64,000 nt of DNA from Paracoccaceae bacterium (GTDB lineage Bacteria; Pseudomonadota; Alphaproteobacteria; Rhodobacterales; Rhodobacteraceae), in contig JABSSD010000134.1 of assembly GCA_013214575.1 (NCBI GenBank), positions 24,199-88,198 of the forward strand, read 5' to 3'. The position numbers and the translations under genes were made by a program. The notes beneath the pieces were generated by a model. The model did not search any database. It saw only the letters and a program-made list of their open reading frames with translations, and was not told the DNA's origin. Positions 1 through 64,000 of this stretch are shown here, piece by piece (within the stretch, counting starts at the first letter, position 1; each line of letters begins with the position of its first letter).

Positions 1-1
1 T

Positions 2-145
2 TTTGTGGCCAACGAAGCGGCGCGGCGGTTTTACCACCGGCAGGGGTTTATCGAAATCGGCCGCAGCGATGGATCGAGTAACGAGGAATCGCTGCCTGAT
101 ATTTTTCTGCAATGGGCGGCGGGCCCGGAAGGCGACCAAGCATGA
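2..145 (+). CDS. GNAT family N-acetyltransferase, C-terminal fragment
   Basis: The reading frame is open from the window edge to a TGA at 143-145 and encodes 47 residues, so the 5' part lies outside the window. The text NEAARRFYHRQGF followed by EIGRSDGS matches the last strand-helix of the GNAT fold, where an N-x-x-A-x-x-F-Y-x-x-x-G-F motif closes the acetyl-CoA site. The substrate cannot be told from this piece. Its stop overlaps the next start codon (ATGA), which suggests translational coupling to the YcjF-like gene. It is too short for the ORF track. Confidence 0.8.
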   Translation, partial: FVANEAARRFYHRQGFIEIGRSDGSSNEESLPDIFLQWAAGPEGDQA

Positions 146-1131
146 GCAATAAACCGGTGCTGTTTGATATCGAGGACACCGAGGCGGCGCCGGATGTGGC
201 GGCAGCGGATGCGGTGCCTGAGCTGACACAGGCGGCGCCAAGCGCGGCGATGCAACAGGCGGCGCGGCTGGCGGCGCAAAAACCGTCGCGGCTGGCGCGC
301 TGGTTCTGGAGCCTGGTGCTGGTTCTGATGGGCGCCGTTGTCTCGGTTGCCGCATGGGATTTTGCCAGTGGCTTGATTGCCCGGATGCCGCTGCTGGGCT
401 GGGCGGTGACTATTGGGTTGGGGGTGGCTTTGGGGCTGGCCTTGCTGATGGGCCTGCGCGAGCTGGCGGCCCTAGCGCGGCTGCGGCGGGTGGACGGGTT
501 GCGCCGTAGCGCCGAGGCTGTGGGCGATGATCTGACTTCGGCAAATGCCTTTGCCGCGCGGATTGATCGGTTCTATGCCGGGCGTGCCGAACTGTCCTGG
601 GGCCGGGCGCGGCTGGCCGAGCGGCGGGGCGATTTGCTGGATGCGGATGCGGTGCTGCTGCTGACCGAGGCCGAGCTGTTGCTGCCGCTGGACGGCGAAG
701 CCCTGCGGGCGGTTGAAGCGGCAGCGCGGCAGGTGGCGACGGTGACCGCGCTGGTGCCGCTGGCGCTGGCGGATGTGGTGACGGCGCTGGTCTCGTCGAT
801 GCGGATGATCCGGCAAGTGGCCGAGATCTATGGTGGCCGGGGCGGTTTCTTTAGCTCTTGGCGGCTGACCCGCGCGGTGCTGTCGCATCTGGTGGTCACC
901 GGCGCCGTTGCGGTGGGCGATGATTTGCTGGAGCCGGTGTTGGGCGGAACGGTGCTGTCGAAACTGTCGCGGCGGTTTGGCGAGGGGCTGATCAACGGAG
1001 CGCTGAGTGCCCGTGTGGGGATTGCGGCGATGGAGGTCTGCCGTCCGATGCCGTTTGGCAAAGGGCGCAAACCCAAGGTGCGGGCAGTGGTCCAGCGGGC
1101 GCTGACCGGGCTGTTTGGTAAGGCGGATTGA
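142..1131 (+). CDS. YcjF-like (TIGR01620/DUF697) inner-membrane protein
   Basis: The product is about 329 residues if it starts at the ATG at 142; the ORF track opens earlier at 112, but the 142 start gives the common ATGA overlap with the upstream GNAT stop. The N-terminus is acidic and Ala-rich. Two membrane segments follow at roughly residues 55-80 and 90-115 (WFWSLVLVLMGAVVSV; VTIGLGVALGLALLMGL), then a helical DUF697 region with LALADVVTALVSSMRMIRQVAEIYGGR. YcjF proteins are usually partners of the YcjX ATPase and their role is undefined; YcjX is not visible and could lie just upstream of the window. Confidence 0.85.
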   Translation: MSNKPVLFDIEDTEAAPDVAAADAVPELTQAAPSAAMQQAARLAAQKPSRLARWFWSLVLVLMGAVVSVAAWDFASGLIARMPLLGWAVTIGLGVALGLALLMGLRELAALARLRRVDGLRRSAEAVGDDLTSANAFAARIDRFYAGRAELSWGRARLAERRGDLLDADAVLLLTEAELLLPLDGEALRAVEAAARQVATVTALVPLALADVVTALVSSMRMIRQVAEIYGGRGGFFSSWRLTRAVLSHLVVTGAVAVGDDLLEPVLGGTVLSKLSRRFGEGLINGALSARVGIAAMEVCRPMPFGKGRKPKVRAVVQRALTGLFGKAD

Positions 1132-1151
1132 CGGGGGCGGCGGCACGGCGC

Positions 1152-1580
1152 CTAAAATAGCTTTGGCGGTTGGTCCTTGGGCTGGCGCATTGATACGATG
1201 CCGGCGCGAAACCCCTCGCCGATACGATCGGCCAGCGCCGCCCAGCTGAGCGCCAGATGGGCGGGCAATTCTGCCTTTAGCACCTGATGAAACAGCGCCA
1301 GCCACAGCGGGAAATGCTCGGCTTTGATATCGGGGCGGGTCAGGTGCTGGCGCATTGGATTGCCGCTATAGCATTTCTCGCGCAGGATCGCGTTGCGCCA
1401 GAAGCGGCTGATCTTGTCCTCATGCGCGGGCCAGTCACCAGCGGCGATATGATCCGAGAAAATAGGCCCTAAAACTGGATGGCAGCGGATCTGCGCATAA
1501 AACACGCTCACCACCTGCGTGATTTGATCGGCGGTGATGTCAAAGCGTTTCAGCGGATTGTCCGGGGTGGTTTCGGGCAT
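1152..1580 (-). CDS. Group III truncated haemoglobin
   Basis: This is a 142-residue protein when started at MPETTPDN; the longer ORF N-terminus looks like untranslated sequence. Truncated haemoglobin features are DITADQITQVVSVFYAQIR, HPVLGPIF, a WRNAIL helix and an EHFPLWLALF segment that carries the likely proximal histidine. Group III members bind haem and are thought to handle oxygen, peroxide or NO chemistry in the cytoplasm. It stands alone: the gene upstream on this strand is the Hint protein, about 180 bases away and separated by an intergenic repeat. Confidence 0.9.
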   Translation of the reverse strand: MPETTPDNPLKRFDITADQITQVVSVFYAQIRCHPVLGPIFSDHIAAGDWPAHEDKISRFWRNAILREKCYSGNPMRQHLTRPDIKAEHFPLWLALFHQVLKAELPAHLALSWAALADRIGEGFRAGIVSMRQPKDQPPKLF

Positions 1581-1671
1581 GGCAGGGCCTGTATGTGACT
1601 TTTGGTGGGGGTGGTGTTGCAGCCTAGATAGAGGTCTGATTGATGGAGGAAAAGGCACAAAGCGCACGTAA

Positions 1672-1738
1672 GGGGGTGCTGCCCCCTCTTGGCCATGCGG
1701 CCAATTCACCCCTGGGATATTTTTGGCCAGATGAAGGG
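1672..1738 (+). repeat. Roseobacter-type intergenic repeat, copy 1 (ATATTTTTGGCCAGATGAAG variant)
   Basis: A GC hairpin (GGGGG TGCTG CCCCC) is followed within about 30 bases by CTGGGATATTTTTGGCCAGATGAAG. It is one of nine related copies seen in the window and lies between the Hint gene stop and the haemoglobin start. Confidence 0.75.
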
Positions 1739-1757
1739 CGGGCCGCCGTTTACGCTG

Positions 1758-2546
1758 TCAGCGTTCGGATGGGACAGCGGCGATCTGACCTTCGCCCGCG
1801 CGCGCATGGGCCACCGGGCCAAAATCACCCAGCTGATCGATGTGGCTGAACATGTTCAGGTACAGGGTTCGGATGGCGTGACTGGTCAGTTGCAGCGCCT
1901 TTGGTCCCGGGTGATAGGTTTCAAACTCCAATCCGCCAATTTTGATCACCGCATGACGGTCGAGGCTGAGGTGGAACACTTCGACGGGGGTGGGCGGTGC
2001 CGTTTCCACGATGCTCATGCCATCGTGAAATTCATGGACCGGGGTCAGCAGTGGTGCTGTGCCTGCGAGCGCCCGCAGGTGAGGCGGGGTGCGCAACAGC
2101 CGCGCCGCAGGTCCGGTGAGCACGCAGGACATCGGCCCCTGCAGGCCAAAACAATCGGCCATGAAACTGGTGAGCCTGTGACTGCGCCCGCGGGTGCTTG
2201 CCCGGCCGGGGATCAGGCTGGTACTGCCCTTCCACATCAAAGTTTGCGGGCTGCCATCCTGGGTGATCAGGCGATCCCCTGGCAACAGATCCTCCACCGC
2301 AATCGGGCCGGATTCGGTGTCCACCAGAGAGCCGCGGCAAAAGGCGCTAAAGGCGTCTTCGAACAGCGGCAGGGCTGGCGCGATGTGGTGGGTTTCGGCG
2401 ATATTGCCATTGGGCAGCAGGCTGGCAACCTCAAACCGTCGCAATTGGGGCCGGTTGGAGGCCCGCAGGCTGGCGGGGTCCTGCAGAATGGCACTGGATT
2501 TCGCCACGTTATTGGCTGCACGCTGTAACGAGTGAGGGATCGCCAT
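1758..2546 (-). CDS. Hint-domain (Hedgehog/intein-type) protein
   Basis: The 262-residue product carries a Hint domain beginning near residue 65: AFCRGSLVDTESGPIAVEDL followed by LPGDRLITQDGSPQTLMW matches the first block, and a later LTPVHEFHDG / EVFHLSLDRHAVIKI region matches the histidine-containing block. Hint domains can self-cleave proteins, but the Roseobacter-type versions are often stand-alone and frequently linked to secreted calcium-binding proteins; none is encoded next to this one. A Cys sits at the start of the Hint block, so catalysis is not excluded. Processing activity is inferred, not shown. Confidence 0.85.
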   Translation of the reverse strand: MAIPHSLQRAANNVAKSSAILQDPASLRASNRPQLRRFEVASLLPNGNIAETHHIAPALPLFEDAFSAFCRGSLVDTESGPIAVEDLLPGDRLITQDGSPQTLMWKGSTSLIPGRASTRGRSHRLTSFMADCFGLQGPMSCVLTGPAARLLRTPPHLRALAGTAPLLTPVHEFHDGMSIVETAPPTPVEVFHLSLDRHAVIKIGGLEFETYHPGPKALQLTSHAIRTLYLNMFSHIDQLGDFGPVAHARAGEGQIAAVPSER

Positions 2547-2865
2547 TGTGGTCAGACCTTTTTCAGTTGCGCATCTGGGCCGGCCCCCACCGAAACCCTG
2601 AATGCTCTGCTTAAAATCGCTGTGATGATAAAATTGGGGGGTATTTATATCAATGTTTCAAAAGCACTGCATAAATATTTTTTGCATGTATTCCGGTTCC
2701 CTGTGACCGCCGGACGGCGTCCCGCGTTGGCGCCAATATGGCGATAATGTCCTAACATCGGGTAAGCGCGGCGCGGGCGGTGTTTGGCTGGCGCCACGGG
2801 CGGCTGGCGACTTAGCTGTCGGGTCGATCCGCAGAAATATGTCGCACCGCAGAGAACCACAGAGA
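2547..2865. other. Gene-free interval upstream of the Hint gene
   Basis: No supportable ORF was found on either strand. The part around 2625-2695 is strongly AT-rich (TATTTATATCAATG, ATAAATATTTTTTGCATG) and is the likely promoter region of the leftward Hint gene. The remainder is GC-rich without an obvious hairpin-plus-T-run. Confidence 0.5.
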
Positions 2866-3033
2866 TCAGGCGCTTTTGACTGCTGCGGTGGTGGTGTCGG
2901 CGGTGGCGTCGCGCGGGTTGCGGCGGCGGGCAATAGAGGCCTGCCGGGCCGGGCCACGGGTCCAGGGCATGACGACGTGGTGATCCTGTGCCGCTGTGAT
3001 GATTGAGTTCAGAAACCTGGTCTTGGCGGTCAT
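2866..3033 (-). CDS. Small basic conserved hypothetical protein (55 aa)
   Basis: Starting at the ATG at 3033, which has a clean GGCAGGAG ribosome binding site 6-7 bases upstream, this encodes 55 residues beginning MTAKTRFLNSIITAAQ. It contains MPWTRGPARQASIARRR. From memory, short proteins of the form M-x-x-K-x-R-F-L-x-S-x-x-x-x-A ... M-P-W-x-R-G recur in Rhodobacterales, but the function is unknown to me. The protein is basic with no membrane segment. The ORF track lists a longer version (80 aa) that ignores the ribosome binding site. Confidence 0.6.
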   Translation of the reverse strand: MTAKTRFLNSIITAAQDHHVVMPWTRGPARQASIARRRNPRDATADTTTAAVKSA

Positions 3034-3310
3034 GGTGCTTCTCCTGCCGGGGGGCTTAGGGCCCATTGCTGTGACTGGTTCCGTTATGCAGCGGCAATGC
3101 GCCGCCAATGTGGCTGATAGGTGAAATTTGACATTAAGTTGAGAGAGTCACGGTTTTGGGCGGGCAGGCGTTGAAAACACATATTTATTCCCGCATCAGG
3201 GGTGATTTGGCGCGGCTGGCAGCGGCAATTGTGGCGCTGGTTTTGCAAAGCTGCCGCAATCTGTGTGCCGGGCTGGGGCCGTGTTTCAACAGGGTGCCTC
3301 GATTTGAACC

Positions 3311-4066
3311 TTACAGGCGAATGCAGGAAATTAGGCGGCCGTAGTCGGCTTCTTTGGCGTGGGTGGTGCGGCGGTAGGAGTAGAACCGGTCTGGGTCGGA
3401 GTAGGTGCAGTGGCGGGTCCATTCGGCGCGGCCAATGCCAGCCTGACGTAGCTTTTGCAAACCCAGGCCCGGCAGGTCGAATAGGTATTTTCCGGCCTCT
3501 CCATTGGCAAAGAACCGGGCGTGGCCCGGGTCCTGCATCATGAAATCCTCAAAGAATTCCTCGCCGACCTCATAGGCCCGTTGCGAGATGGTGGGCCCGA
3601 TCACCGCAACCGTGTTGGCTCGCTCGGCGCCCAGGGCCTCCATCGCATCCAGAGTGGCCTCGAGCACCCCGTCCAGAGCGCCGCGCCAGCCGGCATGGGC
3701 GGCGCCGATGACGCCGGCCTGGGTATCGGCAAACAGCACCGGCTGGCAGTCGGCGGTCAGGATCGACAGGGCGATACCGGGGACATTGGTCACCATGGCA
3801 TCCGCCTGGGGGCGGTCTGTTGTGGCGGCTGTGATCGTCACCACATCGGGCGAGTGGACCTGATGAACCCCGGCCAGGGCCGATGGCTCGACCTGCATGG
3901 CCTGAGCAACACGGGCGCGGTTCAGTCTCACCGCCTCGGTTTGATCGGAGGAGCCTGTGCCGCAGTTGAGCCCCTGAAATATGCCCGACGAGGCGCCACC
4001 GCGACGGGTGAAGAAGCCGTGGCGGATCGGCGAGAGGGCGTCAGAGGTGAGAATTTCCAGCGTCAT
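3311..4066 (-). CDS. pgeF: Peptidoglycan editing factor / multicopper polyphenol oxidase family (YfiH/LACC1)
   Basis: The 251-residue protein has the family hallmarks in order: GFFTRRGG near the N-terminus, VHQVHSPDV with the first metal histidine, ILTADCQPVLF with the metal-binding cysteine, and GAAHAGWRG with the second histidine, ending in YSYRRTTHAKEADYGRLISCI. Family members are cytoplasmic; reported activities include removing mis-incorporated residues from muropeptide precursors (PgeF) and purine nucleoside cleavage (LACC1). It is the last gene of lgt-midA-pgeF, with its ATG overlapping the midA stop. Confidence 0.92.
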   Translation of the reverse strand: MTLEILTSDALSPIRHGFFTRRGGASSGIFQGLNCGTGSSDQTEAVRLNRARVAQAMQVEPSALAGVHQVHSPDVVTITAATTDRPQADAMVTNVPGIALSILTADCQPVLFADTQAGVIGAAHAGWRGALDGVLEATLDAMEALGAERANTVAVIGPTISQRAYEVGEEFFEDFMMQDPGHARFFANGEAGKYLFDLPGLGLQKLRQAGIGRAEWTRHCTYSDPDRFYSYRRTTHAKEADYGRLISCIRL

Positions 4067-5130
4067 GCGTTCAGTCCCGGTGGCGGAGTCGCCTGATCTG
4101 GGTAGAGCCCCAGTACTTTGAACAGGTTTCCCATTTCCTGTGGATGCGTCAAGCGCTGATGTGCGGCAATCAGGTTGTCCAGATCGCTGCCTGACAGGGA
4201 CGCCGCCAGAGTCTGGGCGCGGGCGGTGATGCCAAGACGGTCGAGAAAGATCCCCTGTGGGGTGACGCGGCTATAGGCGCAGCCGGCGGCTCTGGCGGTC
4301 AGGGCCAGCGCCTCAAAATCTACATGTGCGGTCAGATCCAGCTGCCCGGGGTCGGTCAGCGCATCGGCGAATTCATGGCCGCGCAGGGCTTGCAGGGTAT
4401 CGCCAAGGGCCCGCCAGTCGCCGTAGTCCACAATCAGCGCCGTACCGCCATGTCTGGCGAGGCGCTGGGCGATCAAGGCCACGATCGGGGTCGCCGCCTC
4501 GCAGATCTCGACCAGATCGCCGTCGTCGGTGTCGGCCAGCCGATGGTCAAGCGCCGGTTGCGCGGTCAGCGGCCCCAGACCAAAGGTCAAGTCACCCTGT
4601 TTGCGTCCAATCCGCTTTTCCCGCCACTGCTTGCCCTCGCGCAGGAACTGGCGAATGGGCAGCGCGTCGAAGAATTCGTTGGCAAGTAGCCACAGGGGTT
4701 GATCCGGCAGCCTATCCACGGTGGCCTGCCACTGCACCGGGTAGCCGCTGAGCGCGCGGTGTTGTTTGGCTTGCAGCGTGGGGGAGGCCTCGACCAGAAT
4801 GATCTGTGCGGCGGCGTGAAAGCCGGGGACAGATTTGGTGGCGCGCAGCAGGTCGGCCATCAGGGTGCCGCGTCCGGGGCCGAGCTCGGCCAGGGTGAAC
4901 GGGGCTGGGGAACCCTGATCGAGCCAGCTTTGCGCCAGTGACAGGCCCAGCATCTCGCCAAACATCTGGCTGATTTCAGGGGCGGTGATGAAATCGCCCG
5001 CCGCGCCCAGCGGGTCGCGGGTGGTGTAATAGCCGTATTTTGGGTTCAGCAGGCACTCACTCATGTAGTCGGCGACCGTGAGCGGCCCATCGACGTCGAT
5101 GCGGGCGATCAGGTGATCCCGCAGGCTCAT
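4063..5130 (-). CDS. MidA/NDUFAF7-like SAM-dependent methyltransferase
   Basis: A 355-residue class I methyltransferase of the MidA (DUF185) family. Signature text: [20 protein letters not shown] at the N-terminus, [16 protein letters not shown], and the SAM-binding loop [17 protein letters not shown], then [15 protein letters not shown]. The mitochondrial homologue methylates a complex I subunit arginine; a similar role in assembling bacterial complex I is possible but inferred. Its start overlaps the lgt stop by four bases and its stop overlaps the pgeF start, so the three are probably cotranslated. Confidence 0.92.
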
Positions 5131-6050
5131 GGCTTGGCCTGTGTTTTGGCCTGTTCTTTTGACTGAGCTTTGAACTGGGCGCGCAGGATGAAGAAGACGC
5201 CCAGTATGATCATCGGCAGCGACAGCATCTGGCCCTGGGTGAGGCCGATCCCGTCGATCTGCCAGGCCAGTCCCAGGGGATTGCCGACCGAGATAAACTG
5301 AGCGTCTGGCTGGCGGACAAATTCAACAAGGAAGCGCGCGGCGCCGTAGCCTGACAGGAAGGTGCCCAGCAGCAGACCCGGTTTGTGAAAGGCACCGCGA
5401 CGATAGGCCAGCCATATTAGCAAGGTGCCCAGCAACAGGCCCTCCAGCAGCGCCTCATAGAGTTGCGAGGGGTGGCGTCCACAGATCTGTCCCAGCGCCT
5501 GACCGCAATCCTGTGCCGCGTAGCCCGGAAAGGCGACCGCCCAGGGTAGATCCGTGGGACGGCCCCAGAGCTCGGCGTTGACGAAGTTGGCCAGTCGGCC
5601 CAGCAGCAATCCAGGCGCAACCGTATGGGCCACCAGATCGGCCATGCCCAGTTTTGGGATGTTATGGCGCCGCGCATAGATCCAGCTGGCAACAATAACG
5701 CCGAGCAAGCCGCCATGAAAGGCCATGCCGCCCTCCCAGACCCGCAGGATTTGCAGCGGGTCATCAAGATAGACACCGGGTTGGTAAAACAGCACATATC
5801 CCAGCCGCCCGCCGAGGATAACGCCGAGAATGATCCAAGTGAGCAGATCCTCGACCTGATCGGGACGCATGGGCGGGGTCTGACCGGGCCAGAGCGCCGG
5901 GCGTTTCAGGGCGACAATGGCCAGCCGCCAGGCCAGGACAATGCCAGCGATATAGGCCAGCGCATACCAGCGCAGGGCAAACTCGAACCCGGCAATGGAA
6001 ATCGAGAAGATATCGGGCGAGAGGTCGGGGAATTGGATCATTGCATACAT
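5127..6050 (-). CDS. lgt: Phosphatidylglycerol:prolipoprotein diacylglyceryl transferase
   Basis: The 307-residue polytopic inner-membrane enzyme transfers diacylglyceryl from phosphatidylglycerol to the lipobox cysteine of prolipoproteins. Visible family text: [32 protein letters not shown], the HGGLLGV histidine region and [21 protein letters not shown], the Lgt signature. I keep the ATG at 6050 (MYAMIQFPD) because homologues usually carry a few residues before IQFPD; 6041 is an alternative and neither has a strong Shine-Dalgarno. The C-terminal tail is Lys/Gln-rich. It is the first gene of the lgt-midA-pgeF operon and is divergent from ubiK. Confidence 0.95.
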
Positions 6051-6147
6051 GTAAATCTGAATGCCCGTGCTGAGGATATAAAGTCAACGTCTTGCCGCCG
6101 AGCAATTGCTTGCCCATATAGGGTGCAAGCCAGCCATGGAGAAGATG

Positions 6148-6396
6148 ATGCAAACCCGAAATAAGATCCTCGACGATATTTCTCAGCTTATGACCAACGC
6201 TATGGGCGTGGCCCAGGGCGCCAAGGACGAGGCCGAAACCGCGATGAAAGGTCTGCTGGACCGCTGGTTGGCTGATCGCGACTTTGTGACCCGTGAAGAG
6301 TTCGACGCGGTGCGGGCGATGGCGCAAAAGGCCCGCGAAGAGAACGAGGCGCTGAGTGTTCGACTGGCGGCGCTGGAGCCATCCTCCAAAGACTGA
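6148..6396 (+). CDS. ubiK: Ubiquinone biosynthesis accessory factor UbiK (YqiC/BMFP family)
   Basis: About 82 residues from the MQTRNKILDD start. GGAG at 6138-6141 is well placed for 6148; ATGs at 6136 and 6145 are alternatives. The text ISQLMTNAMGVAQGAKDEAE and the C-terminal coiled coil REEFDAVRAMAQKAREENEALSVRLAALE are typical of the trimeric BMFP fold, which is membrane-associated and helps the late steps of ubiquinone synthesis. It is transcribed divergently from lgt and followed by a hairpin terminator. Confidence 0.88.
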   Translation: MQTRNKILDDISQLMTNAMGVAQGAKDEAETAMKGLLDRWLADRDFVTREEFDAVRAMAQKAREENEALSVRLAALEPSSKD

Positions 6397-6435
6397 CAAC
6401 GCCCTGACGCTGGCGATTTGCTCACACCGGTGTGG

Positions 6436-6460
6436 CCCCGTGGTTGCGGGGTCGCTTTTT
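6436..6460 (+). terminator. Intrinsic terminator after ubiK
   Basis: CCCCG, a six-base loop and CGGGG are followed by TCGCTTTTT. It lies about 40 bases past the ubiK stop. Confidence 0.65.
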
Positions 6461-6482
6461 GAGTATTTTAGAAAAGATGAAG
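6461..6482 (+). repeat. Degenerate copy of the Roseobacter-type intergenic repeat
   Basis: GAGTATTTTAGAAAAGATGAAG matches the core of the nine-copy family (GAGGTATTTT...AAGATGAAG) directly behind the ubiK terminator. Confidence 0.5.
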
Positions 6483-6711
6483 ATCTGGCGCACCACGCCA
6501 AGGATCTGGACACAGGCCCTGCATTTTGGGGTTAGATGTCTTTCATCCACAACTTATTGCAGTTATCCCCAAAATAAAGGTTGCCACCGTGCCGCTTCGG
6601 CCCCACCATATTTGGTATGGATACGGGGGCTATTCCCCGGTCAATTGTGCAATCAGCTAGTCATGGGGTTCAAACGGGCCTCTGCAACTAGAGATTTTGT
6701 GAGGTGGCACC
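6483..6711. other. Gene-free region before the YbjN gene with two DnaA-box-like nonamers
   Basis: No ORF fits here. TCATCCACA (6543-6551) and TTATCCCCA (6563-6571) each differ by one base from the DnaA box TTATCCACA and lie in the same orientation about 20 bases apart. The rest probably carries the promoter of the ybjN-proC operon. The DnaA link is only a motif resemblance. Confidence 0.3.
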
Positions 6712-7212
6712 GTGACCCTTTCCGAGCATCACCTGGACGATGATCTTCACCCTATTGATATCGTCGAGACCCTGGCCTCGCATCATGACTGGGAGTTTGA
6801 CCGGGTGGGCGATGACCAGATCTCGATGGCTGTCGAGGCCCAGTGGCGGACCTATGCGCTGACCCTGGCCTGGTCCAGCTATGACGAGACATTGCGCATG
6901 GTGTGCAGCTTTGAGATGGATCCGCCTGAGGCGAAGCTGCCCAAGCTCTATGAGCTGCTGAACAAGATGAATGACCAGTGCTGGACGGGCGCCTTTACCT
7001 ATTGGCCCAAGCAAAAGCTGATGGTCTATCGCTATGGCTTGGTGCTGACCGGCGGCCAGATGGCAGGGCCGGAACAGATCGACACCATGATCAACTGTGC
7101 CGTCAGCAGTGCCGAGCGCTATTATCCGGCGATTCAGCTGATGGTCTGGGGCGACCGCTCACCCGAGGACGCGATGCAGGTGGCCATTGCAGAGGCCTAT
7201 GGTCGCGCGTAA
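6712..7212 (+). CDS. YbjN domain-containing protein
   Basis: A 166-residue soluble protein starting at GTG with a GAGG ribosome binding site. Text such as IDIVETLASHHDWEFDRVGDDQI, YALTLAWSSYDETLRMVCSFEM and a final SAERYYPAIQLMVWG is characteristic of the YbjN (type III chaperone-like) family common next to proC in Rhodobacterales. The function is not established; the fold resembles type III secretion chaperones and a general chaperone-like role is possible. It lies 39 bases before proC on the same strand, probably in one operon. Confidence 0.85.
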   Translation: MTLSEHHLDDDLHPIDIVETLASHHDWEFDRVGDDQISMAVEAQWRTYALTLAWSSYDETLRMVCSFEMDPPEAKLPKLYELLNKMNDQCWTGAFTYWPKQKLMVYRYGLVLTGGQMAGPEQIDTMINCAVSSAERYYPAIQLMVWGDRSPEDAMQVAIAEAYGRA

Positions 7213-7251
7213 CACTCGACCCTGAACTGAGTGTCAGGGAAGGGCGAGCAG

Positions 7252-8067
7252 ATGGATATGTCGGATATTGCAGCGCGGGGGCTGGTGCTGCTGGGCTGTG
7301 GCAAAATGGGATCGGCGATGCTGGCGGGATGGCTGGATGGCGGATTGCCTGCAGCCTCGGTCTCGGTGATTGATCCCTATCCGTCTGAGTGGCTGCAGAG
7401 CACCGGCGTTTTGATCAATCAACCTCTGCCCGCCGCACCGGCCATTGTGCTGATCGCGGTCAAGCCGCAGATGATGGGCGCAGCACTGCCCAATCTGCAA
7501 CTGCTGGGCGGTGGCAGGACCTTGTTTGTCTCGGTTGCTGCGGGCACTTCGATGTCCACTTTTGAAGATATTCTGGGGGCGGGCACGCCGATTGTGCGCG
7601 CCATGCCCAACACCCCCGCTGCGATCCGCCGTGGCATCACCGCAATCATCGGCAATCAGACCGCCACTGCGGCGGATCTGGACGCGGCGGATCTGTTGTT
7701 GTCGGCGGTGGGGCAGGTGGTGCGGCTGGACAGCGAGGCACAGATGGATGCGGTGACCGGGGTCAGTGGCTCTGGCCCGGCCTATGTGTTTCACCTGATC
7801 GAAACCCTTGCGGCGGCAGGCATGGCGCAGGGGCTGCCAGCCGCGCTGTCGATGCAATTGGCCAAGGCCACGGTGGCCGGCGCCGGGGCACTGGCCGAGG
7901 CATCCGAGGACAGCCCCAGCCAGTTGCGGGTCAATGTCACCAGCCCCAATGGCACCACCCAGGCGGCGCTTGAGGTGCTGATGGATGAGAGTGATGGCTT
8001 TCCGGCGCTGTTGAACCGGGCTGTCGGGGCTGCAACCAACCGATCCGAGGAGCTGTCGCGTGGCTGA
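7252..8067 (+). CDS. proC: Pyrroline-5-carboxylate reductase
   Basis: The 271-residue enzyme makes L-proline from pyrroline-5-carboxylate with NAD(P)H. Visible are the N-terminal dinucleotide motif VLLGCGKMGSAMLAGWL, VKPQMM, VRAMPNTPA, and the C-terminal family signature VTGVSGSGPAYVF with NVTSPNGTTQAALEVL. The ATG at 7252 is preferred over the ORF-track GTG at 7231 because AGGGCGAG lies just upstream and homologues begin a few residues before the Rossmann strand. The 3' end overlaps the next gene by eight bases. Confidence 0.95.
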   Translation: MDMSDIAARGLVLLGCGKMGSAMLAGWLDGGLPAASVSVIDPYPSEWLQSTGVLINQPLPAAPAIVLIAVKPQMMGAALPNLQLLGGGRTLFVSVAAGTSMSTFEDILGAGTPIVRAMPNTPAAIRRGITAIIGNQTATAADLDAADLLLSAVGQVVRLDSEAQMDAVTGVSGSGPAYVFHLIETLAAAGMAQGLPAALSMQLAKATVAGAGALAEASEDSPSQLRVNVTSPNGTTQAALEVLMDESDGFPALLNRAVGAATNRSEELSRG

Positions 8068-8398
8068 GATTTCAATGGATGAGTTTTTGAAGGTGGATGT
8101 GCGGGTGGGTACGGTTTTGCGCGCAGAGCCCTATCCGGAGGCACGAAAGCCGGCGATCAAGCTGTGGATCGACTTTGGCGGTGAGATTGGCGAGAAAAAG
8201 ACCTCGGCGCAGATCACTGGACATTACCAGCCCGAGACGCTGGTGGGCAAACAGGTGATGGCGGTGGTGAATTTTCCGCCGCGCCAGATTGGCAAATTCA
8301 TCTCTGAGGTGCTGGTGCTGGGGCTGCCTGATGACAGCGGCGAGATCCGCCTGATCGGCCCTGATGGTCCGGTGCCACTTGGCGGAAGGATGCACTGA
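8060..8398 (+). CDS. CsaA-like tRNA-binding domain protein
   Basis: A 112-residue stand-alone tRNA-binding (OB-fold) domain. The text DVRVGTVLRAEPYPEARKPAIKLWIDFGGEIG, AQITGHYQPETLVGKQVMAVVNFPPRQIG and SEVLVLGLPDD matches CsaA and the C-terminal domains of MetRS and PheRS beta. CsaA has been described as a chaperone-like or tRNA-binding protein; the role here is inferred. It overlaps proC upstream and shares an ATGATG junction with the dehydrogenase downstream, so it is embedded in an operon. Confidence 0.9.
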   Translation: MAEISMDEFLKVDVRVGTVLRAEPYPEARKPAIKLWIDFGGEIGEKKTSAQITGHYQPETLVGKQVMAVVNFPPRQIGKFISEVLVLGLPDDSGEIRLIGPDGPVPLGGRMH

Positions 8399-9348
8399 TG
8401 CGGGTATTATTGTCACGGCCACTGACGGGTGAGGTCGAAGCGCGGGCGCGGGCGGAATTTGATGTCGAGATCCGCAGCAGCACTGCGGTGATGTCTGCCG
8501 ATGAAATGCAGCGGGCTTTGGTTGAATTTGATGTGGTGATGCCAACGCTGGGCGATGCCTTTGATGCGGGGGTGTTTTCAAAGGTGCCTGATCCGCGCTG
8601 CAAATTGCTGGCCAATTTTGGCGTTGGCATCAACCATATCGATGTGGCCGCGGCGATGGCTAAAGGGATCGAGGTGAGCAACACCCCCGGCGCGGTGACC
8701 GATGCCACCGCGGATATTGCCATGACGCTGATGCTGATGTCGGCAAGGCGGGCGGGCGAGGGCGAGCGGCTGCTGCGCTCGGGGCAGTGGCAGGGCTGGC
8801 ATCCGACCCAATTGCTGGGCCTGCATCTGAGCGGTAAACAGGTTGGCATTGTCGGCATGGGGCGGATTGGCCAGGCGATTGCCCGGCGCTGCCACTTTGG
8901 CTTTGGCATGCAGGTGAGCTATCTGGCCCGCAGTGCCAAAGAGCTGGATTTTGCGGCTGACCGCGCCGAGAGCCTGATGGCGCTGGCCTCTGAGGTGGAT
9001 ATTTTGGTTGTCGCGGTGCCCGGTGGCGCTGAAACGCGACATTTGATCAATGTGGAGGTATTGGCGGCCATGAGGTCAAGCGCCCATCTGATCAATATAT
9101 CCCGTGGAGAGGTGATCGATGAGGCTGCGCTGATTGCCGCCCTGCAGAGCGGCCAGATTGGCGGCGCCGGGCTGGATGTCTATGAGTTCGAACCGGAGGT
9201 GCCCCAGGCCTTGATGGCGTTGGACAACGTCAGTCTGTTGCCGCATCTGGGCACCGCAACACAAGAGGTGCGCAGCGACATGGGGCATATGGTGCTGGAT
9301 AATGTCGCCGCCTTTGCCGCCGGGCGGGTACTGCCCAATCCGGTCTGA
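8398..9348 (+). CDS. D-2-hydroxyacid dehydrogenase (glyoxylate/hydroxypyruvate reductase type)
   Basis: The 316-residue NAD(P)-dependent enzyme has the substrate-domain motif NFGVGINHIDV, the entry NTPGAVTDATAD, the nucleotide fold VGIVGMGRIGQAIARR and the catalytic set: Arg in INISRGEVID, Glu in YEFEPEVP and His in LLPHLGTAT. GhrB-like enzymes reduce glyoxylate and hydroxypyruvate; the exact substrate cannot be read from sequence. It is the last gene of the ybjN-proC-csaA-like operon and is followed by repeats and a terminator. Confidence 0.9.
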   Translation: MRVLLSRPLTGEVEARARAEFDVEIRSSTAVMSADEMQRALVEFDVVMPTLGDAFDAGVFSKVPDPRCKLLANFGVGINHIDVAAAMAKGIEVSNTPGAVTDATADIAMTLMLMSARRAGEGERLLRSGQWQGWHPTQLLGLHLSGKQVGIVGMGRIGQAIARRCHFGFGMQVSYLARSAKELDFAADRAESLMALASEVDILVVAVPGGAETRHLINVEVLAAMRSSAHLINISRGEVIDEAALIAALQSGQIGGAGLDVYEFEPEVPQALMALDNVSLLPHLGTATQEVRSDMGHMVLDNVAAFAAGRVLPNPV

Positions 9349-9361
9349 TCCGAGTTGGGAT

Positions 9362-9400
9362 GTTGGATTGGGGCGTTGGATTGCGGTGTTGGATTGGGGC
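9362..9400. repeat. 13-bp tandem repeat, three units
   Basis: GTTGGATTGGGGC, GTTGGATTGCGGT and GTTGGATTGGGGC are head to tail just behind the dehydrogenase stop. The last unit forms the left arm of the hairpin of the adjoining intergenic repeat. Confidence 0.75.
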
Positions 9401-9439
9401 GCCGCCCCAAACCCCGAGGTATTTTCAACAAGAAGAAAT
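9394..9439 (+). repeat. Roseobacter-type intergenic repeat (GAGGTATTTT...AAGAAG variant)
   Basis: Hairpin TTGGGGC-GCC-GCCCCAA followed by ACCCCGAGGTATTTTCAACAAGAAG. Same family as the copies near 1.7, 12.2, 25.7, 35.1, 45.9, 47.5 and 56.2 kb. Confidence 0.75.
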
Positions 9440-9458
9440 CTGGCCCGAACGGGTATAG

Positions 9459-9477
9459 AGCCCATTGGGGCTTTTTT
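9459..9477 (+). terminator. Intrinsic terminator closing the proC operon
   Basis: AGCCC-ATTG-GGGCT followed by a run of six T. It lies between convergent genes (dehydrogenase and tdk). Confidence 0.65.
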
Positions 9478-9506
9478 ATGACGTCTCTTGGGGCGGCGTG
9501 GCGGGC

Positions 9507-10109
9507 TTATTCTGCCGCATGTCTGGGGGGGCGGTCGCCAACTGATTCGCGCCAGTGGCGGCGGCACAGCGACACATAGGTTTCATTGCCGCCGATTTGC
9601 ACCTGCGCGCCCTTGGTGATGGCCTTGCCGTTTTCATCCTGGCGCATCACCATGGTGGCCTTGCGGCCACAGCGACAGATGGTGCGGACCTCGCGCATTT
9701 CGTCGGCCAGCGCCAGCAGCGCCGCCGAGCCGGGAAACAGCTGACCCTGAAAATCAACCCGCAGCCCGTAACAGAGCACCGGCAGATCCAGGTCATCGAC
9801 GACACGGGCCAGTTGCCAGACCTGATCGGAGGTCAGAAACTGCGCCTCGTCGACAAAAACGCAGGCGATTTTCCCCTGCGCTATACGGTTACTGACCATG
9901 GCGAACAGATCGTCTGAGGGCGTGAACATATCCGCCTCGGCGCCAATGCCAATGCGCGACGCGATGCGACCGGTGCCTGCTCGGTTGTCAATCCGGGCGG
10001 TCAACAGCTGGGTGTCCATGTTGTTTTCGCGGTAATTGTGGGAGGCCTGAAGCAGCACGGTCGATTTGCCGGCGTTCATGGTCGAGTAGTTGAAGTAGAG
10101 TTTTGCCAT
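9507..10109 (-). CDS. tdk: Thymidine kinase (type II)
   Basis: The 200-residue enzyme phosphorylates thymidine with ATP. It shows the P-loop STMNAGKSTVLLQ, the DEAQFL Walker B/catalytic segment, the lasso region VLCYGLRVDFQGQLFPGS and the structural zinc cysteines in ICRCGRKATM and SLCRRHW. The length is normal for the family. It stands alone on this strand, convergent with the proC operon. Confidence 0.95.
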   Translation of the reverse strand: MAKLYFNYSTMNAGKSTVLLQASHNYRENNMDTQLLTARIDNRAGTGRIASRIGIGAEADMFTPSDDLFAMVSNRIAQGKIACVFVDEAQFLTSDQVWQLARVVDDLDLPVLCYGLRVDFQGQLFPGSAALLALADEMREVRTICRCGRKATMVMRQDENGKAITKGAQVQIGGNETYVSLCRRHWRESVGDRPPRHAAE

Positions 10110-10483
10110 TTGCGAGGTTTAGCGCCTGGGGGGCAGGGTGGAAACCATTATTGCCGCGCGGCGGTAAATTTTGCGCCGCCCATGACCCGGCAAATAAAGC
10201 GCCGCCTGTCTGCTTTTTCCATACCGGGCGGAACAGCCCTGGGGATGGATGGATAAAGACAATACAGGCGACGCTTATGGCCGAAAATCGGCCAAGGATC
10301 AGGATGCTCACTCACTCCTAGTCCCCATTGGGTACCAAATGGGAAAATTCCACTATTATACTCTTTAAGGTCCCTGAAACCTGAGGGATAGCAAAGGTAT
10401 TGCATTTCGAATAGAAGACGATAATGGGAAAAAGATCGGGTGGTTCCCCATGGAACGCCGGACTATAAGCCGGGGCGTGATTG
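10110..10483. other. Gene-free interval with an imperfect 20-bp palindrome
   Basis: No ORF is convincing. CCCATTGGGTACCAAATGGG (10324-10343) is a near-perfect palindrome about 140 bases upstream of the small unknown gene at 10484, in AT-richer surroundings that look like promoter DNA (ACTATTATACTC). It could be an operator. Confidence 0.35.
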
Positions 10484-10942
10484 ATGGCGGATATTGGAAC
10501 TTATCTAAAAAAGCATACTGAAGCCCTCGTTAAGGATGTCGGGATCGAGGCAGCCTGCCAGATCACTGGCAAATCCAAGGCGACACTGGGGCGGTATTAC
10601 TCGGACAATGTGGAACATGCGGATCGGTTTATGCCGGTCGATGCGGTGGCCAAACTGGAGCAGGAATCATCTTTTCCGCATGTGACATCCGGGCTGGCTG
10701 ATCTCAAGAACATCGCCTTGTCATATGACAATCGCGGAACCGACGCGCCGAGCAGCGGTGGCGTCAATTCGGATGTCATTGCCCTGAGCCAGCGGTTCGC
10801 CATGCTGATGGGCGAATACCAGACTGCGATGGAGGACGGTATTATCACCGTCAATGAAGCCAAGCGGCTGCTGCGGGAAACGGTGAATTTGCAACATGTC
10901 CTGATCAACATGAAGCTGCATCTGGAAGAAGAGAGCGCCTGA
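10484..10942 (+). CDS. Unknown 152-aa protein with a helix-turn-helix-like N-terminus
   Basis: I do not recognise a named family. The N-terminal part (GTYLKKHTEALVKDVGIEAA, then CQITGKSKATLGRYYS) reads like a helix-turn-helix of the phage CII or Cro type, in which 'TGKSKATLGRYY' would be the recognition helix. The C-terminal part (AMLMGEYQTAMEDGIITVNEA, then KRLLRETVNLQHVLINMK) is helical and could dimerise. The ATG at 10484 is used; the ORF track begins one codon earlier at TTG. It is monocistronic after a 374-base gap. A DNA-binding regulator is inferred only. Confidence 0.6.
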   Translation: MADIGTYLKKHTEALVKDVGIEAACQITGKSKATLGRYYSDNVEHADRFMPVDAVAKLEQESSFPHVTSGLADLKNIALSYDNRGTDAPSSGGVNSDVIALSQRFAMLMGEYQTAMEDGIITVNEAKRLLRETVNLQHVLINMKLHLEEESA

Positions 10943-10992
10943 ACTCGCCGACCTGAGCGCGCGGCCCGCTTTGCGGCGGGGCCCGGCAGCGG

Positions 10993-12117
10993 CTACCGGT
11001 GGCGGCGCAGGATCACCGAGCCGACCGAATAGCCGGCCCCGAAGGAGCAGATCAGACCGAGGTCGCCGGTGTCCAGATCGTCACAGTGTTGCGAGAAGGC
11101 AATGATCGAGCCGGCTGAGGATGTATTGGCGTAATCCTGCAGGATATTGGGCTGCTCGCCGGGCTCCGGGCTGCGGCCCAACACCTTTTTGCCGATGAAA
11201 TCATTCATCGCCTTGTTGGCCTGATGCAGCCACAGCCGTTTCAGATCGGTGTTGGCAATATCGTTATCTGCCAGATGCGCCGCGATGTGTTGGCTGACTA
11301 TCGGCAGCACTTCCTTGAACACTCTGCGGCCGTTCTGCATGAACTGCATGTCGCGGCGATCCTTGACCCCGTCGGGGCGCGAGCGGCGCAGGTAGCCGTT
11401 GTTGTTGCGAATATTATTGGAGAACTGAGTGGCGCAGCGGGTCGAGAGGATCTCAAAATGGGCGCCAGTGGCGTCCTCTTGGCGGGTGATCAGGGTGGCG
11501 GTGGCGACGTCGCCAAAGATGAAGTGGCAGTCGCGGTCGCGCCATTCCAGATGGCCCGAGCAGATTTCAGGATTGACCACCAGCGCGGTGCGGACCGAGC
11601 CCGCGCGCACCATGTCGGCGGCGGCCTGAATGCCAAATGTGGCCGAGGAACAGGCGACATTCATGTCAAAGGCAAAGCCCTGAGCGCCCAGCAACTGCTG
11701 GATCTCGATTGCCACCGCCGGGTAGGCGCGTTCCAGATTTGAGGCGGCGCAGATCACCAGATCGACATCTGCCGCGCTGCGTCCCGCCTGTGCAAGCGCC
11801 TTATGGGCCGCATCCAGCGCCATTTCGGCCATGATCGAGGGCTCATCGTCGCGGCGCTGGCGCAGTTGCGGGTACATGATCTCGGGGTTCAGAATGCCGG
11901 TCTTGTCCATCACATAGCGTTGATGAATGCCGCTGGCCTTGAGGATGAATTCCACCGAGGAATGCGCCATCGGTTCACGCTTGCCGGCGGCAATAGCCTC
12001 AGCATTTTTGGCGTTTTGGAGGTCGGCATAAGCGTTGAACGCCAGTACCAGTTCGGCGTTGGTGATGATGTGAGGCGGGGTGAAGACCCCGGTACCGGTA
12101 ATGGCGGGCGTGTGCAT
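10993..12117 (-). CDS. Beta-ketoacyl-ACP synthase III-like (FabH superfamily)
   Basis: A 374-residue thiolase-fold enzyme starting at MHTPAITGTGVFTPP; the first 44 residues of the ORF are read through an intergenic repeat and dropped. The catalytic triad is visible: Cys in MNVACSSATFGIQ, His in LWLHQANKAM and Asn in DYANTSSAGS. It is longer than housekeeping FabH (about 320) and has an insertion around residues 25-75, a subgroup found in many proteobacteria. It condenses an acyl-CoA with malonyl-ACP or a similar donor; the substrate is unknown. It lies downstream of carB on the same strand but is separated by a terminator. Confidence 0.88.
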   Translation of the reverse strand: MHTPAITGTGVFTPPHIITNAELVLAFNAYADLQNAKNAEAIAAGKREPMAHSSVEFILKASGIHQRYVMDKTGILNPEIMYPQLRQRRDDEPSIMAEMALDAAHKALAQAGRSAADVDLVICAASNLERAYPAVAIEIQQLLGAQGFAFDMNVACSSATFGIQAAADMVRAGSVRTALVVNPEICSGHLEWRDRDCHFIFGDVATATLITRQEDATGAHFEILSTRCATQFSNNIRNNNGYLRRSRPDGVKDRRDMQFMQNGRRVFKEVLPIVSQHIAAHLADNDIANTDLKRLWLHQANKAMNDFIGKKVLGRSPEPGEQPNILQDYANTSSAGSIIAFSQHCDDLDTGDLGLICSFGAGYSVGSVILRRHR

Positions 12118-12198
12118 GGGCTGGGGCTCCGGGTTTTTCACGGTGCCTGTGATTTGGCCATTTTCAGGGGGGGAGGTCAAGATCGGTTGCGGGTTCCG

Positions 12199-12257
12199 CC
12201 GGGGCAGGCGGCCGAGGCGCTGCCCCGGACCCCGAGGTATTTTTAACAAGAAGAAGA
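12199..12257 (+). repeat. Roseobacter-type intergenic repeat (GAGGTATTTTTAACAAGAAGAAG variant)
   Basis: Hairpin arms CCGGGGCAG and CTGCCCCGG are followed by ACCCCGAGGTATTTTTAACA and AGAAGAAG. It lies between the FabH-like start and the carB terminator. Confidence 0.75.
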
Positions 12258-12341
12258 GAGCGTCCCGCAGGTTTGAGGCTTTGGCCTGAAAATTCGCAGG
12301 TCAGGTGCTGCCTGGGTGTCTTGGCGTGAATATAGGCAATG

Positions 12342-12372
12342 AAAAACCCCGGCCACATGGACCGGGGTTCTT
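12342..12372 (-). terminator. Intrinsic terminator of carB
   Basis: On the minus strand AACCCCGG, a short loop and CCGGGGTTTTTC form a stem with a T-run, about 40 bases beyond the carB stop. Confidence 0.75.
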
Positions 12373-12410
12373 TGTCTCTAACATCCGGGGCTCCGCCTGT
12401 TCGGCGCGCC

Positions 12411-15770
<3,360 letters not shown>

Positions 15771-15902
15771 GGCCATATTCCTTTGATGTGCGCGAGTCGT
15801 GGCGCCCCCAAAGCGCCAAATTGTCATGGGTTATAGGCCCCGCGCGGAAAGGTGCAAGGGGGATCGGAACTGAGTTCAGAAATGCCGCAAAAATCGCTTT
15901 TG

Positions 15903-15917
15903 TTCGCATAGCGAACG
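15903..15917. promoter_or_regulatory. 15-bp palindrome in the carB-pabB divergent promoter region
   Basis: GTTCGC-ATA-GCGAAC is a perfect inverted repeat located 39-53 bases before the pabB start, next to TATATAG, which could be a -10 element. The binding protein is unknown. Confidence 0.4.
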
Positions 15918-15955
15918 TCTATATAGCCGATTATCGACACATGGAGTAAGCCAAG

Positions 15956-17077
15956 GTGCGCATCCGCTTTGATCAGGGGCCCAAGGGGCCGGGGACTTGT
16001 TTTGCGGGTCCACAGCGGTTGATCAGGGCGGATCAGCCGCATCAGGTGCCAGCGGCGCTGAAAGATCTGGATGCGGCGCGCGCCGCTGGTCATTGGCTGG
16101 CGGGCTATGCCAGCTACGAGCTGGGATATGCGCTGGAGCCGAAGCTGGCAGAGCTGATGCCCGCTGATCGGCGGCTGCCTTTGATGTGCTTTGGAGTCTA
16201 TGATGCGCCGGAGCAGAGCCGGTTGACCGAGACCCGTGCGGCAGTGCAGCGGCTGGTGCCGCGTTGGGATTTTGACCGCTATGCCACCGCCTTTGCGCAG
16301 GTGAAGCAAGCCATCGGCGCTGGGAATATCTATCAGGCCAATCTGACCTTTCCGCTGGATGCGGTGGTTTTGGGCGACAGTGAAGCCCTATATGCGGGGC
16401 TGATGGATGTTCAGCCGGTGGGCTATGGGGCGCTGGTCGAGCAGGGCGATCTGCCAGACCTGCTGTCGCGCTCGCCCGAGCTGTTTTTCCGCACCGAGGC
16501 GGATGGCAGGATCGAAACCCGGCCGATGAAGGGCACCCAGCCGCGCAGTGATGATCCGGTTGAGGATGCCGCCCGGCGGGATTTTCTGAAGCGCGATGAA
16601 AAGAACCGCGCCGAGAACCTGATGATCGTCGATCTGCTGCGCAATGACATCAGTCGGCTGGCACAGGTCGGGTCGGTCTCTGTGCCCGAGCTGTTTGCGA
16701 TTGAGAGCTACGCGACGGTGCATCAGATGGTGTCGACGGTGCGGGCGCAGTTGCGGCCCGGTGTCGGGCTGGGCGATATCCTGTCGGCGCTGTTCCCCTG
16801 CGGCTCAATCACCGGGGCGCCAAAAATCAGTGCCATGCAGATCCTGGCGGCGCTGGAACCCGACCCGCGCGAGATCTATTGCGGCACCATTGGCTGGGCC
16901 GCCCCGGATGGGAGCTCCTGTTTCAATGTGGCGATCCGCACCCTGATGGTCGAGGGTGGCAAGGCCACACTGAACGTCGGCGGCGGCGTGGTCTGGGACA
17001 GCACCGCCGAATCCGAGTATGAGGAGGCCCTATGGAAAACCAGATTTGCCCGCCAACCGCCGCCGACTTTCGGCTGA
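15956..17077 (+). CDS. pabB: Aminodeoxychorismate synthase component I
   Basis: A 373-residue chorismate-utilising enzyme starting at GTG. It holds IGAGNIYQANLTFPL, ETRPMKGTQPR, RNDISRLAQVGSVSVPELF, ESYATVHQMVSTV and the GSITGAPKISAMQI loop, all typical of the TrpE/PabB catalytic domain. With a glutaminase it makes 4-amino-4-deoxychorismate for folate. The short length and the next gene, a PLP lyase-type protein, favour PabB over TrpE. Its 3' end overlaps that gene by 46 bases. Confidence 0.9.
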   Translation: MRIRFDQGPKGPGTCFAGPQRLIRADQPHQVPAALKDLDAARAAGHWLAGYASYELGYALEPKLAELMPADRRLPLMCFGVYDAPEQSRLTETRAAVQRLVPRWDFDRYATAFAQVKQAIGAGNIYQANLTFPLDAVVLGDSEALYAGLMDVQPVGYGALVEQGDLPDLLSRSPELFFRTEADGRIETRPMKGTQPRSDDPVEDAARRDFLKRDEKNRAENLMIVDLLRNDISRLAQVGSVSVPELFAIESYATVHQMVSTVRAQLRPGVGLGDILSALFPCGSITGAPKISAMQILAALEPDPREIYCGTIGWAAPDGSSCFNVAIRTLMVEGGKATLNVGGGVVWDSTAESEYEEALWKTRFARQPPPTFG

Positions 17078-17703
17078 TCGAGACCTTTGGCTATTGCCCC
17101 GGTCAGGGCATCGCCCATACGGCGCTGCATATTCAGCGGTTGCAGGGCTCGGCTGCCGCGCTGGGCTTTGATTTTGATCGGCACGCGGTGCTGCAGCAGA
17201 TGCAGGGTCTCACCTCAGATGTGCGCTTGCGCTGTCGGCTGACGTTGGGCCGGGCCGGGGACCTAGAGCTGACCACCGCGCCGATGCCCGCCAAACTGGC
17301 GCTGATGCGGTTTGTGATTGCCACCACCCGGCTGCACTCGGGTGATGCGCTGCGGCGCCATAAAACCACCCATCGCGAGGTCTTTGACCGGGCGCGGGCG
17401 GCCCTGCCGACGGGCATAGATGAGGCAGTGTTGCTGAATGAGCGGGATGAGGTCTGCGAGGGGACGATCACCAATATCGTGATCACCACGGCAGATGGTG
17501 AGCAGCTGACGCCGCCGCTGACCTCGGGCTGTTTGCCGGGGATCTATCGGCAAAGTCGGCTGAATATGGGCGGGCTGCGCGAGGCGGTTTTGACCCTTGG
17601 TGATTTGCAACAGGCCCACAGTATTTACCTGGTCAACGCGCTACGCGGGGCAACCCGGGCGATTTGGGCGCCTCAGTGCAGTCAATTCGCCCAGTTTGCT
17701 TGA
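17032..17703 (+). CDS. pabC: Aminotransferase class IV, 4-amino-4-deoxychorismate lyase-like
   Basis: A 223-residue PLP fold-type IV protein beginning [13 protein letters not shown] inside the pabB 3' end. The PLP lysine is probably in [17 protein letters not shown], and the cofactor-binding [13 protein letters not shown] and [11 protein letters not shown] segments follow. Such proteins release p-aminobenzoate and pyruvate from aminodeoxychorismate. The pairing with pabB is the main reason for the PabC call; the family also includes branched-chain and D-amino-acid aminotransferases. It is shorter than Escherichia coli PabC. Confidence 0.82.
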
Positions 17704-17785
17704 CAATAGCGTCGCAACCCTGTGTATCGGCCCGGACGAATTCCGCGCTTTGCAGCGCCGATCCCGAGTGACGAAAGGTCAAATC

Positions 17786-19639
17786 ATGCACGCCTATCGC
17801 AGCCATACCTGCGCCACCCTGACTGCTGCCAATGTCGGCGAAACCGTTCGCCTGTCCGGTTGGGTCCATCGTGTCCGCGATCATGGCGGCTTGCTGTTCA
17901 TCGATCTGCGCGATCACTACGGTATCACCCAGATCATCGCCGACCCCGACAGCCCGGTGTTTGCCGAGCTGGAAAAGCTGCGCTCGGAGTGGTGTATCCG
18001 GATCGACGGCACCGTGATGGCGCGCGACGAGAAGCTGATCAACAAGACGATCCCAACCGGCGAGGTTGAGGTGTTCATTCGCGATCTCGAGGTGCTCGGC
18101 AAATCCGAAGAGCTGCCGCTGATGGTGTTCGGTGATCAGGAATACCCGGAAGAAACCCGCCTGAAGTATCGCTATCTGGACCTGCGCCGCGAGGCGATGC
18201 AGGACAACATGAAGCTGCGCTCGGACGTTGTTACCTCGATGCGCAAGCGCATGTGGGCAAAAGACTTCCGCGAGTATCAAACCCCGATCATCACCGCATC
18301 CAGCCCCGAAGGCGCGCGCGACTTTCTGGTGCCCTCGCGCCAGCATCCGGGCAAGTTCTACGCGCTGCCACAGGCGCCGCAGCAGTTCAAACAGCTGATG
18401 ATGGTTGCCGGCTTTGATAAGTATTTCCAAATCGCACCCTGTTTCCGCGACGAAGACCCGCGCGCCGATCGCTCGCCCACCGATTTCTACCAGCTTGACC
18501 TAGAGATGTCCTTTGTCACCCAGCAGGACGTGTTCGACACCCTGCAGCCGGTGCTTCAGGGCGTGTTCGAAGAGTTCGGCAAGGGCCGCAAGGTCGATGA
18601 TGTCTGGCCGCAGATCTCGTACAAAGACGCGGCGCTGTGGTATGGCACCGACAAGCCCGACCTGCGCAACCCGATCAAGATGCAGGTGGTATCCGAGCAC
18701 TTCCGCGGCTCTGGCTTTGCCATCTTCGCCAGCCTGCTGGAGAATGCGGGCACCGAAATCCGCGCCATCCCGGCCCCCAAGGGCGGCAGCCGCAAGTTCT
18801 GTGACCGGATGAACAAATTCGCTCAGGGCGAAGGTCTGCCGGGCATGGGCTATATCTTCTGGCGCAAGCAGTCGGCGGATTCCATTGCGCAAGAGCGCGG
18901 GATCACCGTTAAAGACGTCAACGCCATGGTCAAAGCGGGCGAGATCGTTCTGGGCAATGAGGCGGCAGGTCCGCTGGCCAAGAACATCGGCCCTGAGCGC
19001 ACCGAAGCGATCCGGCAGCAGCTGGGTCTGGAAGTCGGCGATGCGGCCTTCTTCCTGGGCGGCAAGCCAAAGGCGTTTGAAAGCGTAGCTGGACGCGCCC
19101 GGACCGCCATTGGCGACGAGCTGGGTCTGACCGACAAGGACCGGTTTGCCTTTGCTTGGATCGTCGATTTCCCGATCTACGAAGCGGACGAGGAAACCGG
19201 CAAGATCGATTTCGAGCACAACCCGTTTTCGATGCCGCAGGGGGGCATGGACGCACTGCTGGGCGATCCGCTTAAGGTGCTGGGTTATCAGTATGATCTG
19301 GCCTGTAACGGCTACGAGCTGGTGTCGGGCGCGATCCGCAACCACCGCCCGGAAATCATGTTCAAGGCGTTTGAAATTGCCGGCTACGGCAAGGAAGAAG
19401 TTGAAAAACGCTTTGGCGGCCTGGTCAATGCCTTCCAGTACGGTGCGCCGCCACACGGGGGCTGTGCCGCCGGTGTCGACCGTATCGTGATGCTGCTGGC
19501 AGACGAGGCCAACATCCGCGAAGTGGTGATGTTCCCGATGAACCAGCGCGCCGAAGACCTGATGATGAACGCCCCCAGCGATCCGACCTCGGATCAGCTG
19601 ATGGAACTGGGCCTGCGGCTGATCCCAAAGGATCAGTAA
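17786..19639 (+). CDS. aspS: Aspartyl-tRNA synthetase
   Basis: A class II synthetase of about 617 residues starting at [12 protein letters not shown] with GAAAGG upstream; the longer ORF start is rejected. The order is an N-terminal anticodon-binding OB fold ([21 protein letters not shown]), motif 2 ([19 protein letters not shown]), the bacterial GAD insertion (residues about 310-420) and motif 3 ([19 protein letters not shown]). It charges tRNA with aspartate. Whether it also charges tRNA-Asn cannot be decided here. A strong terminator follows. Confidence 0.98.
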
Positions 19640-19663
19640 TCCTGCCCAAATGGACAAAACCAC

Positions 19664-19693
19664 CAAAGGCCCGGGCAATTCCCGGGCCTTTTT
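19664..19693 (+). terminator. Intrinsic terminator of aspS
   Basis: AAAGGCCCGGG, a CAATT loop and CCCGGGCCTTTTT form an 11-bp stem with a T-run 25 bases after the aspS stop. Confidence 0.85.
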
Positions 19694-19827
19694 CATGGGC
19701 AAAGATAAGCCGATCATAAAAAAACCGGCCGAATATGGGAAACTGCGCGTATAAGCCTAAGTGATCCGTATCGGCGTTTATCAGGTCGGCTGAAGCACGG
19801 ACGTTGATTGCTTAGGAGCATGCCCGA

Positions 19828-21210
19828 ATGTTTTCACCTGCGCTGGCAGAGATCCGGTTTGGCTGTGGATTGTCACCTGATCTGCGGCCCAAAGGCTCGA
19901 CCGAGGATATCCTGCACAGGCTTGCCGGTCCCGACCACATGGCTATTGCCCATCCGACCGCAGATTTCGACAGCTTCTGGCCTCAATCAACGGCGCTCAA
20001 GGCGCTTCGTCGAAAGCGGCGTCTCGCCGAGGGAACCGATTCCTATGACGGTCTGAATGCCCAGTATAAAGCGATGCGACGAGAGGCCCGTTTCGACCAC
20101 ATCGGCTGGTTTGGCCAAATCATTCTGCGCCACAGCCAGACCGAAGATGGATTTCGCGAGAGATTGGCACTGTTCTGGGGCGACCATTTCACCGCCCAGG
20201 GCAAAAGCGGCCTGGCGAAACGGATGGGCGCGCCATATGTGGACACCGCGATCCGGCCCTATCTGTCTGGACGGTTTGCCGATCTGTTGATTTCGGCAGT
20301 CACCCATCCGCTGATGTTACACTATTTGGATCAGCACAAATCTATTGGCCCCAATAGCCGGGTTGCACAAAGATCCAGCGGGCAGAAGGGGTTGAACGAA
20401 AACCTGGCGCGTGAAGTGATGGAGCTTCATACATTGGGTGTCGGCGGGCCTTATACTCAGCGCGATGTGCGGCAACTTGCGGAACTGTTCACCGGGCTTG
20501 GCTTTAAGTCAAAAACAGGGTTCCAGTTCAAACCCAACATGGCCGAGCCGGGGTCTGAAACGGTGTTGGGGACGGAGTATGGCGGCGATCCGGCGCAGTT
20601 AGAGGCCATCCATACGGTGCTTGCGGATCTGGCGCACCACCCCGCGACAGCCCACCATATCGCCCGCAAACTGGTGGTACATTTTGTTTCGGACAGGCCT
20701 GACCCTGCGCTGGTGGATCACGTCGCGGCGCGGTTTCGCGCCACAGATGGCGATCTGGCCCAGGTCTATGCAGCCCTGCTGGAACATCCTGCCGCCTGGC
20801 GCCCGGAGCTGCGCAATGTAAAGCCGCCACTGGATTTTATCGCCAGTGCCTGCCGCGCCCTGGCGGTGCGGCCAGCGCATCTGAACCGGATGGCTCCCAA
20901 ACGGCTTGCCAAAGGGTTGCTGCTGCCATTGGTGCTGATGGGGCAACCCTGGGAGCGCTCAAATGGTCCCGATGGCTGGCCAGAAGAGGACGCGGCCTGG
21001 ATCACCCCTCAGGGGCTGGCCGCCCGAATGCGCTGGGCCATGCTGGCGCCACGACAGTTGATCAAACTACTGCCGCCACCCGAGATATTTGTCGAGACCA
21101 GCCTGGGCGGTTATGCCGATGGGCCGGTGCGATTTGCGGCGCGCGCGGCGGAAACTCAGGCTGAGGCGATTGGACTGGTGCTGTCCTCTCCCGCCTTCCA
21201 ACGCCGTTAA
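19828..21210 (+). CDS. DUF1800 domain protein
   Basis: The 460-residue product has a TAGGAGC ribosome binding site before its ATG. DUF1800 hallmarks are ERLALFWGDHFTAQGK, the LNENLAREVMELHTLGVGGP motif, YTQRDVRQLAELFTGLGF and ARKLVVHFVSD. The family is almost always paired with a DUF1501 gene, as here (15 bases between them). No biochemical role is established to my knowledge; the partner is predicted to be exported, so the pair may act at the envelope. No obvious signal peptide is visible in this product. Confidence 0.88.
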   Translation: MFSPALAEIRFGCGLSPDLRPKGSTEDILHRLAGPDHMAIAHPTADFDSFWPQSTALKALRRKRRLAEGTDSYDGLNAQYKAMRREARFDHIGWFGQIILRHSQTEDGFRERLALFWGDHFTAQGKSGLAKRMGAPYVDTAIRPYLSGRFADLLISAVTHPLMLHYLDQHKSIGPNSRVAQRSSGQKGLNENLAREVMELHTLGVGGPYTQRDVRQLAELFTGLGFKSKTGFQFKPNMAEPGSETVLGTEYGGDPAQLEAIHTVLADLAHHPATAHHIARKLVVHFVSDRPDPALVDHVAARFRATDGDLAQVYAALLEHPAAWRPELRNVKPPLDFIASACRALAVRPAHLNRMAPKRLAKGLLLPLVLMGQPWERSNGPDGWPEEDAAWITPQGLAARMRWAMLAPRQLIKLLPPPEIFVETSLGGYADGPVRFAARAAETQAEAIGLVLSSPAFQRR

Positions 21211-21225
21211 CAGGAGGGCAAAGTG

Positions 21226-22455
21226 ATGCCATTGTCCCGTCGTCATTTCCTGGCCCGTTCCGCCGCCCTCGGCTGCTCGGCCGCCGCCAGCCCGCTGCTG
21301 AGCCCGGTCAGTTTTGCCGCCGCGCCCTGGGACAGCCGGCTGGTGGTGATCATTTTGCGCGGCGGTCTGGATGCACTGGATATGCTGCAGCCTTATGGCG
21401 ACGTCAATTATGCCGGGCTAAGGCCGACACTGGCGGGCGGTCCTGACCATGGCGGCCTGGATCTGGACGGCTTTTATGCGCTGCACCGGGGATTGGCGCC
21501 GCTGATGCCCCTGTGGAAACAGCAGCACCTGGGCTTTGTGCAGGCGGTTTCGACCCCGTACCGCAACCGGCGCAGCCATTTTGACGGCCAGGATCTGCTG
21601 GAGGCGGGAACCTCGGGGTTGCGACCGGGCGGCGATGGCTGGTTGAACCGCATGTTGCAACACATGGGCGGCGTCGAAAACCGCACCGCATTTGCCATCG
21701 GCCAGGGCGAGATGAAGCTGCTGCACGGGCCCGCGCAGGTCTCGGACTGGAGCCCGGATGCGGCCCTGACCCTAAGCCCGCAAGCCAAGCTGCTGGCGCA
21801 GCAGATGATGAAGGATGATCCGCTGTTCCACAGGGCGCTGGCCGAGGCGCTGGAGCTGTCGCAACAGGGCTCGATGATGCTGGGACAGCCCGCGAGTGCG
21901 GGTATGGATACGGGCATGGGCACTGAGGACATGACCATGCCGGTGCCCAGTCGCGGCAAGTCGCATTTGAAAATAGCTGAATTTGCCGCCGAAAGGTTGC
22001 GCGGCGACACCCGAGTGGCGGCTTTTTCGATCAATGGATGGGATACACATGCCAATCAGTCAAAGGGATTGGGGACGGCATTCCGGCGGTTGTCCGATAC
22101 GATTCTGGCCCTGCGCGACGGGGTCGGCGATGTGATCTGGGGCAAGACGGCGATCCTGGCGATGACTGAATTTGGTCGCACCGTGCGCGAGAACGGCTCT
22201 CGGGGCACCGATCACGGAACCGGCGGCGCCATGCTGCTGGCGGGCGGCGCCATTCGCGGTGGCCGGGTTCATGGGCGCTGGCCGGGATTGGCGGAGGTTG
22301 ATTTGTTTGACCGGCGCGATCTGAGGCCCACTGCGGATGTGCGGTCCCAGGCGGCCTGGATCCTGCGTGGGCTGATTGGGGTGGATCGGGCGCAGCTGGA
22401 ACAGGTCGTGTTTCCAGGGCTCGACATGGGCGATGACCCGGGGCTGCTATTGTGA
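21226..22455 (+). CDS. DUF1501 family protein with twin-arginine-type signal
   Basis: About 409 residues starting at the second codon of the ORF, behind CAGGAGGG. The N-terminus SRRHFLARSAALGCSAAAS is a Tat-like signal followed by an Ala-rich h-region and a probable cleavage after SFAAA. The mature part contains LVVIILRGGLDALDML, RRSHFDGQDLLEAG, and GRTVRENGSRGTDHGTGGAM, the DUF1501 (sulfatase/alkaline phosphatase-like) signature. Export folded through Tat would suit a metal cofactor, which is inference. It forms an operon with the DUF1800 gene. Confidence 0.88.
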   Translation: MPLSRRHFLARSAALGCSAAASPLLSPVSFAAAPWDSRLVVIILRGGLDALDMLQPYGDVNYAGLRPTLAGGPDHGGLDLDGFYALHRGLAPLMPLWKQQHLGFVQAVSTPYRNRRSHFDGQDLLEAGTSGLRPGGDGWLNRMLQHMGGVENRTAFAIGQGEMKLLHGPAQVSDWSPDAALTLSPQAKLLAQQMMKDDPLFHRALAEALELSQQGSMMLGQPASAGMDTGMGTEDMTMPVPSRGKSHLKIAEFAAERLRGDTRVAAFSINGWDTHANQSKGLGTAFRRLSDTILALRDGVGDVIWGKTAILAMTEFGRTVRENGSRGTDHGTGGAMLLAGGAIRGGRVHGRWPGLAEVDLFDRRDLRPTADVRSQAAWILRGLIGVDRAQLEQVVFPGLDMGDDPGLLL

Positions 22456-22557
22456 CCGAGCATACCGATAAGCCTATCCGCGATGGGGCCACCGATCCCT
22501 GAAAATACGACGGTAATACCCGGTTGCCGCCAGAGCTGCAGCCGCCAGAAAGCCGGA

Positions 22558-22707
22558 TCAGTTGTCCGATGGCAGGACCAGTAATGACCCGGACCCATCT
22601 GGATCATTCTCAGCCCGGTTGCGGCGGATTTTCCCCGCCGCGAGCCTGGCCCGCCGGTAAAGGACTATGGCCAGGGTGACGCCAGCTATCAGTACGGTTT
22701 CCAGCAC
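22558..22707 (-). CDS. Possible 49-aa membrane miniprotein behind the response regulator
   Basis: A GTG two bases beyond the response-regulator stop opens a 49-codon frame ending in TGA. The product has a hydrophobic N-terminus (LETVLIAGVTLAIVLY) followed by a basic stretch (RRARLAAGKIRRNR), which would be a single-span membrane protein. No good Shine-Dalgarno is visible and the frame is below the ORF-track cutoff. Treat as a candidate only. Confidence 0.3.
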   Translation of the reverse strand: MLETVLIAGVTLAIVLYRRARLAAGKIRRNRAENDPDGSGSLLVLPSDN

Positions 22708-22708
22708 G

Positions 22709-23428
22709 TCAGATCGCGAGTTTCTGGTTCAGGCGTTCTTGTACCAAGCCAGCGATCCGGGCAGCCTCTGTGGTCACCGGACGTCCCGTCGACAGGGCCT
22801 GGGCCAAACCGGTAGCGGCGTCTGCCAGTGAGCTGTCGCCAACACTGCGCGCAACCCCGCCCAGGAACTGGGCAACATAGGTCAGCATTTTGTCTTCCTG
22901 CGAGACATTCAGCACGTCTGCGACATGTGCCATGTCATCCTGAAAGGCCAGCAGGTCCGGGTGGATCACCTCATCCGGAAGATTCACTGCGCCAACGGGT
23001 TGGAAATCCGCAGGCAGGCGGGTCAGAATCGCCTGTTGAAAAGTGGCCAGCGAGGTCACTGGTTTTGCCAGAAACCCATCCGCTCCAGCCGCCAGTGCGG
23101 CATCATGGCCAGTATCATCGCCCGAGGTGCCCAGTACGACGCTGACGCGGGGACTGGCGGTCACCGTTTCCTCGATCAGGTCGACACCAGACCCATCGGG
23201 CAACCCGAGATCTACAATCAAAACCGAGGGGCGATAGACCTGCAAATGTCGTCGGGCCGATTTGAGACAATCAGCCCTTCGAATGCGGGCGCCACTGCGC
23301 AGGCACAGCAGGCGCATCGCCTCGCAGGCATAGCGGCTATCCTCAATAACAAGAATGGTCAGCCCCAATAGGGGCCGCCGGGTGGTGGGTTGGCGGTGTG
23401 CGGCGGCAAACAGGTCCGAATCGTCCAT
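22709..23428 (-). CDS. Stand-alone response regulator (REC domain plus helical C-terminus)
   Basis: A 239-residue protein with a receiver domain at about residues 22-140: TILVIEDSRYACEAMRLLCL has the acidic pair (E29, D30), VLIVDLGLPDGSG holds the phospho-acceptor (about D73), and GADGFLAKPVTS has the conserved Lys. The last 100 residues (SQEDKMLTYVAQFLGGVARS onward) are helical and match no output domain I recognise; there is no DNA-binding region. No histidine kinase is encoded nearby. It is divergent from mce. Confidence 0.85.
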   Translation of the reverse strand: MDDSDLFAAAHRQPTTRRPLLGLTILVIEDSRYACEAMRLLCLRSGARIRRADCLKSARRHLQVYRPSVLIVDLGLPDGSGVDLIEETVTASPRVSVVLGTSGDDTGHDAALAAGADGFLAKPVTSLATFQQAILTRLPADFQPVGAVNLPDEVIHPDLLAFQDDMAHVADVLNVSQEDKMLTYVAQFLGGVARSVGDSSLADAATGLAQALSTGRPVTTEAARIAGLVQERLNQKLAI

Positions 23429-23601
23429 AACACTTGCTCCTTTCGGCAGACGCCCCGACGCTATGGAATCTAAGCTAATTCCGGGTTAACGCCGCGAATG
23501 GTCCGGCTGAGGTGCAATTCGCGGCACTGGGCGCATTGGCGCCCTTGCGGCGGCCTTTGACAGCCGGCATAAACGCCTCAAAAGCCCAGACAGGAGATGT
23601 G

Positions 23602-24009
23602 ATGATGATTGGCCGGTTGAACCATGTGGCGATTGCGGTGCCAGACCTCGAGGCCGCGATGGCACAATATCGTGACACTTTGGGGGCCAGCGTTGGCGCG
23701 CCACAGGATGAACCCGACCATGGGGTGACCGTGGTGTTCATCGAATTGCCCAACACCAAGATCGAACTGCTCTTTCCCCTGGGGGAGGGCTCGCCGATCA
23801 CCGGTTTCCTGGAGAAAAACCCCTCTGGCGGCATTCATCACATCTGCTATGAGGTCGATGACATCCTGACCGCCCGCGATCATCTGCTTGCCAAGGGCGC
23901 CCGGATCCTGGGCTCGGGAGAACCCAAAATTGGCGCCCATGGCAAACCGGTGCTATTCCTGCACCCGAAAGATTTCACCGGCTGCCTGGTGGAACTCGAA
24001 CAGGTCTGA
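23602..24009 (+). CDS. mce: Methylmalonyl-CoA epimerase
   Basis: A 135-residue vicinal-oxygen-chelate protein interconverting (R)- and (S)-methylmalonyl-CoA. GRLNHVAIAVPDLEAAM contains the first metal His, IELLFPLGEGSPI the Glu, and GGIHHICYEVDDI the second His; LVELEQV ends the protein with the last Glu. The start behind CAGGAG at 23591-23596 is used; the ORF-track extension upstream is not coding. DUF1467 follows at 36 bases, a usual pairing in this order. meaB, in the same pathway, is at 55 kb. Confidence 0.94.
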   Translation: MMIGRLNHVAIAVPDLEAAMAQYRDTLGASVGAPQDEPDHGVTVVFIELPNTKIELLFPLGEGSPITGFLEKNPSGGIHHICYEVDDILTARDHLLAKGARILGSGEPKIGAHGKPVLFLHPKDFTGCLVELEQV

Positions 24010-24045
24010 GGTTAGACAGGTCGAAACTGAATAAAGGGGCGCGAC

Positions 24046-24321
24046 ATGGCAATCACTTCTGGACTGGTGCTTTATGCGGTGCTCTGGTTTCTGACTTTTC
24101 TGGTGATCATCCCGATCCGACTGGTAACCCAGGGCGACAAGGGGACGGTGGTGCCCGGCACCCATGCCAGTGCGCCGGAAACCCATTATCTCAAGCAGAA
24201 AGCCATCATCACCACCGTGGTGGCGGCGCTGCTCTGGGCGCTGATTGCCGGCATCATCCTGTCTGAGGTGATCAGCATCAATGACATGGACTGGCTGGAT
24301 GTCTATCCGGACCCTGAATGA
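24046..24321 (+). CDS. DUF1467 family small membrane protein
   Basis: A 91-residue protein with two membrane spans (LVLYAVLWFLTFLVIIPIRL and AIITTVVAALLWALIAGII) joined by a short polar loop with QGDKGTVVPGTHASAPE. This is the DUF1467 pattern found throughout Rhodobacterales, generally next to mce. The function is unknown. It is likely cotranscribed with mce. Confidence 0.88.
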   Translation: MAITSGLVLYAVLWFLTFLVIIPIRLVTQGDKGTVVPGTHASAPETHYLKQKAIITTVVAALLWALIAGIILSEVISINDMDWLDVYPDPE

Positions 24322-24377
24322 TCCTGAATGATCCTGCAGGTCTTTGCGGCGCTATGGCGGTGAAGGCGAAATCAGGA

Positions 24378-25070
24378 TCAGCCCCGCCTCTGTAGCGCGT
24401 GAAAGATATGGGTGAAGGTGGCGGCGCCCAGGATCGGGATCACCAGGTTGAGCAGCGGGATCGACAGCGGCATTGCCATCAGCGTGCCCGCCAGCCAAAT
24501 GGTGCCCAGATGTTTGCGGCGCAGCTTCTTGGCCTCAGGCAGGCCAATGCGACGGGCGGCGGCAAGGGTGAAATATTCCCGCCCCAGCAGAAACCCATTG
24601 AGCCCCCAGAAAATGAACGGCGCCGCCGGTGGCATCAGGCCATAGAGGATCAGCGCCAGAACATTGGCGGTGACCAACAGGCCCAGGAAATTCACCGTGT
24701 CCTTTAGCGCCGCCCAAAACGGTGTTTTGCCCACCGCAGGCAAATAAGGGAAATGCTTGTCCTCAACCGCCTGCGCCACCTCATCCAGAAACATCGAGGT
24801 GATCGCCGAAGCAACCGGAACCATCAGGAACATTGACAGGATCAGCATGAAAATCAGCGACCCGATCGACAGCAGGTCATCCAGCCAACGCACGTCTCCA
24901 AGCACCGGAACGTTTGCATCCGGGCCAACAAACCACTGGATCAGCACCAGAAACCCGGCATAGGCCGCGATCAGTAACGCCAGGGTCAAGCCAACGCCCA
25001 GGGCCAAAACCCGGCGGAATCTGGGATCACCTGTCTGTGCAATGGCCTTGAAAAAAGACTCAAAAATCAT
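24378..25070 (-). CDS. EI24/CysZ-like integral membrane protein
   Basis: A 230-residue protein starting at MIFESFFKAIAQ, four to five membrane segments (VGLTLALLIAAYAGFLVLIQ, LIFMLILSMFLMVPVASAI, LGLLVTANVLALILYGL, and a C-terminal pair) and the family text FWGLNGFLLGREYFTLAAARR. EI24-domain proteins include the CysZ sulfate transporter, but no sulfate genes are near, so the substrate is open. Its ATG overlaps the stop of the upstream nitroreductase gene. Confidence 0.85.
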   Translation of the reverse strand: MIFESFFKAIAQTGDPRFRRVLALGVGLTLALLIAAYAGFLVLIQWFVGPDANVPVLGDVRWLDDLLSIGSLIFMLILSMFLMVPVASAITSMFLDEVAQAVEDKHFPYLPAVGKTPFWAALKDTVNFLGLLVTANVLALILYGLMPPAAPFIFWGLNGFLLGREYFTLAAARRIGLPEAKKLRRKHLGTIWLAGTLMAMPLSIPLLNLVIPILGAATFTHIFHALQRRG

Positions 25071-25645
25071 TCGCTCACCCAAGTTGTGAGAGTGGCAAGA
25101 TCGGGCCGCGGCCGTTCCGGCGGCTGGGCACCCTCGGTGGCGATATGGATCAGCCCGGCAATGCGTTCATTACCCGCCAGACCCAATCCTTCGCGGCAGA
25201 ACCCCGCATCATGACTGGCCCAGCCTGACAGCCAGTTGGCCCCCCAGCCCGCCGCAAGGGCGGCGTTCAGCAGGCTCAGGCAGACCGCCCCGGCTGAATA
25301 GCTCTGCTCGATGGGTGGGACTTTCTCACTTGGGGTCTGCACCTCAACAACAACAACGGCCAGATGCCCCAGTTCAAACTGGCTGCGACCCTTGGCGATA
25401 TCCGCCGGAGCTTTGCCCAGCCGCTCGCCTGCCTGCGAGGTGAGATCCGCCAGTCGCGCCATTGCGCCGCGTTCCACCACGATAAACCGCCAGGGTTCCA
25501 GCTTGCCATGGTCCGGGCAGCGCGCCGCCGCCGTCAGCAGCGGCGCCAGTTCAGCCCGGGTCGGGGCCGGCGCGACAAGCGTCTTGGCGGGGCGCGACCG
25601 CCGGTTGAGCAAAAAATCCAGCGCGGCAGAGTTCTGTCGGGGCAT
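25067..25645 (-). CDS. Nitroreductase family protein
   Basis: About 192 residues from MPRQNSAALDFLLNRRSRPAKTL; the longer ORF-track start is not needed. Family signs are the N-terminal RRS(R)PAK FMN-phosphate contact, RCPDHGKLEPWRFIVVE, and GWGANWLSGWASHD followed by a GLIHIAT strand. These FMN enzymes reduce nitro or quinone compounds with NAD(P)H. It is translationally coupled to the EI24 membrane protein (four-base overlap). The substrate is unknown. Confidence 0.88.
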   Translation of the reverse strand: MPRQNSAALDFLLNRRSRPAKTLVAPAPTRAELAPLLTAAARCPDHGKLEPWRFIVVERGAMARLADLTSQAGERLGKAPADIAKGRSQFELGHLAVVVVEVQTPSEKVPPIEQSYSAGAVCLSLLNAALAAGWGANWLSGWASHDAGFCREGLGLAGNERIAGLIHIATEGAQPPERPRPDLATLTTWVSE

Positions 25646-25744
25646 ATGTAAAGCCTTATTACATTCTATCTCTCCCATTTCGGCAGACCGGGCGGGAAAT
25701 TCAAGGCAAAAAGCAAAATCACCTCGGCGTTTCTTGCGGATCCG

Positions 25745-25779
25745 CTTCATCTGGCTGAAAATATCCCCGCCGGAGGCCT
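25745..25779 (-). repeat. Roseobacter-type intergenic repeat, reverse copy
   Basis: On the minus strand, GCCTCCGGCGGGGATATTTT runs into CAGCCAGATGAAG. It sits between two divergent start codons (nitroreductase and DUF167), so it cannot act simply as a terminator here. Confidence 0.7.
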
Positions 25780-25823
25780 GAAAACCATGGCAATCGCTCA
25801 CCGTGCAGGCCATGACTGGTTTT

Positions 25824-26111
25824 ATGGCAAAGCCAAAACGCAAAAACCTGCCGGACCTTGGACACCTGGCCTTGACCGGGGCGGAAATTGCGGTGCGGGT
25901 TACCCCCAGGGCGGCGCGCAATGCGATTGAACTCCGGGATGGGCAGTTGCGGATCTCGGTGACTGTGGTGCCCGAGAATGGCAAGGCCAACGGGGCTGTA
26001 CTGGGGCTTTTGTCCATCGCCATGGGGGTGGCGCCCTCTCAGTTACAGCTGAAACGCGGCCACAGCGCCCGCGAGAAACTGTTTATCTATTCGGGCCCGT
26101 CGCGCAGCTGA
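25824..26111 (+). CDS. DUF167 (YggU-like) protein
   Basis: About 95 residues from MAKPKRKNLPD; ATGs at 25803 and 25812 are alternatives. The text IAVRVTPRAARNAIELRDGQ and VVPENGKANGAVLGLLSIAM with a final LKRGHSAREKLF is the DUF167 pattern. It is a small alpha/beta protein of unknown function. Its 3' end overlaps the convergent 79-aa gene by 25 bases. Confidence 0.85.
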   Translation: MAKPKRKNLPDLGHLALTGAEIAVRVTPRAARNAIELRDGQLRISVTVVPENGKANGAVLGLLSIAMGVAPSQLQLKRGHSAREKLFIYSGPSRS

Positions 26112-26326
26112 TACACCCCTTCAGGCAGGTCCAGCGCCACCGACAGATCGCGCAGTTGGTCCTGCGACAGGGTGATGAGATGCACCCGGTCGCTGCGTGG
26201 GTCATATTGCTCAATGGTGACGCATTCGGCAAAGGAGTTGATGGTGACGTCCTCCTGCAAAGGCGCTTCGCCTTCATCCAGAAGAGTGATCACCGTGGCG
26301 TCAAACTCATGTTCGATGGTAAACAT
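26087..26326 (-). CDS. Conserved hypothetical protein, 79 aa
   Basis: Starting at MFTIEHEFDATVITLL the product is 79 residues and acidic, with EDVTINSFAECVTIEQYDPR and LPEGVYQLRDGPE. From memory, short proteins with 'MFTIEHEFDAT' occur across Rhodobacterales, but no function is assigned. It is convergent with DUF167 and divergent from the M48 lipoprotein gene. An upstream in-frame ATG would add 38 residues of less convincing sequence. Confidence 0.65.
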   Translation of the reverse strand: MFTIEHEFDATVITLLDEGEAPLQEDVTINSFAECVTIEQYDPRSDRVHLITLSQDQLRDLSVALDLPEGVYQLRDGPE

Positions 26327-26476
26327 GAGATCAGCTTGCCCCGGGACTGCCGCGCTGGCAAGGCTTTGCAACATCCCGGTATCTTTTTCGCAATACCAAG
26401 GGCGGAGCGACGCTGGGCAATTGATCCCAAAGCAAAACATCCTCTAGTATGGGCCCGAGTGATCCGGGGGAGTGTC

Positions 26477-27196
26477 ATGCACCGTTTTCTGCTAGTGTTG
26501 GTCTTGTCCCTTGCCGCGTGCGAGATCTATGTGCCGCCTGTTGCGGGTCCGGGTCCGGGTGTCGGCGTGCCGCAAGCCCGGACAAAGGGCCTGGCCGGTG
26601 GCACGGCCAGTGCGGCCTTTGGGCCCGTAGCCCGGTCCGTCGAACCGGTAGCCGAGCGCGAATGTCGATCCCGAACGCAGGCGCGGAACTGCAATTTTCT
26701 GATCCGCATCGACCCGGACCCCAAAGCCCCCGCAAATGCCTATCAAAGCTTGGATCGCTCAGGGCGTCCGGTGATCACCTTTACCCGAAAAATGCTTGCA
26801 GAGCTTGCCAACCCGGATGAACTGGCCTTTGTGATGTCGCATGAGGCGGCTCATCACATCCGCGGTCACCTGGCGCGGCAGGAACAGAACGCCATTTCTG
26901 GCGCCATCATTTTTGCCGGACTGGCGACCATGGCGGGCGCCAGCGCCAGTGATATCGTCGATGCGCAGGACCTGGGCGCCATGGTGGGCGCCCGCAGCTA
27001 CTCGAAGGATTTTGAACTGGAGGCCGATCAACTGGGGACCATTATAACCCACCAGGCAGGATTCCGGCCCAGTGTTGGGGTGATGTTCTTTGCCCGCTTG
27101 CCCGACCCCGGTGACAGATTCCTGGGCTCCCACCCGGCCAATCCCGACCGGATAAGGATCGTGCAGCAGACCATTCACCGATACAATCTGAACTGA
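26477..27196 (+). CDS. M48 family metalloprotease lipoprotein
   Basis: The ORF track opens at 26156, but the start with GGGGGAG upstream at 26477 gives a lipoprotein signal, MHRFLLVLVLSLAACEIY, with lipobox LAAC. The 239-residue product has the zinc motif HEAAHH within FVMSHEAAHHIRGHLAR and the third ligand region KDFELEADQLGT (ELEAD). M48 enzymes include BepA/LoiP-type proteases that survey outer membrane protein assembly. An envelope quality-control role is inferred. Four bases separate it from the next gene. Confidence 0.9.
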   Translation: MHRFLLVLVLSLAACEIYVPPVAGPGPGVGVPQARTKGLAGGTASAAFGPVARSVEPVAERECRSRTQARNCNFLIRIDPDPKAPANAYQSLDRSGRPVITFTRKMLAELANPDELAFVMSHEAAHHIRGHLARQEQNAISGAIIFAGLATMAGASASDIVDAQDLGAMVGARSYSKDFELEADQLGTIITHQAGFRPSVGVMFFARLPDPGDRFLGSHPANPDRIRIVQQTIHRYNLN

Positions 27197-27199
27197 CCC

Positions 27200-27628
27200 A
27201 TGCCCCAATCCTTCCTATCCAATCCACAACTAGTCCAGCTGGGTGTGGTCCTGACCGATCGCGGCTCGCGGTATGCGGTCTCCGGTGCGCCGGTGACAAC
27301 ACGGGATGAGATCAACGCAGTCCTGCGGGATCTGAAACGGCAGCGCTCATACGCCAAGGCCACCCATAACACCTGGGGGGCGCTGCTGCCCACTGGCGGG
27401 CTCAAGGCGGACGACGGCGAAAGCGGCGCCGGCATGGTGATACTGCGGATGCTGGAGCGGGCTGAGCTGCAGAACCACGTTATCATCGTCACCCGGTGGT
27501 ATGGCGGCAAGAAACTGGGCGGAGACAGGTTTCGGCGGGTGCAGGAGGCGGTCCGCGCCTATTTGGAGGACCACACCCCAGTCCCAGCCAAAACCCCAGC
27601 CAGCCACCGATACGGGGTTGAGGGGTAA
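27200..27628 (+). CDS. IMPACT/YigZ N-terminal-domain family protein
   Basis: A 142-residue protein with the UPF0029 signature: DEINAVLRDLKRQRSYAKAT, HNTWGALL, DDGESGAGMVILRMLE and VTRWYGGKKLGGDRFRRV. It lacks the second (EF-G IV-like) YigZ domain. Eukaryotic IMPACT modulates Gcn2; the bacterial role is unknown. It is directly downstream of the M48 lipoprotein and probably cotranscribed. Confidence 0.88.
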   Translation: MPQSFLSNPQLVQLGVVLTDRGSRYAVSGAPVTTRDEINAVLRDLKRQRSYAKATHNTWGALLPTGGLKADDGESGAGMVILRMLERAELQNHVIIVTRWYGGKKLGGDRFRRVQEAVRAYLEDHTPVPAKTPASHRYGVEG

Positions 27629-27641
27629 CCTGCTAAAAAGC

Positions 27642-27655
27642 TTGATCTATATCAA
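27642..27655. promoter_or_regulatory. FNR/FnrL-type binding site
   Basis: TTGATCTATATCAA is a perfect match to the FNR-family consensus TTGAT-N4-ATCAA. It lies 14 bases after the IMPACT-like stop and about 330 bases upstream of the DUF6455 gene, the next rightward gene. Oxygen-responsive control of that transcript is inferred. Confidence 0.65.
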
Positions 27656-27981
27656 AGTGAGTTTGCTTTAAGCTGTTTACCTGCACCGGCATCTCAACGG
27701 ATCACGAGGCTGCCTTGATAGACATTGTGAGACTCAAAAGCCGCGCGGCTGCCGGACCGGATGAGCGGTGCTGTGAACCCGACACCGGTTCCGGTTTTCG
27801 CGACTGGATTGATCGACCGTGACGTTTGGATGGCGACGGGCGCAAGTTGTTGGTCCTGCGTCTTGCGATCTCCCTGCGATGTCTCTGCGCTCTGCAGGGT
27901 CATGCCCAGCCCATGGGGCAAAACACAGCACCGTTCATGCGGCTCATGACGCTCGGAAAAGAATGAAAATGGACCAAACTT
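27656..27981. other. Long leader between the FNR-type site and DUF6455
   Basis: Two short overlapping frames exist (plus-strand 62 codons from 27761, minus-strand 69 codons from 27903), but neither has a ribosome binding site or recognised family. I see no terminator. It may be a long 5' leader. Confidence 0.35.
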
Positions 27982-28257
27982 ATGAAAGACTGGGCAACCC
28001 AACCTGCGCCGACAGGGGGGATCTACCGGCACCTGTGGTTGTTGAAAACAATGTCGAACGCGGTAGGTGTGGATCTGTCACAGGCCATGGCTGACGGCAC
28101 CCTGGGGGTGGCCGAGTACAGCCAGATGGTGAGCGAATGTCGCTTTGGCGGATGTGACAAAGCCTGTGTGCTCTGGCAGGCAAAGACCCAGGGTCAAGCC
28201 AATAGCCCGCCAGACCTATGCGCCAACAAAGAGGCCCTGGAGCGACTGAAACCGTAG
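27982..28257 (+). CDS. DUF6455 family small Cys-containing protein
   Basis: A 91-residue protein: an N-terminal part with HLWLLKTMSNAVGVDLSQAM, then CRFGGCDKACVLWQ and a C-terminal DLCANKEALERLK. The spacing of four cysteines suggests metal binding. This matches the DUF6455 pattern I know from Rhodobacterales. The ATG at 27982 has AAAACTT... but no strong Shine-Dalgarno; a start at TMSNAVG is possible. The FNR-type box upstream suggests it could be expressed at low oxygen, which would suit a metal or redox role. Confidence 0.7.
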   Translation: MKDWATQPAPTGGIYRHLWLLKTMSNAVGVDLSQAMADGTLGVAEYSQMVSECRFGGCDKACVLWQAKTQGQANSPPDLCANKEALERLKP

Positions 28258-28447
28258 CAACGGATGCCTCGGCGCCTTTGTGTGCCGCTTGCGAAGATCT
28301 GCTGCGTCATGACCGGAGATCCCAGAGCCCTGGACTAACCGTCTTTGCTCTGGCCCAATACCGTCCAGACATGCTCTCCGTCCCGTATGTCACCCAAATT
28401 CTCCCGCCCCCGCGCCAGACATTGGCTGCGCCAATCCCCGTTGCGGC

Positions 28448-28484
28448 GTTGGGCCCGGCGCCGCGCAGCGGCGCTTGGCCCAAC
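28448..28484. repeat. Strong nested hairpin in an intergenic region
   Basis: Outer arms GTTGGGCC and GGCCCAAC enclose inner arms GCGCCGC and GCGGCGC around a GCA loop. No T-run follows on either side. The rest of the 280-base interval between DUF6455 and the CDGSH gene has no convincing ORF. Confidence 0.7.
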
Positions 28485-28537
28485 CGCGGGAAGCATCTGT
28501 GATGCCCGACAGCGGGCGGGAGTGATTGGTTCGCGGA

Positions 28538-28780
28538 TCAGAGCTTGCTGTGGCTGCCGTCACAAAGTGGTGCCTTGGCAGAGTGTTTGCAGCCGCAGAA
28601 GAACAGTTTTTTGGTGGCTTGCGCGGTGTATTTGACCGGCTCAAAGCCACTTCCCTTGTGAGAACCATCACAGAACGGCTGCTTGCCGGATTTGCCACAG
28701 GCACACCAGAAATAGCTCTTTCCCTCGGTTACTTCGACGGGGAAGGGCGCTTTCTGGGCGATATTGGGGGCGTCGGACAT
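28538..28780 (-). CDS. CDGSH iron-sulfur domain protein
   Basis: An 80-residue protein with two CDGSH motifs: CACGKSGKQPFCDGSH and CGCKHSAKAPLCDGSH. Each C-x-C-x(n)-C-x3-H set can bind a [2Fe-2S] cluster, as in mitoNEET/MiNT-type proteins. Function in bacteria is likely redox or cluster handling. It stands alone, ending 280 bases from DUF6455. Confidence 0.93.
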   Translation of the reverse strand: MSDAPNIAQKAPFPVEVTEGKSYFWCACGKSGKQPFCDGSHKGSGFEPVKYTAQATKKLFFCGCKHSAKAPLCDGSHSKL

Positions 28781-29045
28781 GGCTTGGGGTCTCCCTGGCT
28801 GGTTTGGGTTGTTTTAGCCTTGCGGCGCTGGGCCGGTTCGTCAAGTCGGGTGTTTTGGTTTTCGTCGCCCTCGGCGGCAGGGGGGCTGCACCGGCAGTGC
28901 TTGCGCGGTGGCAATGTTTGAAACGGGGGAGCGCATCCGGGCGGTAGGGATAACAGCGTTGGCAGTTGTGTTGCTTGGGCAGTGGTGCCGCTGGGGATGG
29001 TTCTGGGAAGGGAACTTAACTAACAATCCAAATCTTCGATTTGGT
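28781..29045. other. Gene-free interval between the CDGSH gene and the first palindromic element
   Basis: A 66-codon frame at 28908 exists but has no support and ends inside repeat DNA. GC content falls toward the right end (AACTTAACTAACAATCCAAA), where an accessory-looking block begins. Confidence 0.4.
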
Positions 29046-29102
29046 CAGCGCCCGACCCTCCCCACGGGAGGGCGCTTTGCACCCACCCAGGGTCAGGCGC
29101 TG
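29046..29102 (+). repeat. Palindromic element, copy 1
   Basis: Arms CAGCGCCCGACCCT and AGGGTCAGGCGCTG are inverted with one mismatch over 14 bases and enclose GGGAGGGCGCTTTGC. It shares order and much sequence with copies at 31.3 and 59.7 kb. The stop codon of the interrupted minus-strand gene lies inside it. Confidence 0.7.
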
Positions 29103-29827
29103 GGGTGAGCAGCTGAGGTTTCATCCTGATTTTTGAGTGCCAATAAACCTTCGGCCACTAAAATGCCTAAGCTCGAAGAGCAGGCCTTCCCTTCGTCGGG
29201 AGACAGAAATTCGGTGGGCGAATAAGGAACCATTTCTGCCATGTCTAACGCTAAAAATATGGACGTTTGAATGTGAACTCCAGCAAGAAGCCTAGCAGTG
29301 TCTTTATTGAAAACGGGTTCGATTTTGAACGGGATGTTGCCCAGAAGTGTGCTTAGGAGATTGTGTTTTGAAAGATGGGCGATTCCGGAGAGTTGACCGT
29401 ATGATTTCCCAATATGGCGGAGAGCTTTTAACCGAGGAGTTTCACCGTCAGCTTGACGGTTCTGTCGAATCCCTCGGAGAGCTTCAATTCCCTCAATAGA
29501 TTGTCTAACCAGCGTCGAAGCAGCGACTTAGTTACCTTTTCCAATTAGAGCAAATGTTAGCGGAGCATTCTGTAACATCGCAGTCTGAATGGCGGCCCGC
29601 CTTTGGTCGTCGAGTGATATCTGTGAGCGTAAACACGCTGCATCTCGAGAAATGACGGACCCACATGCTGATAGGGAGAGGTCAAAGGCTGTTATTAAGT
29701 GTCCTTCCGAAACCTGAAACTCTTTTTCAACCTTGGCTTCTTCGTCTCCAAGAGAATGTCTCAGAGTATTTGCGAATCCCAGGAATTCAAAGGGTGGAAA
29801 GTTATCACTCAAACAGTTCGTCCCCAC
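29093..29827 (-). pseudogene. Unknown helical protein gene interrupted by one in-frame TAA
   Basis: One frame runs from the end of rimO to a TGA at 29093-29095 with a single TAA at 29528-29530. The first part (about 94-99 codons, in the ORF track) ends ...LTFALIGKGN. The second part, missing from the track, reads VAASTLVRQSIEGIEALRG and continues for 144 codons in the same frame to ...KNQDETSAAHPSA. No standard start codon occurs soon after the TAA, so this looks like one gene of about 244 codons carrying a nonsense mutation. A TTG at 29812 overlapping the rimO stop (TTGA) with GGGGA upstream is the most likely start. I recognise no family. It is AT-richer than its neighbours. Programmed readthrough is an alternative. 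Confidence 0.7.
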
Positions 29828-31212
29828 AAATCATACTCCCCAGCCTCATCCACCTCAACGGTGACCAGATCGCCGACGTTCAGCCCCTCGGTCCCCTCGT
29901 CAATGAACAGATTGCCGTCAATCTCGGGGGCGTCGGCTTTGGTGCGGCAGGTGGCGATGCCGTCTTCGTCGATGTCATCAATGATCACCTGCATCACCTG
30001 ACCAACCTTGGCCTGCAGCTTCGCCTCAGAGATCGTCTGGGCCTTCTGCATGAACCGCTCCCAGCGCTCTTGCTTGAGCTCTTCTGCCACATGATCCGGC
30101 AGCGCGTTGGAGCGCGCACCCGCGACGTTTTCGTACTTAAAACAGCCAACACGGTCCAGCTGTGCCTCGTCCATCCAGTCCAGCAGGTGCTGGAACTCTG
30201 CCTCGGTCTCACCGGGGTAGCCGACGATAAAGGTCGAGCGCAGGGTGATGTCGGGGCAGGTGGCGCGCCAGGCGGCGATCTCGTCCAGGGTCCTGGCACC
30301 GGCGGCGGGCCGCGCCATGCGTTTCAGCATATCCGGGTGCGAATGCTGGAACGGGATATCCAGATAGGGCAGCACTGCGGTGTCCGGGTCTGCCATCAGC
30401 GGGATCAGCTCGCGCACAAAGGGGTAGGGGTAGACATAGTGCAGCCGCACCCACAGGTCCTGCGGACTGCCAAGCTTGCCCAGCTCGCGGGTCAGATTGG
30501 TGATATGGCTGCGCACCTCAGCCCCCTTCCAGGGGTTCAAATCGTGTTTGCGGTCCATGCCATAGGCCGAGGTATCTTGCGAGATCACCAACAGTTCGCG
30601 CACCCCGGCAGCGACCAGCTTCTCGGCCTCGCGCAGTACGGCATGGGCCGGGCGCGACACCAGACGGCCGCGCATATCGGGGATGATGCAGAACTTGCAG
30701 CGGTGATTGCAGCCTTCCGAGATCTTCAGATAGCTGAAATGGCGCGGTGTCAGCTGGACGCCGGTGGCGGGCAGCAGGTCGACAAAGGGGTTGGGATCCG
30801 GCGGCACGGCGGCATGCACCGCGTCCAGCACCTGTTCGTATTGATGCGGCCCGGTGACCGCCAGAATGCGCGGGTGGTGCTCGCGGATGTAATCGGGTTC
30901 AGCGCCGAGACAGCCGGTGACGATCACCTTGCCGTTCTCCTTCAGCGCCTCGCCAATGGCCTCCAGGCTTTCGGCCTTGGCACTGTCGAGGAAGCCGCAG
31001 GTGTTGACGATCACCGCATCAGCCCCGGTGTAATCGGGCGAGATGCCGTAGCCCTCGGCGCGCAGCCGGGTCAGGATACGTTCACTGTCCACCAGCGCCT
31101 TGGGGCAGCCCAGGCTGACCATGCCAATGGTCGGCTGGCCGGCGCGTGGCGCATCACCGATTTGCAGTTTCGGGGCAAGGTCGGGGCGGAGCTCTGGCGG
31201 ATTGCTGGTCAT
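29809..31212 (-). CDS. rimO: Ribosomal protein S12 methylthiotransferase
   Basis: The 467-residue radical-SAM enzyme adds a methylthio group to the conserved Asp of ribosomal protein S12. The N-terminal MTTase domain has [24 protein letters not shown] and GCLGAEPD cysteines for the first cluster; the radical-SAM motif is CNHRCKFC in [20 protein letters not shown]; a TRAM domain ends the protein. The start [11 protein letters not shown] is preferred to the longer ORF. It is followed closely by the interrupted gene on the same strand and bracketed by palindromic elements at 29.05 and 31.3 kb. Confidence 0.96.
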
Positions 31213-31280
31213 GAGGGGCCATATAGTATGGCTGAGCGCGTTTGGGAATGGAGGATTTTGCACTGTTTTGCACCTGTTTC

Positions 31281-31358
31281 GCCCGGTGGCACACCGGGCC
31301 GCGCCTGACCTTCCCCCCAGGAAGGCGCTTCTCGCCTCCCCAAGGTCAGGCGCGGCCC
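31281..31358 (+). repeat. Palindromic element, copy 2
   Basis: A small hairpin (GCCCGGT...ACCGGGC) is joined to a larger palindrome with perfect 17-base arms, GGGCCGCGCCTGACCTT and AAGGTCAGGCGCGGCCC. It lies between the divergent rimO and pentapeptide genes and has the same orientation as copy 1. Confidence 0.8.
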
Positions 31359-31425
31359 TTTGTTATGTGTTGATATGTCAGGTCAATCACCCCTAACCTG
31401 TAGCGAAAGCCATTTTGATGACGAG

Positions 31426-32859
31426 ATGAATTCATGCGTGACGAGACCCTGGAGGCGCCAGCGCCGAAACCCCGACCTGAAACCCGCAAACGCGAACCCC
31501 AGGTATGTGCTGATGACCCTGTATGGCGAGCAGGAGGGGGAGCATCTGAAAGAAGACCGTTTCCACAAGAACCGAAGGGCGTGGAATGCTTGGGTCGGGC
31601 AGGCGTTAAATGCCGAAGCGCGCAAGGCGGCGGCTGTGTCTTCGTTCGTCGACGTGGCCGAGCTGGCAGCCTGGGGGGATATTGGCGAGAAAATTGAAGC
31701 ACGGTTCAAGACGGAATTCCAACGGCGCAGCGGAGTACCTGCTGAGGCCATATTTATGCCAGATCCGACTGATGATATTAACATGGACAATATCACTTTC
31801 GCCACTGCGTTCGTTATGAGCAAAATGGTAGCCGCATCCCCATGCTCTTTCGGTTCAACGAATTTCCAGGGTGCCTCTTTCCAAAACACAACTTTCATGC
31901 AGAGTGCCTATTTCAACGGGACGACGTTCACCTGCGGTGCCAATTTCGACTATGCAACGTTCATGCAAGGTGCCCATTTCGACTCTGTGATTTTCAAGCA
32001 CCGGGCCTCTTTCAATAAGGCGACATTCTCCCAAGGGGGGATTTTCCTCTCTGCAACGTTCACAGGGGCTGCCGACTTTAAGGCTACAAACTTCATTTGG
32101 GGGGCCTCTTTTGGCTCTGCAGAATTCAAAATGGATGCTAATTTTGACTCTGCTATCTTCAGAGATTTTGTTTATTTCAGTGAGGCAAAGTTTGGCGTTG
32201 AGGACCCGACAAAATGGTGCCGCCCGGTTTTCAAAGACTGCCAGTTCGAAAAGCCAACCAGCTTTCGGGCCGCAGTGTTTTGCGATGATTACCCGGATTT
32301 TTCTGGCGCGGTGCTGCACGACAAAACGACATTCACCGCGAAGTTGGAACATTGGCCTGTCACGACAAAGCAAACTTCGGAACAGGCCAAAGATTGTTGC
32401 GCCATAATCCGGCATGCAGTCGCCAAACAGGGTCTGCCAGAGGAGGAACATTTTTTCTTTCGCCGCGAGATGCAGTTTGCCGGACAAATCGACTTTGGCT
32501 GGCAGCGGCTTCCGTACAAAATATTTGGCTGGTTCTCCGACTACGGCCACTCCATCGCCCGTCCGGCATTTTGGCTGCCTGTGATCTGGGCGTTTGGATT
32601 TGCCTGTTTCTGGGGATACTTTGCAAGTTGCTGTGTCCCTCATCCAAACTTGGTGATGGATCACCCAATGGGAACGGCCATGGCGCTCAGCTTCTCTAAC
32701 CTCTTTCCGCTGTTTGGCTTTGGTCGAACCATTCCAACAGAGGTCTTGGACGGCCTCCCAACCTCGCTGGCGGTTCTCTCCGGCCTGCAAACCGTCATCA
32801 GCCTGCCGCTGCTGTTCTTCCTTGGCCTTGGGCTGCGGCAACGGTTTCGCCTGCGTTGA
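31426..32859 (+). CDS. Pentapeptide-repeat membrane protein
   Basis: About 477 residues from the ATG at 31426. After a soluble N-terminus (NPRYVLMTLYGEQEGEHL, RRAWNAWVGQAL), a run of Phe-type pentapeptide repeats spans roughly residues 140-260 (GASFQNTTFMQSAYFNGTTF; GANFDYATFMQGAHFDS). The C-terminal third has hydrophobic segments FWLPVIWAFGFACFWGYF and SGLQTVISLPLLFFLGLGL. The arrangement resembles pentapeptide proteins fused to a membrane or channel-like module. An overlapping frame from 31434 (MRDETLEAPAPKPRPETRKR) looks like a natural N-terminus, so a frameshift near 31500 is possible. The function is unknown. Palindromic element copy 2 lies just upstream. Confidence 0.75.
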   Translation: MNSCVTRPWRRQRRNPDLKPANANPRYVLMTLYGEQEGEHLKEDRFHKNRRAWNAWVGQALNAEARKAAAVSSFVDVAELAAWGDIGEKIEARFKTEFQRRSGVPAEAIFMPDPTDDINMDNITFATAFVMSKMVAASPCSFGSTNFQGASFQNTTFMQSAYFNGTTFTCGANFDYATFMQGAHFDSVIFKHRASFNKATFSQGGIFLSATFTGAADFKATNFIWGASFGSAEFKMDANFDSAIFRDFVYFSEAKFGVEDPTKWCRPVFKDCQFEKPTSFRAAVFCDDYPDFSGAVLHDKTTFTAKLEHWPVTTKQTSEQAKDCCAIIRHAVAKQGLPEEEHFFFRREMQFAGQIDFGWQRLPYKIFGWFSDYGHSIARPAFWLPVIWAFGFACFWGYFASCCVPHPNLVMDHPMGTAMALSFSNLFPLFGFGRTIPTEVLDGLPTSLAVLSGLQTVISLPLLFFLGLGLRQRFRLR

Positions 32860-32927
32860 ACCTCGCAAGCCATTGCGCCCCAGCTATGGCGCGTTAATCT
32901 AGGTCCGAACAGACAGGGAATTGGGCC

Positions 32928-34892
32928 ATGCGGTTGTTGTTTCGGATATTTGGCGCGCTGGTGATCACTGTGGTGGTGGTGATTGGCGGGCTGTTGCTGC
33001 TGCCGGGGGATAAGCTGGCTGAGCTGGTCTCGGATCAGTTAGAGGCGCAGACCGGGCGCAAGCTGTCGGTCAGCGGCGAGGTGGGCCTGTCGGTCTGGCC
33101 GGTGCTGGGCGTCAAGGCGCATGGGGTCAGCCTGTCAAATGCCGGTTGGGCGGCGGATCAGCCGATGTTGACGGCCGAGACCCTGTCGATTGGCATCTCA
33201 GCCCCGGACCTGCTGAATGGCGATGTGCGGATCAAATCAATTACTGCCCAGGCGCCGCATCTGAACCTGAGCACCAATGCCAGTGGTCAGGGCAACTGGG
33301 TGCTGACAGAAGTCAGTGACGCGGGCCGGTCGGACAGCCCCGAAGCAAGTGGGACTGTGGCGGGCGGGACAGCCGAGGGCGTCGGGGCCTCGCTCAGTAT
33401 TGAAATGCTGGTGCTGAGCGGCGCCAGCGTCAGCTATGCCGCCTATGGGGAACCTGTGGTCGAGCTGCGCAATATCGATCTGCAGCTGAAGTGGCCGGAG
33501 CCCAATGGCACTGTGGATCTGGCGATGACATTGCAGCGGCCAGGGGGGGTGGTGCAGATCAACGGCGAGATCGGCACCTTTGCGGCGTTCCTGGATGGCC
33601 AGGTGGCCTCGGTTGGGGTGACAGTGACCCGGGCGAATGATATCGTGCGGTTTGACGGTCGGGCTGGGATCAGTGGCGAGGCCTCGGGGCGGTTAACCCT
33701 GAAGACTGAGGACAGCGGAGCGGCGCTGCAGGCGGCTGGCTTGGCAGGCATGTCGCTGCCGCGCGGGCTGGGACAGCGCATAACCGCGGGCAGTGATCTG
33801 ACCTACACCCCGGATGGGCGGCTGACGCTGCGGGATCTGAGCTTAGATCTGGGCGGCAATGTGCTAACCGGCGCGGTGGATCTGACCCTGGGCGCGGTGC
33901 CGCATTTCACCGCCAAGCTAGCGGCGCAGGATCTGGATCTAGCGGCGCTGACTGCGGCGCCTGGCACCGGAGTTGGCACCGGCGCTGCCGCCAGCCCGGC
34001 GGGGTCTGGCTGGTCACAGGACTTCATTGATGCCTCGGGGCTGGCGCTGGCAAATGGCTCGCTGGAGTTGAGCATCGCCAGTCTGGATACCGGCAGTGTC
34101 AGGCTGGGGGCCAGCAAGCTGACCCTGTCGATTGACACTGCGCGCGCGGTGCTGAGCTTTCGGCCGCTGTCGGTTTTTGGCGGCACCGTGCAGGGGCAAC
34201 TGGTGGCCAACAATCGCAATGGCCTGTCTGTTGGCGGTAAGCTGAGCTATGCGGGCATTCGTCTGGAGCAGGCGCTGGGGCAGCTGGCGGGCTATGACCG
34301 GCTGCACGGTGAGGCCCTGGGTGAGCTGCAGTTTCTGGGCCTCGGCAATACGCAGGACGCCATCATGCGCTCGCTGAGTGGCAAGGGCTGGCTGGAGATC
34401 GGCAAGGGGTTCCTTACCGGTTTTGATCTGGAGGGGCTGATGCGATCGGGCAGCGGCAATGGCGGCAGCACTGTGTTTGATGCTCTGACCGCCAGCTACA
34501 CCCTGAAGGAGGGCAATCTGGACAATCAGGATCTGCTGATTTCCCTAAAAGCGGTGCGGGCTGATGGGTCTGGGCGGATTGGTCTGGGGGCGCAGGATCT
34601 GGATTATCTGTTCACCCCAACTGCGGCGGCGGTGAATGGCGGTCGCGGGCTTTCGATCCCGCTGCGCATCACCGGTCCCTGGGGCAATCCCAAAATTCGC
34701 CCCGATTTGAGCCAGATTCTGGAGGCTGAGATCGACGGCATCGAGGAGCAGGCCAGCGATCAGCTGCGCCGACAGCTGAGCCAGGAGCTGGAGGTTGAGA
34801 TCGCGCCCGAGCAGGATCTGCAAGAGGCAATACAGGATGGGCTGGAGCAGCGGGCCAAGGACAGCCTGCTGAAGCTGTTGCAGGGCAATTGA
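32928..34892 (+). CDS. AsmA family protein
   Basis: A 654-residue protein with one N-terminal membrane anchor (FGALVITVVVVIGGLLLLPG) and a long periplasmic beta-rich region. Text such as LEAQTGRKLSVSGEVGLSVWPVLGVKAHGVSLSNA and a C-terminal AsmA_2-like GKGWLEIGKGFLTGFDLEGLM, LDYLFTP and SIPLRITGPWGNPKIRPDL is typical. AsmA-like proteins are thought to bridge inner and outer membranes for phospholipid transfer. The C-terminus ends in a Gln/Glu-rich helix. Its stop codon lies within a 12-bp tandem repeat. Confidence 0.9.
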   Translation: MRLLFRIFGALVITVVVVIGGLLLLPGDKLAELVSDQLEAQTGRKLSVSGEVGLSVWPVLGVKAHGVSLSNAGWAADQPMLTAETLSIGISAPDLLNGDVRIKSITAQAPHLNLSTNASGQGNWVLTEVSDAGRSDSPEASGTVAGGTAEGVGASLSIEMLVLSGASVSYAAYGEPVVELRNIDLQLKWPEPNGTVDLAMTLQRPGGVVQINGEIGTFAAFLDGQVASVGVTVTRANDIVRFDGRAGISGEASGRLTLKTEDSGAALQAAGLAGMSLPRGLGQRITAGSDLTYTPDGRLTLRDLSLDLGGNVLTGAVDLTLGAVPHFTAKLAAQDLDLAALTAAPGTGVGTGAAASPAGSGWSQDFIDASGLALANGSLELSIASLDTGSVRLGASKLTLSIDTARAVLSFRPLSVFGGTVQGQLVANNRNGLSVGGKLSYAGIRLEQALGQLAGYDRLHGEALGELQFLGLGNTQDAIMRSLSGKGWLEIGKGFLTGFDLEGLMRSGSGNGGSTVFDALTASYTLKEGNLDNQDLLISLKAVRADGSGRIGLGAQDLDYLFTPTAAAVNGGRGLSIPLRITGPWGNPKIRPDLSQILEAEIDGIEEQASDQLRRQLSQELEVEIAPEQDLQEAIQDGLEQRAKDSLLKLLQGN

Positions 34893-34915
34893 TCGGGGAA
34901 TTGATCGGGGAATTG
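34887..34915. repeat. 12-bp tandem repeat at the asmA stop
   Basis: AATTGATCGGGG occurs twice in tandem followed by a partial AATTG; the TGA stop of the AsmA gene is inside the first unit. Confidence 0.75.
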
Positions 34916-34935
34916 TCTGCTAACAGCGCTCTGAT

Positions 34936-35040
34936 AAGACTGGGGCTCTGCCACCGCCATTGGGCTTGGCCAATGGCGCTCAAATAAGGCTGGGGCTCTG
35001 CCACCGCCATTGGGCTTGGCCAATGGCGCTCAAATAAGAC
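34936..35040. repeat. 50-bp tandem repeat, two units plus start of a third
   Basis: A 50-base unit beginning AAGACTGGGGCTCTGCCACC is repeated at 34936, 34986 and 35036, the third copy passing into the intergenic repeat. Each full unit carries a hairpin, CGCCATTGG-GCTTGG-CCAATGGCG. The two full copies differ at very few positions, implying a recent duplication. Confidence 0.85.
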
Positions 35041-35084
35041 TGGGGCTCTGCCCCAGACCCCGGGATATTTTTGGCCAGATGAAG
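35041..35084 (+). repeat. Roseobacter-type intergenic repeat (ATATTTTTGGCCAGATGAAG variant)
   Basis: Hairpin TGGGGC-TCT-GCCCCA followed by GACCCCGGGATATTTTTGGC and CAGATGAAG, between convergent asmA and phosphomannomutase genes. Confidence 0.8.
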
Positions 35085-35147
35085 CCGGGGGGGGGCGGGG
35101 GTCTGACGGGAGATGTCGCGCCGGCGGGAGCTGGCGCGACTGAGTTT

Positions 35148-36644
35148 TTAGATGCTTTGGTCGTAGTCGCCGACCAGGGGTTCGGTGCGGATAACCGCAT
35201 CGATATCCGCAAAGATCGCTCGCATTTCCGCCTCGCTGTGTGAGCTTTCGCAGACCACCACCAGATTGGGGGTGTTTGAGGATGCGCGCACCAGGCCCCA
35301 AGAGCCATTGTCGAGGATGACGCGGGCGCCGTTGACGGTGACCACCTCTTTGATGGCGCGCCCGGCCAGAGATTCTCCAGCCTGGTATTTGGCGACCAGT
35401 TTTGCGACCAGACGCTCTAGCACCTGGTATTTCTCGGTATCGGCGCAATGGGGCGACATGGTGGGGGTGGCCCAGGTTTTGGGCAGGGCCTTGCGCAGGT
35501 CCGACATTTTCATCTCTGGATTGCGGTCCATCAGCTTGCAGATTTCCACCGCCACCCGCATGGCGCAGTCATAGCCGCGACCAAGGGGTTCGGCGAGGAA
35601 GTAGTGACCGGATTTCTCGAATCCAGCCAAGGCGCCGAGTTCCTTGACGCGGCGCTTCATGTGGCTGTGGCCGGTTTTCCAATAGTCGGCGGTGGCGCCG
35701 TTTTTCAACAGCTCGGGGTCAGAGGCAAACAACCCGGTGGATTTGACGTCGGCCACAAAGATGGCATTGGGGTAAATCTTGGACAGGTCGCGGGCCATGA
35801 TAACCCCCACCTTGTCGGCAAAGATTTCCTCGCCCTCGTCGTCGACCACACCGCAGCGGTCGCCGTCGCCGTCAAAGCCCAATGCAAAATCCGCGCCTGA
35901 GGCCCGCACGCTGTCGGCCATGTCATGCAGCATTTCCATCGCTTCGGGGTTGGGGTTGTAATGGGGAAATGTGTAATCCAGATCGTTATGGCTGGGCACC
36001 ACTTCGACGCCGATGCGCTCGAACAGTTCCGGGGCAAAGGCGGCGGCGGTGCCGTTGCCGGTGGCGCAGACCACCTTGAGCGGCCGGGTCATTTTGAAGT
36101 CACCGACCAGATCGTCCATGTAGGCCTCTTTGACTCCATCGACAAATTCGTAAGCGCCACCGGGGCGGGCGATGCCTTCGCCGTTGAGCACAATGTCGCG
36201 CAGTTCGCTCATTTCATCGGGGCCGTGGGTGAGCGGGCGTTCAAAGCCCATCTTGACCCCGGTCCAGCCATTGGGATTGTGGCTGGCGGTGACCATGGCC
36301 ACGGCGGGTACATCCAGGTGGAACTGGGCGAAATAGGCCATCGGCGACACCGCCGGGCCGATGTCCTTGACCAGCACCCCCCCCTGGATCAGCCCCAGCA
36401 TCAGCGCGTTCTTGATGCTGAGAGAATAGTCGCGGTAGTCGTTGGCCACCGCGATCACCGGGTCGATGCCGCGCGCAAACATCTGGGTGGCGAGGCCAAG
36501 GCCAAGCGCGGTGATGCCGGGCAGGTTGATCTCGTCCGGGTATTTCCAACGGGCGTCATATTCGCGAAAACCGGTTGGCACGATCATCGGATCACGCAGA
36601 AAATTCCAGCTGTTGGGGGTCACCGAGATGATTGGTTTGGTCAT
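35148..36644 (-). CDS. Phosphomannomutase/phosphoglucomutase
   Basis: A 498-residue alpha-D-phosphohexomutase. The phosphoserine loop is MVTASHNPNGWTGVKMG, the metal-binding loop is LGFDGDGDRCGVVD, and the C-terminal phosphate-binding domain has LVRASSNTPNLVVVCES. It interconverts mannose-6-P or glucose-6-P with the 1-phosphates, feeding nucleotide sugars for capsule or LPS. It follows kdsA by 23 bases on the same strand, so it is probably part of the kpsT-kpsE-kdsA operon. Confidence 0.93.
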   Translation of the reverse strand: MTKPIISVTPNSWNFLRDPMIVPTGFREYDARWKYPDEINLPGITALGLGLATQMFARGIDPVIAVANDYRDYSLSIKNALMLGLIQGGVLVKDIGPAVSPMAYFAQFHLDVPAVAMVTASHNPNGWTGVKMGFERPLTHGPDEMSELRDIVLNGEGIARPGGAYEFVDGVKEAYMDDLVGDFKMTRPLKVVCATGNGTAAAFAPELFERIGVEVVPSHNDLDYTFPHYNPNPEAMEMLHDMADSVRASGADFALGFDGDGDRCGVVDDEGEEIFADKVGVIMARDLSKIYPNAIFVADVKSTGLFASDPELLKNGATADYWKTGHSHMKRRVKELGALAGFEKSGHYFLAEPLGRGYDCAMRVAVEICKLMDRNPEMKMSDLRKALPKTWATPTMSPHCADTEKYQVLERLVAKLVAKYQAGESLAGRAIKEVVTVNGARVILDNGSWGLVRASSNTPNLVVVCESSHSEAEMRAIFADIDAVIRTEPLVGDYDQSI

Positions 36645-36667
36645 TTGGAAAACTCTTTTACGCTACA

Positions 36668-37501
36668 TTAAAAGGTCATTGGGTTGGCTTTGGCCAAAGC
36701 ATCAAATGCCATCAAAGTTTCGATCAGCTGCGGCATCTGGTCGAGATAAATCATGTTGGGGCCGTCGGAGGGCGAGCGGTCCGGGTCTTCATGGGTTTCA
36801 ATGAAAATTGCGGCCACACCAATGGCGGCGGCGGCACGGGCCATCACCGGGGCAAATTCACGTTGGCCACCGGTGGAGCCCCCCAGCGCGGCCGGCTGCT
36901 GAACCGAGTGGGTGGCATCCATCACCACCGGATAGCCGGTGGCCGCCATCTGTGGCAGTGACCGCATGTCGGTGACCAGGGTATTGTAACCAAAGGAGGT
37001 GCCGCGTTCCGTCAGCAGGATGCGCCGATTGCCGGCGCTCTCAATTTTGGTGACGATATTGGCCATGTCCCAGGGGGCGAGAAACTGGCCCTTTTTGACA
37101 TTGATCGCGGCGCCGGTTGCGGCCGCGGCCAGCAGCAGATCGGTCTGGCGACACAGCAGCGCCGGGATCTGCAGGATATCGCAGACCGCAGCGGTGGGGG
37201 CACATTGCTCGGCGGTATGCACATCCGTTAGCACCGGAACGCCGATGGCCTGCTTGACGCTGTCGAGCATCGCCAGACCTTCGTCCATACCCGGCCCACG
37301 CACCCCACTGATCGAGGTGCGGTTGGCCTTGTCGTAGGAGGCCTTGAACACATATTGTGCCCCGGCGGCATCGCAGGCCTCTTTCATTTTGCCTGCGATC
37401 ATCTGCGCGTGATCGGCGCTTTCCAGTTGGCATGGACCGGCAATCAGGGTCAGGGGACGGTCGTTGCCGATTGTGAGGTTGGCGATTTGAATATTTTTCA
37501 T
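36668..37501 (-). CDS. kdsA: 3-deoxy-8-phosphooctulonate (Kdo-8-P) synthase
   Basis: The 277-residue enzyme condenses phosphoenolpyruvate with arabinose-5-phosphate. Visible are [26 protein letters not shown], the [11 protein letters not shown] motif, [10 protein letters not shown], and [15 protein letters not shown] with [16 protein letters not shown]. Kdo is needed for lipid A core and for the Kdo linker of group 2 capsules; the location four bases after kpsE suggests supply for capsule. Confidence 0.96.
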
Positions 37502-37505
37502 GAGC

Positions 37506-39251
37506 TTACGATGAGACCTGTTCGCGAAGGATGGACGCTGTGAGCGAGAACATCAGATAGATACCGGAAAAAATCAGGAAAGCCAAAATCGTATTTTCGA
37601 ATTTCCGGGGATAAGTTGCCTCTTGGCTGGGAACAGGCTGAACCGAGGTTGTAAGATAGCGCACCTGCCGGTTGGCCTCCATGCGGGTCTGCTCCACCTG
37701 CTGCAGCGCCGATTGCAGCATCAGATCACGGGTGGCCAGGTCTGCCTGAGCCATTTGGATCTGCACGCTAAGACTGGCCAGCGAGTTTTCTCCGGCCGAG
37801 GCGCTGATCATGCGTTGATTAAGCCGGTCAATGACCGCCAGCAGCCGGGAGATGTCGGCGCGGGTGCCAGCGACCTTGGCCTTGTTGGGGCGCGCATTGT
37901 CCAGCAGGGCTGCCAGTTCCAGCTCCTTTTCCTGCACTTTCACCTCAAATGTGCTGATCTGCGAGCGCAGCGACACGATCATCCCTTCGGGGTCCAGCAC
38001 GGAGCCTTTCTGTTGCAATTGAACCAGAGCCACCTGAGCCGTACGACGTGCTTTTTCGGCACTTTCCATGGCCAACTCGGCATCTTTCATCTGATTGCCA
38101 CGCTTGTTGATGGACAGGTTGTTGGCCATGTCCTCGGCATAGGCAATCAGGCTGCGCGAAAACTGGGCCGAGACCTCGGGGTCCGCCGCGGTGACCTCCA
38201 TTCGGATCGACCCCTCGGTCGGATCATAGCCAACTTTGACATTGCGGGTGTAGGTTTTATAGGCCTCTTCATTGCTGGGATTGTCGTTCAACCGCTGGAT
38301 CGGATCAATCCACGCCTGGGTGAAATGGGATTTATAGCCGATGTCCCGATCCAGCCGCAGCATCGCCTCTTTCGATTGCAGAAAACTTTGCACAGCGATC
38401 GAATCCTGGCTGGTGGCAAATTGGGTGCCAGTGAGCAGCCCCATTGCGCCGCCGCTGGTATTGTCAGCTTTCAGGATCAGAAACTCGGATTTGGCGGCAT
38501 ACATCGGCGTTGCGACGCTGTAGAAATAATACCCCGCCAGCAGCGGCGGCAGCATGACAAAAAAGGCCAGACGCCCCATCAGCAGCACCAACTTGCGGCG
38601 GCGGCGGTCGCTGATCTCGCGCTGGATGGTTTGGATGTCGCGGTTGCGCCGCTCGGCCGGGCTCATCTCGGTCGAGGGAAGGTTTGTTCTGGCGGCGGGA
38701 ACGGTCTGCGGCAGCTGTACGGCGCCGGGCGCGTCGGGGCTGTCGGCAGCGTGGGCCCTGTTCCGCGGCACCACAAGTTCCAGCATGTTGGAGCGCTTGA
38801 ACGGGTCGATGCCCTTTGCCCGCAGCAGCCGAACCGCATCAAAATCCGAGGTCGCAGGCAGATTGTGCTTTTGGGCCACCCGGCGCGCCATACGCAGCTG
38901 ACGACCTGTCAGCCCCTCATGGCGGATCGAGGCAATATCATTTTCAACCCCGGTTTCACGCGCTGAACTGACCTGACCACTGACCGGTGTCTGACCACGG
39001 GCCGGTGCCTGACCACTGATCGGTGATTGCGGCTCGGGGCCGGCCTGCATCTGGGCCGAAGCGGCAGCACTCTCGGCTCTTGGGCCGGGCACCGACCGGG
39101 CGCGGGCCGGTTGCACATTGGCAGAGCTCGCCGGACCGGTGTCCGGTTCCGTTGCTGTTGGCGCCGCCTGGCCGCCGCTGGGGGGGGCGCCACCGGGGGC
39201 GCCCGGATTGCGGCGGATGCGGAATTTTTTAGCCTTGGGTTTCGTAGTCAT
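37506..39251 (-). CDS. kpsE: Capsule export inner-membrane protein (KpsE/Wzz-like)
   Basis: About 581 residues from [16 protein letters not shown] long Pro/Ala-rich, probably disordered N-terminus (to about residue 130) precedes a first membrane span ([20 protein letters not shown]), a periplasmic region with coiled coils ([39 protein letters not shown]) and a C-terminal span ([19 protein letters not shown]). This is the polysaccharide co-polymerase/adaptor layout of KpsE. It overlaps kpsT by 23 bases and joins the ABC exporter to the outer-membrane channel. The extended N-terminus is unusual for KpsE. Confidence 0.88.
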
Positions 39252-39888
39252 AGAGCTGTTTCGCTTCTTCCAAGGTTTCAAACATATGCAAATGCCCATC
39301 CAGCAATACGGCGGCCGAGCGGGCAAATTTCTCTAGCGTCTGGGCCTGATGTGAGACGATGATAATGGTGGTGGTCTGCAACCGTTCTTCCAGGATCGCG
39401 CCTGCTTTTTTGTTAAATTCAACATCCGTGGTGCCTGGCATGCCTTCGTCGATCAAATAGATATCGAAATCCAGCGCCAGCATCAACGAGAAGCTGAAAC
39501 GCGACCGCATGCCAGAGGAATAGATGCCCACAGGCTGGTCAAAGTATTCCCCCAAACCGCAGAGCCAGCGGCAATAGGCCTCGACGTAGTCCGGATCCAG
39601 CCCATAAAGCTTGGCAATATAACGGGCGTTCTCCAAGGCCGACAACCGGGTGACCAGCCCGCCCATGAAGCCCAGCGGAAAAGACACTTTGCTGGACCGC
39701 AGGATCTCGCCGTCGTCGGGTTTTTCCAGCCCGGCCATCATGTTGATCAGAGTGGTCTTGCCGGTGCCGTTTGGGGCCAGCACCCCAAGCGATTTGCCCA
39801 GCTCCACCCGAAAGGAGACCTTGTCCAGGATCACCTTGTATTGGCTTCCGGTCCAAAAGGACTTGCTGACATTGTGAAACTCAAGCAT
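39229..39888 (-). CDS. kpsT: Capsular polysaccharide ABC exporter, ATP-binding subunit
   Basis: The 219-residue ATPase has a Walker A loop LAPNGTGKTTLIN (Ala in place of the first Gly, allowed in this family), the signature YSSGMRSRFSFSLMLAL, Walker B FDIYLIDEG and the H-loop VSHQAQ. It energises export of capsule polysaccharide with the permease KpsM, which is not encoded next to it. It is the first gene of kpsT-kpsE-kdsA-pmm, transcribed away from the DNA glycosylase gene. Confidence 0.92.
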   Translation of the reverse strand: MLEFHNVSKSFWTGSQYKVILDKVSFRVELGKSLGVLAPNGTGKTTLINMMAGLEKPDDGEILRSSKVSFPLGFMGGLVTRLSALENARYIAKLYGLDPDYVEAYCRWLCGLGEYFDQPVGIYSSGMRSRFSFSLMLALDFDIYLIDEGMPGTTDVEFNKKAGAILEERLQTTTIIIVSHQAQTLEKFARSAAVLLDGHLHMFETLEEAKQLYDYETQG

Positions 39889-40160
39889 CGTTTTTCCGGT
39901 ACTGCCCGCCCGGCCCTTGGTTTGGGGCTCTTCTCACGGATGATATATCAGGTGACGTGGCACCTTGTCCCTCCATAACAGAGGAGTGTTAACGGCCTAC
40001 GCGGCCAATTTGGCCATATTATGTCGAATTATGGCATAGTTTATCAATGGTCTATTAACCATTATCACCGCCGGATTGGGAGAAAAGATACCCCCATAAG
40101 GATATTTCCCGGGTGAGGGCGCTGGAGCGGACGCGGTTGATTGTTTTCGGTGGGGCAATA
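39889..40160. other. Divergent promoter region of kpsT and the DNA glycosylase gene
   Basis: The stretch is AT-rich around 40010-40070. It contains GTTAAC near 39990 and TTAACCAT at 40055-40062; the latter matches a CtrA half-site, but the full TTAA-N7-TTAA motif is absent. No gene is seen. Confidence 0.4.
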
Positions 40161-40778
40161 ATGATCATGGTGGAGAGTGAAGAGGTGAACAGCAGTGGTG
40201 ACTTGAAGGCAGAGATCCGCGGCTGCAGACTCTGTGCGGGCCGGTTTGCCGCCACCGCAACGGCCCATGTCCCGCGCCCGGTGGTTTGGTTTCGCGCCTC
40301 TGCCCGTCTGCTGATTGCCGGCCAGGCACCGGGGGCACGGGTGCAGGAAAGTGGCCGACCCTTTACCGACGCCTCCGGGGATCGGCTGCGGCACTGGCTG
40401 GGGATTGATGAGACCGTATTTTACGACAAAACCCGCATAGCCGTGGTGCCGATGGGGTTCTGTTTTCCCGGCTACAATGCCAAGGGCAGTGACCTGCCGC
40501 CACCGGCGCTGTGCCACCGGACATGGCATCACCGGGTGATGGCGCAATTGCCGAACATCGAGCTGACGGTCCTGGTCGGGGCCCATGCACAGCGCTTTCA
40601 TCTGGGTGTGAAAAAACCGGTCAGTGATCTGGTGCGCGGCTGGCGGGATTATGCGCCGCAGCTGTTTCCCTTGCCACATCCGTCCTGGCGCAATACCGGG
40701 TGGGTGAAGAAAAACCCCTGGTTCGAGGCCGAGCTGTTGCCGGAGCTGCGGGCCAGGGTGAAAGAGGTGTTGAAATGA
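40161..40778 (+). CDS. Uracil-DNA glycosylase superfamily protein
   Basis: About 205 residues from MIMVESEEV. The text RLLIAGQAPGARVQESGRPFTDASG resembles motif 1 of family 4/5 glycosylases (GQAPG...GxPF), and FPLPHPSWRN is the PHPS motif 2. Cysteines at CRLCAGR and CFPG/LCHRTWHH could ligate an iron-sulfur cluster. These enzymes remove uracil or related bases from DNA; members of this subgroup are annotated only as family proteins, so activity is inferred. Its stop overlaps the SseB start (ATGA). Confidence 0.85.
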   Translation: MIMVESEEVNSSGDLKAEIRGCRLCAGRFAATATAHVPRPVVWFRASARLLIAGQAPGARVQESGRPFTDASGDRLRHWLGIDETVFYDKTRIAVVPMGFCFPGYNAKGSDLPPPALCHRTWHHRVMAQLPNIELTVLVGAHAQRFHLGVKKPVSDLVRGWRDYAPQLFPLPHPSWRNTGWVKKNPWFEAELLPELRARVKEVLK

Positions 40779-41566
40779 CCGAGATCACCGCGCTGGACCG
40801 CGCCCATGCCGCGATGACCGAAGCGCCGGAAGATGCCGGCGCTCGGCTGCGGTTTTATGAACGTCTGGCGGATTGCGAATTGTTCATGATGCTGACCAAG
40901 GAGGCGGGGGACGGCAATATCTCGCCCGAGATGTTTGATCTGACCGATGGCACTTTTGTCTTGCTGTTTGATCGCGAAGAGCGGCTGGCGCAATTTGCCG
41001 ACCGCGCGGTGCCCTATGCGGCGCTGTCGGGCCGGGTGGTGGTGCAGATGTTGGCGGGGCAGGGCATTGGCCTGGGGCTGAACCTTGAGGTGGCCCCGTC
41101 CTCCATCCTGATCCCGGCCGAAGCTGTCACCTGGCTGCAGCAGACGCTTGCACACAGCCCGGAACAGGTCGAAGCGGCGCTTATCGAGGTTGCCGCGCCG
41201 ACCGGTCTTCCGCAGGTTCTGTTGACCGCGCTGGACAGCAAACTGGCCACCGCCGCTGGACTGGCAACCGCGGCCTATCTGGTAAGCGTTCGCTATGCCG
41301 GGGGCGGCCAGGGGCATTTGCTGGGTTTTATCGACGCCACCGAAGCCGCACAATCGGCCCTGGCCAAGGCGGCGGGCGAGGCGCTGACCTTCTCGGGGAT
41401 CGAGGCCGGCGCGATGGATGTGGGATTCTTTGCCAGCACCGATGTGATGACCGCGAAGCTGGACAAGGTCGGGTTGCGGTTTGATTTGCCGCAGGTGGAA
41501 GCGCCCAAACTCTATCAGCCGGAAATTCCCGGCAGCAACCCGGACAAGCCGCCAGTTTTGAAATAG
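40775..41566 (+). CDS. SseB family protein
   Basis: A 263-residue protein from MTEITALDRAHAAMTEAPED; the ORF-track start inside the glycosylase gene is rejected. ARLRFYERLADCELFMML, then VLLFDREERLAQFADRAVPYAALSG and LNLEVAPSSILIPAEAVTWL are the SseB N-terminal pattern, with a second C-terminal half. Family name comes from an Escherichia coli protein linked to serine sensitivity; the function is unclear. It is coupled to the glycosylase gene. Confidence 0.85.
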   Translation: MTEITALDRAHAAMTEAPEDAGARLRFYERLADCELFMMLTKEAGDGNISPEMFDLTDGTFVLLFDREERLAQFADRAVPYAALSGRVVVQMLAGQGIGLGLNLEVAPSSILIPAEAVTWLQQTLAHSPEQVEAALIEVAAPTGLPQVLLTALDSKLATAAGLATAAYLVSVRYAGGGQGHLLGFIDATEAAQSALAKAAGEALTFSGIEAGAMDVGFFASTDVMTAKLDKVGLRFDLPQVEAPKLYQPEIPGSNPDKPPVLK

Positions 41567-41650
41567 GCCCCAGCGCCTGGGTGCTGAAATAGGCCCCGGC
41601 ATCTTGGTGGATGCGAGTGTTGCCCGGCGGTGTCGCCGGGCAACGTTGGA

Positions 41651-42526
41651 TTATTCGGCGGCTGTTTCCAGCTTGTCCTGAGTGCGGTTGTCAAAATCCG
41701 ACGCATCATGACGTTCGCGTAATTGGCTGGATAGCTCGCCAAAGGCGCGGTTGACCATGCGGCCACGGCTGACAGCCGGGCGGGCGTCAATGGCCTTGGC
41801 CCAGCGCATCACGTGGGTATAGCTTGCCACGTCCAGGAACTCGGCGGCGTCATACAGGCGGCCCAGCACCAATTGGCCGTACCAGGCCCAGATCGCCATA
41901 TCGGCAATGCTGTAGTCGCCACCGGCGATATACTGGTGCTCCGCCAGCTGACGGTCCAGCACATCCAGCTGCCGCTTGGCCTCCATCGAGAAGCGATCAA
42001 TCGGGTATTGCCATTTCTCCGGCGCATAGGCGTAAAAATGGCCAAAGCCGCCGCCCAGATAAGGCGCGCTGCCCATCTGCCAGAACAGCCAGCTCATCAC
42101 TTCGGTCCGCTCGGCGCCGCTCTTGGGCAGGAAGGCGTCAAATTTCTCGGCCAGATGCATCATGATGGAGCCGGATTCAAACACCCGCTGCGGGCTGTCG
42201 CCGCTGTGATCCATCAGGGCCGGAATTTTGGAGTTCGGGTTGACGTTGACAAAGCCGGAGCCAAATTGGTCGCCTTCGCCGATGTTGATCAGCCAGGCGT
42301 CATACTCGGCGCCTGTGTGGCCCAGAGCCAGCAGCTCTTCCAGCATCACGGTGACCTTGACCCCGTTGGGCGTTGCCAGCGAGTAGAGCTGCATGGGGTG
42401 CTTGCCGACCGGCAGGTCTTTGTCCTGGGTGGCGCCGGCTACGGGCCGGTTGATCGAGGCAAATTTGCCGCCGCTTTCCTGTGACCAGGTCCAGACTTTT
42501 GCCGGTGTATAAGAAATATCGCTCAT
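41651..42526 (-). CDS. yghU: Glutathione-dependent disulfide-bond oxidoreductase (YghU type GST)
   Basis: The 291-residue Nu-class glutathione transferase-like protein. N-terminal thioredoxin-like domain: HPMQLYSLATPNGVKVTVML, VNVNPNSKIPALMDH and VFESGSIMMHLAEKF; C-terminal helical domain: YIAGGDYSIADMAIWAWYG. YghU has disulfide-bond reductase activity using two glutathione molecules. The full family length is present. It is divergent from the YHS-domain gene across a 290-base interval with no other gene. Confidence 0.93.
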   Translation of the reverse strand: MSDISYTPAKVWTWSQESGGKFASINRPVAGATQDKDLPVGKHPMQLYSLATPNGVKVTVMLEELLALGHTGAEYDAWLINIGEGDQFGSGFVNVNPNSKIPALMDHSGDSPQRVFESGSIMMHLAEKFDAFLPKSGAERTEVMSWLFWQMGSAPYLGGGFGHFYAYAPEKWQYPIDRFSMEAKRQLDVLDRQLAEHQYIAGGDYSIADMAIWAWYGQLVLGRLYDAAEFLDVASYTHVMRWAKAIDARPAVSRGRMVNRAFGELSSQLRERHDASDFDNRTQDKLETAAE

Positions 42527-42816
42527 CTGTTGGGCCTTGTCCTATTTGTCTTGTTTGTGTCTGTTATAGCAGTGTTGCAGAAAATTGCATCGGTGCCAGT
42601 CTTTTACATTGTTGCCAGACTTAAGATGCATTTTGGAAATTCCAATGACTAAAAACCCAAATTGAAACATTTAGCGGATTTGGATCACATCACCTCGTGG
42701 ATGGACACAGCCGCGTGAGACCCCCTTCGCATCACCGCCAGAGTGCATATTGTGCTCAGCAACCCGACGTCAATGTCGGTGAAGTTGAGACCTGATATCT
42801 GCGAGAGGATGACTTT

Positions 42817-43335
42817 ATGACACGTTTTTTCCTGGCGGCCGCCACGGCAATTACCCTTGGCCTGCCTGCCTTTGCCGGCGAGCAATACATCGACAACACT
42901 GGCTTTGCCGTATCGGGCTATGATGTGGTGGCCTATCGTGGCCTGACGTCAAATGCGATTGGTACCCCACAGGTTTTGGGGGTGGCGGGGCAGGCCGGTA
43001 TCACCGCCGAATACAACGAGGCCACCTTTGCGTTCTCGACCGAGGAAAATCGGGATAAATTCCTGGCAAACCCCGAGTATTATGCACCTGTTTATGACGG
43101 CCACTGCGCCTATGGTGTGTCCAAAGGCGGCAAGGTGCCCGGCAATCCCAACCTGTGGCGCATCGTGGATGACAAGCTGTATCTGAACATCACCAAGGTG
43201 GTGGTTGGCTTCTGGGAGCAGGACATCCCGGGCAATATCAACCTGGCCGAGGGCAACTGGCCGGCTATCGAGGAAGCGGATGCCTCCGGCAACAAGATCC
43301 CCAACTTCACCTCTGCGGCCCCTGACAAGAGGTGA
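42817..43335 (+). CDS. Secreted YHS-domain family protein
   Basis: A 172-residue protein with a Sec signal peptide (MTRFFLAAATAITLGLPAFA, cleavage about AFA-GE). The YHS-like segment is GFAVSGYDVVAYRGL ... YNEATFAFSTEENRDKFLANPEYYAPVYDGHCAYG. YHS domains are metal-linked in other proteins; this exported version recurs in marine alphaproteobacteria without a defined role. A bidirectional terminator follows, shared with gcrA. Confidence 0.85.
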   Translation: MTRFFLAAATAITLGLPAFAGEQYIDNTGFAVSGYDVVAYRGLTSNAIGTPQVLGVAGQAGITAEYNEATFAFSTEENRDKFLANPEYYAPVYDGHCAYGVSKGGKVPGNPNLWRIVDDKLYLNITKVVVGFWEQDIPGNINLAEGNWPAIEEADASGNKIPNFTSAAPDKR

Positions 43336-43369
43336 TTGAAAGACGCAGGTGCCATGCGTGCCAATGAAA

Positions 43370-43408
43370 AACGCCCCGAACCGCAAGGTCCGGGGCGTTG
43401 AATTTTTT
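43370..43408. terminator. Bidirectional intrinsic terminator between the YHS gene and gcrA
   Basis: AACGCCCCG and CGGGGCGTT arms with AAAAA on the left and TTTTTT on the right serve both convergent genes. Confidence 0.8.
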
Positions 43409-43423
43409 ACCAAGCTGGGCGGT

Positions 43424-44008
43424 TTACCGTTTCCGGTCGCGGCGCGCACTCATCGGCTGGAAGGCAACGCCAACATGGGCTTCGCAATAGGGCTTGCCCT
43501 GTTGTACGGTCAGGCCACAGAACCAGAAATCCTCGGTTGCGGGATCGCCAACCGGCCATTTGCAGGTGCGCTCGGTCAGATCCATCAGCGACAGGCGCTT
43601 TGCCTTCTTCTCGATCTCGTTGACCTTGGCCAGCGCCTCGGGGCTGATTTCATTGGCCGAGGGCTGCGGTGGCAGCGGCTGTCCGGCCGGAATGATCTGC
43701 TTGCGCACCGGCAGATTGGGCCTGCTGTCGGCGGATTTGGGCTGAGCAGGCGGGATCGGGCGGGCGGGCTCGGTCTTGGGCTGCGCCTTGGGCTTGACGG
43801 CGGGCTTGGCCACGACCGCCGGCTTTTCCTTGGGCTCGGCTGATTTGGCAGCGCCAGTGGAATTGCGGTTGGACAGGCCCAACCGGTGCACCTTGCCGAT
43901 CACCGCGTTCCGGGTGACACCGCCAAGTTCTTTGGCGATCTGGCTGGCCGACTGACCCTCGCCCCACATTTTCTTGAGCAATTCAACGCGCTCGTCTGTC
44001 CAGGACAT
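43424..44008 (-). CDS. gcrA: Cell cycle regulator GcrA
   Basis: About 194 residues from MSWTDERVELLKKMWGEGQ; the ORF-track extension is dropped. The N-terminal helix-turn-helix (GQSASQIAKELGGVTRNAVIGKVHRLGL) recognises methylated GANTC sites with sigma-70 in Caulobacter. A Pro/Lys/Ala-rich linker leads to the C-terminal sigma-interacting domain CKWPVGDPATEDFWFCG ... PYCEAHVGVAF. It is transcribed away from the ABC permease gene. Its presence supports an alphaproteobacterial origin. Confidence 0.95.
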   Translation of the reverse strand: MSWTDERVELLKKMWGEGQSASQIAKELGGVTRNAVIGKVHRLGLSNRNSTGAAKSAEPKEKPAVVAKPAVKPKAQPKTEPARPIPPAQPKSADSRPNLPVRKQIIPAGQPLPPQPSANEISPEALAKVNEIEKKAKRLSLMDLTERTCKWPVGDPATEDFWFCGLTVQQGKPYCEAHVGVAFQPMSARRDRKR

Positions 44009-44167
44009 ATCTTGCCTTTCCAAGCTAAAAGCGGCCCCAAGAAACCTGCGGCCGCCATAGTATTCTATATTGGTGCCTATTCTAGTCACTGCGCCGCGAG
44101 ATACAAGCCATCTTGCACCTGACGGCTCAGGGGTTATGCAGGCCGGACACAGCAACTGGAGGTAGCT

Positions 44168-44980
44168 ATGTCAGACACCGGATATCGCATCGGCCTGGGC
44201 GAGCGCCGCTTTGGCCGGGTCAATTGGCTGGGGCTGCGCACGATGGCAGGGCGCGAGGTCCAGCGCTTTCTGGTGGTCTGGACCCAGACACTGTTGGCGC
44301 CTTTGGTCACCTCGGCGCTGTTTCTGCTGATTTTTACCATCGCCATTGGGCCGCGTCGTGGCGATGTCATGGGGGTGCCATTCCTGACGTTTCTGGCGCC
44401 GGGTATCATGATGATGACGGTGATCCAGAACGCCTTTGCAAACACGTCCTCGTCGATCATGATCTCGAAAATACAGGGAAATATCGTTGATACGCTGATG
44501 CCGCCGCTGTCTGCGCTTGAGCTTCTGCTGGGCTATCTGGCGGGCGGAGTCCTGCGCGGCACCTGTGTTGCTCTGGGCATTGCACTGGGACTTGGGCTGG
44601 TGCTGGGCATCTGGCCGAGCTACCCAGTTGTGACCCTGGTCTTTGTGGTGTTGGGCGCGGCGTTTCTGGGCGGCCTGGGGGTCATTGCCGGCATCTATGC
44701 CAACAAGTTTGATCAGATGGCGGCGATCACCAATTTCATCATAACCCCACTGGCCTTTCTGTCCGGCACTTTCTACTCGGTGGCGGCGCTGCCGCCGGTG
44801 CTGAACACGCTGACCCATCTCAATCCGGTGTTCTACCTGATCGACGGCGTGCGATTCGGTATGATTGGCACCTCCGACAGCTCGCCCTGGCTGGGGCTGC
44901 TGGTCTGTGGTTGCGCGACGGCTGTGGTCTGGCTGCTGGGCTGGGCTATGCTGCGCTCGGGGTATCGTCTGAAGGCGTGA
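44168..44980 (+). CDS. ABC-2 type transporter permease
   Basis: A 270-residue permease of the YadH/NodJ type with about six spans: LLAPLVTSALFLLIFTIAIG, FLAPGIMMMTVIQNAFANTSSSI, a central pair (LGIALGLGLVLGIW; TLVFVVLGAAFLGGLGVIAGI), ITPLAFLSGTFYSVAALPP, and a last span at LVCGCATAVVWLLGWAM. It normally needs an ATPase partner, but none is adjacent. The substrate is unknown. It overlaps the convergent EamA gene by 35 bases. Confidence 0.88.
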   Translation: MSDTGYRIGLGERRFGRVNWLGLRTMAGREVQRFLVVWTQTLLAPLVTSALFLLIFTIAIGPRRGDVMGVPFLTFLAPGIMMMTVIQNAFANTSSSIMISKIQGNIVDTLMPPLSALELLLGYLAGGVLRGTCVALGIALGLGLVLGIWPSYPVVTLVFVVLGAAFLGGLGVIAGIYANKFDQMAAITNFIITPLAFLSGTFYSVAALPPVLNTLTHLNPVFYLIDGVRFGMIGTSDSSPWLGLLVCGCATAVVWLLGWAMLRSGYRLKA

Positions 44981-45890
44981 TAGTGCGGGCCGGGCGTCGG
45001 CTGCGGGGCGGGCGCTGGCGCCCCTCGCGCCAGGCCAGCACCAGAGCACCGGTGAGGATAATGGCGGCGCCCAGCAGGGTCACCGCATCCGGGGCGACAC
45101 CAAAGCCAAGGAAATCATACAGGGCGGCAAAAATCAGCGTGGCATAGCTGAACGGCGCCACAAACGAGGCATCGGCGCGGGCCATCCCGTTGATGAAGCA
45201 GGCCTGGGCACAGGCCATCAACAGTCCCAAAGCGACCAGTGCGGCCCATTGCGCCGGGCTGGGCATCTGCCAGACCGGCAGCACAGCCGCCGAGGCGATC
45301 AGCATGCCAATGGCGTTATTGATCAGCAGCACCTGCAGCGGCGGCTCACGGTTAGCCAGTTTCTTGATGAAAATCAGCTCCAGCCCCATAATCATCGCTG
45401 CACCCAGCGCCAGCAGCGCCGCGGGCTGAAAGCTGGCCGGGGTCGGGCGCAGCAACACCATGGCGCCAATCAGCGCGACAGCCGCAGCGCCCCAGCGCCA
45501 GCGGCCGACCCTCTCGCCCAGCAGCGGGATTGCCAGCATCATGCCAAACACCGGGTTCAGAAAGGTGATCGCAGTGGCATCGGCCAGCGGGATGAAGGCC
45601 ACCGAGGCAAACATCAGCGATACCCCGGCCCAGCCGAAAGAGGTCCGGCCGATGTGCAATCTCCAGTTTGGCGGCGTCAGGCGCGGCCGCATCACCGCCG
45701 CAACCGAGGAAATGGCCAGAAAGGCAAAGACAAAACGTCCATGGCTGATCTGCAGCGGATGCAAGGCCGGGCCCAGCAAATCAGTGCCCAGTGCCTTGGC
45801 CATCAGCATGGTGCCGGCAATGAAGATGGTGGCCACCAGAATGAAGCTGGCAGCCTGCGCCGGGTTATCGGTGTTTGCTGTGCTCATCAC
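44946..45890 (-). CDS. EamA/DMT family transporter
   Basis: A 314-residue protein with ten predicted membrane helices in two EamA repeats (first repeat GTMLMAKALGTDLLGPALHP ... SLMFASVAFIPLADATAITFL; second ALLALGAAMIMGLELIFIKK ... DASFVAPFSYATLIFAALYD). Members export metabolites or amino acids; the substrate is not evident. The start is one of two adjacent ATGs. The C-terminal tail is basic and overlaps the permease gene in antiparallel orientation. Confidence 0.9.
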   Translation of the reverse strand: MMSTANTDNPAQAASFILVATIFIAGTMLMAKALGTDLLGPALHPLQISHGRFVFAFLAISSVAAVMRPRLTPPNWRLHIGRTSFGWAGVSLMFASVAFIPLADATAITFLNPVFGMMLAIPLLGERVGRWRWGAAAVALIGAMVLLRPTPASFQPAALLALGAAMIMGLELIFIKKLANREPPLQVLLINNAIGMLIASAAVLPVWQMPSPAQWAALVALGLLMACAQACFINGMARADASFVAPFSYATLIFAALYDFLGFGVAPDAVTLLGAAIILTGALVLAWREGRQRPPRSRRPARTITPSDDTPSAA

Positions 45891-45933
45891 TCTGCGATGC
45901 GACAGCTGGTCAGCTTATGCAAGACCAAAGCTA

Positions 45934-45978
45934 TTGGGGCGCTGCCCCAAACCCCGGGATATTGTCAGCCAGATGAAC
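45934..45978 (+). repeat. Roseobacter-type intergenic repeat (ATATT...CAGCCAGATGAA variant)
   Basis: TTGGGGC-GCT-GCCCCAA hairpin followed by ACCCCGGGATATTGTCAGCC and AGATGAAC. It lies between divergent starts of the EamA gene and argD. Confidence 0.75.
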
Positions 45979-46271
45979 AGCGGATCCTTTGGGCGGCGGT
46001 TCGGGATCGGCACCGGGGCCCTGCCATATTGACCGGTGGGGCTGCGCAAAAAGGCTTTCCTTTCCCAATAACTTCCGATATGTGCTGCCGTTATGATCAA
46101 ACGCGCCTATATCACCCCGCCGACCATGGCCCTGCGACGCCGACGCTAATTTAGCGTTTCGGCCCCTTGATCCCTGCGCTTTTATCTCTGCGCAAACCTT
46201 ATCAACATCGTTGACCAACAGCCCAGCCTCATGCATTTCTTGGGCTTCTATTTCCGAAAAGGATGATCCTG
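45979..46271. promoter_or_regulatory. Upstream region of argD with a perfect 15-bp palindrome
   Basis: ACGCTAA-T-TTAGCGT at 46143-46157 is perfectly symmetric and lies about 115 bases before the argD start; it does not match the ArgR box. No gene is seen in the interval. AAAAGGA at 46257 is the argD ribosome binding site. Confidence 0.4.
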
Positions 46272-47459
46272 ATGATCGCTTCCGTTCTGCCAACCTATAA
46301 CCGCGCCCCTTTGAACTTTGTCAAAGGCGAAGGTGCCTGGCTGATCGAGGCGGACGGCCGACGTTTTCTGGATCTTGGTGCCGGTATTGCGGTGAATGTG
46401 TTGGGTCATGCCCACCCGGCTCTGGTCGCGGCGCTTACCGAGCAGGCGCAAAATCTGTGGCATGTGTCAAACCTCTACCAGATCCCGCAGCAACAGGCGC
46501 TGGCCGACAGGCTGGTCGAACATACTTTTGCCGACACCGTGTTCTTCACCAACTCGGGCACCGAGGCCTGCGAACTGGCGGTGAAAATGGCGCGCAAATA
46601 CTTCTTCGACAAAGGCGAAGAGCAGCGGATCGAGATCCTCACATTTGACGGCTCTTTCCATGGCCGCTCGTCGGCCGGCATCGCCGCCGCTGGCTCCGAG
46701 AAAATGGTCAAGGGTTTCGGCCCGGTGCTGCCAGGTTTTGTGCATCTGACCTTTGGCGATCTCGACGGCGTTAGCAATGCGATCACCGACCAGACGGCGG
46801 CGATCATGATCGAACCTATTCAGGGCGAGGGCGGTATCCGCGCGGTTCCCGACGCGGAAATGAAGGCGCTGCGGGCGCTCTGTGACGACCATGGCCTGCT
46901 GCTGATCCTCGACGAGGTGCAATGCGGGGTCGGCCGGACCGGCAAGCTGTTTGCTCATGAATGGGCGGGTATCACCCCGGATATTATGATGGTCGCCAAA
47001 GGCATCGGCGGCGGCTTTCCTCTGGGTGCGGTGCTGGCCACCGAACAGGCCGCCTCTGGCATGACCACCGGCACCCATGGCTCCACCTTTGGCGGCAACC
47101 CGCTGGGCTGCGCGGTTGGCTGTGCGGTGATGGACCATGTCACTGACCCAGAATTTCTGGAGGAGGTGAATCGCAAGGCAGGGCTGCTGCGGCAAAAGCT
47201 CGAAGGTCTGATCGACGGCCACCCGGAGGTTTTTGGTTCGGTGCGCGGCTCTGGCCTGATGCTGGGTCTCAAATGCAAGCTGCCCAATATTGACGTAGTC
47301 AATGCGGGCTATGACAATCTGGTCATCACCGTCCCTGCCGCCGACAATGTTATCCGGCTGTTGCCGCCGCTCACCCTCAGCGACGATGACATCGCAGAGG
47401 CGGTGATCCGCCTCGACAAGGTGGCAACCCAGCTCTCAGGCCAGCTTACAGCCGCTTGA
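46272..47459 (+). CDS. argD: Acetylornithine aminotransferase
   Basis: About 395 residues from [16 protein letters not shown], placed 9 bases behind AAAAGGA. This PLP fold-type I enzyme makes N-acetylornithine in arginine synthesis. Visible are [55 protein letters not shown], the PLP lysine in [15 protein letters not shown], and [16 protein letters not shown]. argF follows on the same strand, separated by an intergenic repeat. A succinyldiaminopimelate role is also possible for such enzymes. Confidence 0.94.
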
Positions 47460-47460
47460 T

Positions 47461-47507
47461 CTTCTTCTTGTTGAAAATACCTCGGGGGTCCGGGGGCAGC
47501 GCCCCCG
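47461..47507 (-). repeat. Roseobacter-type intergenic repeat, reverse copy behind argD
   Basis: CTTCTTCTTGTTGAAAATAC begins one base after the argD stop and is followed by hairpin CGGGGGC-AGC-GCCCCCG. It separates argD and argF. Confidence 0.8.
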
Positions 47508-47535
47508 CCCTGACCCTACAATAAGCGAAAACACT

Positions 47536-48462
47536 ATGAATCATTTCCTAGACATCCATAAGACAAACCCTGATGAGCTGCGCTGCATGATCGACCAGGC
47601 CAGTGCGATGAAACAGGCCCGTCTGACCCGCCCCAAGGGCGCGCCGGACGATGATCAACCGCTGGCGGGCCGCATGGTGGCGCTGATCTTTGAGAAACCC
47701 TCAACCCGGACCCGGGTGTCGTTTGATGTTGGCGTGCGCCAGATGGGCGGCCAGTCGATGGTGCTGTCGGGCAGTGACATGCAGCTGGGCCATGGCGAAA
47801 CCATCGCCGACACCGCCCGGGTGCTGTCGCGCTATGTGGATATGATCATGATCCGTACCTTTGACGAGACGGTGCTGATGGAGATGGCTGAATACGCCTC
47901 GGTGCCGGTGATCAACGGCTTGACCGACCGCACCCACCCTTGCCAAATCATGGCGGATATCCTGACCTTTGAGGAACATCGTGGCCCGATCCGGGGCAAA
48001 AAAGTAGTCTGGGCCGGCGACGGTAACAACGTCTGTGCCTCATTCCTGCATGCCGCCGGACAATTTGGCTTTGACCTGACCTTTACCGGCCCGGCCCAGC
48101 TGGATCCCGAGGATGAATTTATCGGCCTGGCCCGCAAGGCGGGCTCGAAGGTGGTGATCGAACGCGATGCGCGCAAAGCCGTCGAAGGGGCTGATCTGGT
48201 AGTGGCTGATACCTGGGTGTCGATGCACGACAGCCAATCCTCCAAGGAACGCCGCCACAACATGCTGCGCGGCTACCAGATCAACACCGAGCTGATGCGC
48301 CACGCCAAGCCGGACGCGCTGTTCATGCACTGTCTGCCCGCCCACCGCGAAGAAGAAGTTACCTCCGAGGTGATGGACGGTCCACAGTCGGTGATCTTTG
48401 ACGAGGCCGAAAACCGCCTGCACGCGCAGAAGGCCATCATGCGCTGGTGCCTGGAGGTCTAA
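47536..48462 (+). CDS. argF: Ornithine carbamoyltransferase
   Basis: A 308-residue enzyme joining carbamoyl phosphate and ornithine to citrulline. Carbamoyl-phosphate site: [15 protein letters not shown]; later [34 protein letters not shown], the ornithine loop [11 protein letters not shown], and [14 protein letters not shown]. Complete and normal length. It acts between carB (12-16 kb) and later arginine genes not in the window, and precedes the ACT-GNAT gene by 12 bases. Confidence 0.97.
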
Positions 48463-48474
48463 GGCGGCTTTGCG

Positions 48475-49380
48475 ATGACCGAGCCAAAATTGCTGCTGCG
48501 GCCCATGCAGGGGGACTATGCGGTCTCTCGGGTCTCGCCTGACAATGGGGTACCAGACTGGGCCAGTGGGTCCGGTCTGGTGACGGTAACCCAGGCCGAG
48601 GATGAGATTTCGGTTCTTTGCCTCAGCCAGCGGGTGCCGCCCCAGGTCGAGCAGTCCGCAGGCTGGACCGCTGTGCAGGTCAGCAATCTGTTTGATTTTG
48701 ACCAACCAGGCGTGGTTCTGGCGGCAGCCCGGCCAGTGTCAGAGGCCGGGTTGGGCATATTTGTGGTCTCAACCTTTTACCGGGATTATCTTCTGATCCA
48801 GCACCGCAGCCTGCGCCGGGCTGAACTGGCCTGGCTTCAGGCCGGACACAGGGTTCAGGCACAGAGCCTGTTGCTGCGCCGCGCGACCCCCGAAGATTGC
48901 GATCGGATTGCCGAGTTCCATGTGCGGATGTGGCGCCAAACATATCGCGACATGGCGCCGGACGCAGCGATTCGGGCGTTGGATTTTGGCCGCCGTCAGG
49001 CCCAGTGGCGCGCCAGGCTTGCGGGTAGTCGGCATCACGCCCTGACCCTGTTGGCGCAGGATGATCAGGGCCAGATCCTTGGCCTTTGTGATCTGGCAAG
49101 ATCCGAGATCGCGGCCTTCCCCGAGGCGATGGAATTGACCAATTTATACGTCGACACTGCGGTCAGCGGGCTTGGCATGGGGCGTCATTTTCTGCGTCTG
49201 GCGCAGCATTGGGCGCAGCGTTCCGGACGATCGGACCTGGTGCTGGCTGTAGTGCGGCAAAACGATGCTGCGCTTGGCTTTTACCGCGCTTGCGGTGGTG
49301 ACCCGGTGGCGACAAGCCTCGATAAAGGGCCGCTGTGGCGCTCAGAGAATGTCATCATGCGCTGGCCTTCGGCGCTGTGA
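48475..49380 (+). CDS. ACT domain-GNAT acetyltransferase fusion
   Basis: The 301-residue protein has two parts. Residues 1-130 (LRPMQGDYAVSRVSPDNGVP, DEISVLCLSQRVP, EAGLGIFVVSTFYRDYLLIQ) match the ACT-type amino-acid-binding module related to CASTOR sensors. Residues 135-301 (LLLRRATPEDCDRIAEFHVRMW; ELTNLYVDTAVSGLGMGRHFLRLA; NDAALGFYRACGG) are a GNAT domain. The likely idea is an acetyltransferase controlled by an amino acid, and its position 12 bases after argF suggests arginine or a relative as effector. This is inference; the acetyl acceptor is unknown. Confidence 0.82.
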   Translation: MTEPKLLLRPMQGDYAVSRVSPDNGVPDWASGSGLVTVTQAEDEISVLCLSQRVPPQVEQSAGWTAVQVSNLFDFDQPGVVLAAARPVSEAGLGIFVVSTFYRDYLLIQHRSLRRAELAWLQAGHRVQAQSLLLRRATPEDCDRIAEFHVRMWRQTYRDMAPDAAIRALDFGRRQAQWRARLAGSRHHALTLLAQDDQGQILGLCDLARSEIAAFPEAMELTNLYVDTAVSGLGMGRHFLRLAQHWAQRSGRSDLVLAVVRQNDAALGFYRACGGDPVATSLDKGPLWRSENVIMRWPSAL

Positions 49381-49461
49381 TCGGGTCCAACCTGCCGCGC
49401 GACAGGGGGGGCTGACGTGGGGCCGGCTGGACCGCTAAAATGCAGCGCGCTTGGGGGCGGC

Positions 49462-50955
49462 TTATCCGACCAGGGTGGTGAGCAGCAGGTAGATGCCTGC
49501 GGACATCACGGCAGCGGCGGGCACGGTGATGACCCAGGCGGCAAGGATGGTCATGAAGTGACTGCGACGCACCAGTTTGCGACGGCGGCGCTCTTCCGGG
49601 GCGAGGGCTTTCTTCTGGGGCCGCTTGGCCGAGGAGTTGCGCAACCGCCGCTCCATATGCCATTCGCGGAAGAATCCGACGCCAAAGACCGCGCCAACGG
49701 CGATATGGGTCGATGAGACAGGCAAGCCCATCCCGCTGGCGACAATCACCGTGATCGCGGCCGATAGGGACACGCAAAAGGCGCGCATCGGGTTCAGTTT
49801 GGTGATCTGGCTGCCCACCATGCGGATCAGCTTGGGGCCGAACAGGAACAAGCCAAACGAGATCCCCATTGCGCCGATCACCATCACCCAGGTTGGGATC
49901 ACCACCTTGGCGGCAAAATCACCAAATTCGGTGGCATGCACGATGGCGGCCAGGGGGCCCACCGCATTGGCCACGTCATTGGCGCCATGGGCAAAGGACA
50001 GCAGCGCGGCAGAGATCACCAGCGGCAGCCGGAACAGCACCTTGAGCGACTTGTTGCGGTTCTCCATGCCCTGTGACTGGCGCCGGATCAGCGGCAGGGT
50101 GATAGCATAAGACAGTGCCCCGATGGCGGCGCCAATGATCAATGCATCCTGCATGTCGATCTTGATCACCCGCTTTAGACCCTTCAGGGCCAGATAGGCC
50201 GAGAACACGCCCGCCATCACCCCGACCAGGATCGGCACCCAGCGGCGGGCGGCGGCAATCTTGTCGTCCTGATAGATAACGCGGGATTTGATCAGCGCCA
50301 GAAACAGCGCCGCAACAATGCCGCCCAGCACCGGTGAGATCACCCAGCTGGCGGCAATCTTGCCCATGGTTGGCCAGTTCACCACGGCCAGGCCGGCGGC
50401 GGCTATGCCCGCCCCCATGACGCCGCCAACCACCGAGTGGGTGGTGGAGACCGGAGCGCCCAGCCAGGTCGCCAGATTGACCCATAAAGCCGCAGAGATC
50501 AGCGCCGCCATCATCGCCCAGATAAAGATATCGGCGCTGCCGTCGGCGCTGGTCATGATGCTGGGGTCAATGATCCCCTTAGAGATCGTCGACACCACAT
50601 CGCCGCCGGCCAGCAAGGCGCCGGCGCTTTCGGCAATGGCCGCAATCAGGATGGCGCCGCCCATGGTCAGCGCATTGGCTCCCACCGCCGGCCCCATGTT
50701 GTTGGCCACGTCATTGGCGCCGATGTTGACCGCCATATAGGCGCCAAAGGCCGCTGCTGCGACCACCACATAATTGATCGGCGTGGTGCCCAGAAGAACG
50801 GCGGCAGCCAGGCCTGCCAGCACGATAAAGACCAGCGCAATGCCCGGACCGACCATTGGTCTTGAGACATAGCCGGTGGCATTTTCAAGAATCGCGATCC
50901 GGTTTAGATCGCGATCAAGTGTCTTCCATTGTCTGCGCTGTGGTTCGTCGGTCAT
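49462..50955 (-). CDS. Inorganic phosphate transporter, PiT family
   Basis: A 497-residue polytopic protein with two PiT repeats: AVNIGANDVANNMGPAVGANALTM in the first and LSFAHGANDVANAVGPLAAI in the second, each with the GANDVAN signature, plus APVSTTHSVVGGVMGAG and LPVSSTHIAVGAVFGVG. It is a low-affinity metal-phosphate symporter. The central cytoplasmic part is short. The C-terminal loop is basic before the last span. No PhoU-like partner is adjacent. Confidence 0.93.
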   Translation of the reverse strand: MTDEPQRRQWKTLDRDLNRIAILENATGYVSRPMVGPGIALVFIVLAGLAAAVLLGTTPINYVVVAAAAFGAYMAVNIGANDVANNMGPAVGANALTMGGAILIAAIAESAGALLAGGDVVSTISKGIIDPSIMTSADGSADIFIWAMMAALISAALWVNLATWLGAPVSTTHSVVGGVMGAGIAAAGLAVVNWPTMGKIAASWVISPVLGGIVAALFLALIKSRVIYQDDKIAAARRWVPILVGVMAGVFSAYLALKGLKRVIKIDMQDALIIGAAIGALSYAITLPLIRRQSQGMENRNKSLKVLFRLPLVISAALLSFAHGANDVANAVGPLAAIVHATEFGDFAAKVVIPTWVMVIGAMGISFGLFLFGPKLIRMVGSQITKLNPMRAFCVSLSAAITVIVASGMGLPVSSTHIAVGAVFGVGFFREWHMERRLRNSSAKRPQKKALAPEERRRRKLVRRSHFMTILAAWVITVPAAAVMSAGIYLLLTTLVG

Positions 50956-51047
50956 CGTTTTAGTCCCGGTTGCAAGGATAAGACGCCGGGTAGACCGTCA
51001 CCGGCTTTGGTGCAAGGGATTTGTCCCGGGCCTCTGCGCGGGGCGGG

Positions 51048-51506
51048 TTACAGCTGGCGCAACAGGTCCCGCAGTTTCGGCTCCTGCACCAGATTGGCGG
51101 CCTCGGCGGCGCGAAACCATCGCCGCTTGCGCTGGTGACGCTCGGGGTAGGATTTGGATAATTTGGTCACCTTGGCAATATAGACCAGCGTCTGCACCGT
51201 TTCAGCGCGTCCCTTGCCCAGATTTTTTAGGTATTCGTAATGGCCGATCGGCGCTCCCTGAATGGTGGCCGTCTTGACGCCGGCCTCTTCCCAGGCCTCT
51301 TGCAGGGCCGATTCTGCGCCGTCTTTGCCGCTGATCGGCCAGCCCTTGGGCAGAATCCAGCGTCCGCTGCCGCGGCTGGTGACCATCAGCACATCAATGC
51401 CATCGGCCGTCTCGCGATAACACAGGGCGGCCACCTGCAGGCGTTTGGGTCGAAATAACATCGGCCTGAGAATTTCTTCCCAGGCCCGGGATAAGGAGGG
51501 GGTCAT
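51048..51506 (-). CDS. Nudix hydrolase
   Basis: The 152-residue product carries the Nudix box GKDGAESALQEAWEEAGV (Gx5Ex7REUxEExGU) after WILPKGWPIS, with YEYLKNLGKGRAETVQTLVY. The layout resembles diphosphoinositol polyphosphate/diadenosine polyphosphate phosphohydrolase-type small Nudix proteins. The substrate is not determinable from sequence. It follows pitA upstream on the same strand by 92 bases. Confidence 0.9.
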   Translation of the reverse strand: MTPSLSRAWEEILRPMLFRPKRLQVAALCYRETADGIDVLMVTSRGSGRWILPKGWPISGKDGAESALQEAWEEAGVKTATIQGAPIGHYEYLKNLGKGRAETVQTLVYIAKVTKLSKSYPERHQRKRRWFRAAEAANLVQEPKLRDLLRQL

Positions 51507-51721
51507 GACTATTCGCAGCCTTTACGGCTTGCCTTAAGTTTGGAATTGGATACCGCATACATAGGGACCAGGTCGGAATATGCAATGTGGGCTGGGGCGA
51601 AGGCTCCGGACTGTTACATTTTCGACGGTTCATTGGTAGGCGGGTGCGGGCGGCTGCGCATTGACAATCTACTGCGACTGGGGCGCCATGCAGCAAATAT
51701 TGACAGGCATAGGAGAGCTCG

Positions 51722-52486
51722 ATGAAATCTGCACTGATCACCGGTGGCGCGCGGGGCATTGGATTTGCCACCGCCAGGGGATTGCTGGCCGAGGGCTGGC
51801 AGGTTGCGATCCTGGATCGGGATGGCGAGGCACTGGCCGCTGCGCTGACGGAGCTTCCGGGCGCCATTGGACTGGCGGGCGATGTGTCGCTGCCCGGCGA
51901 TGTCAGCCGCGCCGTTGCCGAGGTAACAGCGGCTTTTGGCCGTCTTGACGGGCTGGTGAACAATGCCGGTGTGGCTGATTTTGGCCCCATCCGCGACACC
52001 ACATATGAGCGCTGGCAGCGGGTGATGCGGACCAATCTGGATGGGCCGTTTCTGATGACCCAGGGGTTTACCGATCTGCTGGCGGCAGATGGCGGTGGCG
52101 CGGTGGTCAATATCACTTCGATTTCCGGGTTGCGGGCCAGCACCCTGCGGGTGGCCTATGGCACCTCCAAGGCGGCGCTGGCACAGCTGACATTGCAACA
52201 GGCTGCGGAACTGGGCGAGCTGGGCATTCGCGTCAACGCGGTGGCGCCGGGGCCGGTGGCCACCAAGCTGGCGATGGCAGTGCATTCGCCTGAAATCATC
52301 GCCGCCTATCACGATGCTCTGCCCCTGAACCGCTATGGCAAGGAAGACGAGATCGCCGCCGCGATCAATTTCCTGCTGTCTGACAAGGCCAGTTTCATCA
52401 CCGGCCAGATTCTGGCGGTGGATGGCGGCTTTGAGGCGGTGGGCATCGGCTTGCCAGCGCTGCGGGCGGTGGCGCAAGAAAGCTGA
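51722..52486 (+). CDS. SDR family oxidoreductase
   Basis: A 254-residue short-chain dehydrogenase: TGGARGIGFATAR cofactor loop, NNAG motif in GLVNNAGVADFGP, catalytic Ser in ITSISGLRAS and YGTSK with Tyr/Lys. The C-terminal FITGQILAVDGGF is standard. Substrate unknown. It is divergent from the Nudix gene across about 215 bases; a terminator with T-run follows. Confidence 0.93.
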   Translation: MKSALITGGARGIGFATARGLLAEGWQVAILDRDGEALAAALTELPGAIGLAGDVSLPGDVSRAVAEVTAAFGRLDGLVNNAGVADFGPIRDTTYERWQRVMRTNLDGPFLMTQGFTDLLAADGGGAVVNITSISGLRASTLRVAYGTSKAALAQLTLQQAAELGELGIRVNAVAPGPVATKLAMAVHSPEIIAAYHDALPLNRYGKEDEIAAAINFLLSDKASFITGQILAVDGGFEAVGIGLPALRAVAQES

Positions 52487-52493
52487 CATCCGG

Positions 52494-52565
52494 CCCTGAC
52501 ACTGGGCCCCGTGTCAGGGGCCCGTACCAGGACGGTGCGTCGGGCTGACCAGACGTACCGTTTTT
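52494..52565 (+). terminator. Two hairpins, the second a terminator for the SDR gene
   Basis: CCCTGACAC...GTGTCAGGG forms a first stem; ACGGTGCGTC...GACGTACCGT followed by TTTTT (52532-52565) forms a second with one mismatch. It lies between convergent SDR and hrpB genes. Confidence 0.7.
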
Positions 52566-52575
52566 CTGGTGTCAA

Positions 52576-55086
52576 TTATGGCTTTCGCCGTTTTACCCGC
52601 AGGGTCGGGTCTGCCTGAGTGGGGTCTTCGGGCCAGGGATGGCGGGGGTATTGCGCCCGCATGTCCTTGCGCACGTCGCTGTAGGAGCCTGTCCAGAAAC
52701 CGGGCAGATCGCGGGTGATCTGGATCGGGCGCCGGGCAGGCGACAGCAGGGTGATCTTCAGCGGCACGCCGCCACTGGCCGGATGTCGGGTGACGCCAAA
52801 CATTTCCTGTATCCGCAGCTCGATCTCGGGGCCTGCCTCGGCATAGGTGATCGGAATGCGATTGCCCAGCGGCGTGGTAAAGTGGCTTGCCGCCTCGCGG
52901 TCCAGCAGTTGGGTCTGCTGCCAGTCCAGCGCCGCCCGCAGCGCGGGCAGTAGATCAAAGCGTTTCCAGTCGTCGGCGGTTTTCACCCCGCTCAGCATTG
53001 GCAACAGCCAGTCGCCTAAGCTGTCGGTTAACCCCTGGATCGAGAAATCGGGCAGCTCATGGCCTTCGGCACGTACCAGTTCAACCCGCGCCGCCAACCG
53101 CGCCGCAGCGCCTGTCAGGCGCAGCCCAAACTCACGCACCCCGTCCAGCATCGCTGCCGCCACGGCTTCGGGCGGGACATCTTTCCAGACCTGATCGTCA
53201 AGCACCACGGCGCCAAAGCGTTCCTGTTTGCGTGCCACCACCCGGCGCTCGCGTTTGGACCAGTCACAGCTGCTGTGCCAGGCGATTTGATCGCCGAACA
53301 GCGCCCGGATTTCCCCCTGCGAGATCTGCGCCGCCATCCGCACCCGCGCCTCGCGCAGGTTGCCGTCACTGTCCAGCACCACGATGAACGGCGCCGCCGC
53401 CAGGGTGTCGCTGTCCTCCAGCACCACCCCCTTGCCGCCGGACAGCACATAACGCGGGGTATCCCCCTTGCGCCGTTGCCCAATGCGGTCGGGATAGGCG
53501 AGCGCGGCCATGGCGGCAGGGGGCAGCGTCGCATCAAGTCCCGGCTGGTCCGTGCCCTGCCGCTGCAAACGTCGGGTCTCTGCTTTGATCCGTTCCACCA
53601 CCGGCTGGTTCAGCTGGTAGGGGCGCTTGCGCTGGAAGCCCTTGGGGTCGCGCAGGGCCTGCATTCGCAGCAACAGATCACTTGGCGCGCCGCGCAACGG
53701 ATCGCGTTCGGCCATCAGTGCCGCCAGTGGCGCCGCCGCGCGGCCGCCGCTGACCAGCATATGAGCCAATCGCGGGTGCAGCGGCAGGCTGGCCAGCGCC
53801 TTGCCGTGCCTGGTGATCCGCCCCCCAGCGTCCAGCGCCCCCAACATCCGCAACAGGGCCTGCGCCTCGGTCATCGCTCCCTCGGGCGGCGGTGTCAGGA
53901 AGGACAAGTCACTTGCGGCGGCGCCCCAGAGGGCCAGTTCCAGCGCCAGACTGGTCAGATCTGCGGCCTCTATCTCGGCTGGAGGAAACGCCGCCAGCGC
54001 GCCTTCCTCGCCCCTGGTCCAGAGGCGGTAGCAGATGCCGTCTGCCACCCGTCCAGCCCGGCCCCGACGCTGGATCGCCTCGGCGCGGGTGACTTTCTCG
54101 GTGATCAGCCGCGACATGCCCGATCCGGGATCAAACCGCGCCCGGCGCGCCTGTCCCATGTCCACCACCACCCGGATATCCTGAATGGTCAGCGAGGTCT
54201 CGGCGATCGAGGTCGCCAGCACCACCTTGCGGCCGGATTTGACCGGCGCAATGGCGGCACGTTGCTCGGCAAAGGGCAGGGCGCCAAACAGCGGTCGCAG
54301 CACGCAGGTCTCTGGCAGTCGTGCTGCCAGTGCCGAGGCCGCCCGGCGGATCTCGCCCTCACCGGGGAGAAACACCAGGATGCCGCCTCCCGTGTCTCCG
54401 CCGGTGCCGCGGGTGTCCTTCTCGGCCTGCTGCACCAGATCCACCAGCGCATCCAGCCGCCGTGCCCGGGCGGAGGAGGCCCCTGTTGTCTGCCCCCGGG
54501 GCCCTTGTGTCGCTATGGGGCGCTCCAGCCAGCGTGTCTCCACATCGTAGCTGCGCCCCTGCGAGGTCACCATCGGAGCCTGCATCAGTTCGGCCACCGG
54601 GCCTGCGTCCAATGTTGCCGACATTGCCATCAGGATCAGATCGTCGCGCAGCGCGTCCGCCACTTCCAGACACAGCGCCAGGCCAAAATCGGCATTCAGT
54701 GACCGTTCGTGGAATTCGTCAAAGATCACCGCACCGATACCGGGAAGATCGGGGTTGCTCTGCAGCATCCGGGTCAGGATCCCCTCGGTCACCACTTCGA
54801 TGCGGGTGGCCTTGGATACCTTGGCGTCCCCGCGCACCCGGTAGCCGACGGTCTCACCGGCGCGCTCGCCCAGGGTCTCGGCCATCCGTTCAGCCGCTGC
54901 CCGCGCCGCCAGCCGCCGCGGCTCCAGCATCACGATGCGGCCTTTGGTCAGCCCGGCCTCCAGCATGGCCAGCGGCACCCGCGTGGTTTTGCCGGCACCG
55001 GGCGGCGCCTGCAGCACGGCACGCCCGTGGGCCCGCAGGGCGGATATCAATTCGGGCAGGACGGCATCAATGGGCAATTTTGTCAT
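52576..55086 (-). CDS. hrpB: ATP-dependent helicase HrpB
   Basis: About 836 residues from MTKLPIDAVLPELIS; the longer ORF start is rejected. DEAH-box motifs: Walker A QAPPGAGKTTRVPLAML, motif II FDEFHERSLNADFGL, motif III MSATLDAGPVAELM, motif VI QRRGRAGRVADGICYRL. The C-terminal HrpB domain includes LLSPARRPIQITRDLPGFW and YPRHPWPEDP. HrpB is a DEAH/RHA helicase of uncertain RNA substrate in bacteria. It is transcribed away from meaB. Confidence 0.95.
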   Translation of the reverse strand: MTKLPIDAVLPELISALRAHGRAVLQAPPGAGKTTRVPLAMLEAGLTKGRIVMLEPRRLAARAAAERMAETLGERAGETVGYRVRGDAKVSKATRIEVVTEGILTRMLQSNPDLPGIGAVIFDEFHERSLNADFGLALCLEVADALRDDLILMAMSATLDAGPVAELMQAPMVTSQGRSYDVETRWLERPIATQGPRGQTTGASSARARRLDALVDLVQQAEKDTRGTGGDTGGGILVFLPGEGEIRRAASALAARLPETCVLRPLFGALPFAEQRAAIAPVKSGRKVVLATSIAETSLTIQDIRVVVDMGQARRARFDPGSGMSRLITEKVTRAEAIQRRGRAGRVADGICYRLWTRGEEGALAAFPPAEIEAADLTSLALELALWGAAASDLSFLTPPPEGAMTEAQALLRMLGALDAGGRITRHGKALASLPLHPRLAHMLVSGGRAAAPLAALMAERDPLRGAPSDLLLRMQALRDPKGFQRKRPYQLNQPVVERIKAETRRLQRQGTDQPGLDATLPPAAMAALAYPDRIGQRRKGDTPRYVLSGGKGVVLEDSDTLAAAPFIVVLDSDGNLREARVRMAAQISQGEIRALFGDQIAWHSSCDWSKRERRVVARKQERFGAVVLDDQVWKDVPPEAVAAAMLDGVREFGLRLTGAAARLAARVELVRAEGHELPDFSIQGLTDSLGDWLLPMLSGVKTADDWKRFDLLPALRAALDWQQTQLLDREAASHFTTPLGNRIPITYAEAGPEIELRIQEMFGVTRHPASGGVPLKITLLSPARRPIQITRDLPGFWTGSYSDVRKDMRAQYPRHPWPEDPTQADPTLRVKRRKP

Positions 55087-55179
55087 AGCCGCTTTATCGC
55101 CAAACTCTGCGGCAAGGTCTAGCCTCTGGACAACCGCGCCCGGCCTGCGCCAAACAGGCAGGTAAATACAGGAGTGCCC

Positions 55180-56157
55180 ATGACCATCGCCGAGCTCAGC
55201 CAGAAGATCCTGACCCGCGACCGCCGCGCCCTGGCCCGCGCCATCACCCTGGTCGAAAGCCAGCGTGCCGATCACCGGGTGATGGCCGAACAGCTGCTTG
55301 GCGTGCTGGCCACGCATCGTCGTCAGGCCTTGCGCATCGGGTTGTCAGGCACGCCGGGGGTGGGAAAATCCACCTTCATCGAGAGCTTTGGCCTGATGCT
55401 GACGGCGCAGGGGCTGCGGGTGGCGGTGCTGGCGGTTGATCCCAGTTCGGCCCGCTCGGGCGGGTCTATTCTGGGCGATAAAACCCGGATGGAGCGTCTC
55501 AGCCGGGATCCCAACGCCTTTATCCGGCCCTCTCCCAGCCAGACCCACCTGGGCGGCGTGGCGCGCCGCACCCGTGACGTGGTGGCCCTGTGCGAGGCCG
55601 CGGGTTTTGATGTGGTACTGATCGAAACCGTGGGCGTTGGCCAATCGGAAACTGTGGTGGCGGAAATCTCGGACCTGTTCCTGTTGCTCCTGGCCCCGGC
55701 CGGCGGCGATGAATTGCAAGGCGTCAAACGCGGCATCATGGAAATCGCCGATGTGATTCTGGTCAACAAGGCCGATGGCGATCTGAAACCCGCCGCCACC
55801 CGCACCTGCGCCGACTACTCCGGTGCCCTGCGGTTGCTGCGCAAACGGGTGCAGGATCCCCCCGGCTACCCCAAGGCGATGATGGTCTCGGCGCTTGAGG
55901 ATGAGGGTCTGGGGCAGGCCTGGACCGAACTGCAGCAGCTCAACAGCTGGCGCCGCGAACATGGTCATTGGGATCAACGCCGCGCCGAGCAGGCGCGCTA
56001 TTGGTTTGTCCAGGAGGTGCGCCAGACTTTGCTGGCACAACTGGACAGCCCCCAGGCCCGCGCCCGGATAACAGATCTGGGGGACCGCGTTGCCCAGGGC
56101 GATCAGAGCATCAGCCAGGCCGCCAAGCAGATGCTAACAACCCTGGACCCGACCTGA
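55180..56157 (+). CDS. meaB: Methylmalonyl-CoA mutase-associated GTPase MeaB
   Basis: About 325 residues from MTIAELSQKILT behind CAGGAG. G-protein chaperone that protects and loads methylmalonyl-CoA mutase. Motifs: P-loop GLSGTPGVGKSTFIES, AVDPSSARSGGSILGDKTRM, DVVLIETVGVGQSE, NKADGDL and a C-terminal helical domain. It works in the pathway of mce (24 kb). The mutase is not in the window. A reverse copy of the intergenic repeat begins four bases after its stop. Confidence 0.94.
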   Translation: MTIAELSQKILTRDRRALARAITLVESQRADHRVMAEQLLGVLATHRRQALRIGLSGTPGVGKSTFIESFGLMLTAQGLRVAVLAVDPSSARSGGSILGDKTRMERLSRDPNAFIRPSPSQTHLGGVARRTRDVVALCEAAGFDVVLIETVGVGQSETVVAEISDLFLLLLAPAGGDELQGVKRGIMEIADVILVNKADGDLKPAATRTCADYSGALRLLRKRVQDPPGYPKAMMVSALEDEGLGQAWTELQQLNSWRREHGHWDQRRAEQARYWFVQEVRQTLLAQLDSPQARARITDLGDRVAQGDQSISQAAKQMLTTLDPT

Positions 56158-56160
56158 GCC

Positions 56161-56210
56161 TTCTTCTTGTCTAAAATACCTCCGCCGGAGGCATGGCCCC
56201 AACGGGGCCA
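56161..56210 (-). repeat. Roseobacter-type intergenic repeat, reverse copy behind meaB
   Basis: TTCTTCTTGTCTAAAATACC with GCCTCCGCCGGAGGC-type symmetry is followed by a TGGCCCC-AAC-GGGGCCA hairpin. Confidence 0.75.
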
Positions 56211-56284
56211 ATCGGTTAAAGTGCAGTCTCAACTGCGTTGATTGCAAGGATTGGAGGGCAGCTGCTCCTTCGAGCGCACCGTTG

Positions 56285-56356
56285 GGGATCAGGACGTCGT
56301 CGGATTGCACCGCTGGGACCAGGAAATCGTCGGATCGCAGCGCCGGGATCAGGAAA
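56285..56356. repeat. 30-bp imperfect tandem repeat
   Basis: Units start GGGATCAGGACGTCGTCGGA (56285), GGGACCAGGAAATCGTCGGA (56315) and GGGATCAGGAAAAC (56345). In the minus-strand frame they give decapeptides of type FL-I/V-PA-x-x-SDD, but that ORF has no other support. The interval 56211-56492 holds no convincing gene. Confidence 0.65.
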
Positions 56357-56492
56357 ACACGGTCAGATGGCTTGACCCCACCAGTGATTCCTCCTAAATG
56401 CACCCAACCAGTTTTGGGTGTTGCCATCGGCCGCGCCCCTTGAGATTTTGGCTTTGGGATGTCCCGGGGCACCAGATACGAAGGATGAACCC

Positions 56493-56786
56493 ATGTCGCG
56501 CCGTTGCGAATTGACCGGAAAAGGCCCGATGTCGGGCAACAATGTCAGCCACGCCAAAAACCGCACCCGCCGTCGGTTTCTGCCGAACCTGAATGATGTG
56601 ACCCTGCAGTCCGAGATTCTGGGCCGCGGTGTCAAGCTGAAGATTTCGGCTGCTGCTCTGCGCACCGTCGATCACCGCGGTGGTCTGGATGCGTTCATGG
56701 TGAAAGCCAAGGACGACGAGCTGTCGATTGCGGCTCTGAAAGTGAAAAAAGAGATCACCAAGGCAACCGCTGCTGCCCAGGCCTGA
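56493..56786 (+). CDS. rpmB: 50S ribosomal protein L28
   Basis: A 97-residue basic protein, [20 protein letters not shown], then [18 protein letters not shown] and [16 protein letters not shown], the L28 pattern of alphaproteobacteria. AAGGATG precedes the start. It is a component of the large subunit near the E site. A terminator follows. Confidence 0.97.
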
Positions 56787-56822
56787 TCCTTGGCCTGATC
56801 CTTTCACCGGATCCAAGATTTT

Positions 56823-56857
56823 ACGCCCGGCATGAGTGATCATGGCGGGCGTTTTCT
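56823..56857 (+). terminator. Intrinsic terminator of rpmB
   Basis: ACGCCCGGCATG and CATGGCGGGCGT arms (one mismatch in 12) followed by TTTTC, 36 bases after the rpmB stop. The ORF-track start at 56832 lies in this hairpin. Confidence 0.7.
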
Positions 56858-56930
56858 GTTGTTGCTGCAGCGCAAACTGCGACGGTTTGGGTCCTTGCAG
56901 GTGAATAGTCTCGCAGCCTATCTTGCGGCA

Positions 56931-57281
56931 ATGAAACTGCCTATGCGTTCATATCTGACCATGTTGCTGGTCCTGACCGTCACGCTGACCGCCTATAGCG
57001 CCGGCGCGATGGGCGGCATGCGCGATGCCACCGGACAGCTGGTCATCTGTTCGGGCACAGGTCCGGTGGTGATCTACGTGGACGCCGATGGTCAACCGGC
57101 CCGGGCGCCGGGGGACTGCCCGGATTGCATGCCGCTGAGCCTGGACGCATTGGCGTCCCCTCAACAGCTGCAGCTGAGTCTGCCACGCCCACAGGGGCGC
57201 GAGCCCGCCGCAGCGCCGCTGCGCATCCAGACCCGCCTGCGCCTGCGGGCCTGCGCCCGTGCGCCACCTTTTGTCTGCTGA
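56931..57281 (+). CDS. Secreted CxxC hypothetical protein next to a copper chaperone
   Basis: About 116 residues from MKLPMRSYLTMLL (the ATG at 56943 is an alternative), with an N-terminal hydrophobic signal (YLTMLLVLTVTLTAYSAGAM) and a mature part with LVICSGTGPVVIYVDADGQP and PGDCPDCMPLS, followed by an Arg/Pro-rich tail. The pattern (CSG ... GDCPDC) recalls the DUF2946-like periplasmic proteins often next to copper genes. It precedes the PCu(A)C gene by 58 bases on the same strand. Copper binding is inferred from context and cysteines. Confidence 0.65.
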   Translation: MKLPMRSYLTMLLVLTVTLTAYSAGAMGGMRDATGQLVICSGTGPVVIYVDADGQPARAPGDCPDCMPLSLDALASPQQLQLSLPRPQGREPAAAPLRIQTRLRLRACARAPPFVC

Positions 57282-57339
57282 TTCTTATCACTTCAAGATC
57301 CCAATAAAATCAAAAATCAGACCAAAGAGAGAGACTGTC

Positions 57340-57819
57340 ATGTCCTTCAAATCCGTTGTTATCGCCGCTGTTGCATCGCTCACACTGGCTGGCGCAGCTG
57401 GCGCCGATATGTCCAAAATCATGGTCGGTGACGCCTATGCCCGTGCCTCCAACAAAATGGCCGGTGCGGCCTTTATGGCGGTGATGAATGGCGCCGCCGA
57501 GGATGACCGGCTGATCTCTGTCAGCTCGGAGATCGCCAAGCGCACCGAGCTGCACACCCACATGGATATGGGCGATGGCATTATGAAGATGATGCACGTC
57601 AAAGAGGGCTTTGCCATTGCCGCAGGTGACACCCACATGTTGCAGCGGGGCGGCGACCACGTGATGTTCATGGGGCTGACCCAAGAGCTGAAGCAGGGCG
57701 ACATCATCAGCCTGACACTGACCTTTGAAAACGCCGGTGAGGTGATCGTGCAGGTGCCGGTTGATCTGGAGCGCAAACCCGCCGCAGGCGGTATGGGCCA
57801 CACTCAGCCCAGCAATTAA
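57340..57819 (+). CDS. Copper chaperone PCu(A)C
   Basis: A 159-residue exported protein (signal MSFKSVVIAAVASLTLAGAAG). The copper ligands follow the H(M)x10Mx21HxM pattern: RTELHTHMDMGDGIMKMMHV, and THMLQRGGDHVMFMG. The family delivers Cu(I) to the CuA centre of cytochrome c oxidase in the periplasm. GAGAGAG precedes the start. The C-terminus has an extra MGHTQPSN tail. Confidence 0.92.
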   Translation: MSFKSVVIAAVASLTLAGAAGADMSKIMVGDAYARASNKMAGAAFMAVMNGAAEDDRLISVSSEIAKRTELHTHMDMGDGIMKMMHVKEGFAIAAGDTHMLQRGGDHVMFMGLTQELKQGDIISLTLTFENAGEVIVQVPVDLERKPAAGGMGHTQPSN

Positions 57820-57953
57820 TCACCAGGTGGGCGGGGCGTCCGACGGCGCTGCCGCTCTCCTGCGCGCCCGGCCAGCCCAGCAGGGCCGGCTTGGCGGTGG
57901 CGCCCTGCGGTCAGGGGGGCTGAGTTGGGGGGCGTCAGTCAGATCAGAAGAGG

Positions 57954-58919
57954 CTATTCTTCGATCACCTGAAGCTGCCCGGCCAGCCAGGGCAGCTGGC
58001 TGATGGCCGGAGCAATGATCTGGCTTTGCACCAGATGGCGCATGGTCTGGGCGACATCGCGCGGCACTCGGTCGGCCCAATCGGCCGCGGCAAAAAGCGA
58101 AATACTGCGCGAGAATGAGCCAAATGGCAGCGCAAAGGCGTCAATTTGAGTGTGGAAACGGGCCGCCCGCATATAGCCTAGCGGCGTGGTCACCGCCCAG
58201 CCAATGCGCCGCGCCACCATGGCCATCAGCGCCAGATGCGAGCCGATCTCGAACCGCTCTTCAAACACCAGTTTCTGACGCGCCAAATGGGCCTCTATCT
58301 GTTGCGAGATCAGCTGCTCACGGCCGTACCGCAGCAAGGGCAAGTCGCTCAGTAGGTCACTTTGACGGCTGGGGTCCTTCAGCAACCCCTTGGGGGCCAC
58401 CAGAATGAAAGGGTCGCGCACCAGCGGGTATTCCGCGATTTCTTCGCGCAGCTCGCCGGTGCTGGCGGCGACTGCGATGTGCAACTCCCGTGCCGCCATT
58501 GCGCGGCTGATATCATGGCTCGAGGCGGTGATCATCTTGAACCGGCATTGGGTCAGGCTGTCGGCCAGAATAGTCGCCAGACGCGGGGTCAGATTATTGT
58601 CGAAATCGTCGATCAGCCCGATGGACAGGGTAGTCAGATGAGTAAGGTCCATCACCGTCAACTCGCTCTGCGCCAGCCGCAACTCGGATAGGACAACTTC
58701 GGTGCGGCTCAGAAAATTGCGGCCGGCGGTTGTCACCAGCATCGGGCGGCGGCCGTGGTCCACCAGATCCGAGCCCAGGGCCTTTTCAAGATTTCGAAGT
58801 TGTTGGCTGACCGCTGGCTGGCTCAGCCCGGTCAGTTCAGCAGCCTGGGCGACGGATCCTGTCTTGGCTAAAGCCTCAAATACCTCCAGCCCTCGCAGGG
58901 TGACTCCTTTCATCAACAT
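57954..58919 (-). CDS. LysR family transcriptional regulator
   Basis: About 321 residues from MLMKGVTLRGLEVFEAL, with CAGGAG 8 bases upstream. The winged helix-turn-helix is at residues 5-65: GSVAQAAELTGLSQPAVSQQLRNLEKALG, followed by the dimer helix and an effector-binding domain (LSIGLIDDFDNNLTPRLATILAD). The target and coinducer are unknown; no divergent metabolic gene adjoins it. The ORF-track N-terminal extension is not needed. Confidence 0.9.
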   Translation of the reverse strand: MLMKGVTLRGLEVFEALAKTGSVAQAAELTGLSQPAVSQQLRNLEKALGSDLVDHGRRPMLVTTAGRNFLSRTEVVLSELRLAQSELTVMDLTHLTTLSIGLIDDFDNNLTPRLATILADSLTQCRFKMITASSHDISRAMAARELHIAVAASTGELREEIAEYPLVRDPFILVAPKGLLKDPSRQSDLLSDLPLLRYGREQLISQQIEAHLARQKLVFEERFEIGSHLALMAMVARRIGWAVTTPLGYMRAARFHTQIDAFALPFGSFSRSISLFAAADWADRVPRDVAQTMRHLVQSQIIAPAISQLPWLAGQLQVIEE

Positions 58920-59160
58920 CTGCCACGCTCCTGTTTTTGCCACACCTTTTGTTAAACTCTGCAGGCTTCGGGTCAAGCGGTAAATCCGCCCAAAGGCGAT
59001 AGGTCTGATTTAAGCGCGTCTTTAAGGTGAGCAGAGCAGGGGCGGCAGTGACTTTATCTATCTGGTATCTGCACCGGGCCGCGCCGGTTGCTGATCTGTG
59101 TAGGGTGTGTGCTGGCACGCACCAGCGGTGCCGCTTCGGGTTGGCTGCAGGTCCGGCGGG

Positions 59161-59475
59161 TTAGCTGCAGGTTCGGGCGGCACGTTCGCCGAAGGCTTTG
59201 TAGCGCAGCCAGAGCCGTTCGTCGCCGCTGCGGCTGGACTGCCGCACCACCTGCGCCTGATGCGGATCGTCGAACCAGCCGGCCACTTTCTTGCGTTCGG
59301 AGCGTGTCAGACTGGCATTGGCCACCTGCTGAATGCAGCCACAGATGGACCGAGACGCGGCGGTGCGGTCGGATTGCCGACAGGCGCGCTCAATCAGGTC
59401 AGCCTGAGCCGGGAGGGGGGTCATCATACCAAAAATTCCCGCGCAAACCGCCACGGTCAAAATACTCTTCATCAC
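59161..59475 (-). CDS. Secreted hypothetical protein, 104 aa
   Basis: The N-terminus MMKSILTVAVCAGIFGMMTPLPAQA is a Sec signal with AQA cleavage. The mature part has C-x(n)-C-x-C cysteines (ACRQSDRTAASRSICGCIQQ), basic residues, and WFDDPHQAQVVRQSS with a C-terminal Cys. It looks like a small disulfide-bonded periplasmic protein common in the order (from memory); no function is known. It stands alone. Confidence 0.7.
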   Translation of the reverse strand: MMKSILTVAVCAGIFGMMTPLPAQADLIERACRQSDRTAASRSICGCIQQVANASLTRSERKKVAGWFDDPHQAQVVRQSSRSGDERLWLRYKAFGERAARTCS

Positions 59476-59715
59476 TGTTCACTCATCCTAGATCGGCGGA
59501 TCTTGGCGCCCGCATATGGGCGCATTATGGCGCAACCCCGACAGGGGGGCAATCATGGTAAACACCGGCGGATGTTTGGGCGGGATGTTGCCGGGGTAAA
59601 ACCTGTGTTGAACGCAAAGCCCAAGGCGCGAGGGATTCGCATCATTCGCATCATTCGCATCATTCGCAACGGGCAGCGCCCTAAGCGCAGGGTGAATGGA
59701 CCAAGCGCAAAGGGG
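59476..59715. other. Gene-free interval with a 9-bp tandem repeat
   Basis: ATTCGCATC is repeated in tandem (59635-59670): three identical units and a fourth, ATTCGCAAC. ORFs crossing it are not supported. The promoter of the leftward 104-aa gene must lie near its right end. Confidence 0.5.
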
Positions 59716-59790
59716 CGCGCCTGACCTTGGGTGGGCGCAACGCGCCTTCCCGGGGGGAAGGTCAGGCGCGGCCCGGTCTGGCGACCGGGC
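59716..59790 (-). repeat. Palindromic element, copy 3 (inverted)
   Basis: Arms CGCGCCTGACCTT and AAGGTCAGGCGCG are perfect over 13 bases; the side hairpin GCCCGGT...ACCGGGC is on the right. Read in reverse it matches copy 2, GGGCCGCGCCTGACCTTCCC, almost base for base. Confidence 0.8.
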
Positions 59791-59815
59791 GAAGGGCCTT
59801 TTCGACTTGGGTTTG

Positions 59816-61135
59816 CTACAGGTCAATTGGAGCGTTAGTCTCCGCCCCAAATTTGCTCATGAGGAATTCTCCGAGGTGGATCAAATTTTCTTCACGTTTT
59901 TCAGGGCCAATCTCGTCGCCTGACAGCATATAAAGAATTCCCGTGACACTGCACACAGCAAGAAATCCATTCCTGAGGAATGCCGAGTAATTTTTTCTCT
60001 CACGTTCGGAAAGCTCATCGGGCTTAGTCCGCTTTAGCAACTCGAGTTGTTCTTCCAGCTCTGCTACTTTTCCTTTTAGTCTGCCAACCTTTTCAATCAA
60101 AAAGTGCTCGGATGCCGTATTGACAGATGTTTTTTGCAATGACCCAGCAACGGATTGCATAAGTGCTGGAATGTCCTCCAGTGGCAAAAAACGGTCGGGG
60201 AGGCGATTTTCGAGTGTTTCCTTTCGGAAACCTGCAATTGCTTGCGAAATTTGGAATGAACAACTGTTCAAATTGGCGCTGATGACGACTTTGTTCTCGA
60301 TCAGGTGATGGACAGATTTCGGTTCGTATACAGGAAATCGGTCTTGTATCTGAGCGTCTGCAGAGCCAAAAATGCCCCGAATACTCTTAATCTCCCGCGC
60401 AACCGCCTCAGCCCCTTCTTCCCAAACCGCATCCTTGATCAGCGCCACCTGCAATTGCAGATCCCAATCGAGCGGCTTGCCCTCCAGCATGCTTTGATAC
60501 CAGTCGCGCCAGAAGGCCCAGGTCTCGTCTGGGTCTGGATGCGCGGCGAAACCCTCCCAATATCCCAATAAAGGTCCGATGTGGTCAGTCGAGGGCCACA
60601 GGGGGCGCTTAAACATTTCCACGTGGTTTCCATTTTGTCGAGCACGCGCATCAGCACGAACTACGGAATTGGTGAAGTTGATGAGGGGGGTGCCCAAGTT
60701 GGAGACGGAGTAGACAGCGAGGGCAATTGCATTGGCTGAGTTGACGGCGGAACGGACGGCGGAGTCGGCCGAATGGGCCGAGTCGGAGGTGGTAGTGGTT
60801 GTGGCGGAGATAGCGACTGAGAGGGCGACGCTGGAGTGGGCAGGGTCGAATCTGTAACCTGTTGTGATGGCGGCGGAGAAGGCAGCGGAATTCACCTTTT
60901 TCATAACAGGGGTTCGACAAGTGCTCGCAACCCCCGTTATGAGCGTCGCCCTGAAACAAGACAAAAGCAAGCCTTGGCCGTTCAAGCTCCCGAAGTTATT
61001 ATCAACTTCGGCCATTGCCACTGGCAGACTTCGCAGAGATGCCCGCGCCGCGATCGCCCGGCTCATCCGCGGATCTTGCGTCTGCAGCCAGCTTTCCAGC
61101 TGATCCATATCCTCAATTTTGTCAAAATCGTCCAA
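59816..61135 (-). CDS. Unknown 439-aa Ala/Ser/Thr-rich protein with coiled coil and membrane segment
   Basis: The start is TTG (or the ATG at EDMDQLE); TAAGGA lies about 9 bases upstream. The order is: N-terminal acidic helix [23 protein letters not shown], a low-complexity Ala/Ser/Thr stretch of about 90 residues, then [17 protein letters not shown] and [25 protein letters not shown], a coiled coil ([20 protein letters not shown]) and a short hydrophobic segment ([18 protein letters not shown]). The LWP...W.DWY block recurs, from memory, in a family of unknown alphaproteobacterial proteins. Palindromic element copy 3 follows its stop. It is AT-richer than its neighbours. Confidence 0.6.
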
Positions 61136-61221
61136 CTCAAAACGTCCTTAGCTCAAATAACCTATGCCGCACCCTATACGGCCGCTTGACCAGCGCAAGA
61201 TTCCAAATCATATCCCCTAGC

Positions 61222-63021
61222 ATGACCGAACTGTCCAAAATCCGCAATTTCTCGATCGTGGCGCATATTGACCACGGCAAATCCACCCTTGCTGACCGGC
61301 TCATCCAAGAGACCGGCACGGTGGCTGGCCGTGATATGAAGGCGCAGCTGCTCGACAGCATGGATATCGAGCGCGAGCGCGGTATTACCATCAAGGCCAA
61401 CACGGTGCGGATCGATTACACGGCCGACGACGGTGAGGCCTATGTGCTGAACCTGATCGACACCCCCGGCCACGTCGATTTCGCCTATGAGGTCTCCCGT
61501 TCCATGCGTGCGGTCGAAGGCTCGCTGCTGGTGGTCGACAGCTCGCAGGGGGTTGAGGCGCAGACCCTGGCCAATGTCTATCACGCGATGGCGGCCGACC
61601 ACGAGATCGTGCCGATCCTCAACAAGATCGACCTGCCCGCATCCGACTGTGACCGGGTTGCCGAACAGATCGAAGACGTCATCGGCATTGATGCCTCGGG
61701 CGCCATTCGGGTCTCGGCCAAAACCGGCGAGGGCATCCACGCCACCCTTGAGGCCATTGTCAAAGAACTGCCCGCCCCCAAGGGCACCCGCGATGCACCG
61801 CTCAAGGCGATGCTGGTAGACAGCTGGTACGACAGCTATCTTGGCGTCATCGTGCTGGTCCGCATCATCGACGGGGTGTTGAAAAAGGGCATGCGGGTCA
61901 GGTTCATGTCCAATGACACCCTGCACAGCATCGACCGCATCGGCGTGTTCCGCCCCGAGATGGAACCGATCGACGAGTTGGGCCCCGGCGAAATCGGCTT
62001 TCTCACCGCCTCGATTAAAGAGGTGCGCGACACCCGCGTTGGCGACACCATCACCAATGACCGCCACGGCTGCGAGGTGGCGCTGGACGGCTTTAAGCCC
62101 GCACAGCCGGTGGTGTTCTGTGGCCTGTTCCCGGTGGACAGTGCCGAATTCGAAGACCTGCGCGATGCCATCGACAAGCTGGCGCTGAACGATGCCTCCT
62201 TTACCTTCGAGATGGAGACCTCGGCGGCGCTGGGCTTTGGCTTTCGCTGTGGCTTCCTCGGGCTATTGCACCTCGAAGTGGTGCGTGACCGGATCGAGCG
62301 CGAATATGACATCAGTCTGATTACCACCGCGCCCTCAGTTGTCTATCACCTGCACATGCGGGATGGGAGTATGCGCGAGCTGCACAACCCTGCCGACATG
62401 CCGGACATGACCTATGTGGATCACCTGGAAGAGCCGCGCATCAAGGCAACCATTCTGGTGCCCGACGAATACCTCGGCGATGTGCTGAAACTGTGCCAGG
62501 ATCGTCGCGGCTTGCAGGTTGACCTGACCTATGCCGGCACCCGTGCCATGGTGGTCTATGACCTGCCGCTGAACGAGGTGGTGTTTGACTTTTATGACCG
62601 GCTGAAATCGGTGACCAAGGGCTATGCCTCGTTTGACTATCAGATGTTCGGCTACCGCGAGGATAATCTGGTCAAGATGTCGATCCTGGTCAACGACGAG
62701 CCGGTGGATGCGCTGTCGATGATGGTGCACCGTGACCGCGCCGACGCGCGTGGCCGTGCCATGGTGGAAAAGCTAAAAGAGCTGATTCCGCGCCACATGT
62801 TCAAGATCCCGATCCAGGCCGCCATCGGCGGCAAAGTGATCGCCCGCGAGACCCTGTCTGCCATGCGCAAGGACGTCACCGCCAAGTGCTACGGCGGCGA
62901 CGCCAGCCGCAAGCGCAAGCTGCTGGACAAGCAGAAAAAGGGTAAAAAGAAGATGCGCCAGTTCGGCAAAGTCGACATCCCGCAGGAAGCGTTTATATCC
63001 GCACTTAAAATGGACAGCTAA
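61222..63021 (+). CDS. lepA: Elongation factor 4 (LepA)
   Basis: The 599-residue GTPase starts at [20 protein letters not shown]. Motifs: [14 protein letters not shown] (G1), [14 protein letters not shown] (switch I), [11 protein letters not shown] (G3), [10 protein letters not shown] (G4), and the LepA-specific C-terminal domain ending [17 protein letters not shown]. It back-translocates stalled ribosomes. The ORF-track start 69 codons upstream is dropped. The last codons and stop are part of a 42-nt palindrome. Confidence 0.97.
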
Positions 63022-63041
63022 AGCTGACCATTTTAAGTGCG
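63000..63041. repeat. 42-nt near-perfect palindrome over the lepA stop codon
   Basis: Arms CGCACTTAAAATGG...CCATTTTAAGTGCG with an inner CAGCT-AA-AGCTG pair; only one A-A mismatch interrupts 20 paired bases per arm. It covers the final seven codons and the TAA of lepA. No T-run follows, so it is not a typical terminator. Confidence 0.85.
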
Positions 63042-63331
63042 AGTGGGCGGCAGCGAATGACGCAGTCAATCGCGTGCCCGCACGGGAGTGTTCTGCGGGG
63101 CGAGTCGAAATAGACCGCGCCCTCTCAACACCAAACACAATCGTATCAGTCAAATTCGGGGGAGCATCAGCTCCGCCTATTCGGTTCTTGACGCCTCGCG
63201 TGAATTGAAAGCCACATATTTTGTATGGGACTCCATTGCGTAATTGATAGGAATAAAAAACCGAAGTCTCTTGTAGGAAATAGTAGATTGTAACATTGTA
63301 GAATAAAGCGTGCTTTCAAATTTAAGATATA
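63042..63331. other. AT-rich gene-free spacer between lepA and the alarmone-synthetase remnant
   Basis: The GC content falls steeply after about 63180 (GGAATAAAAAACCGAAGTCT; TAGTAGATTGTAACATTGTAG). No ORF, tRNA or direct repeat of a core gene was seen. It could be the edge of acquired DNA. Confidence 0.45.
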
Positions 63332-63862
63332 ATGAAAAGTGATGTCATGGTCAGTTTTGTTCGTCCAGAGAATACAAAGTCGCGAGTTCGCGCAGCGGGG
63401 AAACGAATCACCAAGGGAAAAGGGACGCTTGAGGACAATTTGGTGCTCGAAAATTTCCGAGGTTCACATGCCTATATTCTGAACACATTTCAGGCTAATA
63501 TTCGGAACCACTCGCGTGGAAATGTTAGAACAGTTGGGCAACGTCTGAAACGGAGAAATACGATTCTCGACAAGCTTCGCCGTGAACCAAGCATGCCTTT
63601 GCCCGCCATGCATGACATTGCAGGATGTCGTATGGTGTTCGAGGATTTCAAGCAACTGGACGAAGTGCGACAGTCTATGCATGCAGCGCGATGGCGCCAT
63701 TCACTCACGCATAGTGTTGATCGTTACGATTATATACTAACACCAAAAGTGACAGGGTATCGGGGAATCCACGATGTTTACGAGTACAGAGTGAATTCGA
63801 TCGGTGGCGTTCCGTGGAATGGTTTGAAAATTGAAATTCAGTACAGAACATTACCTCAACAT
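63332..63862 (+). pseudogene. RelA/SpoT-domain (alarmone synthetase-like) gene truncated by an insertion sequence
   Basis: The frame from ATG 63332 (MKSDVMVSFVRPENTKS; 63347 also possible) is not in the ORF track. It encodes 177 native codons: an N-terminal helical region with SHAYILNTFQANIRN, GQRLKRRNTILDKLRREPSM, the substrate-site strand MHDIAGCRMVFEDFKQLDEV, the YDYILTPKVTGYRGIHDVY motif (Y-I-x-x-P-K-x-x-G-Y-R-x-x-H) and IEIQYRTLPQH (E-x-Q-x-R-T). This is the ppGpp synthetase fold of stand-alone RelA/SpoT-domain proteins. An IS begins immediately after the QH codon pair, so the following helices are lost and the protein is probably dead, although the frame stays open into the IS to the window end. 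Confidence 0.82.
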
Positions 63863-64000
63863 GGCTTTGTTGCACAAATCGGCCTGAGGTCGGGCTCCCC
63901 CTTACCCCTGACGGACTTATCCTACGGTAACAGTTTCAGGTATGCCAAGAGCTGTGAATTCGTTGAGAATTGCGGCGCGAATTTGGATCTCCGCAACCTG
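63863..64000 (-). mobile_element. IS5-family (IS903-group-like) insertion sequence, partial
   Basis: The end begins with GGCTTTGTTGCACAAATC, which matches the IS903-group terminal repeat GGCTTTGTTGAATAAATC closely (differences in the middle). The transposase reading away on the minus strand ends 54 bases inside. The rest lies beyond the window, so the target duplication cannot be checked; CCTCAACAT just left of the end would be the candidate 9-bp duplication. Confidence 0.75.
63917..64000 (-). CDS. IS5-family transposase, C-terminal fragment
   Basis: The minus-strand frame from the window edge encodes 27 residues, QVAEIQIRAAILNEFTALGI then PETVTVG, and a TAA at 63917-63919. VAEIQIRAA-LN--TALGIP is the usual C-terminus of IS903-group transposases. 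The rest of the protein lies outside. It is too short for the ORF track. Confidence 0.75.
   Translation of the reverse strand, partial: QVAEIQIRAAILNEFTALGIPETVTVG

Follow-up and report, generated by a model that had tools for sequence, protein, structure and literature searches.

A short REP-like palindromic repeat dispersed through a Paracoccaceae genome and its relatives

Several described systems resemble the repeat considered here. Rickettsia palindromic elements (RPEs) are palindromic and of similar size, and can sit in frame inside a gene. Intrinsic (Rho-independent) terminators are GC-rich hairpins found directly after the stop codon. REPs are palindromes of 20-40 bp located downstream of genes and tagged either GTAG, in association with RAYTs, or CGTC (PMC3733652). 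CGTC REPs lack a dedicated transposase, occur mainly in alphaproteobacteria and have a stem of 8-9 bp; roseobacter genera looked for by name are absent from the main text of that account (PMC3733652). In both IS200/IS605 and REP/TnpA_REP systems, a guide tetranucleotide is described as lying 5' to the foot of the hairpin (PMC6006769). A preliminary description of a 64,000-nt stretch of Paracoccaceae DNA (hereafter the window) had noted three copies of a palindromic element, the third inverted relative to the second and sharing with it both sequence and a side hairpin, and had proposed a nonautonomous dispersed element of about 60-80 bp with two stem-loops.

The relationship between copies 2 and 3 is borne out. 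The 20-mer GGGCCGCGCCTGACCTTCCC occurs exactly at 31296-31315 (plus strand) and 59755-59774 (minus strand), and a partner with three mismatches at 31339-31358 is the other arm of copy 2; 0.02 matches are expected by chance, and three were reached in none of 100 shuffles. The intervals 31290-31362 (copy 2) and 59708-59780 (copy 3) are 89% complementary across 73 nt, and the side hairpin recurs in both copies (Table 1). Folded as RNA, both are much more stable than shuffled sequence: -57.5 kcal/mol for copy 3 (z -3.6) and -51.3 kcal/mol for copy 2 (z -4.8). The element is indeed short, though slightly larger than first proposed, at about 85 nt.

Table 1. Coordinates of the element copies and the neighbouring reading frame in the window (bit scores from covariance model CM R1).
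Feature	Position	Strand	Details
Copy 3, complete element, short subtype	59708-59792 (~85 nt)	-	94.8 bits, E 4.7e-18
Copy 3 side hairpin, 5' of palindrome	59771-59790	-	minus-strand reading GCCCGGTC-GCCA-GACCGGGC; plus-strand letters GCCCGGTC-TGGC-GACCGGGC
Copy 3 palindrome arm	59712-59728	.	GGGGCGCGCCTGACCTT (plus-strand letters)
Copy 3 opposite palindrome arm	59758-59774	.	AAGGTCAGGCGCGGCCC (plus-strand letters)
Copy 2, short subtype	31279-31362	+	92.4 bits
Copy 2 side hairpin	31281-31299	+	GCCCGGTG-GCA-CACCGGGC
Copy 2 palindrome arms	31296-31312 and 31342-31358	+	
Copy 1, CGACCCTCCCCACGGGAGGG subtype	29025-29109	+	77.4 bits
Copy 1 side hairpin	29028-29044	+	CCAAATC-TTC-GATTTGG
Copy 1 palindrome arms	29047-29059 and 29089-29101	+	
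439-aa ORF neighbouring copy 3, outside the element, no Pfam match	59816-61135	-	stop codon abuts copy 3

In the copy 2 orientation, the element comprises a side hairpin, a palindrome and a short T-rich tail. The palindrome spans 12-17 bp and its arms (GCGCCTGACCTT / AAGGTCAGGCGC) are conserved in sequence, a conservation inflated by the pattern-found part of the copy set, which combines covariance and pattern matches. The side hairpin is variable in sequence and abuts the palindrome exclusively at its 5' side: by a strict count (a perfect stem of at least 6 bp) it is present in 66 of 125 copies, compared with 0 of 125 on the 3' side and 1.1 expected from shuffles. Its stems represent 38 distinct sequences, about half with G..A loops. 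The outer part of the palindrome arm also serves as the 3' strand of the side hairpin. The middle GGGC thus has a GCCC partner available to each side, and the two hairpins compete for a common strand. In copy 3, the outer GCCC (59771-59774) of arm AAGGTCAGGCGCGGCCC doubles as one strand of the side hairpin, making the two folds mutually exclusive there. The two stem-loops of the preliminary description are strongly supported, with the correction that they share a strand. Variants of the three strands covary (GACC/GGTC/GACC, ACCC/GGGT/ACCC), and between the 5' and 3' terminal tetranucleotides 3.06 of 4 positions match, versus 2.36 after shuffling, an excess that shared ancestry inflates somewhat. 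The tail is confined to one side, with T at 66% of +1 positions and 60% of +2 positions and mixed letters thereafter.

Three core subtypes occur: short (CTTCCCCCCGGGAAGG), copy 1 type (CCCTCCCCACGGGAGGG) and long (112 nt). The 60-bp core of copy 1 recurs throughout the genus at 92-100% identity. The loop of the long subtype holds CCGTCAAACCGGAGGTTTGCC..GGCAAAACGG, which is able to pair two ways, and a CGTC motif (CCGTCAAACCGGAGGTTTG) lies at the start of this loop insert. In L206, L245, L250 and other long-subtype copies, the CCGTCAAACCGGAGGTTTGCC..GGCAAAACGG insert forms a miniature of the shared-strand design of the whole element.

The window holds several other features of note. In the sister species (G003) the place of the 439-aa ORF is taken by a diverged reading frame, and in other congeners by ORFs of varied length, and thus the slot before lepA is variable. 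A short tandem run of the 9-mer CATCATTCG (59636-59670), absent in G003, flanks copy 3 at the end distal to this gene. A second dispersed repeat, CCCCGGGATATTTTTGGCCAGATGAAG, is present at 1710-1736, 35058-35084 and 45952-45978, with relatives at 9393, 12211 and 47462, and is often preceded by a GGGGCGCTGCCCC hairpin; it matches 46 places in the genome at no more than two mismatches, compared with 0 for a reversed-pattern control. A 50-bp unit in three tandem copies, 72-88% alike to the first, occupies 34919-35068 and ends in the CCCCGGGATATTTTTGGCCAGATGAAG repeat.

The element is dispersed well beyond the window, through marine Rhodobacteraceae. A covariance model built from 12 copies yielded 61 rows in the whole genome (G000), corresponding to 37 places after both-strand duplicates were merged, and 35-61 rows in each of all seven congeners (some copies counted on both strands). 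The preliminary description had proposed a genome-wide search and would have counted three copies alone, not conserved in relatives, as evidence against a dispersed element; the 37 copies and the dozens of matches in every congener contradict that scenario and strongly support a dispersed, non-coding element. Elsewhere in the Rhodobacteraceae, 1-12 rows were obtained in several genera, and almost all other alphaproteobacteria gave none. A sequence pattern run against 84,980 species gave 78 loci, almost all of them in roseobacters (Leisingera, Phaeobacter, Zongyanglinia/Parasedimentitalea, Pseudophaeobacter, Amylibacter, Shimia and Tritonibacter), while plasmid-borne copies are found in Phaeobacter, Leisingera, Tritonibacter and Paroceanicella. 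A match in Vagococcus humatus (L115) was rejected as chance, being an AT-flanked terminator of ordinary type that includes a T run. No Rfam family matched at its gathering score, the best overlap being CRISPR-DR9 (19.9 vs 45 bits, E 0.12). Literature searches with core words matched only unrelated papers, and searches for roseobacter REPs yielded nothing relevant; no published description was found in the literature searched, though an account in a subscription journal is possible.

Copies of the element are concentrated at gene ends. Among copies with two neighbours called by a simple heuristic gene caller, codirectional gaps contain 95, convergent gaps 35 and divergent gaps 10, the background numbers of such gaps being 485, 134 and 196; divergent gaps are depleted (Fisher p 3e-8) and convergent gaps hold an excess. 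Within codirectional gaps, 71 of 95 copies are nearer to the stop than to the start codon (p 1.5e-6). Median distances are 24 bp to the stop and 148 bp to the start. The neighbours are often ordinary genes (miaB-like, cobW, cobO and transporter genes); the association with accessory genes suggested for the three window copies therefore fails as a rule, and closeness to stop codons is the real one. Some copies are paired, 1.5-3 kb apart; an integron-like cassette arrangement was considered for these and dropped, the genes at the examined pairs being ordinary conserved ones.

This placement invites comparison with terminators. Like intrinsic terminators, the element forms a GC-rich hairpin directly after stop codons, but it lacks a reliable U tract and is used in either orientation. 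Copies favour the antisense orientation only weakly (60 antisense, 35 sense; p 0.013) and the T run is short and one-sided, so transcription from the upstream gene would not regularly meet a U tract after the hairpin, and the element is not a classical intrinsic terminator. It is also unlikely that the copies are purely bidirectional transcription terminators that arose or were kept by selection site by site, rather than a mobile family. Such an origin would agree with the adjoining stop codons, the convergent excess and divergent rarity, and the substitution of unrelated hairpins in some species; against it stand the weak T tracts, a copy located in frame within xdhC on plasmids of Leisingera aquaemixtae and L. 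caerulea and absent there in relatives, and the common arm sequence at about 37 unrelated sites and in many species, which requires dispersal. The xdhC copy also provides the in-frame parallel to RPEs, although the sequence differs and the element is overwhelmingly intergenic.

The element also resembles REPs. As dispersed palindromes mainly downstream of genes, copies of the element have the placement by which REPs are recognized, and they share with the GTAG REP/RAYT system high copy number, intergenic location, hairpin RNA, and variable orientation and presence. They differ in size (~85 nt, not 20-40) and in the additional one-sided hairpin that shares a strand. GTAG or GGAG was found at either 5' foot of the hairpin in 0 of 129 copies, and on the other strand in 5 of 129. 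Searches for a Y1 transposase or RAYT returned one decayed IS200-like match, with a stop codon, in G000 and none in G001, G003, G004 and G005. A RAYT as mover, a possibility raised in the preliminary description, is consequently not supported, and a RAYT is unlikely to have been the original disperser. CGTC REPs are likewise alphaproteobacterial and downstream of genes, with no dedicated transposase known, but only 1 of 129 copies carries the CGTC tag at the element ends, and the stems are 12-17 bp as opposed to 8-9. Since placement and behaviour match REPs while tags and RAYT do not, the element is termed REP-like rather than REP.

Comparison across the genus indicates that many sites are retained while the element at them varies, with cores swapped between the three subtypes and halves deleted. 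Copy 1 has an orthologue in G003, and that of copy 3 in the same species is ~94% identical. The copy 3 locus has kept the same side hairpin in G000, G003, G004, G005 and G007, with a short core in G000, G003 and G004, a long core in G005 and a copy 1-type core in G007; G004 additionally carries a second, opposite copy, which is the sole copy in G001 and G006. At the copy 2 locus, the core is short in G000 and of the 112-nt long subtype in G003, G001 and G005, while the copy is decayed in G004 and decayed or partly deleted in G007. About sixteen sites could be compared between G000 and G003 (~92-94% identical): most agree, four are in opposite orientation (one of these a half copy in G003), and the element is absent once in G000 and once in G003. 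Viewed genus-wide, G000 departs from the rest at loci C and D and, together with G005, at B, as does G003 at A, where G002 has a decayed copy. At loci B-D, the G000 spacer differs throughout, which indicates replacement rather than a simple flip. Leisingera aquaemixtae plasmids likewise carry opposite copies of different subtype at the same site. Locus D in G004 has neither element nor hairpin, and hence any function is not needed everywhere. Unrelated hairpins occupy locus A in three congeners, as if a hairpin were useful there. The hairpin pair seen in place of the element at locus A in G005, G001 and G007 (L297, L298, L299) is GCGATCGCCTACCCG..CGGGTAGGCGATTTGG, perhaps another repeat family.

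At the compared sites, no clean empty site with a target-site duplication was seen, and where sites differ the whole intergenic stretch has usually been replaced. The proposed nonautonomous character fits insofar as no copy contains a gene, but active transposition is at most conjectural. A currently mobile single-stranded DNA element of the IS200/IS605 type, with the foot tetranucleotide GGGC of the long hairpin as the guide pairing with GCCC at both ends and an unrecognized Y1/HuH enzyme as the mover, appears decidedly unlikely. The coupling of tetranucleotides (5' NNCC / middle GGNN / 3' NNCC, in versions GCCC, ACCC, CGCC, TGCC and GACC) matches the guide arrangement described for such systems (PMC6006769), and presence and orientation vary between sister species; however, template switching can also yield this coupling, no clean empty site was seen, and the four congeners without Y1_Tnp have dozens of element matches. 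A MITE of a classical DDE insertion sequence with terminal inverted repeats is highly improbable: the element is small, non-coding, dispersed and palindromic with site occupancy that differs between species, but the conserved side hairpin is one-sided, copies lie at gene ends, neither target-site duplications nor clean junctions were seen and the examined neighbours include no transposase. Also very unlikely is a hairpin switch, whereby the middle strand would alternate between its 5' and 3' partners on single-stranded DNA and an unrecognized enzyme would use the guide/target pairing to excise, flip and re-insert the element at gene ends, so that sites would remain filled as orientation and core vary.

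Two G000/G003 pairs resemble products of template switching. At C197:69131 the side hairpin has grown to CAGCTTTTGGGCCGTG..CACGGCCCAAAAGCTG, overwriting a palindrome arm still present in G003, apparently with the 5' arm of the side hairpin copied across the palindrome arm; at C22:9711 the loop has been deleted and the arm corrected. Template switching is known both to generate hairpins and to preserve them (PMC8794818). It could account for stems that are perfect yet variable with no need for selection, but not for the spread of the element to 37 sites.

Taken together, the element is probably a family-restricted, non-coding, REP-like, transposase-less and mostly 3'-flanking repeat that was amplified in an ancestor of this roseobacter lineage, appears mainly as a hairpin at mRNA 3' ends, has its stems kept at least in part by template switching and has its copies replaced by recombination. 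Judging from placement, copies would usually be transcribed as the 3' end of the upstream mRNA. There the GC-rich palindrome may act as a bidirectional barrier that protects the mRNA 3' end and damps read-through, or copies may merely be tolerated; palindromes at gene ends could persist simply because insertions elsewhere are purged. The sequence pairs above suggest that replication template switching inside the hairpins is at least partly what keeps the stems perfect, and copies may be replaced, re-cored or turned round through recombination between dispersed copies or with imported alleles.

These findings add a well-delimited REP-like family for roseobacters, and because it is without a RAYT, how it spreads and is maintained can be examined independently of that enzyme. 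Across eight congeners, the conserved sites show core, side hairpin and orientation each evolving separately, and they provide a good natural data set on how template switching builds and maintains hairpins.
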